From Deltaproteobacteria bacterium (lineage in GTDB: Bacteria > Myxococcota > SpSt-1050): 34,182 bases of DNA. The stretch is taken from positions 1 to 34,182 of the forward strand of contig JAOAFA010000008.1 in assembly GCA_026416535.1 (NCBI GenBank), given 5' to 3'. The notes under the pieces are model-generated. The model saw nothing but the letters and a program-made list of their open reading frames with translations, was not told where the DNA came from and made no database searches. Shown one piece after another: positions 1 to 34,182 of the stretch. The stretch's first letter is position 1. Every line of letters starts with the position of its first letter. Made by a program: the position numbers and the translations under genes.

Positions 1-517
1 CCAAAATTTATAGACTATTGACCCAAAAATATTTGTTCTTATGGTCTGTTGTTAAAAATGCTCTCCTCTCATATTCAGTTGTCAAAGAGCGGAAGTAATA
101 GTGACACTTTGATTAATATTAAATTTTTTAACTTGTGTCAATTAAAATTTTTTGTTTTGTATTTGTCAAACTCCTCAGATTTAATAGCGCCTTCTCAAAA
201 TCGTTCATCCTCCTTATACCTCTAACTACTGCACAAAAACCTTAAGCATCTTCATTCTTCCCCTTCCTCTTAAGATCTCACTCTGGGAAAAGGATGTAAA
301 TTACTTGACTTAATACACTAAAATTATCAGAGACCAAATGGGACTCTATGTTTGGTATTTCATTAAGTATCTCTTTTAATCTTGATCTACTTTGATTTAA
401 TTTTTTATTCTTTCATCATTTTCTTTGATTCTTATGTTTTTACCTGACATCTCTCTTTTATGCACAAATAATATTGCCATTGTTTACAAAGATATTATAG
501 TGCCTTGTCAGTAAGGA

Positions 518-616
518 GGTTATTGTGAGTTTTGTCGTAAGAATGCTGGAGGAGTGGACCTGAATAGTGATATTGTAGTGATATGTAAATGTAAAGAATG
601 TAAGAGAAAGAGTTGA
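518..616 (+). pseudogene. Zinc-ribbon-like protein scrap
   Basis: Starting directly after a TAA at 512-514, this frame encodes a 32-residue tail with the pattern YCEFC then ICKCKEC and a TGA at 614-616. The CxxC and CxCxxC pairs spaced about 20 residues apart look like a zinc ribbon similar in size to Com-type small zinc fingers. A good ribosome site (AAGGAGG at 513-519) precedes it, but no start codon lies in this frame. The GTG that site would serve is in another frame and gives only 12 residues. It is either a frameshifted micro-gene or a remnant. Confidence 0.2.
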
Positions 617-865
617 AGTTTATATGAAAAAATGGAGTTTGGTATTTTTCTATTTTTTTTATTTTGCTCGGTGATAGTTTATTCTGAGTTTTTCTGTGTG
701 GGGAGTAAGGATATAGACAGGTGGTTGTGAAGGGATTTTGGAGGATGAGAGGTATAAAAAGATTCTTAAGGGAGAAGAGGTTTATTGCTGTTGGATGGAG
801 GGGTTGATGAGGTGAAAATTATTAAAAAGGTTCAATTTGTGGATTTATTTTCTAACGGACTGTTG

Positions 866-893
866 TTGACAATCATTCTAAAATATATAAAAT
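866..893 (+). promoter_or_regulatory. Sigma70-like promoter of glgC, near-leaderless
   Basis: TTGACA at 866-871 is followed after 16 bases by TAAAAT at 888-893. The expected transcription start near 900 is only about four bases before the glgC ATG at 904, and no Shine-Dalgarno sequence is present, so a leaderless or near-leaderless transcript is predicted. Confidence 0.55.
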
Positions 894-903
894 TTCTGAA
901 GAT

Positions 904-2124
904 ATGAAACGTACCCTTTCAATTGTTCTTGCAGGTGGAGAAGGAAGGAGACTTTATCCTCTCACGATGACGAGGGCAAAACCGGCAGTTCCATTTGCGG
1001 GAAGATACAGACTTATAGACTTTGTTCTCTCAAACCTTGTTAATTCCGGGTTTCTCTGGATAAAGGTTATTACTCAGTATAAGGCTGACTCACTTATACA
1101 ACACATATTTAGGACATGGAGGTTGAGCAACGTCTTGGATCACTATATTGATGTTGTGCCGGCACAGATGCGGGTTACTAAGGAGTGGTTTAAGGGTTCT
1201 GCAGACGCAATATTTCAGAATATAGACATAATAGAGGCAGACAGGCCAGAACACATTCTAGTTTTTGGGGCAGATCATATTTATAGAATGGATATTTCCC
1301 AGATGTTTAGATATCATTTAGAGAAGGATGCAGATCTGACAATTTCAACGACTACTTTCCCTGAGAATGAGTATAAGAGATACGGTATTCTGTCAACTGA
1401 TGAGAATGGAAGGGTAATTCACTATGTTGAGAAGCCAGTGAGCAAGGATATGATCTATTTTTCTAACCCCGTTGCCTCCATGGGGAATTTTATTTTTAAA
1501 AAAGAGGTTCTCATTAATGCCGTTATTGAGGATAGTCATGATGACAAGAGTACTCATGATCTGTCAAGGGATATAATCCCGAAACTTGTTAAGACACATA
1601 AGGTTTATGCCTATGATTTTAATACTAATACTGTCCCAGGCATGGATGAAAGTGAAAGGGGGTATTTTAGAGATGTTGGCACAATAGATGGTTATTTTAA
1701 TACTTCTATGGAGATGGTAGATGTTTCTCCGCCTTTCTCTTTGTACAATGCTCAATGGCCTATAAAGGCAATATCATTGAACATGCCACCTGCTAAATTT
1801 GTATTTGCAGACTTTAACTCAGGAAGGGCTGGGTATGCACTCGATTCTCTTATATCAGAGGGATGTATAATCTCGGGAAGTGTCGTAAAGAGATCTATAT
1901 TATCCCCATGTGTGAGGGTTAATTCATACTCAGAGATTTCCGAATCTGTAATATTTGATAGTGTTGTTATTGGGAGGCATTGTAAGATTAGGAGGACGAT
2001 AATAGATAAGGAGGTATATATTCCAGAAAAGACAGTCATAGGATATAACATAGATGAGGACAGAAAAAGATTTTATGTATCAGAGAATGGTGTAGTGGTC
2101 GTTCCCCGAGGTTATAGGTTTTAG
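904..2124 (+). CDS. glgC: Glucose-1-phosphate adenylyltransferase (ADP-glucose pyrophosphorylase)
   Basis: This cytoplasmic enzyme makes ADP-glucose and pyrophosphate from ATP and glucose-1-phosphate, the committed step of bacterial glycogen synthesis. The 406 residues are close to the family length (about 430 in E. coli). The nucleotidyltransferase domain (about 1-270) opens with LAGGEGRRLYPLT and RAKPAVPFAGRYRLIDF. It continues with GSADAIFQN (98-106), GADHIYRMD (122-130), VEKP (175-178) and FRDVGTIDGYF (255-265). The last 120 or so residues form the left-handed beta-helix typical of GlgC. No other glycogen gene (glgA, glgB, glgP) lies in the window, and the downstream gene is a transporter 201 bases away. 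The start follows a TTGACA/TAAAAT promoter almost directly, with no Shine-Dalgarno. Confidence 0.95.
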   Translation: MKRTLSIVLAGGEGRRLYPLTMTRAKPAVPFAGRYRLIDFVLSNLVNSGFLWIKVITQYKADSLIQHIFRTWRLSNVLDHYIDVVPAQMRVTKEWFKGSADAIFQNIDIIEADRPEHILVFGADHIYRMDISQMFRYHLEKDADLTISTTTFPENEYKRYGILSTDENGRVIHYVEKPVSKDMIYFSNPVASMGNFIFKKEVLINAVIEDSHDDKSTHDLSRDIIPKLVKTHKVYAYDFNTNTVPGMDESERGYFRDVGTIDGYFNTSMEMVDVSPPFSLYNAQWPIKAISLNMPPAKFVFADFNSGRAGYALDSLISEGCIISGSVVKRSILSPCVRVNSYSEISESVIFDSVVIGRHCKIRRTIIDKEVYIPEKTVIGYNIDEDRKRFYVSENGVVVVPRGYRF

Positions 2125-2151
2125 TTGAGAGACACAGATTGTCTTAATTTA

Positions 2152-2197
2152 AATCCTTCCATATGGGGAGAGGGAGACTGGTCATTTTCGAAGGATT
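2152..2197. repeat. 8-bp inverted repeat downstream of glgC
   Basis: AATCCTTC at 2152-2159 is perfectly complementary to GAAGGATT at 2190-2197 across a 30-base loop. It lies in the gap between glgC and the EamA transporter. No T tract follows, so it is not a classical rho-independent terminator. It could be a weak terminator or an operator. Confidence 0.35.
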
Positions 2198-2325
2198 ATA
2201 AAACCTGTTTTGAAGGGCTTTGTATCAAGGCCACCTTGAGATATCCCCTGCCTTCTTAAACTTAACTTTTTAGGCAAAATATTAGATTGAAAAAAGCTTT
2301 TGTAGATGTTAACAGGAGGAGTGCT

Positions 2326-3231
2326 ATGGTTCGATATTATTTATATATGACTATTGCTGCGCTGATGTGGGGAGGTTCATTTGTTGGGACCAAGGTTGCT
2401 CTTGAAGACATAGGTCCTTTGACACTTGTCTTTTTGAGGTACGTAATAGGAGGGGTGATAGTTGTATTAGCACTCAGGTTTATAAAAATGCAAAAGATTG
2501 AAAGTGAAGACCTGAGATGGCTTATTTTACTCTGTATATTTGAGCCAGGCTTGTACTTTCTATTTGAGACATATGGTATAAAAGAGACTGATCCTACTAT
2601 AGCATCTCTTATTATAGCCTTGATCCCTGTATTTGTCTTGTTGATAGCGTATGTCTTAAGGATGGAGAGTATCACTATTCAAAAGGTCGTAGGTATAGTT
2701 TTATCAGTCTTGGGTGTGTCAATAGTGTCGATGTTCGAGAATTATGGGAATACAACTGATAATCATCCGTCTACAATAAAAGGGATAATATTAATCTTTC
2801 TTGCCACGATTACAGCATCTTCATTTACTGTGTTGCTTTCTCGGTTGGCAAGGAAGTATAACTCGTTTACTTTGGCATCTTTCCAAGTGTTTTTTACGAT
2901 AATATTTTATTTGCCTCTAGCAATATACGAGAATCATCCGCATTATACTTTTAACTGGGGCATTCGCTCTGTATGGGCACTAATATATCTAGGTCTCTTC
3001 CCTACATTCTTTGCGTATCTTCTGTATGCAAAGGGTTTATCTAAAATAGAGAGCTCAGTTGCATCTCTATTCATTAATCTTATTCCTATTTTTACCGCTG
3101 TAATCTCGGCTTTAGTTTTGAGGACGTCGCCAACAATATATACCTTAATAGGAGGTGTTTTGATTATAGGAGGCGTGTCCCTCGTTACCATAAAAAGAGA
3201 AGTAAAAACTGAAATCCCGCTTACAACCTGA
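2326..3231 (+). CDS. EamA/DMT-superfamily permease (RhaT/YdcZ type)
   Basis: A 301-residue inner-membrane protein of the drug/metabolite transporter superfamily with the usual ten hydrophobic helices arranged as two EamA repeats (about 1-140 and 155-295). The first repeat begins with ALMWGGSFVGTKVAL. The second contains the matching GLFPTFFAYLLYAKGL and a glycine-rich last helix ending in VTIKREVK. The reading frame is open from a TTG at 2287, but the ATG at 2326 is preferred because AGGAGGA at 2314-2320 sits five bases before it and the protein then starts at the usual membrane segment. The substrate cannot be told from sequence; amino acids or other small metabolites are typical for the family. 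Confidence 0.85.
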   Translation: MVRYYLYMTIAALMWGGSFVGTKVALEDIGPLTLVFLRYVIGGVIVVLALRFIKMQKIESEDLRWLILLCIFEPGLYFLFETYGIKETDPTIASLIIALIPVFVLLIAYVLRMESITIQKVVGIVLSVLGVSIVSMFENYGNTTDNHPSTIKGIILIFLATITASSFTVLLSRLARKYNSFTLASFQVFFTIIFYLPLAIYENHPHYTFNWGIRSVWALIYLGLFPTFFAYLLYAKGLSKIESSVASLFINLIPIFTAVISALVLRTSPTIYTLIGGVLIIGGVSLVTIKREVKTEIPLTT

Positions 3232-3256
3232 CTAACTAAAAGTCGGTACAAAATTT

Positions 3257-3284
3257 TTGCTGTTTCTAATGATTAGGTTATAAT
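3257..3284 (+). promoter_or_regulatory. Possible promoter of the polysaccharide ABC exporter operon
   Basis: A perfect TATAAT lies at 3279-3284. The -35 candidate TTGCTG at 3257-3262 (16-base spacer) matches only partly. The expected start near 3291 gives an 11-base leader before the ATG at 3302, with no clear Shine-Dalgarno. Confidence 0.35.
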
Positions 3285-3301
3285 TAGTCTTTGATGGACC
3301 T

Positions 3302-4096
3302 ATGATCAGGCATATAAAATATTATTTTGATCAAAGAGAATTGCTCCGACTGTTTATTGTTAATGACCTAAAAAGCAGATATACGGGTTCGGTTTCGGGG
3401 ATCTATTGGTCGATAATAAATCCTCTCTTAATGATTTTGATATATACGTTTGTTTTCTCGTCAGTCCTTAAGATAGAATTTCACAAGGGTAGCGGAACAC
3501 TGAATTTCGCATTTTATTTAATATGTGGTATGCTCCCGTGGATTTCTATTCAGGACTCTGTATTAAGATCTATTACTTCCATCGTTGATAATTCCGAACT
3601 CGTCAAAAGGGCTAAATTCCCGGCTAGTATACTGCCTATACACATAGTGCTTTCAAATCATCTTACAATGCTCATAGGTCTCACTATTTTGATTGTCATT
3701 CTCATTGTGGTAGAAAATCACATAACCATTGCAGTATTACAGATTTTTATTCTTATTGTTCCTCAGTTAATGTTTACCCTTGGGCTTTCCTGGGTATTCT
3801 CAAGTATCTATGTCTTTGTAAGAGATATTCAACCATTTGTTCAGAATTTTGTGCTTCTTTGGATGTTTTTAACACCCGTGTTTTATCCATCAACGATATT
3901 TCCTCAGAAATATGAGATTTTTCTTATTATTAATCCTGCCGCACATGTTGTAAATCTTTATCGTGAAGTCATAATGAAGGGGAATATTATTCCTTACTTG
4001 TCTTATATAACATTTTCTATACAGTCTTTAATAACATTCGTAGCTGGCTATTTTATATATATAAGACTTCAACCAAAGTTTACTGATAGATTATGA
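3302..4096 (+). CDS. Polysaccharide ABC exporter permease (Wzm/RfbA type, ABC-2)
   Basis: A 264-residue inner-membrane permease of the ABC-2 family that exports finished lipid-linked polysaccharide such as O antigen or teichoic-acid-like polymers. About six hydrophobic helices are visible. Family hallmarks are LIVNDLKSRYTGSVSGIYW near the N-terminus, the PLLMILIYTFVFS helix, LICGMLPWISIQDSV, and LTPVFYPSTIFP with INPAAHVVNLYREVI near the C-terminus. Its stop overlaps the start of the ATPase gene (ATGA, 4093-4096), which indicates translational coupling and a two-gene exporter. No glycosyltransferases adjoin, so the exported glycan is unknown. Confidence 0.9.
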   Translation: MIRHIKYYFDQRELLRLFIVNDLKSRYTGSVSGIYWSIINPLLMILIYTFVFSSVLKIEFHKGSGTLNFAFYLICGMLPWISIQDSVLRSITSIVDNSELVKRAKFPASILPIHIVLSNHLTMLIGLTILIVILIVVENHITIAVLQIFILIVPQLMFTLGLSWVFSSIYVFVRDIQPFVQNFVLLWMFLTPVFYPSTIFPQKYEIFLIINPAAHVVNLYREVIMKGNIIPYLSYITFSIQSLITFVAGYFIYIRLQPKFTDRL

Positions 4097-5292
4097 GTGG
4101 GAGCAATGAAAATATAATTATTGTTCGAAATCTCACAAAGGTGTATAAGCTTTATACCGATTATAAATATGCCCTCATTGAATACCTATTATTTAAGAAA
4201 AAGTCATATCATATGGATTTTTACGCCCTAAGGGATATATCCTTTGATGTAAGCAAAGGTAGTATATTAGGGATTATTGGAGATAACGGTGCAGGTAAAT
4301 CACTTTTGCTCAAGATATTAGCAGGTTCCGTACTTCCTACCTCGGGCTCCGCTATCGTAAATGGCTCTGTATCCTCTCTCATAGATCTGCAGTCAGGTTT
4401 TAAAAGAGATTTCACGGGCATTGATAATATAAAAATGAATCTTGTAATAAGTGGATATAGTGGTAAGAAGTATAGATATCTTGTTGACAGGATAGCCGAG
4501 TTTTCTGAACTCGGTGATTTCTTGAAGTATCCAATAAGCTCTTATTCTACGGGTATGCTGATGCGGCTTGGTTTCTCGATAAGTTCTAATCTTGTTGAGG
4601 ATGTTTTCATTGTAGATGAACATATTGCCGTAGGGGATAACTATTTTATGCGTAAATGTATTGATAAATTAAAGGAGCTTAATAAGGAAAAAAAGACACT
4701 TGTTATGGTCTCTCATAATATGCATCTGATTGCTAATCTCTCAACGAAGGTCATCTGGCTTGATAGTGGAGTGATTCGAGAGATGGGAGACCCTCCCACG
4801 ATAGTTCGAAACTATGAGGATTATATATTGAAGAGAGAGAACAAGGGTGATAGCCAAAGGATTCAATCCGTTCCTGATAAAGCAAGAATAACTGGTGTGA
4901 AGATTCTGGATAGAAAGGGGACTGAAAAGTATGTATTTGACACTGAAGAGGATATTTTGGTTGAAGTAGAGGCACACTTTTACACAAGGATACAGAGACC
5001 TGTTTTCGGTGTAGCCATCTTTAAGGAGGATGGTAGGTACATATATGGACCTAATACATATTTCGATAGATTTGATACTGGTATTTGTGAAGGTCCTGTG
5101 AGGTTTAGCATCGTTTATGAAAAGCCCCCATTACTAAATGGGAAATACTTGGTGTCTGTTGCTATATTTGATCCAGATCACTTATATCACTATGACTTCC
5201 ATGAGAAGAGATATTCATTTGAGATAAAAAGCGATATACTCGATCATGGTGATATAAAGATTAATCACAGATGGTTTATTGAGAGGGGTTAA
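4093..5292 (+). CDS. Polysaccharide ABC exporter ATP-binding protein with C-terminal domain (Wzt type)
   Basis: The 399-residue ATPase partner of the preceding permease. The nucleotide-binding domain carries Walker A GDNGAGKS (63-70), the signature SYSTGMLMRLGF (150-161), Walker B VFIVDE (171-176) and the switch histidine H208 in VSHNM. The residue after the catalytic glutamate is His (DEHIAVGD) where relatives usually have Val or Leu (DEVLAVGD). Residues from about 265 to 390 form an extra beta-rich C-terminal domain like that of Wzt/TagH-type proteins. In Wzt this domain recognises the capped end of the glycan, which suggests but does not prove that export here depends on a modified terminus. 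It overlaps the permease by four bases. Confidence 0.9.
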   Translation: MSGSNENIIIVRNLTKVYKLYTDYKYALIEYLLFKKKSYHMDFYALRDISFDVSKGSILGIIGDNGAGKSLLLKILAGSVLPTSGSAIVNGSVSSLIDLQSGFKRDFTGIDNIKMNLVISGYSGKKYRYLVDRIAEFSELGDFLKYPISSYSTGMLMRLGFSISSNLVEDVFIVDEHIAVGDNYFMRKCIDKLKELNKEKKTLVMVSHNMHLIANLSTKVIWLDSGVIREMGDPPTIVRNYEDYILKRENKGDSQRIQSVPDKARITGVKILDRKGTEKYVFDTEEDILVEVEAHFYTRIQRPVFGVAIFKEDGRYIYGPNTYFDRFDTGICEGPVRFSIVYEKPPLLNGKYLVSVAIFDPDHLYHYDFHEKRYSFEIKSDILDHGDIKINHRWFIERG

Positions 5293-5297
5293 TACCT

Positions 5298-6566
5298 ATG
5301 AATAATTTACATGTGGGAGAACTGCCAAGGGATTTTCTTAGGAGGAGGAATCAGAATTGGGTATTTTTGGGTCTGATGTACGCCAGTTATTATATGTGTC
5401 GCTACAATTTTCCAATTGCAAATAAGACAATATCGGAGAGGTTTGGATTTTCACGAGAGGAGATGGGTTGGATTATAGCTGCGACTATGTGGGCATATGC
5501 CTTTGGACAATTACTAAATGGACTTATAGCAGATAAAATTGGGGGGAGAAAGGCGATATTGACAGGTGCAGTAGGCACAATAGTCTTAAATATTCTAATG
5601 GGTTTGGGGGGTTATTTCAATTCTCTTACATATTTTATGCTGATATGGGGGCTCAATGGATACTTTCAGGCATTTGGTGCCCCATCCGTTGTAAAAGTAA
5701 ATGCTAGCTGGTTCAGAATCTCAGAGAGGGGTACTTTTACAGGGATATTCGGTTTAATGATACAGTTTGGAAGATGGGCTATCATGCTTCTCGGAGGTAT
5801 TCTTATTGTGAGATTTAGCTGGGAGTACCTATTTTTTATACCGTCGATGATAACTTTTTTGTTTGCAATTTTGGCATATTTAAAGGTGAGGGATACTCCT
5901 GAGGAGTGTGGTTATAATTGTATTTCCTCTGACAAGAACGAATGTGAAGAGGTTAAATCTGTTGACGTATTTATGGTTCTAAAAAAGGTTCTCAAAAGCA
6001 AACCCCTTTGGATCATAAGCTTTGCATATTTTTGTACAGGGGTGGTAAGGCATGGTGTTGACCAGTGGTATATAAGGTATTTAAAGGAGGTTCACCAGAT
6101 CTCAACTGACTCTTTTGGCTATATGTTAACAGCCTTTGGACTTCCTATTGCTGCGGTCCTTGGTTCTTTTGCCGCAGGTCTTTCTTCAGATAAGTTGTTT
6201 GGCTCTAGGCGTGCCCCAGCGGCTGCCCTTATGTATTTGGGACAGTTCGTAATGTTGATAATATTTGCACTTTTTTCTGGTGAGCTCTTGAGCCCTATAC
6301 TTATTGTATTGATGCAGTTTTTTATAAATGGCCCTCACTCGCTTCTCGGTGGAGCTGCCGCCATGGACTTTGGAGGTAGAAAGGCGGCAGGTTTTGCATC
6401 AGGCCTTATCGACTGCTGGCAGTATATTGGTGCGGGGCTTGTTGCGGGAATTTTTATGGGAAGGATAATAGAGTCATTCGGTTATAGCGGGTGGATAGTT
6501 ACACTCGTTGTATTTGCCTTCTTGGGATTTGTTTGTATGTTGTCTCTCTGGAACAAGAGGGCATAG
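5298..6566 (+). CDS. MFS transporter, organophosphate:phosphate antiporter family (GlpT/UhpT/UhpC-like)
   Basis: A 422-residue inner-membrane protein with about 12 helices. The N-terminus MYASYYMCRYNFPIANKT, then EEMGWIIAATMWAYAFGQ and NGLIADKIGGRK, are hallmarks of the OPA branch of the major facilitator superfamily, which exchanges sugar phosphates or glycerol-3-phosphate for phosphate. The later segments GPHSLLGGAAAMDFGGRKAA and GLIDCWQYIGAGLVAG also fit. The ATG lies five bases after the exporter ATPase stop with GAGAGGGG at 5281-5288 as its likely ribosome site, so it is probably co-transcribed. UhpC-type members act as sensors, but no Uhp-like kinase is present here. Its substrate remains open. 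Confidence 0.85.
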   Translation: MNNLHVGELPRDFLRRRNQNWVFLGLMYASYYMCRYNFPIANKTISERFGFSREEMGWIIAATMWAYAFGQLLNGLIADKIGGRKAILTGAVGTIVLNILMGLGGYFNSLTYFMLIWGLNGYFQAFGAPSVVKVNASWFRISERGTFTGIFGLMIQFGRWAIMLLGGILIVRFSWEYLFFIPSMITFLFAILAYLKVRDTPEECGYNCISSDKNECEEVKSVDVFMVLKKVLKSKPLWIISFAYFCTGVVRHGVDQWYIRYLKEVHQISTDSFGYMLTAFGLPIAAVLGSFAAGLSSDKLFGSRRAPAAALMYLGQFVMLIIFALFSGELLSPILIVLMQFFINGPHSLLGGAAAMDFGGRKAAGFASGLIDCWQYIGAGLVAGIFMGRIIESFGYSGWIVTLVVFAFLGFVCMLSLWNKRA

Positions 6567-6584
6567 TAGTAGAAGAAAAAGGCA

Positions 6585-8801
6585 TTATCTTGTAAAATCT
6601 ATTCTGACGTTTGCACTTTCACAGGTTGGGGTAACCCCAGAGTCTCTGAAGATTCTGAAATAGATCGTCTTTGTGCTGTCTGTGCACTGATTTTTGTTGG
6701 GCACGTTCCCACTGCCATAACATGGATTTTCACCAACGGCTGATGTCCCTGACCCTGTCCTAAAATCTGTTGAATAGTGATAATCCTCCTGAGCACACTT
6801 TAGATACACCTTTCCGCTCTGGCAATCACCTTCGTAGATATCAAGACTATACTGATTTTGTGGATTTGACGAGATTCGTATGTTGATGTGGAATAGGTCT
6901 CTCCCCTGTGAGATGTCCTCATTGACATCATCTCTGAATGTGGCTTTATACCAGGCTACCCTTCCGGGGGGCAGCAGATTTGTTTGAATGTCAAGACTCT
7001 GCTTAGCACTTGCGAATGTGCCAAGGTCTGTGGCCCCTAGGCAGTTGTCTGCCCCTTTGTAGGAATCATAGGCTTGGCACTCACAACCGTTATTTATATT
7101 ACCGTCTAGGTCATACCAATTGGGACTACAAGATGTAATCTTGCAAACTCCTTTATCGCAGGCGAACGTGGTATGAATATCTGTTGGACAGAGTATTCGG
7201 ATATCCCCATTATCTATATTGCCGTCGCAATCGTTGTCTTTACCATCACATTTTTCCTGACCTTCTGGTATACATTGGTATTCGCATCCATCTTCGACCT
7301 TTTTATTTATATCATAATACCCGGTTTGGCAGGATACTATTTTACATAAAGTATCAGAGCACATACCGATTGCATTTGGTGGAGCACAGGGATTCTTGCA
7401 CTTCCCGCAGTGGTTAGCGTTGTTCTTTACGTCTGTCTCGCACCCTGTATCCCAGTTGTCATCGCAATTCCCATATCCATAATTACAGACATACTCACAC
7501 ATCCCCTTTTCACATTTTGCTTCACTTGTATTCATTACAGGCTTGCACATTACATTCGGGTTTAATTCATCCGTCTTTCCATTGCAGTCATTGTCTGCTC
7601 CATCGCAGGCCTCTATTCCCCCGTTAGATTTTACACACTCTGCTTCACAACCATTGTCGTATACCCCATCATTGTCCCAGTAGTTGGGTTCACATTCGGC
7701 AATAATACAAATTTTATCTCCATTTTTCTCAATACAAGCAGTGGTAGCCACGTGTTTCTTTCCTTTATCTTTGAGTGGACATGCTTCATCGGGAGGGGCA
7801 TTATCTGTTTCTCCGTCACAATCATTGTCCTCTCCATCGCATACATCTACGCCTTTTAACTTTGGTGCACAGTAGTATTCACACCCGTCCTCAGGCTTTC
7901 CATTTATATCGTAGTAATTTGTATCGCAGTTTGCTCCTTCACCTTTGAGAGTAACTGTTAGTTTGGGAGTATCGATATCGGTATTTTCAACAATAAGGTG
8001 TGCTAATTTTACACCTGCCTTTTTAGGTTTAAATTGAGCTTTAATTTCGATAAATGCGTCTTTCTCGTTTAGTGGTGTGGGTAAGGTCGGTAGTTCGCTT
8101 ATATCGAACTCTGATATCTCAGAAGTGCTTGCATCATTGGTTGTATGTTCGTTGATATAAATATTTGTTATCTTTAGGGCACCACCTGTAGCGTTGAGTA
8201 TTTTGATTGGCTTTGGCTCTGACTTGTTTCCAGGATATAACTTTCCAAAATCTATGACATCAGGTTCTGCCGAGATCGTCGGATCAATCCCTTTTCCAAA
8301 CAAAAGTACGTTCTTTACCTTCGTAGATTTTGACTCTGTGGATAAAAATACGTTGAGCTGATTTTGAGGTAATGGTCCGATTTTCTTTGGAGCATAAGAG
8401 ACCCCAACCTTTATAGAATCATTGTAATTTATAGTAACAGTCTTCTTTTCTAAAGAAAGCTCGTCTGATTTATTTGTGAACTCAAGGGCTATAGTTATCT
8501 TGGTTTTTGATGGGCTCTTATTTGTGATTGTGAGTTGTTCGGTCTTTCTGTCTCTGAGTTGTACATCGCCAAAATTAATCTCGTCAGGAGTGATAGTAAT
8601 GCCCGCTGTTTGTTCAATCTCCCCTTTCACGCATATCATCTTACCCGATTCATTGGCTTCGCAATGATAGCCTTTTGGGCAATCATCATTGGTTATACAG
8701 GGCAAATCAGCATAGAAGTCTTGTGAACAGGTTTGAAGAATTAAATAGAAGAAAAGGATAACAGAAAGCTCAAGTGATTTTTTCATTACACCGAATTTCA
8801 T
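6585..8801 (-). CDS. Secreted lipoprotein with ASH-like Ig domains and MopE-type metal-binding repeats
   Basis: A 738-residue surface or periplasmic protein. A signal peptide ends in a lipobox-like LILQTC (Cys25), followed by a Cys-rich knot (CITNDDCPKGYHC). Residues 68-170 and 176-290 are two immunoglobulin-like modules of the ASH/HYDIN type, each opening with the pattern ITPDEINFGDV or EPDVIDFGKLYPG. Then come Cys-rich units containing CDGEDNDCDG (321-330), CDGADNDCNG and CDGKDNDCDG, the MopE-like putative metal-binding motif, separated by GC.YYC-type linkers. The last 140 residues are a beta-rich domain with paired cysteines. Two starts are possible, 8801 and 8786 (MKKSLELS); neither has a Shine-Dalgarno. 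Function unknown; surface adhesion or metal binding is plausible from the domains. Confidence 0.8.
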   Translation of the reverse strand: MKFGVMKKSLELSVILFFYLILQTCSQDFYADLPCITNDDCPKGYHCEANESGKMICVKGEIEQTAGITITPDEINFGDVQLRDRKTEQLTITNKSPSKTKITIALEFTNKSDELSLEKKTVTINYNDSIKVGVSYAPKKIGPLPQNQLNVFLSTESKSTKVKNVLLFGKGIDPTISAEPDVIDFGKLYPGNKSEPKPIKILNATGGALKITNIYINEHTTNDASTSEISEFDISELPTLPTPLNEKDAFIEIKAQFKPKKAGVKLAHLIVENTDIDTPKLTVTLKGEGANCDTNYYDINGKPEDGCEYYCAPKLKGVDVCDGEDNDCDGETDNAPPDEACPLKDKGKKHVATTACIEKNGDKICIIAECEPNYWDNDGVYDNGCEAECVKSNGGIEACDGADNDCNGKTDELNPNVMCKPVMNTSEAKCEKGMCEYVCNYGYGNCDDNWDTGCETDVKNNANHCGKCKNPCAPPNAIGMCSDTLCKIVSCQTGYYDINKKVEDGCEYQCIPEGQEKCDGKDNDCDGNIDNGDIRILCPTDIHTTFACDKGVCKITSCSPNWYDLDGNINNGCECQAYDSYKGADNCLGATDLGTFASAKQSLDIQTNLLPPGRVAWYKATFRDDVNEDISQGRDLFHINIRISSNPQNQYSLDIYEGDCQSGKVYLKCAQEDYHYSTDFRTGSGTSAVGENPCYGSGNVPNKNQCTDSTKTIYFRIFRDSGVTPTCESANVRIDFTR

Positions 8802-8807
8802 ATAATA

Positions 8808-8836
8808 ATTATATTCAATCTTACGGATGTTTTCAA
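8808..8836 (-). promoter_or_regulatory. Consensus-like promoter of the ASH/MopE lipoprotein gene
   Basis: Read on the minus strand, TTGAAA (8836-8831) is followed after exactly 17 bases by TATAAT (8813-8808). The expected transcription start is about 8801, the first base of the first ATG, so translation is either leaderless or starts at the second ATG (8786) after a 15-base leader. Confidence 0.6.
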
Positions 8837-8860
8837 CATTTAAAATCTAAGGTGTGGTTA

Positions 8861-8893
8861 CTATTTTAAAATGTCATAGGATATTACTAATTT
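8861..8893 (+). repeat. Left terminal inverted repeat of IS remnant
   Basis: The 33 bases at 8861-8893 match the reverse complement of 9652-9684 at 29 of 33 positions, with an identical first 14 bases (CTATTTTAAAATGT) and last 11. A TGTCA box follows the conserved start and a second lies just inside, at 8906-8910. No target duplication could be recognised outside it. Confidence 0.8.
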
Positions 8894-9034
8894 TAATTAA
8901 ATTAAATGTCACATTTTTTAACACTCTTCAGGTAATTCAACGGTGGCCTGCACTCCTCTTTTGCCCTTTTTCTCTCCAACTTCATCAACCCTAAATACTA
9001 AAAATTCTTCTCACCTCTCTGTTTCTGCCTCAAA

Positions 9035-9532
9035 TTATTCTTTGCTTCTACCTTCTAAGTATGATAACTCTTTATCTCCCCATAAAATCTCTATTCTTCC
9101 ATCCAGAAGTTCGCATATCTCTACCCACCTCCCACAGAAACCACTTATCCCGTTAAATGGAAGTATTTGATAAATCCTTCCACAGAATCTAACGGTATTC
9201 TCCTTATTTACCTTTCTTGCATTTTTTACTGAAAAGATAAGGTCAAGGTCTTTATTCCCTCGTATAGCCTCATGAAGGCTTTCTACCTTCTGAGTATATC
9301 TCCTGTTGCACCAAGGAAGAAATTCTTCCTCAAGAAATTTATTAGCCTCTGTATAATTATCTATATCCAACAGTCTCATCTCTTTTATTAACCTGTCCTG
9401 AAAAAATCTGAATCTCCTCTCAATCCTTCCCTTCGCCTGTGGTGTATTGGCATTTATTAGTCTTATCCCCAATTCATTAAGTGCTCTTTCTATCTGTGTC
9501 TGCTCATGTTCTAATTCTACAGGGCTATACAA
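9035..9532 (-). pseudogene. Transposase fragment, IS1202/ISNCY type, C-terminal part
   Basis: The 165 residues contain ALNELGIRLINANTPQAKGR followed by IERRF, where the glutamate of the KGRIER block is the expected third catalytic residue of the DDE triad. Then comes FQDRLIKEMRL and a C-terminal beta-rich part with RFCGRIYQI. These are the usual C-terminal landmarks of ISNCY/IS1202 transposases. The N-terminal helix-turn-helix and the first two catalytic aspartates are absent, and the only start available is an internal TTG at 9532, so it is not a functional transposase. In-frame codons continue upstream to a stop near 9566. Confidence 0.8.
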
Positions 9533-9651
9533 GTCTACTTTGACAGAGATGAGAAATCTTTTTTAGCTTCATAACTAAGATTTCATTGCAAAGCTTTCTT
9601 CTCAGAGATTTAAGAACTCTAAGAAGAAGGTTATCACGCATATGAGATTTC

Positions 9652-9684
9652 AAATTAGTAATGTCTTGTTACATTTTAAAATAG
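9652..9684 (-). repeat. Right terminal inverted repeat of IS remnant
   Basis: Partner of 8861-8893: 29 of 33 positions are complementary, ending in ATTTTAAAATAG at 9673-9684. The flanking bases on the two sides do not show an obvious duplication. Confidence 0.8.
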
Positions 9685-9723
9685 CAATAGCAATCAACAG
9701 TTATGCTAATATACTAAATTGTA

Positions 9724-9751
9724 TTGACACTAAGTATCATTTTTGTATAAA
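9724..9751 (+). promoter_or_regulatory. Promoter of the C39-like peptidase lipoprotein gene
   Basis: TTGACA at 9724-9729 and TATAAA at 9746-9751 are separated by 16 bases. The expected start is near 9758, followed by a Shine-Dalgarno GGAGGT at 9762-9767 and the ATG at 9772. Confidence 0.6.
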
Positions 9752-9771
9752 TTTCTATTGTGGAGGTATTA

Positions 9772-11115
9772 ATGAGAAGGGTAATTTTTGTTGTCTTAAT
9801 ATCATTATCCACCTTTAATTGTGGTTATGAGTCCATGTACCAGATGGGGAATGATACCAAGGAGAGTGACAGTCTTGCAGATTTTGACACCTTCGGATAT
9901 ATAGATATCTTTGATTACTCATCGTTTGATAGGGTAGAGTTGGAAGACTATTTAGGAGTAGATTTACTGGACTCACATGATGAAGGTCTTGGTGATGATA
10001 TTTTGGTTGATATATACGATGGAGAGTCGTTTTCGGGTGATACTTTATTTGATAGTTGTGTCTGGCAATGTCTTAATAAAGAATGTGGGGATAATGGGTG
10101 TGGCGGATTCTGTGGTGTGTGTAGCAATGATGAGTTCTGTAATCAAAATTATAAATGTGAAAAGATATGTAAAGAGGAATGTCCATTTGAGGGGGCACTC
10201 CTGTGTACAACAGATGGGAGGTATAGAGAATGCATAAGAAATGATAAGGGTTGTCTGGTTTACAGCGAGCCCAGACCGTGTCCTCATCCCAATCTTTGCT
10301 CTGAAAACGAATGCGCCAAAATAGAGTTCTTAATGCCCTCTAATGATAGTTCGGTAAAGAACCCTGTAGAATTTAAGATCAAAGCCACGAGTAATATTAA
10401 GAAGGTTATCTATGATGCCGATGGTTATCTGTTTGGTTCATCAGATGATCCCGCATCTGGATTTTATTATAAATATAATTTTACCAAGTTTGGGTCAAGA
10501 GTGATCAATGCCAATGGATATGATGGGACCGGCAATAATGCAAGGTTAATTGCTAAAACTTCAATACATATTGTTGTGCTAGAAGATCTACCAGATGTCC
10601 CCTACTTCTGTCAGTATAAGAATTCTTTATACCCTTCTTCAACATGCCAAAATACCTCTATCGCCATGTTACTAAAGTATTATGGGTGGAATGGCAAACC
10701 AGATGACATTACCAATGAGTTTGGCAAAGATTATGCCCAAAGTCCTTCAGGTCTTGCAGAAGTCTTTAATATACTCGCTAAAAGAAGTGGTATTCCCAAA
10801 AGGTTGATCCCCCATGAAAATGGAACAGTGCAGGATGTGAAAAATCTACTTTCTAAAGGGCTACCTGTGATTGTTCATGGATACTTCACGAGTTATGGAC
10901 ATGTATTGGTAATTCTTGGATATAGGGGGGGTAAATACATTGTAAATGACCCGGCTGGCAAGTGGTCAGAGATATTCAAGGGGGGCTATGATGAGTACTG
11001 CGATCTAAGTAATTATGGCCCCAAGATTGAGTATTCTGCCACGGCCTTTGAAAAGGCGATTGCCACCTGGGATGGATTTACGCCGGCGCCAGTCTGGTAT
11101 CATGAAGTCAACTAG
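9772..11115 (+). CDS. Cys-rich lipoprotein with C-terminal C39-like cysteine peptidase domain
   Basis: A 447-residue exported protein. The signal peptide runs to a lipobox-like STFNC. An Asp-rich linker (about 20-95) is followed by a Cys-rich knot with ECGDNGCGGFCGVC, a motif common in secreted proteins of Myxococcota-like bacteria. The middle (about 195-275) is a beta domain resembling an Ig-like fold. From about 280 a papain-like C39_2 domain begins. The catalytic cysteine is expected in STCQNTSIAMLLKYYGW, the histidine in YGHVLVILGY, and the third residue in IVNDPAGKW. Peptidase or amidase activity on envelope substrates is likely but untested; some C39-like domains are inactive. The frame is open from GTG 9760, but the Shine-Dalgarno supports ATG 9772. 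Confidence 0.8.
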   Translation: MRRVIFVVLISLSTFNCGYESMYQMGNDTKESDSLADFDTFGYIDIFDYSSFDRVELEDYLGVDLLDSHDEGLGDDILVDIYDGESFSGDTLFDSCVWQCLNKECGDNGCGGFCGVCSNDEFCNQNYKCEKICKEECPFEGALLCTTDGRYRECIRNDKGCLVYSEPRPCPHPNLCSENECAKIEFLMPSNDSSVKNPVEFKIKATSNIKKVIYDADGYLFGSSDDPASGFYYKYNFTKFGSRVINANGYDGTGNNARLIAKTSIHIVVLEDLPDVPYFCQYKNSLYPSSTCQNTSIAMLLKYYGWNGKPDDITNEFGKDYAQSPSGLAEVFNILAKRSGIPKRLIPHENGTVQDVKNLLSKGLPVIVHGYFTSYGHVLVILGYRGGKYIVNDPAGKWSEIFKGGYDEYCDLSNYGPKIEYSATAFEKAIATWDGFTPAPVWYHEVN

Positions 11116-11159
11116 GGATTCTCGGTTTAGTACCTCATTTTGTTCTAATTAAATATTTT

Positions 11160-13373
11160 TCAGTGAATGAAACAAGGAGTACCACCGGGTATGCTTGATA
11201 CTGTCCAATTTGAAGATTCAAAATAGATATCTTTGTTGACTCTTTTTATTGATTGTCCCTCCTTGGTTGTAGTAATTCGAGGATTGTAATAGTCCAGCAG
11301 TAGCCCATTGTAATACAAACATAGAGTCTCAGGTGAACTGTTTTTTAACTCTCTTCCAATAACTTTATCTGCTCCAGAAATCGTAAGACACTCTTGTCCA
11401 CCATTGAAAAATGTTGAGTGGTTTGAGACAATTACTGCTGGTTCACCTGGATCCAAATAATTTTTTGACATTTTGGTAATCTTAACTATTGTGTCCGTGC
11501 AGTCCCCAATCTGTATTTGGGTAGCCTGTATTCTTTTGTTTCCACTGTTGAAGATCTCAATGAACTCACCAGTGTTGTCAGAACCAATAGGATTGGGAAG
11601 GACTTCACTTATAATTATAGAGGGCTCATCGCTTTGGACAGGGTGTGTCTCGAATCTCAGTCTCTCCGAAGAATTGTTAAAAAGATCAACACAATATACT
11701 TCAACAAAATACTGTTTGTAGGGATCTTGGATCCGTGTCTTATATTCAAAGTGCTGCATAAAACTATACGAGGAATAGGAAAATGTCTCATCAAGGTCTT
11801 CTTTGTATATAAAGTCTACAAATAACACACAAGGAACCGAAGAATCGGCCTCTATATATACCTGATCTTTTATTTGAAGAAAGTTCTTAGTTGTTAATAA
11901 AGGAGGAGTGACCTCTTCCGGTTCTAAAAAATTTATGCATATGTTCGTATCATAGTGATTAATGAATAGACACATCTTCTCAGGACCCTCTAAGTGGTCG
12001 TTTGTAGAACACAGATATCTTCCATCTTCAGATGACCTTATGCATATCATACTTAGCTCTTGAATGCCCCCTTTAAGAATTATCTTCTCTCTGTTCATTT
12101 CAAAGTCTTTTGATATAAATTCAAGATAACGAATGTTTGATGGAATATCATAGGTTGAAGGATAGTATAGTTGTATTGGCGGTATGTTTGGGGTTTTAAA
12201 TCTACCTATTTTAGAATCGGTTGAGTAAGAGTTTCCGTATACATCTGTGAGTGAGGGAGTAGCTACAATTTCATAATTGGTTGAGTATTTGATCCTGCTA
12301 TAGGGTATAAAAAGCATATCTTTTCCACTAATATTACTAGAAATGCCATGAATCTTTTCATTGCCTTCTGATAGTAGATAGATACAATTCGGATTCTCAC
12401 ATAATATATCTTCATCAAACTGAATAAAAACTTTAATATTAAAATCAGCCTCCTTAGCTATTGTACTGATTACCTTTGGAGGAAAGATGTCTTTCATAAA
12501 GATACTGTTTTGGTTATTGGGGGTGCACCCTTTCTCACTAATAGAATAACCCCAATTGTTTTCGTTTATGTTTAGATGTGGATTAATTCTTTCAAATGAT
12601 ATTCCTTTTTTGGTCTTTGCAAAAGGTTTGAATTCATCTAGAATTTTACCTCTTTCGTTAAATATCTGGATATGTTTTAGGGATGTATTAGAGAGACCGT
12701 TCTTCCCGAATTTACCAGCCACGTGTACAATAGGTTCGGTAGTTGAATTTTCAGCATTACTAAGGATGATTCTGGGTGAGGCCTTGGGTAGTTTAAATGC
12801 ATTATTTTTGAATAGTAGTTTCTGCGGTTTATTGTCATCCACTTTGATATAGTAGCCTCTAAGGTCTACCTCTTCATTAGAGCAGTTGTATATCTCTATG
12901 AATTCCTGATCAAATTTTTCCGAAGGGAAGTTCAAGACCTCGTTTATAACTATACATACTTCAGAATCATTCTTTCTCTTGATGGAATAGTAACCATCAG
13001 AGATAAAGTCTCCATTATAATGATACAAAAGTAGTTTATTATCCTCTGATAGGACTTTTCCTTTTACAATGATCCTGTACTCCCTTTCAGGCTCTACATT
13101 CTCTGCGTATATCGTTATCATATCCCCGGCCGGGTTTACATCAAGACTCGATATCTCTACAAATGAGTCCATGTCGTGGGTGTCCTGAAGTACTATGTCT
13201 GACATGGATAGTCTATCTTTATTAATGGGTTTTGAAAATTTTATACTTACGGTTAGTCTATCTTCAAATTCCCCAGATTTAGGAATCAGATCGCTAATAA
13301 AAAAGTCATCATCTTCTAATGTAGATAGACAGGAGAGAATAGTAATAATAGATAGGGATAATAATAGTCTCAT
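11160..13373 (-). CDS. Lipoprotein with two lamin-tail domains and Ig-like domains
   Basis: A 737-residue lipoprotein; MRLLLSLSIITILSC gives lipobox ILSC with Cys15. A Big_5/SbsA-like Ig domain (about 20-110, opening SDLIPKSGEFEDRLTVSIKF) is followed by a first lamin-tail domain (about 140-280) with VINEVLNFPSE and EFIEIYNCSNEEVDLRGYYI. A second Ig-like domain follows (about 295-400). A further beta region leads to a second lamin-tail domain (about 600-735) with IISEVLPNPIGSDNTGEFIE. Lamin-tail domains in bacteria occur in secreted and surface proteins and may bind ligands; the target is unknown. The start at 13373 is preferred over 13415 because AAGGAGGAG precedes it and the signal peptide then begins correctly. 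Its ATG overlaps the stop of the upstream gene (13370-13373). Confidence 0.8.
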   Translation of the reverse strand: MRLLLSLSIITILSCLSTLEDDDFFISDLIPKSGEFEDRLTVSIKFSKPINKDRLSMSDIVLQDTHDMDSFVEISSLDVNPAGDMITIYAENVEPEREYRIIVKGKVLSEDNKLLLYHYNGDFISDGYYSIKRKNDSEVCIVINEVLNFPSEKFDQEFIEIYNCSNEEVDLRGYYIKVDDNKPQKLLFKNNAFKLPKASPRIILSNAENSTTEPIVHVAGKFGKNGLSNTSLKHIQIFNERGKILDEFKPFAKTKKGISFERINPHLNINENNWGYSISEKGCTPNNQNSIFMKDIFPPKVISTIAKEADFNIKVFIQFDEDILCENPNCIYLLSEGNEKIHGISSNISGKDMLFIPYSRIKYSTNYEIVATPSLTDVYGNSYSTDSKIGRFKTPNIPPIQLYYPSTYDIPSNIRYLEFISKDFEMNREKIILKGGIQELSMICIRSSEDGRYLCSTNDHLEGPEKMCLFINHYDTNICINFLEPEEVTPPLLTTKNFLQIKDQVYIEADSSVPCVLFVDFIYKEDLDETFSYSSYSFMQHFEYKTRIQDPYKQYFVEVYCVDLFNNSSERLRFETHPVQSDEPSIIISEVLPNPIGSDNTGEFIEIFNSGNKRIQATQIQIGDCTDTIVKITKMSKNYLDPGEPAVIVSNHSTFFNGGQECLTISGADKVIGRELKNSSPETLCLYYNGLLLDYYNPRITTTKEGQSIKRVNKDIYFESSNWTVSSIPGGTPCFIH

Positions 13374-13936
13374 AACTTCTCCTCCTTTTTGTTTATCGTG
13401 TTGAATCTGTGACAAGTTAACACATTTATTATTGAATTGAGTAAGTTATACTCCTTTTCGAGTGAATCCCTCTCTCTACTCTCGGTGCTTTTTTCCAACC
13501 TCCTTGAGATTTCAATGAGTTTATAATATGTCGTAGATAGTTTGTTTTGCAGCTCGATATATTTATTTAAACTATTCTGATATTCTCTTTTGATGTCTAA
13601 TTCATCTTTTGAGTAGATCAGTTCATCCAAAGACCATTTTAATTGGATCTCTATGACCCAACCAGATTTAAAGTTTGTAAGTAGATAAGGCGAGCTTTCT
13701 GCAAGTTTATTTGTTTCAAGGTCATTCTCTTCTAGTTTACCGCTAACGTATAGTTGAGGGAGTAGAACCTTCATCCTAGAATTCTTAATCTTATTCTTGG
13801 TATCGTCGGGGTTAAACATTATGCATTCATCCAGAGCTTTCATTAACTTCTCAAGCTCTACAGGTTCTTTGGAATTTGTATCAGCCGTACCTATGACCGA
13901 TGTAAACAAGAATATTATTGTTGTGGCTCTGAGCAT
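13370..13936 (-). CDS. Secreted coiled-coil protein, possibly TolC-like
   Basis: A 188-residue protein with a cleavable N-terminal signal (MLRATTIIFLFTSVIG, no lipobox cysteine). The middle part reads like one beta-barrel strand and turn of an outer-membrane efflux protein (IEIQLKWSLDELIYSKDELD). The C-terminal 75 residues are a charged helical stretch likely to form a coiled coil. It is far shorter than TolC (about 450-490), so it would be a single-repeat relative or an unrelated periplasmic helical protein; I recognise the style but not a named family. It has a strong AAGGAGGTG ribosome site before ATG 13936. Its TGA overlaps the lamin-tail lipoprotein start by four bases, implying coupled synthesis. 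Confidence 0.65.
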   Translation of the reverse strand: MLRATTIIFLFTSVIGTADTNSKEPVELEKLMKALDECIMFNPDDTKNKIKNSRMKVLLPQLYVSGKLEENDLETNKLAESSPYLLTNFKSGWVIEIQLKWSLDELIYSKDELDIKREYQNSLNKYIELQNKLSTTYYKLIEISRRLEKSTESRERDSLEKEYNLLNSIINVLTCHRFNTINKKEEKL

Positions 13937-14172
13937 TTACACCTCCTTGGTAATGACTCATGCCCCAGGTTTTCTTTGTGTCATCAATTTCCATGCCAAA
14001 TTATTTAAGGCCGAAGTGCCAAGTATTGCTCAATCCAGGTCATACTTGATGGTTAAATTATAGATGAGAATCAGTTGTTTTTATTACTTGCGCTAAGACG
14101 TTTGACTATTATGTTGTCTTTAATTTCCCTTGATTTATTTATCTTTTAGTCTAATCTAATAACCAGTTTATT

Positions 14173-14185
14173 CTCCTATAAGGAG
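14173..14185 (+). promoter_or_regulatory. Small hairpin over the fumarase Shine-Dalgarno
   Basis: CTCCT at 14173-14177 can pair with AGGAG at 14181-14185 across a three-base loop. The right arm is the ribosome site of the GTG start at 14194, so the hairpin could lower translation. Five base pairs is weak, so this is only suggestive. Confidence 0.3.
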
Positions 14186-14193
14186 GGTATATT

Positions 14194-15051
14194 GTGGAAA
14201 ATAGAGAGATTTTCGAAAACATATTGTGTCTTATTGAACAGGCATCGACGGTTCTGCCTGAGGATGTATCAGAGGCGATCAGGAGGGCTATTGATAGTGA
14301 GGAGGGTGGTAGTAGGGCAAAGAGAGTTCTTGAGATAATCCTTGAGAATGTAAAACTAGCTAGAGAGAGAAGATTACCAATATGTCAAGACACGGGTACA
14401 TTGATATTCTATGTTGATAAGCCTAAAGAGATTGGACAATCATTCATATCAGAAGAAATATGTAGGGCTGTAAGAGAGGCTACCAGATCGGGGATTTTGC
14501 GACCAAATGCGGTTGATCCTATTACCAATAAGAATTCAGGAGACAATATTGGCATAGGAAGTCCGTATATCCACTTTGATGAATGGGATAGAGATGAAAT
14601 CCGTGCAAGGTTGATTTTGAAAGGTGGTGGAAGTGAAAATGTTAGTATTCAATATTCCCTGCCAAACTCAGAGCTTATGGCTGGTAGGGACGTCGAGGGC
14701 ATTAAAAAATGTATTATTGATGCAGCCTTCAGGGCTCAGGGCTTTGGATGTTCTCCGGGTATCTTAGCAGTAGGTATTGGTGGTGATAGAATGACGTCAT
14801 TTATGTGTGCCAAGGAGCAGTTGTTTAGGCGATTGGATGATAAAAACCCGGATGAGACACTAAGGAATATGGAGGCTGAAATCTATAATAGAGTAAATGA
14901 GCTTGGTATCGGTCCTATGGGGTTTGGTGGTAAGACGACTATTTTGGGGGTAAAGATAGGTAAACGACACAGAGTCCCAGCATCGTTTTTTATCTCTGTG
15001 GCATATATGTGCTGGGCATTTAGAAGAGCTGAGATAGTCTTCAAGATATGA
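14194..15051 (+). CDS. Class I fumarate hydratase, alpha subunit
   Basis: A 285-residue alpha subunit of the two-subunit iron-sulfur fumarase, which interconverts fumarate and malate in the TCA cycle; L(+)-tartrate dehydratase alpha subunits are similar in sequence. Hallmarks are ERRLPICQDTGTLIFYVD (Cys64), LKGGGSENVSIQYSLPNSE, FGCSPGILAVGIGGD (Cys186) and GIGPMGFGGKTTILGVKIG. Cys64 and Cys186, with Cys173 or another, would bind the 4Fe-4S cluster. The GTG start has AGGAGGG at 14181-14187. The beta subunit gene, usually next to it, is not here; the following gene starts nine bases later and is a PP-loop protein. Confidence 0.9.
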   Translation: MENREIFENILCLIEQASTVLPEDVSEAIRRAIDSEEGGSRAKRVLEIILENVKLARERRLPICQDTGTLIFYVDKPKEIGQSFISEEICRAVREATRSGILRPNAVDPITNKNSGDNIGIGSPYIHFDEWDRDEIRARLILKGGGSENVSIQYSLPNSELMAGRDVEGIKKCIIDAAFRAQGFGCSPGILAVGIGGDRMTSFMCAKEQLFRRLDDKNPDETLRNMEAEIYNRVNELGIGPMGFGGKTTILGVKIGKRHRVPASFFISVAYMCWAFRRAEIVFKI

Positions 15052-15060
15052 AGAGTAGCA

Positions 15061-16095
15061 ATGGATAGAAGTAGAATAAAGGCGATCTCTTTGGTCTCGG
15101 GCGGTCTGGATTCCACACTCGCCACAAGGATAATTCTGGATATGGGTATTGAGGTAGTGGCTGTCAACTTTACTAGCCCGTTTTGTACTTGTACCTCTAA
15201 GCGTAGAAAGGAGCTTGGATGTAAAAATGAGGCACTGAGGATTTCCCAACACCTCGGGATAAAGATTAGGATTGTACCTAAGGGGAAAGAATATTTATCA
15301 GTGATAAGAAATCCAAAGTACGGCTACGGGTCAGCTATGAACCCTTGTATTGATTGTAGGATATTTATGTTGAGAAAGGCCAAGGAGATTATGGAGGAGG
15401 AAGGTGCCTCATTCATTGTAACCGGTGAAGTATTGGGTCAGAGACCAATGAGTCAGAGAAGAGAGGCAATACTGAAGATAGAAAGAGAGTCCGGACTATC
15501 TGGGAAGATAATTCGTCCCCTCTCGGCCATCCATTTTGAGCCCACTGTCTTTGAGAAGGAGGGTATAGTTGATAGATCAAGATTACTCAGTATTGACGGT
15601 AGAGGGAGAAGTGTTCAAATAGAGCTTGCAGCAAAATATAATATTACTGATTATCCATGTCCTGCTGGTGGTTGTTTACTGACTGATAAACGATTTGCAG
15701 AGAAACTCAGGGACTACTTTATACATCATAAAGATGATGAGGACTACGTAAGGCAAATGGAATTGCTAAAAATAGGTAGACACTTTAGGTTACCCAATGG
15801 GGCAAAAATAATAGTTGGAAGAGATGAATACGAAAACTCTCGTCTAATGGTACTAAATAGAGGCGAAAACTATGTTGTAGAAAGTGAATTTCCGGGTCCT
15901 ATAGCCTTGATATTTGGTGAAAGGTCTGAAGAGAATTTGTTGTTTGCAGTAACGTCCCTTAAACGATTCAACAATAAGTTACCAAAAGATCCCGTCTATT
16001 TTATCTCAAAGAATGGTCAAAACAGAGAGGAAATAAGATTTTACACAGATTATCCAGAAGATGTGGTTAAGTATCAGTTAGGCATAGATAGATGA
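15061..16095 (+). CDS. PP-loop ATPase of the ThiI/MnmA-like sulfur-transfer group
   Basis: A 344-residue cytoplasmic protein. The ATP pyrophosphatase loop SGGLDS is at 13-18. Conserved cysteine sites are CTC (42-44), NPCIDC (Cys95, Cys98) and YPCPAGGCLLTD (Cys200, Cys205). With the LGQRPMSQR and IIRPLSA blocks this marks a widespread family often annotated as thiouridylase-like; members adenylate a substrate so that sulfur can be inserted. The natural substrate, tRNA or another molecule, is not settled by sequence. It has a C-terminal extension (about 225-344) not present in MnmA. It follows fumA by nine bases and overlaps larE by four (ATGA at 16092-16095), so the two PP-loop proteins are translationally coupled. 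Confidence 0.8.
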   Translation: MDRSRIKAISLVSGGLDSTLATRIILDMGIEVVAVNFTSPFCTCTSKRRKELGCKNEALRISQHLGIKIRIVPKGKEYLSVIRNPKYGYGSAMNPCIDCRIFMLRKAKEIMEEEGASFIVTGEVLGQRPMSQRREAILKIERESGLSGKIIRPLSAIHFEPTVFEKEGIVDRSRLLSIDGRGRSVQIELAAKYNITDYPCPAGGCLLTDKRFAEKLRDYFIHHKDDEDYVRQMELLKIGRHFRLPNGAKIIVGRDEYENSRLMVLNRGENYVVESEFPGPIALIFGERSEENLLFAVTSLKRFNNKLPKDPVYFISKNGQNREEIRFYTDYPEDVVKYQLGIDR

Positions 16096-16877
16096 TAAAA
16101 TTAAGAAGGCTTTTAGACATAATCTCAAATTACGACAGGATTGCACTTGCATACTCTGGCGGAGTAGACTCAACCTTTTTATTGTATGTCATAAAAGTAG
16201 TTGCAAATAAAGACGTAGTGGCATTTACTGCCGTTTCTGACACTTACACTGATGAGGAGTTAAGATTTGCTCGTTCATTTGCGAATAAACATAAAATAAA
16301 ATTTAAGACAATAAGGACAAATGAGTTTGGAGATAAAAGATTTTTACAAAATACCAGAGAGAGGTGTTTTTATTGTAAAACTGAGTTATTTTCTAAGATA
16401 AATGATTTGAAAGTGAGGTATGGCTTGGATGTGATATTTGATGGCTCAAACTATTCTGATAGAGATGACTTTAGGCCAGGATCCCTTGCAAGAAAGAGAT
16501 TTGGGGTTATATCGCCACTCGAGCTTGCTAAAATGACTAAAGAGGAGATTGTAAGATATTCTAAAAGACTTGGAATAGATGGAGCAGATAGACCTCCAAA
16601 TGCCTGTTTGGCATCTCGTATCCCTTATGGTGTTTACATTAGTAAGGAGTTAGTAAGAAGTATAGCGGAGATTGAAAGATACATTAAATCTTTGGGGATA
16701 GGTGTTTTGAGACTTAGACATCATGATTACATTGCTCGAATTGAGACATCAGAATCAGACATGAAAAAGATCTTGCTAAATAGAGACAGAATAGCTAAAA
16801 GGTTAAAGATGTATGGTTATAAGTACATTACTCTGGATATAGAGGGATATAGAATGGGTTCTTTGAATCTTTTGTAA
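16092..16877 (+). CDS. larE: LarE-type ATP-dependent sulfurtransferase
   Basis: A 261-residue PP-loop enzyme that transfers sulfur during synthesis of the nickel-pincer nucleotide cofactor of lactate racemase and related enzymes. The loop SGGVDS is at 22-27, followed by SDTYTDEEL and the RCFYCK block (Cys92, Cys95). RPPNACLASRIPYG carries Cys172, at the position of the reactive cysteine of LarE (176 in Lactobacillus plantarum). The three cysteines would fit the iron-sulfur-cluster form of LarE, which does not sacrifice its own sulfur; that assignment is inference. larB and larC, its usual partners, are not in the window. It overlaps the upstream PP-loop gene and ends four bases before the response regulator. 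Confidence 0.85.
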   Translation: MIKLRRLLDIISNYDRIALAYSGGVDSTFLLYVIKVVANKDVVAFTAVSDTYTDEELRFARSFANKHKIKFKTIRTNEFGDKRFLQNTRERCFYCKTELFSKINDLKVRYGLDVIFDGSNYSDRDDFRPGSLARKRFGVISPLELAKMTKEEIVRYSKRLGIDGADRPPNACLASRIPYGVYISKELVRSIAEIERYIKSLGIGVLRLRHHDYIARIETSESDMKKILLNRDRIAKRLKMYGYKYITLDIEGYRMGSLNLL

Positions 16878-16880
16878 AAT

Positions 16881-18272
16881 ATGGTAGAGAAGACACAGAG
16901 ATACAAAATACTTATCGTCGATGATGAAGTAAACATACTTAAGGTATTGTCGGCTTTCCTTAAGAAAGAGGGTTATGAGACATACGCGGTTGAGAGTGGT
17001 GAGAGTGCAATGAAGAAGCTTTATGAAGAAGATATCTCGGTCGTGATTACTGATTTGAAGATGCCGAAGATGGATGGGATTGAACTATTAAGGAATGTAA
17101 TGAGATTCAATTCAGATATCCCCGTTATTATTTTGACTGCCCATGGGACCATAAATAATGCGGTTGAGGCAATTAAGATTGGGGCATTTGACTACCTTAC
17201 TAAGCCATTTGACAAGAATGAGTTGATCCAGGTGGTGAAGAAGGCTGTGAATACATTTGAGTACAGGCGGTCTGATGTTAAGATTGATTTTGAGACAGAT
17301 GAGCCTATTCATGTCATAGGTCATTCTCAGAGAATGCAAGAGATTTACTCGCTCATTGAGAAGATCGCCCCTTCTGATTCCACCGTATTAATAACTGGTG
17401 AGTCTGGAACAGGAAAAGAGCTCGTTGCTAGAATCATCCACCTAAAGAGCAATAGAGCAAAAGGTCCATTTATCAAAGTAAACTGTGCTGCCATTCCGAG
17501 AGAACTCATGGAGAGTGAATTTTTCGGATATGAAAAAGGTGCATTTACAGGTGCCTATTCACAAAAGCCCGGGAGATTTGAGCTGGCAGATGGTGGAACA
17601 ATACTCTTGGACGAGGTAAGTGAGCTCCCTTTCGACATGCAGGCAAAATTATTAAGAGTGTTACAGGAGCATCAGATATGGAGGGTAGGAGGCGTTAAGA
17701 GTGTAAATGTAAATGTTAGAGTTATCTCTGCAACTAATAAGAATCTTGCACTCGAGGTAGAAAAAGGAAATTTTAGGTCTGATTTATATTATAGAATAAA
17801 TGTTGTTCCCATAGAAGTTCCACCTTTGAGAGAACATAGGGAAGATGTTAGTGACTTTGTAAATTACTTTATTAAGAAGTTTGCTAAGAAAAATCGCAAG
17901 GAGGTAACTGGTATCTCAGAGGCCGCCCTTGAATACTTAGTAAACTACTCATGGCCAGGAAATGTTAGAGAGCTTGAAAATCTAATTGAACGGATGGTAA
18001 TCCTTTCTTCGAAGAGTATCCTTGATATTACTGATATCCCGGATGAGATAAAGCTAAGGCAGGTGCCTAAACAGCAAGTTGTTTCTCTATCTGGTGGGAT
18101 CGATTTTAAGGAGATTGTAAAGAGAGCCACCTCAGACATAGAAAAAGAGTTGATTTTAAAGGCGCTAAAAGAGACGAATGGAAATGTTACGAGGGCAGCC
18201 GAGTTGCTTGGAATTAGTCGAAAATCTCTTCAACTAAAAATGAAGGAATTGGGACTCAGAGAGGAAGATTAA
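16881..18272 (+). CDS. Sigma-54-dependent response regulator, NtrC family
   Basis: A 463-residue transcription activator with three domains. The receiver (1-125) has acidic residues DDE (14-16), the phospho-acceptor Asp58 in VITDLKMPKMDG and Lys108 in YLTKPF. The AAA+ domain (143-380) has Walker A GESGTGKE (173-180), the sigma-54 contact loop GAFTGA (220-225) and Walker B ILLDEV. The C-terminal Fis-type helix-turn-helix reads NVTRAAELLGISRKSLQLKM. It therefore drives promoters that use RpoN after phosphorylation. No histidine kinase adjoins, so its partner and targets are unknown. The ATG lies three bases after larE and has no clear Shine-Dalgarno. Confidence 0.9.
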   Translation: MVEKTQRYKILIVDDEVNILKVLSAFLKKEGYETYAVESGESAMKKLYEEDISVVITDLKMPKMDGIELLRNVMRFNSDIPVIILTAHGTINNAVEAIKIGAFDYLTKPFDKNELIQVVKKAVNTFEYRRSDVKIDFETDEPIHVIGHSQRMQEIYSLIEKIAPSDSTVLITGESGTGKELVARIIHLKSNRAKGPFIKVNCAAIPRELMESEFFGYEKGAFTGAYSQKPGRFELADGGTILLDEVSELPFDMQAKLLRVLQEHQIWRVGGVKSVNVNVRVISATNKNLALEVEKGNFRSDLYYRINVVPIEVPPLREHREDVSDFVNYFIKKFAKKNRKEVTGISEAALEYLVNYSWPGNVRELENLIERMVILSSKSILDITDIPDEIKLRQVPKQQVVSLSGGIDFKEIVKRATSDIEKELILKALKETNGNVTRAAELLGISRKSLQLKMKELGLREED

Positions 18273-18280
18273 TCCTTAGT

Positions 18281-19057
18281 ATGATAAAAGATGATTTTAG
18301 CAGACTTGTAAGTGTTGTTAATAGATTACTTTCAAAAGATGGTTGTAAGTGGGATAAAAGTCAAGATTTAAAATCGCTTAGAGGATTTGTTTTTGAAGAG
18401 GTACTGGAGCTCATTGATGCACTTGAAAGAGAAGACATAAATGACATAGAAGAAGAGATAGGTGATATACTCTATCACATAGTTTTTATTTCAAAACTGA
18501 CCAAAAGAAAAGACTCTCTCAAAAAGGCCATTACAAGGATTACAGATAAGCTAATTAAGAGACATCCACACGTCTTTATGAATAAGAAAGATATGACTCC
18601 AACAGAAGTGGTTAAAGAATGGGAAAATATAAAGAGAGAAGAGAAGAATACTGAATCCATAGGTTATGGATTATTCCCTTTTTTATCATCGCTACTCATT
18701 GCATACAAGTTGGGTGTAAGGTCTAAATCGTTTAATTTTGATTGGGAGAACGTTGAACAGATATTTGAAAAACTTGAAGAGGAGATAAATGAATTAAAGT
18801 TGGAGTTGAAAAAGAAGAGAAGAAATAAGGATGCTATAGAATCAGAGATAGGAGACGTCCTATTTGTAATAGCTAACATAGCGAGGCACTTAAATATAAA
18901 TCCGGAGATAGCCCTTATGAACACAAATAAAAAGTTTATAGGTCGGTTTGATAAGATGAATCAGCTTATAAAAACGGATAAGAAAGATATACGAAATCTT
19001 AGCATTGAAGAACTCGAATTTTATTGGCAAAAAGCAAAAAGGATTAAGTCTTTTTAG
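18281..19057 (+). CDS. mazG: Nucleoside triphosphate pyrophosphohydrolase MazG
   Basis: A 258-residue cytoplasmic enzyme that removes pyrophosphate from NTPs and dNTPs and is linked to nucleotide-pool cleaning and stringent-response control. The length matches E. coli MazG (263). Two all-alpha MazG domains are visible. The first has CKWDKSQDLKSL, FEEVLEL (Glu39, Glu40, Glu43) and EEEIGDILYHI (Glu58, Asp62). The second (about 135-240) has LEEEINELKLEL and ESEIGDVLFVIANIARHL. It begins eight bases after the regulator stop and ends 14 bases from a convergent lipoprotein gene with no terminator hairpin between. Confidence 0.9.
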   Translation: MIKDDFSRLVSVVNRLLSKDGCKWDKSQDLKSLRGFVFEEVLELIDALEREDINDIEEEIGDILYHIVFISKLTKRKDSLKKAITRITDKLIKRHPHVFMNKKDMTPTEVVKEWENIKREEKNTESIGYGLFPFLSSLLIAYKLGVRSKSFNFDWENVEQIFEKLEEEINELKLELKKKRRNKDAIESEIGDVLFVIANIARHLNINPEIALMNTNKKFIGRFDKMNQLIKTDKKDIRNLSIEELEFYWQKAKRIKSF

Positions 19058-19071
19058 CTTTTGCTGTAATA

Positions 19072-19338
19072 TTATTTAAGGTGTGGATTAAGTACCTCTA
19101 ATGCCGCTGTCTCTTCAACACATGTAGCTGTGTTATCCTCGTTGTAGTTGCATCTCTTGATTACTGACTTCCCCTTGTTACACCCCAGAATTAACCTACA
19201 TTCACCTTCCCAATATGTAAAGTATACATAGTCCTTTTCCCATCTGGTATGGGTGATACTCCTGACTGTAGTGCCGCATGCTGAAATAAATACTACTAAA
19301 AGCGATATCGCAAATATGAATATGATCTTGTTTTTCAT
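19072..19338 (-). CDS. Small lipoprotein 4 of the tandem array
   Basis: An 88-residue lipoprotein; signal peptide with lipobox ISAC (Cys21). The mature part is about 68 residues with two Cys pairs, including a C-terminal CX9C (KRCNYNEDNTATC). Together with the three upstream genes it forms an array spaced 13-16 bases apart. AGGAG upstream of the ATG gives the ribosome site. No known family recognised; function unknown. Confidence 0.7.
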   Translation of the reverse strand: MKNKIIFIFAISLLVVFISACGTTVRSITHTRWEKDYVYFTYWEGECRLILGCNKGKSVIKRCNYNEDNTATCVEETAALEVLNPHLK

Positions 19339-19353
19339 GATAAAGCTCCTTCC

Positions 19354-19632
19354 TTAGTATAAAGAACGAGGATTGACATTTTCTAAAATCAGTGTGTCTT
19401 TGCAATTTTCTTCCTTATTGTCTGGAGTTAGATTACAGATTCGTAAGTAGTAATTGAAAAGTCTTACATTTTCTTTGCCCGAACTAACAGTGTCGGTCCT
19501 GGGTAGCATTAAGAGTTTAGCAGTCTTGTTTTCACCCATAAACTCATTTGCTATCAAGACCTTCTTAGGTGCACAAGAGACAGCAAACAAAGATATTATA
19601 ATAAGGATGGTAACAATCAATGTGCGATTCAT
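19354..19632 (-). CDS. Small lipoprotein 3 of the tandem array
   Basis: A 92-residue lipoprotein with lipobox AVSC (Cys20). The mature part contains a C-terminal CX10C pair (ICNLTPDNKEENC), the same spacing as in the first gene of the array. AAGGAGG lies before the ATG. It sits 15 bases upstream of the last array gene and 13 bases downstream of the preceding one. Function unknown. Confidence 0.7.
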   Translation of the reverse strand: MNRTLIVTILIIISLFAVSCAPKKVLIANEFMGENKTAKLLMLPRTDTVSSGKENVRLFNYYLRICNLTPDNKEENCKDTLILENVNPRSLY

Positions 19633-19645
19633 ACCAGTATCCTCC

Positions 19646-19939
19646 TTATCTTACATTGGTTGTTAGGTTCATTAAACCTGTGGGACAACTTACATCTGTA
19701 TTGCCATCGCAGGCCCTCTCACAAGAGATTACATCGCCCCTCTCTTCACATGTCCAGAATTCATGTACGGCAGAGCCCGGGAATAATAAGTAGTGAGTTG
19801 TCTTGAAGGTCTCAAAATTCATAATAGGTCTTGTTAGGTGATCGTCGGCCCCAATTATTCTTCTACTTGTGCAGCCAGTTATAGTTAGTATGGAGTATAT
19901 TAGTCCCAGTGTTATTAGTAAAGTAATTACTCTTTTCAT
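19646..19939 (-). CDS. Small lipoprotein 2 of the tandem array
   Basis: A 97-residue lipoprotein with lipobox ITGC. It shares with its neighbours a basic residue and hydrophobic strand soon after the lipid cysteine, and ends in WTCEERGDVISCERACDG, a CX8C pair followed by more cysteines. AAGGAGG seven bases before the ATG is the ribosome site. I recall similar tails ending in a Cys pair in Myxococcota-like proteins, but cannot name a family. Confidence 0.7.
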   Translation of the reverse strand: MKRVITLLITLGLIYSILTITGCTSRRIIGADDHLTRPIMNFETFKTTHYLLFPGSAVHEFWTCEERGDVISCERACDGNTDVSCPTGLMNLTTNVR

Positions 19940-19955
19940 ATTGGTGCCTCCTTTT

Positions 19956-20183
19956 TTATTCTTTTAGTTCTACTTTGATGTTACGGCAGTTTGAGAGAGC
20001 CCCGGCAGCCCCTACATCACATTTAATAATTCCCTGTTCATCTTTATCATCCCATATAAATTTCACTGCCCCTTGCCTCCCAGTTGATCCAACTATTAAC
20101 CTGGGACCAGCACAGGCAGAAAAGATAGAGATCAGAAAGATGAACAAAAGACACAACTGAATTACTTTTCTAAATCCGTTCAT
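19956..20183 (-). CDS. Small lipoprotein 1 of the tandem array
   Basis: A 75-residue lipoprotein, the promoter-proximal member. Lipobox FSAC; the mature part includes GPRLIVGSTGRQGAVKFIW and ends with KCDVGAAGALSNCRN, a CX10C pair. AAGGAGG precedes the ATG. It may be the founder of the array because it is shortest and closest to the putative promoter at 20242-20270. Function unknown. Confidence 0.7.
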   Translation of the reverse strand: MNGFRKVIQLCLLFIFLISIFSACAGPRLIVGSTGRQGAVKFIWDDKDEQGIIKCDVGAAGALSNCRNIKVELKE

Positions 20184-20241
20184 ACAAAAAACCTCCTTGT
20201 ACTAAATTGACGGGATTTTTCAAACCTCCACTAGTTTAGAA

Positions 20242-20270
20242 AGCCTAACCTTAATTTAATTATTAGTCAA
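20242..20270 (-). promoter_or_regulatory. Possible promoter of the small lipoprotein array
   Basis: On the minus strand TTGACT (20270-20265) is followed after 17 bases by TAGGCT (20247-20242). The -10 box matches only at T, A and the final T. Expected start near 20235, giving a leader of about 50 bases before the ATG at 20183, with AAGGAGG ahead of it. Confidence 0.3.
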
Positions 20271-20419
20271 GTTTAATCCATTGATTTTTTTATAATGCTT
20301 TATATATGTGTAAAAAGCATGGGAAAACTTGACCTTGGAAGAATTCCACTTTATAGATAATGACCAACTTCTCAAGTTACTCAAATTCTTAAAGAATTGA
20401 CTTAAATTAGAGATTTTCT

Positions 20420-20561
20420 TTGGTTCGGTCCCCTCGAGAAAATTCCCCTACTTAATACTTGTATAAAGGAAAGACAGATAGGGTTAAAATATGTACAATA
20501 AGTTAAATAAGTAACAACTAACTTGAGGCTTTTGCTTTTTAATAACCTTTCTCCGAACCAA
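20420..20561. ncRNA. Long-range stem, possible structured RNA
   Basis: TTGGTTCGG (20420-20428) pairs perfectly with CCGAACCAA (20553-20561). After an eight-base bulge (TCCCCTCG), AGAAA (20437-20441) pairs with TTTCT (20548-20552). The closed loop is about 106 bases and AT-rich. The paired bases are more GC-rich than their surroundings. Neither strand has a clear promoter, and no known RNA family was recognised; a 6S-like shape was considered but not supported. Confidence 0.3.
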
Positions 20562-20630
20562 CAAATAGTCCGTTACTAAAATTTTTGGGTGTTTTTGCTC
20601 ATAGTGGATAACCATTAAGTAACATCTGAT

Positions 20631-20816
20631 CTAAGGTATGGGGAGGTTCATTATTGTGTAAAAAACGTCGATATAGAATTGGAATGCTCTAATAAATCTT
20701 CCTCCTACAAACTGCCATACTACAAGAAATCCTACAAGTAATGAGAGGCTTACAAACATATACTCAGTGAGTGCCTGGCCTCTTTCTCCTTTTATTAGAG
20801 ACCTAATCCTTTTCAT
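20631..20816 (-). CDS. Flp-type prepilin
   Basis: A 61-residue type IVb prepilin. A short basic leader MKRIRSLIKGERG is followed by the cleavage site: after Gly13 the mature protein starts QALTEYMFV, with Glu at +5 and Tyr at +6 exactly as in Flp pilins. One hydrophobic helix follows and a 20-residue tail. It is last in the five-gene operon and its ribosome site GGAGAG lies within the end of the upstream gene, with which it overlaps by 14 bases. The rest of a Tad machine (TadA, TadB, TadC, prepilin peptidase) is not in the window. Confidence 0.8.
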   Translation of the reverse strand: MKRIRSLIKGERGQALTEYMFVSLSLLVGFLVVWQFVGGRFIRAFQFYIDVFYTIMNLPIP

Positions 20817-21579
20817 TTTTTCTCTCCATCACATTTAGGACGAAAGTTGTGAGAGTCTCTCCAAGCTCGTCTTTATCTTCAGTGATTACTATCATGAGTT
20901 GAATATTATCTTTACTCAACGAGGCGACGTCTTCATCACCGAATTTTTTAAGGTAGTCATTCTCTTCATATCCAAGATTTTTAAGTCTTTCTTTGTAAAG
21001 AATTGTATTTTTCTCCTTTGATCCTTTCATCTGAAACGAGATTGTTCGTGTATATCTTCCGTAGTCTTGAGTTTTTACCTCTATGTAATTCATTGCATCT
21101 GGTGGTATCCCCAGTGCCCCATCAGGTTTAGTTATAATATTATTGCTTAAAATGGGGGCTATACCAGCAAATACTAGTGTCTCATTATCCGTCCTTTTAA
21201 GAATTATAATCTTGTTTTCTCCGGTAGTTGTATCTATTGCATTAATGAAGCCCTCGTTATCTGATACTTGGGTGTAATGTGGATGCAATCCTAGATCTTG
21301 AAATTTCTTTATTAAATCATCTTTCACTGTAGTTAGTTCGTCCTTCGTAGTAAAATATCCGAGCTGTATTGGAAGGTTATTGACATATATCTTGTCTCCC
21401 ATTGGGAAAAAGGATTTGTCTTTGTACTGTGGTATCTCCTTTGAAATCTTGGGATGGGATATGTCTTGGTTTTTATCTGCTATAAGTAGCTTAAATCCAC
21501 CCCCCAAGTAGAACGCGGAGGTGAATATGCAAATGACAATTAAAAGGGATACCATATTTTTAAGGATTCTGGCACTCAT
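20803..21579 (-). CDS. Unknown membrane-anchored protein of the pseudopilin operon
   Basis: A 258-residue protein with one N-terminal membrane helix (MVSLLIVICIFTSAFYLGGG) and the rest predicted outside the cytoplasm. Two similar alpha/beta halves are suggested: VNNLPIQLGYFTTKDEL near 70 and SFQMKGSKEKNTILYKERL near 190, each followed by a helix and a strand. No known family recognised. The start at 21579 is preferred over the longest frame (21771), which would run through the upstream gene; GGAG lies seven bases before this ATG. It overlaps the upstream gene by 20 bases and the Flp gene by 14, so it is surely part of this operon and probably a pilus-associated factor. Confidence 0.7.
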   Translation of the reverse strand: MSARILKNMVSLLIVICIFTSAFYLGGGFKLLIADKNQDISHPKISKEIPQYKDKSFFPMGDKIYVNNLPIQLGYFTTKDELTTVKDDLIKKFQDLGLHPHYTQVSDNEGFINAIDTTTGENKIIILKRTDNETLVFAGIAPILSNNIITKPDGALGIPPDAMNYIEVKTQDYGRYTRTISFQMKGSKEKNTILYKERLKNLGYEENDYLKKFGDEDVASLSKDNIQLMIVITEDKDELGETLTTFVLNVMERKNEKD

Positions 21580-22678
21580 CGGTTGCTCCAGCCTGTGAAT
21601 AGTCACACGACCATTTACCACCAAACTGTTTTTTGGGACATCCCATGTAGCAGTTTCCACGCTTGCTGTTAACATTCTTGTATTTTCCGGTGCAAACCAT
21701 GAGAGGATTTTCTCCACTCCCATTATCGCAATATGGAGAAGTGGCAAATGTCTTCTCACCTCCGGAGACATCTAGTGTAACAGTCCCATCATCACTCTCT
21801 TGACCTTGAGATAGACCCGGTTGTCTCTTAAATCTCACCGATGCGAGTCTCACTTTCATTGGATCGAAACCCTCCATACCACCTCCTAAGTTTGAGAATA
21901 CGCTCTGATTAGAAAAGTTTGCAGCCTTGAAACCTGCTACTGAGTTGGTTACATTGTAATATGGATAGTCTCTGTTATTGTTGTTTTCGGATAAAATCTT
22001 AGGAGTAACAGACTTTCCATCATACATTGCCCAATCATCGACAATTAAATAATATTTTTCTCGGAGGGTCTTTTGTCTGAATGCACCATACATCCTTTGA
22101 CGGAAAAATCCTCTCTGTGAGTCCTGCATAAATCTCGTTTGGATTCTCCACTTATTCGGGTTGGTCTCATTAACATGAACGGCTATGCTTGCTGTGGCCT
22201 CGACGTATCCTCTATTATTGAAGGGATTGGTCCCAAACATAGAACCACCGAACATGTTTATGATGCTAATAATAGTATTTAAAAGTGATAACTCTGTCAC
22301 ATCTTTATTATTTACCATCACATTTGTAAGCTCATACTGAGAGAGAGACAAAGGCTTAAATTCTTTTTTAGGATTTCTGTAATTGTATGCTGAATCGAGG
22401 GAGTGAGAGTATCTATCCTGAACATCTTGCTTTATGGCATCCCTTGCTTTATTTACCAATTGATTGTGTTTGCTCTGATTCATTCCCTTCGAACTATAGT
22501 CTGATAATTGATATGCTGTAAATTCCCATGCGGCATATCTAACTACTTCTTGAGTTTTAATTTTAGCGAGGGCTATATCTAGTAACACATGTGACCACAA
22601 GATTACTGCGACAATTGCCACAAACAATATTGATGCCTCAACTATTGCTGAGCCGTTTTGTCCCTTCACGGATCTCAT
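21560..22678 (-). CDS. TadE/TadG-like pseudopilin with long C-terminal region
   Basis: A 372-residue protein. The N-terminus MRSVKGQNGSAIVEASILFV has a prepilin-like site: Gly followed by SAIVE, with Glu at +5, then a hydrophobic helix. This is the TadE/TadG pattern. The exported part is hydrophilic and ends in a Cys-rich segment (CYMGCPKKQ, CDYSQAGATDEC). The ATG at 22678 is supported by GAGG just upstream; the TTG at 22690 is the alternative. Its stop falls 20 bases inside the next gene. Likely minor pseudopilin of the fibre, by analogy. Confidence 0.7.
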   Translation of the reverse strand: MRSVKGQNGSAIVEASILFVAIVAVILWSHVLLDIALAKIKTQEVVRYAAWEFTAYQLSDYSSKGMNQSKHNQLVNKARDAIKQDVQDRYSHSLDSAYNYRNPKKEFKPLSLSQYELTNVMVNNKDVTELSLLNTIISIINMFGGSMFGTNPFNNRGYVEATASIAVHVNETNPNKWRIQTRFMQDSQRGFFRQRMYGAFRQKTLREKYYLIVDDWAMYDGKSVTPKILSENNNNRDYPYYNVTNSVAGFKAANFSNQSVFSNLGGGMEGFDPMKVRLASVRFKRQPGLSQGQESDDGTVTLDVSGGEKTFATSPYCDNGSGENPLMVCTGKYKNVNSKRGNCYMGCPKKQFGGKWSCDYSQAGATDECQNP

Positions 22679-22686
22679 TTCGTACC

Positions 22687-24309
22687 TCAATGCAAAACTA
22701 GCCCTTTAGTAATGATTCCAAGTATATCATTCGGGAAGTTGATCCCTGTTGCCCTTGACAACCATGCTGGAAGTAGCTTCCCATCTCTCTCTCCAAATGC
22801 TATTAGCCTTGCCCTCCAGTATGGATTAAATAGATTTGGGTGTTCTTTCCATGTATAGGGTCTGTGATAATATACCTGTGCAAGTGACATCGCATTCAGA
22901 CCCCTTAGAAGTCCAGATGTTAGGACACCCTTTTCACCCATGCGTGTATCTATATTAGCTGAATAATTGTCACCCATTATAGTGCTCTTGCGATAGACAG
23001 GCTTCATCTTAAATCTCTCTGGAGGTTTATTTAGGAAGGTGAATACAATTGGTTGCCCAAAGTATGTATCAGGGTTCTCATCAATGTTAAATACATAAAA
23101 GTTGGGTATTTTGACAAAATTATTGTGTTTCATATCCGTGTTATCTACCTCAATCTTTGTCTTTCTTAGGAAGCTCTGTCCATCGAGATTGGCCGGAATA
23201 GGCATTGAGCAGCCACCACAATAAGTAGCCTTCTGGAAGAAGGTAGACAATCTCTTGTGAGCACCTTTATCTGCATCAAGGACAAATACCTCTACAGAAT
23301 TAGTGTTACACATCCCGTCCATAAGAGGACTGCTCGTCTTATCAAAAGATGCTAGAACAGCACCATCTGGGAATACACTTCTTTGATACATAATCCCTTC
23401 TATTTCATTCTTTGCCTGACTCTCTCCTTGAAAATTAGATGAAATAATATTCTTAGAAAGGGAGTCAATAAGTTTGGTCTGTCCCTCTTTGTTTAAAACG
23501 CCTACCCCTCCGCCGCTAAACTGAGCACCGCCAACCGGAACTATATCCTTCCTGTTTGTCTGTTTATCGTTCCATCTTGTAGCATTTACTATGGAAGAGA
23601 ACATCCTCTTATCACTAGACTCTGCCTTTTTGAGTGCTTTCATCCATATAACGGAGTTTATCAGTGGTGATATGACAGATAGGAGTGATAGGTTGATCTC
23701 AGGATCGTTCTTTTCAATGAGCTTCCTCTGAGCATCTAGAAAGCTAACATATATAAGGTTTACTAAAATTGCCTGAGCATTTGAAAAGGCATTATTTGCT
23801 ATGTTGACTGCATTCTTCAACGTTGGCCAGAGATTATCTAGGGTATTTAATATTTGACCAAAGACATTTGTAAGTGTTGCAAACGGCATACTTGCTGCTA
23901 CAAGCCCGCTATTACAGCATATACCGGCACATGCCTTTATGCATGTACATAAACACCCTTGGCAGGGGAAGCCATAGATTGTATTGTATAAGATATCATG
24001 AACTCTTGCAGATACGGCCTCGAGCCAGGTAACATAGGATATCAGAGATTGCATCGCAATCAGTCTTACGTAGTTTGCAATCATAGCTCTATTAAGGTAG
24101 GCGATATAGTTTAGGACCCTTGCCTCCATGACCGCAAGAGAATATGCAGTTGAATCGGCATTGTTTTGGAGCTTGATCTTTTCGTATACGGCATAGCCCC
24201 AAAATGCTGTCATAAGTACAGAGAGAGCCATTACAAGCATGCCTACGGCTGCAAGCACGATTGCCTGTCCATCTTCATCTTTAACAAATTTGTGAAATCT
24301 TATAAACAT
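22687..24309 (-). CDS. TadG-like membrane protein with cysteine cluster
   Basis: A 540-residue protein. DEDGQAIVLAAVGMLVM at the N-terminus followed by LQNNADSTAYSLAVMEAR (48-64) is characteristic of the TadE/G-like family (putative Flp pilus-assembly TadG). Unlike its neighbours it has Leu, not Glu, at +5 after the glycine, so it may not be processed like a pilin. Residues 116-132 carry seven cysteines in 17 positions (C..C.C.C...C...CC), an unusual cluster that could bind metal or form disulfides. The remainder is long and of unknown fold. It starts eight bases after the TadE gene. Confidence 0.7.
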   Translation of the reverse strand: MFIRFHKFVKDEDGQAIVLAAVGMLVMALSVLMTAFWGYAVYEKIKLQNNADSTAYSLAVMEARVLNYIAYLNRAMIANYVRLIAMQSLISYVTWLEAVSARVHDILYNTIYGFPCQGCLCTCIKACAGICCNSGLVAASMPFATLTNVFGQILNTLDNLWPTLKNAVNIANNAFSNAQAILVNLIYVSFLDAQRKLIEKNDPEINLSLLSVISPLINSVIWMKALKKAESSDKRMFSSIVNATRWNDKQTNRKDIVPVGGAQFSGGGVGVLNKEGQTKLIDSLSKNIISSNFQGESQAKNEIEGIMYQRSVFPDGAVLASFDKTSSPLMDGMCNTNSVEVFVLDADKGAHKRLSTFFQKATYCGGCSMPIPANLDGQSFLRKTKIEVDNTDMKHNNFVKIPNFYVFNIDENPDTYFGQPIVFTFLNKPPERFKMKPVYRKSTIMGDNYSANIDTRMGEKGVLTSGLLRGLNAMSLAQVYYHRPYTWKEHPNLFNPYWRARLIAFGERDGKLLPAWLSRATGINFPNDILGIITKGLVLH

Positions 24310-24316
24310 TGCTACC

Positions 24317-25264
24317 TCAGTTTAAATTTTCCTTAAATATATTTGATTGCATCCTCATTGTGTAGGTTGCCCATAATGGAATCATATAAATACCTCTATA
24401 TACATCGCTGTTTGGTCTCTTTACTTTTCTGAGTTGCCAGAGCACTCTCAGTAAATTCTGATCTTTGCTCCCGAATAAATATGTTACCCAACCACCAACA
24501 TTTATTCTGCCACCAATAGTCCCCTCTACATCTGGGTTATTGCTTCCTTTTACTACCGGTCTTTCTATTGCCCCTGTCAGTTGAACTCCTGTAACCCCTG
24601 CCATCCATGCCGTATGAATAGTCCAGTTGGCAAAAGGTATAACCATCTGATATAAAAACCTAACTGTGATACACAGCCTGTTAAAATCTCTGAGTTTCTT
24701 CGCCTCATCCTCTGTATAAGTGCTCCCATCGGCCTTATAGACACCTATATCATCAAAATCCACCTCTCCCCATGTCTTATAGGGTTCTGGCATTGAATCA
24801 AGATGGCTCTTTTTCGGATTTACAATATAAACATTAACCAGGCTCAAATCTGGTATACCTGTAGAGATACCAAAGAGTTTATTCAAAAATTGGTCAAGCT
24901 GTAACACGCCTTTATTTAGTTGGTTGCCGGCATAGTTTATCAGCCAAAATGCGGCACCTTGAATAATAGATTGAAGTATGTTAAAGGAGGTGTTTGTCTC
25001 TGTGATATTTGCCTTGATAATGTACATACTTGGGATAAGTGCAACAAATGCTGCATTCATCATCTTAGATTGGTTTGCATTCCAGACAATACCTGCGCGA
25101 GCTGCTTGGTATGCCGCGTATTCAGTCTGTAATCTTGCCTGGTGAAGCATGGCAAGTTGTAGTATCCCCAATATCATGAAAAGCATCAGGGGGACTACAA
25201 ATACAGTCTCCACAAAAACCTGAGCATCATCGCTTTTAATGAAATTTTTTATACCTCTTATCAT
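24317..25264 (-). CDS. TadE-like pseudopilin
   Basis: A 315-residue protein, first gene of the operon. SDDAQVFVETVFVVPLMLFM has Ala in the -1 position and Glu at +5, then a hydrophobic helix, followed by LQTEYAAYQAARAG, the typical TadE/G continuation. Prepilin peptidases accept Ala at -1, so it may be processed. The rest is an exported domain. The ATG at 25264 has GGGAG eight bases ahead; the longer TTG start at 25279 is less likely. It is transcribed divergently from the lipoprotein gene at 25395. Confidence 0.75.
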   Translation of the reverse strand: MIRGIKNFIKSDDAQVFVETVFVVPLMLFMILGILQLAMLHQARLQTEYAAYQAARAGIVWNANQSKMMNAAFVALIPSMYIIKANITETNTSFNILQSIIQGAAFWLINYAGNQLNKGVLQLDQFLNKLFGISTGIPDLSLVNVYIVNPKKSHLDSMPEPYKTWGEVDFDDIGVYKADGSTYTEDEAKKLRDFNRLCITVRFLYQMVIPFANWTIHTAWMAGVTGVQLTGAIERPVVKGSNNPDVEGTIGGRINVGGWVTYLFGSKDQNLLRVLWQLRKVKRPNSDVYRGIYMIPLWATYTMRMQSNIFKENLN

Positions 25265-25394
25265 ACCTTCAACTCCCAATTTTAATTTAACATATCAATT
25301 GAGTTTAATAATATCCGACATGTGGACGGACTCATTTTTCTTTGTATTAAAGAAAAAATTATGTTAGAGGGATGAGTTGGATACAGGTGGGTGT

Positions 25395-25892
25395 ATGAAA
25401 AAGATATCCCTCATCCTACTTTTTTTACTGCCTTCTATTGATTGTGTAAGACAAAGACCCGAACCAGAGGTGAATAAGATTGTTGGATGTGTAATTGATT
25501 GTCCCATAGGCTACGAATGTGATGAGAGAGAAAATAGATGTGTGCCTTTACCACACTCCTTTTCTTGTGTGGACTCTTGTCCTTCTGACAGATACTGTTC
25601 TGCATCGGGTGAGTGTAAACCTAATCCGGCATTTTGCCAGATGGGGCAGATACCTACGAAGTGCAATAGCAATGCGGATTGTTATGCAGGACAGAGTTGT
25701 GTAGATACATATTGCATTTATCCACTGTGCAAGTGCTCATCCAATTCAGAGTGTGATGCAATTAATCAGATATGTAGAGATGGGGTATGCGATTGCTTTG
25801 AATTGGGATGTAAGTCCAATACTGATTGTCCCGACGATCAGGTATGCGTTAAGAATTATCCGATCTGTGGTCAATGTGTACCGAGGTCTTAG
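25395..25892 (+). CDS. Cysteine-rich lipoprotein
   Basis: A 165-residue exported protein, signal peptide MKKISLILLFLLPSIDC with a loose lipobox. The mature part is a string of Cys-rich knots: CPIGYECDERENRCVP, CPSDRYCSASGEC, CNSNADCYAGQSC, CSSNSECDAINQICRDGVC, CKSNTDCPDDQVC. These resemble the units of the 747-residue lipoprotein at 30546. ATG 25395 is preferred over TTG 25377 because AGGTGG precedes it. Function unknown; a secreted disulfide-rich scaffold is likely. It ends 12 bases before rarA. Confidence 0.75.
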   Translation: MKKISLILLFLLPSIDCVRQRPEPEVNKIVGCVIDCPIGYECDERENRCVPLPHSFSCVDSCPSDRYCSASGECKPNPAFCQMGQIPTKCNSNADCYAGQSCVDTYCIYPLCKCSSNSECDAINQICRDGVCDCFELGCKSNTDCPDDQVCVKNYPICGQCVPRS

Positions 25893-25904
25893 TAATCTAA
25901 TACA

Positions 25905-27200
25905 ATGGATAAAAATAGAAAAGTGCCTCTGGCACAGAGAGTAAGACCTGAAGTTTTGAGCGACTTTGTGGGACAGCAACACCTATTAGGTGATAATGGA
26001 TTTTTAAAAAGGGCTATTGCTGCAAAGAATATTCCATCAATGATCTTGTGGGGACCTCCTGGCTCTGGTAAAACCACACTTGCGGGGATTATTGCAAGAG
26101 AGGTAGGATATGGATTTGAGAGTATATCTGCCGTCTTATTTGGTGTAAAGGAGATTAAGGGATTAGTTGAGAAAGCAATAGAGACAGAAAGGCTGTTTGG
26201 CAAAAAAACTATACTCTTTGTTGATGAGATACATCATTTTAATAAATCACAGCAGGATGCACTTTTACCTTACGTAGAGAGAGGGGATGTGATCTTAATT
26301 GGTGCGACTACTGAAAATCCCTCGTTTTCTATTAACTCGGCCTTACTCTCGAGATGTAGAGTTTTGGTATTGAATTCTTTGAGTGAGGATGATTTAAAGA
26401 AAATCATAAACAGGGTCATAGCTAACCAGAAGGACGTATTTGGCAGAATCATATTTGAAATAGATGATAAGATTGTATCAATGATTACAAGATATTCATT
26501 CGGAGATGCCAGGAGGGCATTAAATCTTCTTGAAGCTACTATCACTGTTGCATCCAGTGAAAACAGGACAGAGATAAAAGAAGAGGACTTTCAGAAGGCC
26601 CTTTTAGACAAGATACATCTATATGACAAGAAAGGGGATGAGCATTACAATGTTGTGAGTGCATTTATAAAGAGCATGAGAGGTTCGGATCCAGATGCAG
26701 CAGTCTACTATATGGTTAGGATGTTGGAATCAGGTGAAGACCCGCTGTTTATCATTAGACGCATGATCATATTTGCTGCCGAGGACATTGGAAATGCAGA
26801 CCCTCAGGCATTAGTCCTTGCCACATCTACTCTGATAGCGTTCCAACATATTGGAATGCCTGAAGGAGTCCTTCCAATGACAGAGTGTGCTATCTACCTC
26901 TCATGTGCACCCAAGAGCAATACCTCACTGACTTCATATGTAAAGGCTCGAAAAGACTTTCTCGAGCATGGTCCACTTGAGATCCCTCTGAAGCTTAGAA
27001 ACGCACCTACGGCCTTGATGAAAAGCTTAGGTTATTCGAGCGGGTATAAATATCCTCATAATTTTGATGGAAATTATATACCAAATGAGGTATATCTCCC
27101 TGATAAGCTTGCAAAAAGGCGATATTATGAGCCAACGGAAAATGGTTTTGAAAAGGTTATTAAAGAGAGATTATTGAGGATTAAAAAGAGAGATGATTAA
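25905..27200 (+). CDS. rarA: Replication-associated recombination protein A (MgsA/RarA)
   Basis: A 431-residue AAA+ ATPase acting at stalled replication forks. PLAQRVRPEVLSDFVGQQHLL is the usual N-terminus. Walker A is GPPGSGKT (50-57), Walker B LFVDEIHHFNKSQQDALL (104-121), sensor 1 GATTENPSFS, and the C-terminal oligomerisation region carries KSMRGSDPDAAVYYM and ASTLIAFQHIGMPEG. All catalytic landmarks are present and length matches the family. The ATG has no good Shine-Dalgarno. It overlaps the K+ channel gene by eight bases. Confidence 0.95.
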   Translation: MDKNRKVPLAQRVRPEVLSDFVGQQHLLGDNGFLKRAIAAKNIPSMILWGPPGSGKTTLAGIIAREVGYGFESISAVLFGVKEIKGLVEKAIETERLFGKKTILFVDEIHHFNKSQQDALLPYVERGDVILIGATTENPSFSINSALLSRCRVLVLNSLSEDDLKKIINRVIANQKDVFGRIIFEIDDKIVSMITRYSFGDARRALNLLEATITVASSENRTEIKEEDFQKALLDKIHLYDKKGDEHYNVVSAFIKSMRGSDPDAAVYYMVRMLESGEDPLFIIRRMIIFAAEDIGNADPQALVLATSTLIAFQHIGMPEGVLPMTECAIYLSCAPKSNTSLTSYVKARKDFLEHGPLEIPLKLRNAPTALMKSLGYSSGYKYPHNFDGNYIPNEVYLPDKLAKRRYYEPTENGFEKVIKERLLRIKKRDD

Positions 27201-28920
27201 TATCCTAAGCTTTCTAATATCTCCGTCGACAAGAATATTTCTTATTATAATTAGTATGGTATTGTTCCCGATTTTGCCATTAAATATACCTTTCTTCGTT
27301 GTTTTCTTGATGGGTATTTTCATTGTTACTGGTATCGCATTGGAGTTAATTAGAGAGTTTGGGCTTATCGAACAGTCTAAAAAATTTACTGTTTTCAGGA
27401 TAGTTGTTCTGGTGTTTTCATCTATTTTTCTTTTTCAGGCGTTTACACTGTTTTTGAAGATAAATCTCTCGCCACTTGAACCACAACTTTTTCAATCGGC
27501 AATAAGGACTTACCTGACCTACTTTTATCTTCTAATAACTTTTATCTCACTTACCCAAAGTTCGCAGTTGATAAAGATATTTAATGTCATAAAGAGCTCG
27601 CCAGCCCTTGCTACTGTTGTAAGTTTTTCGACGGTGATAATTATAGGTGCGATGCTCCTGACTCTCCCAATTTCAATTGTAGCCATTGAGAAGATGTCGT
27701 TTATTGATTCCTTATTCATCTCAGCCTCTGCTACCTGTGTAACAGGGCTTAGTACGGTGGATATTGGCTCATATTACACCCGCTTTGGGCAGCTCATTAT
27801 ATTATTATTGATTCAAATTGGTGGTATTGGGATAATAACATTGGCACTTTCTCTACCAATAATTATCGGGTCACAGACAACGTTTACACAGACGATGACA
27901 ATAAGAGATCTCACAGGGGTAAGGACAATAAGAGAGGTATTGGGTGTTGCAAAGGCTGTTGTAGTCTCTACGTTTATCATAGAGGCCATCGGTGCACTCA
28001 TCTTATTCTTTGCGGATGACAGTATAGAGAGCCTATCCCTAAGAATATTCTCTGCCGTTTTTCATTCAATATCCGCATTTTGTAATGCTGGATTTTCGAT
28101 CTTCCCAAATAATCTCGAGGGTTATGCTGAAAACTATGTTTATATAACGACGGTGATGTTTCTGGTTGTTCTTGGTGGTCTAGGTTTCCCCGTGACAAAT
28201 AATCTCTTTCACTTCCTCAGAGAGAGGTTGATCTTGAGAAGAAAATACAACTTTTCATTTCACACAAAGATAGTATTGACAACTTCAGCAATGCTCATCA
28301 TTGGAGGGAGTGTTTTATTTTCTCTCCTTGAATGGAACAACTCTCTGGCTTCTTACGATTTTGGTACAAAATTGATTAATTCAGTATTCATGTCCATAAC
28401 ACCACGAACCGCTGGCTTTAATACAGTTCAGCTTACAGGGATCAATTATTCTACCACTTTAATTATAATGGTCCTAATGTTTATCGGTGCATCTCCATCT
28501 TCTACTGGTGGAGGGATAAAGACCACAACTTTTGCTACAATGTTATATTCCCTTAGAGCACTTATACGAAATAAGGAGTATGTAGAGGCTTTTAGGAGGA
28601 CAATACCGATAAACTCCATTTATAAGGCGTTAAATGTCGCCTTTATTTCATTTATTATTGTATTCGTATCTACTTTTTTTTTGAGCCTTACGGAGAGAGA
28701 CAAGGACTTTATTGAGATTATTTTCGAAGTCTTTTCCGCATTTGGGACCGTAGGGCTAAGCCTTGGTATAACCCCACAGTTGTCTTTTACTGGTAAAATA
28801 ATAATAATATTCACGATGTTGGTAGGCAGGATAGGGCCACTTACAGTAGCCATAGTCTTCTCAAAGAAAAAATACTCAGGCTCATATAAATACCCCGAAG
28901 ACCATATCATCATAGGATGA
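27193..28920 (+). CDS. TrkH/KtrB-type potassium channel subunit
   Basis: A 575-residue inner-membrane potassium transporter. The four selectivity-filter segments are visible: TCVTGL (181-186), CNAGFS (297-302), RTAGFNT (405-411) and GTVGLS (518-523), with the gating-type SPSSTGGGIKT (434-444). The first filter starts at 181, whereas in ordinary KtrB/TrkH it lies much nearer the N-terminus, so there is an extension of roughly 110 residues with three or four extra hydrophobic helices. It pairs with the RCK gene downstream and overlaps rarA. Confidence 0.9.
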   Translation: MINILSFLISPSTRIFLIIISMVLFPILPLNIPFFVVFLMGIFIVTGIALELIREFGLIEQSKKFTVFRIVVLVFSSIFLFQAFTLFLKINLSPLEPQLFQSAIRTYLTYFYLLITFISLTQSSQLIKIFNVIKSSPALATVVSFSTVIIIGAMLLTLPISIVAIEKMSFIDSLFISASATCVTGLSTVDIGSYYTRFGQLIILLLIQIGGIGIITLALSLPIIIGSQTTFTQTMTIRDLTGVRTIREVLGVAKAVVVSTFIIEAIGALILFFADDSIESLSLRIFSAVFHSISAFCNAGFSIFPNNLEGYAENYVYITTVMFLVVLGGLGFPVTNNLFHFLRERLILRRKYNFSFHTKIVLTTSAMLIIGGSVLFSLLEWNNSLASYDFGTKLINSVFMSITPRTAGFNTVQLTGINYSTTLIIMVLMFIGASPSSTGGGIKTTTFATMLYSLRALIRNKEYVEAFRRTIPINSIYKALNVAFISFIIVFVSTFFLSLTERDKDFIEIIFEVFSAFGTVGLSLGITPQLSFTGKIIIIFTMLVGRIGPLTVAIVFSKKKYSGSYKYPEDHIIIG

Positions 28921-28934
28921 GATAGGAGGAGGTT

Positions 28935-29636
28935 ATGAGAAAGATCCTCGTAATCGGACTTGGTAAGTTTGGTAGAGAATTAATAGATTCGCTATCAAAA
29001 GCAGAGACAGAGATTATAGCTGTTGACCAGAATCTCTCCTTAGTCAATGAGGTAAAAGACGTAGTCAGCTATTCAGCTCAGCTAGACTCGACTGACATAG
29101 CTGCCCTTCGGGAGATTGGGGCTGAGACAGTCGATATCGCTATTGTAACGATAGGTGAAAACTTTGAGTCCTGTATATTAACTGTGGCAGTGCTAAGGGA
29201 GCTAGGTGTTAAGTCCATTATTGTGCGAGCAAAAAACGACAGAGAGGCGAGGATTCTCTCAATAGTAGGAGCTACTCAGGTAATAGAGGTTGAAAAAGAG
29301 GTGGCAAGAAGGTTAGCCAGAACATTGTTTGCACCATCTATAAAAGACTATATTGCCCTTGCCGAGGGTTATTCTATTCTTCAGTGGGAGGTATCTGAAA
29401 AATTTATAGGGAAGTCACTTGCTAATTGTAGATTTAGAGCGGATTATGGAGTAAATGTTGTGGGTATAAGGAGGAACGTCCCACAGGATATCGGAGCGGA
29501 AAAGTCAGATACAACATTTGAACTCGTCCCTGACGCATCATATGTCTTTGAAAAGGGAGATATTCTCCTCATTGTAGGTCGTGAAGAAAATCTGACCAAA
29601 TTGACAGGTATAGACCTATCTCAGATGAGAGAATAA
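28935..29636 (+). CDS. Potassium channel regulatory subunit, RCK/TrkA_N (KtrA type)
   Basis: A 233-residue cytoplasmic gating protein for the upstream channel. It has a Rossmann nucleotide-binding domain with GLGKFG (8-13) and an acidic residue after strand 2 (AVDQN), followed by the TVGENFESC-type segment (here IGENFESC), then an RCK_C domain from about 140 to 228. It binds nucleotides that open or close the channel in KtrAB systems. GGAGGAGG ends four bases before the ATG. It starts 14 bases after the channel stop and ends one base from a convergent gene. Confidence 0.9.
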   Translation: MRKILVIGLGKFGRELIDSLSKAETEIIAVDQNLSLVNEVKDVVSYSAQLDSTDIAALREIGAETVDIAIVTIGENFESCILTVAVLRELGVKSIIVRAKNDREARILSIVGATQVIEVEKEVARRLARTLFAPSIKDYIALAEGYSILQWEVSEKFIGKSLANCRFRADYGVNVVGIRRNVPQDIGAEKSDTTFELVPDASYVFEKGDILLIVGREENLTKLTGIDLSQMRE

Positions 29637-29637
29637 C

Positions 29638-30189
29638 TCAATCAAACCGATCTCTCACATTTACAATTATATTTTGAGTAGGGTTCAAAAATTGTTTAAT
29701 CTCATTAAGTTCTGTGTCAATTGTTGTCGCGATCTTATCTAATTCTTTCTCGAGAGGCAAAACTTCACTCTTTTCCTTTTCACAAAAGATGCGTGATATC
29801 TCCAGTTGCTCTTTTAGTTGACTAATTAAAATCCCGATGGAGGGTATTTTCATACTTTCAAGTCTTTCGATGTTATTTTCTAAAAATTTCACTATATTGT
29901 TTAGGTTTTTAGGTACATTGGTAAGAACTCGGTAAATATTTCCACCTTTTCTTAGTATCTCGATTTCTATTTTCGATATTGATGAGTCTAATATCTTCCT
30001 GATTTTGTTGATCTCAACTTTGTATCTTTTTTTAACATTTAATAATTCCTTTCGTTTTCTGCAATATTCACTTCTCATAATTGATAATCTTTTTATTTTA
30101 TCTGATAAAAGGGTGCTTTTTAGGCTCTTGTTTACTATTCTGGCCTCTTTCAATATCTCTCTAATTCTGTTTTTGTCTATTCGCTTCAT
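29638..30189 (-). CDS. Hypothetical coiled-coil protein
   Basis: A 183-residue highly charged protein rich in Lys, Glu, Ile and Leu with no signal peptide or membrane segment. Almost the whole length is predicted helical; heptad-like stretches occur at about 30-75 and 100-165. The ATG has no strong Shine-Dalgarno, but it follows the zinc-ribbon gene by 30 bases and is convergent with the RCK gene by one base. No family recognised. Confidence 0.6.
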   Translation of the reverse strand: MKRIDKNRIREILKEARIVNKSLKSTLLSDKIKRLSIMRSEYCRKRKELLNVKKRYKVEINKIRKILDSSISKIEIEILRKGGNIYRVLTNVPKNLNNIVKFLENNIERLESMKIPSIGILISQLKEQLEISRIFCEKEKSEVLPLEKELDKIATTIDTELNEIKQFLNPTQNIIVNVRDRFD

Positions 30190-30219
30190 TGAAATGCCAA
30201 AATGACGTCATACCTCACT

Positions 30220-30534
30220 TCACCATCTGAAACTATCCTTGGTATTACTCTCACAATTAATCGGTATTTGTGGACATTCAGGTTTATTGCGACTCTGTTG
30301 CCACAGGGTAATAAGGACACCAAGTAAAAACCCGAGGATAAAAAACAAAAAGATCTGTCTTAGTGATATTCTCTTTAACTGACTTCCTGTCTGTTGATGA
30401 AGCCATCCTCTCCAGCCACAATTATGACACCTATATAGCCTATAAGATGAGAATAATTTAATTACCTTTTCCCACAGATAGATGCTATGTGACCTGTGAA
30501 CCTTCTCTGAATTTCCACATGAAGGACATCTCAT
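30220..30534 (-). CDS. Zinc-ribbon membrane protein
   Basis: A 104-residue protein. MRCPSCGNSEKVHRSHS and YRCHNCGWRGWLHQQ form a C4 zinc ribbon (about 1-45), followed by one hydrophobic helix (IFLFFILGFLLGVLITLW, about 61-78) and a short tail with two cysteines. The ribbon would lie in the cytoplasm if the N-terminus is inside. This layout recurs as an uncharacterised family in Myxococcota-like genomes. It lies 11 bases after the Cys-rich lipoprotein gene and is likely co-transcribed with it and the coiled-coil gene. Confidence 0.65.
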   Translation of the reverse strand: MRCPSCGNSEKVHRSHSIYLWEKVIKLFSSYRLYRCHNCGWRGWLHQQTGSQLKRISLRQIFLFFILGFLLGVLITLWQQSRNKPECPQIPINCESNTKDSFRW

Positions 30535-30545
30535 AAATAGAATTT

Positions 30546-32789
30546 CTATTTATATATGCACATTGAATTACTACACTTCATATCTTCTCTACCACAATCT
30601 GCGCTTGTGGTACACTTTCTATAGCAGTGTTTGTCTCCATCTTTATTGCATACGGCATAAGAGGCACCACATTGGGCGTCACCTGAACATGGCTGATTGT
30701 GATCATTTGAGCACATCCCAATCTTATCAGGATATGGTTTATAGCATTTTAAAGGACTTACACAGTCATCATCGCTGGTACATTCAGCACCGATATTTAG
30801 TCCACTTGAGCAATAATAATATCCCTTTGAAGATAGACAGAAATAAAACCTTCTTCCGCAGTCCCTATCGAGTTTGCAAATCCTCTTACACCATTCTCCG
30901 ACGCATACTGAGCCGTCAGGACAATTTCCATCTTTACATGAGACTGTACAGTAGCCATTGGTCTGCTTTGTGTCACAGATAGTATCAGATGAGCAATCAC
31001 TATCTGAAGAACACTCAGCTCCAATATTCTTCCCACCCACACATACATATTCATTATCTTCTTTTCTACAGGTATAATCACTTATTAGACAGTGATTGTC
31101 TTGAGAACATAGTCTCATACACATCTTTTTTGAAGGTATACACTTAGAGTCGGGTGGACAAGGCTCATTAACCTCCTGGCAGTCCATGGTACAATATCCA
31201 AATTCAAACTCTTTATCCTTAACACATTTTAACCCTTCGCCACAGTCAATAACGTTCTTATCCTCATGATCTGAACAGGGATATCCGACATTAAAGCCTG
31301 TTGAACAATACTTTTCAGAACCATTATTAAAACAGATATATCCCTCTCTTTTACAATCCTTATCGCTGTCGCAGGCTCTCATACAAAGGTCTATGTTACC
31401 CAAGACACTGTTATTACCACACTCACTTACCACAGATGCCCTCTTAGTACAATACCCGTCTGGGAAGGCGTATCCGGTGTAGCAGGAGAGTCCTTCAGAA
31501 CAATCGTCATCGGTTTTACATGCGGCCCCAATGTTCTTTGTATATTTGCAGATACCTTTTTTTGTAATTTCATTCTCAAAGCATAGATATTCTTTCCGTC
31601 CACAATCTGAGTCTGTCTTGCATGTTCTCTGACATTTTCCATTTATACACGCCCTCTCAATTCCTACCTCTAATGGGCAGTCTTCGTCTTTCGAACAATC
31701 CTTGGTGCAAAACCCACCTACGAATTCTGTGTTGTCTGATACACATTTTAGCCCATCCGTGCAGTCTTCGTTCTTTGTGCAAGCCGCTCCTATATTAGAC
31801 ACGGAGTTGCAAAAATATTTTACTTTATTTTGATTGCCCTCTGTGTATTCATAGCCACGACATGCGTATTTTGTCTTGGCACAGTGATTATCATTCTCAC
31901 ATCCTCTGAAACAGTATCCGTCTATGCATCTTGCTGTCTTTAGGCAATTCTGATCATCGGCCTTGCAATCAAATATGTGAGGACAATCCTTATCTGTTGT
32001 ACATTCCTTTGAACAGATTGATTCCGCAAAGTCACCACCTTTAATAGCTCTGTTTTTAACTATCTCCGATTTACCTATACACCTAAGACCTTTTGAGCAA
32101 TCCTCATCTCTCTGGCAGGTTGCCCCTAGGTTATCGACCCCAGAACATACAGTTGTGTATACCTCGCCAGCCTCTGCAGAATTTGCTAAGACAAGCCTAC
32201 ATGCATACTTTTCAGACGTTCTACATTCTGAATCACTTAGACAGTGTTTAGCACAGCTACTCTTACCATCATCTTTCCCTTCAAAATTCACACAGAGACC
32301 ACCTGAAGAGAGTGGGCAGTCTGATCCTTCTTCGCATCTCATAGAACAATACCCATTTTTGAACTTGTCATTATATACTAGACAATGTTTTGTTGGACAT
32401 TCGGAATCACTAGAGCATGCCTTCCCTACCTCAAGATCTGGAATACAGTATTTACCATTTAAACAAGTATAACCTTCATCTTTTCTGAGCTCACAGTTTT
32501 TACAATCTGCTATGCATACATTTCCAATACACTTACTCCCTTCTACGCAATCTTTATCATTTAAACAATACCTCGAACAGTATCCCCCAGGGAATAAGTT
32601 CACCACATTTTCGTCTTTATTTGAGGTGTATATGCAAACAAGCTTATCAGCACAATCAGAGCTACTCTTGCACGGTGAACCTACTGGCAGACCTTCAACA
32701 TTCTTTTCGGTTCCTTTACATGAAGTTATAAACAACACAAGTAAAAGTAAGGGTAAGGAGGTATAAGAAGATTTAAATACTTTCATCAT
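30546..32789 (-). CDS. Large lipoprotein with eight 12-cysteine repeats
   Basis: A 747-residue exported lipoprotein; signal peptide ends in FITSC (lipobox). Most of the chain is a tandem of about eight units of roughly 85 residues. Their consensus is GAxC...DCS.GL.C (with GYCT.C), then D.DCP....C..G.C.R.C, then .SDCGR..Y.C......C. Each unit has about 12 cysteines, so the protein carries roughly one cysteine every seven residues. Unit starts can be seen at VGSPC, VGKAC, LGATC, IGAAC (twice), VGYPC and IGAEC (twice), with a partial last unit. The extreme disulfide content indicates an oxidising exported compartment. GGAGG precedes the ATG by four bases. Function unknown; a stiff surface rod is plausible. 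Confidence 0.8.
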   Translation of the reverse strand: MMKVFKSSYTSLPLLLLVLFITSCKGTEKNVEGLPVGSPCKSSSDCADKLVCIYTSNKDENVVNLFPGGYCSRYCLNDKDCVEGSKCIGNVCIADCKNCELRKDEGYTCLNGKYCIPDLEVGKACSSDSECPTKHCLVYNDKFKNGYCSMRCEEGSDCPLSSGGLCVNFEGKDDGKSSCAKHCLSDSECRTSEKYACRLVLANSAEAGEVYTTVCSGVDNLGATCQRDEDCSKGLRCIGKSEIVKNRAIKGGDFAESICSKECTTDKDCPHIFDCKADDQNCLKTARCIDGYCFRGCENDNHCAKTKYACRGYEYTEGNQNKVKYFCNSVSNIGAACTKNEDCTDGLKCVSDNTEFVGGFCTKDCSKDEDCPLEVGIERACINGKCQRTCKTDSDCGRKEYLCFENEITKKGICKYTKNIGAACKTDDDCSEGLSCYTGYAFPDGYCTKRASVVSECGNNSVLGNIDLCMRACDSDKDCKREGYICFNNGSEKYCSTGFNVGYPCSDHEDKNVIDCGEGLKCVKDKEFEFGYCTMDCQEVNEPCPPDSKCIPSKKMCMRLCSQDNHCLISDYTCRKEDNEYVCVGGKNIGAECSSDSDCSSDTICDTKQTNGYCTVSCKDGNCPDGSVCVGEWCKRICKLDRDCGRRFYFCLSSKGYYYCSSGLNIGAECTSDDDCVSPLKCYKPYPDKIGMCSNDHNQPCSGDAQCGASYAVCNKDGDKHCYRKCTTSADCGREDMKCSNSMCIYK

Positions 32790-32828
32790 TAGGCCTCCAG
32801 AAAGAAGGATTTACAGTCAAGTTAGACC

Positions 32829-32837
32829 TTTATAGCA
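32829..32837 (-). promoter_or_regulatory. Extended -10 element for the 12-Cys repeat lipoprotein gene
   Basis: Minus strand TGCTATAAA fits the TGnTATAAT form. The -35 region is weak. Expected start near 32822 gives a leader of about 33 bases before the ATG at 32789. Confidence 0.3.
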
Positions 32838-32964
32838 TAAAATAACCAAAAGTAAAATCCAAATAAGCACCTTTCTACGTTAAGTTGATTTTCTCGTATC
32901 ATTCTGAATACTCAAAATAAGAAATGAAATAAGAAACCTTGGGAACTTTACTTTACTCGTGGAT

Positions 32965-33034
32965 ATTGTAAAGAAGTGTGGGTGTATTTATCCTTTAACT
33001 TTACTTGATAGAAGATTAAAAAATTCTTTACAAT
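32965..33034. repeat. 11-bp inverted repeat with 48-base spacer
   Basis: ATTGTAAAGAA at 32965-32975 is the exact complement of TTCTTTACAAT at 33024-33034. AT-rich sequence makes a chance match possible. It could be a regulator site in the divergent region. Confidence 0.3.
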
Positions 33035-33225
33035 CTCAAAACCGGATTAAAGTAACTTCCAAAGAAGAAATAAATTCTGTAGTTTATTGTCTGTAGTAGG
33101 CAGTTTGTTACTTCTCTTTCGTCGTCTATAGAATTAAAGGGGGATTTAATTAGAAATGAGTAAATTTTTTCCATGTACGTAGAAGTACTTAAAAGATTTT
33201 TTGATAGGGATTAGCAAAATATTTA

Positions 33226-33253
33226 TTGACAAATCTCAAAATTTATTTAGATA
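33226..33253 (+). promoter_or_regulatory. Promoter of the arginine decarboxylase gene
   Basis: TTGACA at 33226-33231 and TAGATA at 33248-33253 are separated by 16 bases. Expected start near 33260, about 29 bases before the TTG at 33289, with GGAAGGAGGG at 33273-33282 as the ribosome site. Confidence 0.5.
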
Positions 33254-33288
33254 AATTGTACTAGGCTCTTCTGGAAGGAGGGTAAAAG

Positions 33289-33927
33289 TTGAACTTTGTG
33301 CCCAATCGTGTATTCTTTACAAGAGGTGTAGGTAGACACAAGGAAAAACTTCAATCCTTTGAAATGGCGCTTAGAGATGCAGGGATTGAGAAGTGCAATC
33401 TTGTGCGTGTCTCTTCTATCTTTCCACCGAACTGCAAGATTATTCCTCGCTCAAGAGGGATTGCTGCTTTAAAACCAGGCCAAATTACCTATGTTGTGCT
33501 TGCGCAAAATTCCACAAATGAACCTAATAGGCTGATATGTGCCTCTATTGGCCTGGCAGTTCCTGCTCAAGGCGACCACTATGGTTATATCTCAGAACAT
33601 CATGGATATGGTGAGACAGAGAAGAAATCGGGTGACTACTCAGAGGATCTCGCTGCTACCATGCTGGCGAGCACATTAGGTATCCAGTTTGACCCCAATA
33701 CTGCATACGATGAGAGGAAAGAGATATACCGAATGAGTGGTAAGATCATTAAAACAAGGAATATAACTCAATCTGCAGAGGGAGACAAAAATGGGCTTTG
33801 GACGACTGTTGTGGCTGGTGCGGTGTTTGTCTTCATAGATGAAGAAGTAAAAAAGGAGCTTAAAAGTAAGATCCAAAGGAAGAAGATAGTAGAGCCAAAA
33901 ATAATCGCCATAACAGAGGAAAAATAA
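33289..33927 (+). CDS. pdaD: Pyruvoyl-dependent arginine decarboxylase
   Basis: A 212-residue enzyme that converts arginine to agmatine, first step of polyamine synthesis. It is made as a proenzyme and cuts itself between two serines, the second becoming the pyruvoyl group. The site is RVSSIFPP (Ser42-Ser43). [22 protein letters not shown] around 100-120 holds the acidic and basic active-site residues of the family, including Glu109. It is somewhat longer than the 160-180 of most archaeal and bacterial relatives, having a charged C-terminal tail. The TTG start is chosen because it follows GGAAGGAGGG by six bases. The agmatinase gene begins 15 bases after its stop. Confidence 0.9.
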
Positions 33928-33942
33928 TTTGCAAATCGACTA

Positions 33943-34147
33943 ATGTTTATTCCCTATAATTTTGGTGGATTTGAAAAGAGATATACTGAGTACGGGAAAA
34001 GCAAGGTTGTTGTCTTTCCTGTTCCTTATGATTCAACTCTTTCATATAGGACAGGCTCAAGAAATGGGCCATCCGCTATAATATCGGCTTCGAAGGCTCT
34101 TGAATTTTACGACATAGAACTCTCTACATCCCCATTCAGAGTAGGCA
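33943..34147 (+). CDS. speB: Agmatinase, N-terminal fragment cut by contig end
   Basis: The first 68 codons of an agmatinase (ureohydrolase family), which would convert agmatine to putrescine and urea. The N-terminus MFIPYNFGGFEKRYTEYGKS leads to VFPVPYDSTLSYRTGSRNGP then SAIISASKALEFYDIE, the standard substrate-loop start of the family. The metal-binding histidines and aspartates lie further on and are missing. From 34148 the sequence is adapter, so the frame must be ended at 34147. Its place behind the decarboxylase supports the arginine-agmatine-putrescine route. Confidence 0.85.
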
Positions 34148-34182
34148 CTGTCTCTTATACACATCTCCGAGCCCACGAGACC
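34148..34182. other. Illumina Nextera transposase adapter contamination
   Basis: 34148-34166 is CTGTCTCTTATACACATCT, the complement of the Tn5 mosaic end, and 34167-34181 is CCGAGCCCACGAGAC, the complement of the Nextera read-2 (i7-side) adapter. Position 34182 (C) would be the first base of the index or the end of the read. This is library sequence, not genome, and marks a premature end of the assembled contig. Confidence 0.97.

Follow-up and report, generated by a model that had tools for sequence, protein, structure and literature searches.

An untrimmed Nextera adapter at a contig end and the false tail it gives to an agmatinase gene

The last 35 bases of the window (the whole stretch of DNA analysed here, 34,182 bases in length) are almost certainly an untrimmed Nextera (Tn5 tagmentation) adapter, a synthetic sequence with no role in the organism. 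The window is the whole of contig C13 of a 2.96-Mb draft genome of 134 contigs. Four observations bear directly on this identification: the sequence identity of the terminal bases, their place and orientation, their recurrence across the assembly, and the break in homology where they begin. The sequence analysis brought up no evidence against the adapter explanation, and an adapter at a contig end is an ordinary, common laboratory artefact.

The terminal bases

Positions 34148-34181 on the plus strand are identical to the Nextera i7-side read-through adapter CTGTCTCTTATACACATCTCCGAGCCCACGAGAC (34 of 34 bases, 0 mismatches), and a single C follows at 34182. The final letters of the contig thus read ...TTCAGAGTAGGCA / CTGTCTCTTATACACATCTCCGAGCCCACGAGAC / C, and the first-pass annotation was right in describing them as the 34-base Nextera transposase adapter plus one base, and in the coordinates that it gave. 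The adapter comprises the Tn5 mosaic end (34148-34166, plus strand, 19 nt, exact match), the part that the transposase recognizes, followed by the synthetic i7-side primer arm CCGAGCCCACGAGAC (34167-34181, plus strand, 15 nt, also an exact match). Judging from the place where the index begins, the extra base at 34182 (plus strand) probably opens the i7 index. Set against the Illumina Nextera i7-side read-through adapter, the window is alike in all 34 bases, in orientation and in position at the end of an insert; there is no difference between the two, and the window carries one index base after the adapter. The 34-mer is a Nextera sequence, as are its i5-side counterpart and the mosaic end on its own. 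All three, and with the 34-mer the i7-side arm, are printed together as trimming targets (PMC6460022).

Elsewhere in the 34,182-base window there is no second match to the 34-mer at up to 3 mismatches, and at the same tolerance 100 shuffles of the window gave 0 matches. Given the base composition of the window, the chance of meeting the 34-mer is about 10^-21 per position. One further candidate, at 19107-19125, resembles the mosaic end with 3 mismatches; it has no arm, lies in a region without long open reading frames, and was taken as chance. The surrounding 1.7 kb (19057-20803) has no open reading frames of 100 aa or more and no Rfam match. Its short minus-strand frames include some that, by eye, resemble genes for small secreted proteins or lipoproteins.

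The interrupted agmatinase gene

The open reading frame that starts at 33943 matches the Pfam Arginase model (E = 1.4e-7) and the agmatinase model TIGR01230 (E = 8.4e-12). Together with the alignment to a homologue, these matches identify the 5' part of a speB-like agmatinase gene, with 68 genuine codons and the first base of codon 69 (33943-34147, plus strand). Directly upstream lies a complete gene for a pyruvoyl-dependent arginine decarboxylase (33289-33927, plus strand; Pfam PvlArgDC, E = 5.3e-62; NF009064 over its cut-off). The two genes, decarboxylase then agmatinase (33289-34147), form an arginine-to-putrescine pair that is kept in a genome of the same genus (G001), where the agmatinase is full length at 293 aa.

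The agmatinases of G001 and the window align through residue 68 (...RVG) and on to the A at 34147, with which the next codon (ATC) of the G001 gene likewise begins. Beyond residue 68 the G001 protein reads IHTTDELEP, and the window reads TVSYTHLRAHET, a false tail of 12 residues that arises because the frame stays open past 34147 into the adapter. The homology to G001 ends at 34147, and any annotation that runs to 34182 is wrong over its last 35 bases, as had been claimed from the sequence at the outset. The open frame is also what could be said for the view that these bases really encode the C-terminus of a divergent agmatinase and look like the adapter by coincidence. We regard this as practically impossible, given the per-position probability above, the normal continuation of the homologue from the same genus, and the recurrence of these letters at another 36 contig ends, where the longer copies run on into a primer arm.

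The remainder of the agmatinase is absent from this genome when searched for with the Pfam model and the G001 protein as queries. The missing part therefore most probably belongs to sequence that dropped out during assembly or binning, and the gene is not to be described as degraded. The first-pass annotation held that the adapter explains why the agmatinase gene has no end. This is correct for the false tail, for which the adapter accounts, but less certain for the break itself. Low coverage or binning loss could be other causes of the break and of the absence of the remainder from the bin.

Adapter ends and Tn5 target sites across the draft genome

A pattern search of the whole draft detected at least 13 nt of adapter at 37 of the 268 contig ends (37 copies of the first 13 nt, 34 copies of the exact 19-nt mosaic end). 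All 37 copies point outward from contig ends and start no more than 35 nt from them; there is no internal copy in the 134-contig assembly, and a reversed control pattern gave 0 matches. This is, for the assembly, the adapter search that the first-pass annotation had proposed as a check, and its statement that the contig was not trimmed is borne out, the adapter facing outward at a true contig end and recurring, with both arms, at 36 further ends. Examples of these are C1:1-19, C5:1-32, C39:41107-41136 and both ends of C118. Two adapter-started contigs (C1 and C9) share an identical 44-base stretch near their starts (L001:29-72 and L003:100-143), which is a repeat or a strain variant. No shared 9-nt end that would mark two adapter-ended contigs as coming from one tagmentation site was found.

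At 22 of the 37 ends the adapter is exactly 19 nt long, and at 3 it is 16-18 nt. The adapter goes on into the i5 arm at seven ends and into the i7 arm at five, so both arms occur in one assembly; the longest of all, at 35 nt, is that of the window. The i7 and i5 arms diverge after 19 nt, and the 22 ends of this length are what would be expected if the graph of an assembly made with untrimmed reads branches where the arms diverge. The route to such an end probably began with short library inserts that were read through into the adapter, which was left on the reads before assembly. From genomic DNA ending at 34147, the assembler would have carried the contig on through the mosaic end and i7 arm, and one base into the index, and the contig may have stopped there as the graph branched at the adapter.

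Tn5 has a target preference described as GNTYWRANC (PMC8224930), and we measured this bias over the nine bases that directly precede the adapter at each of the assembly's 37 junctions. C stands at position -1 in 18 of the 37 junctions (6.8 expected, p = 2.9e-5), and G at position -9 in 15 of them (7.0 expected, p = 0.0018). The score against the Tn5 consensus is 3.76 of 7 in register, compared with 2.27-2.97 when shifted. The 37 junctions thus lie at Tn5 target sites as a biased set, and it is as a set that they carry the evidence. The bias is no proof for the single junction of the window, which has A at -1 and alone proves nothing. Adapter junctions in GTDB genomes and IMG/VR contigs likewise show the Tn5 target pattern.

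The target preference at the junctions, and the derivation of the 19-nt mosaic end from Tn5, would also fit the end of a genuine Tn5/IS50-type transposon inserted in the agmatinase gene. Such an insertion is extremely improbable, and the primer arms refute it: a synthetic i7 arm comes after the mosaic end here and an i5 arm at other ends, and beside the mosaic end of the window there is no transposon body, only the primer arm and the end of the contig. All 37 copies, moreover, sit at contig ends; no internal copy with a transposon body exists in the assembly. No biological reading of the last 35 bases remains.

The same adapter in public collections and consequences for the draft

At least 120 stretches from GTDB contigs, and at least 120 from IMG/VR contigs, contain the exact 34-mer. 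Among the matches listed, 127 of 129 (GTDB) and 121 of 123 (IMG/VR) lie within 100 bases of the end of the stretch and point outward. In two of the four exceptions the adapter is followed by an index, Illumina flow-cell adapter bases and a tail that is poly-G or A-rich; in one it leads into an index and then a run of N. At one locus (L105, 3943-3976; JAOAJQ010000047.1, a Crenarchaeota MAG), the adapter and an 8-base index stand beside a run of N inside the contig, indicating a scaffold joined across adapter sequence. At another (L251, position 4953; IMGVR_UViG_2767802081_000001), the adapter is found mid-contig in a viral record, and the sequence that flanks it on either side looks ordinary; this may be a chimeric join. 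In addition, 41 phage records match some portion of the window's final 75 bases. The adapter is found at contig ends of unrelated organisms and is spread without any link to taxonomy, which is the distribution that a reagent would give.

Adapter contamination of public assemblies is screened for at NCBI with VecScreen (PMC10898089). The ends described here are like this known contamination in that adapter is kept at contig ends, with no difference in kind; what can be set against public-assembly contamination in general is the extent in this draft, 37 of 268 contig ends. Literature searches found no paper on the false peptide TVSYTHLRAHET and nothing specific that surveys the adapter artefact.

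The finding matters for data quality only. An open reading frame that reaches 34182 should be cut at 34147, removing the 12 false residues, and the same cut is needed at no fewer than 36 further contig ends of the assembly. Proteins that end in TVSYTHLRAHET but are unrelated would look falsely similar. The adapter ends mark exact breakpoints of the draft, and trimming followed by reassembly might lengthen or merge some of its 134 contigs and recover genes such as the agmatinase, an outcome to which we give somewhat less than even chances. It would be wrong to count the agmatinase among the genes that this organism has lost.
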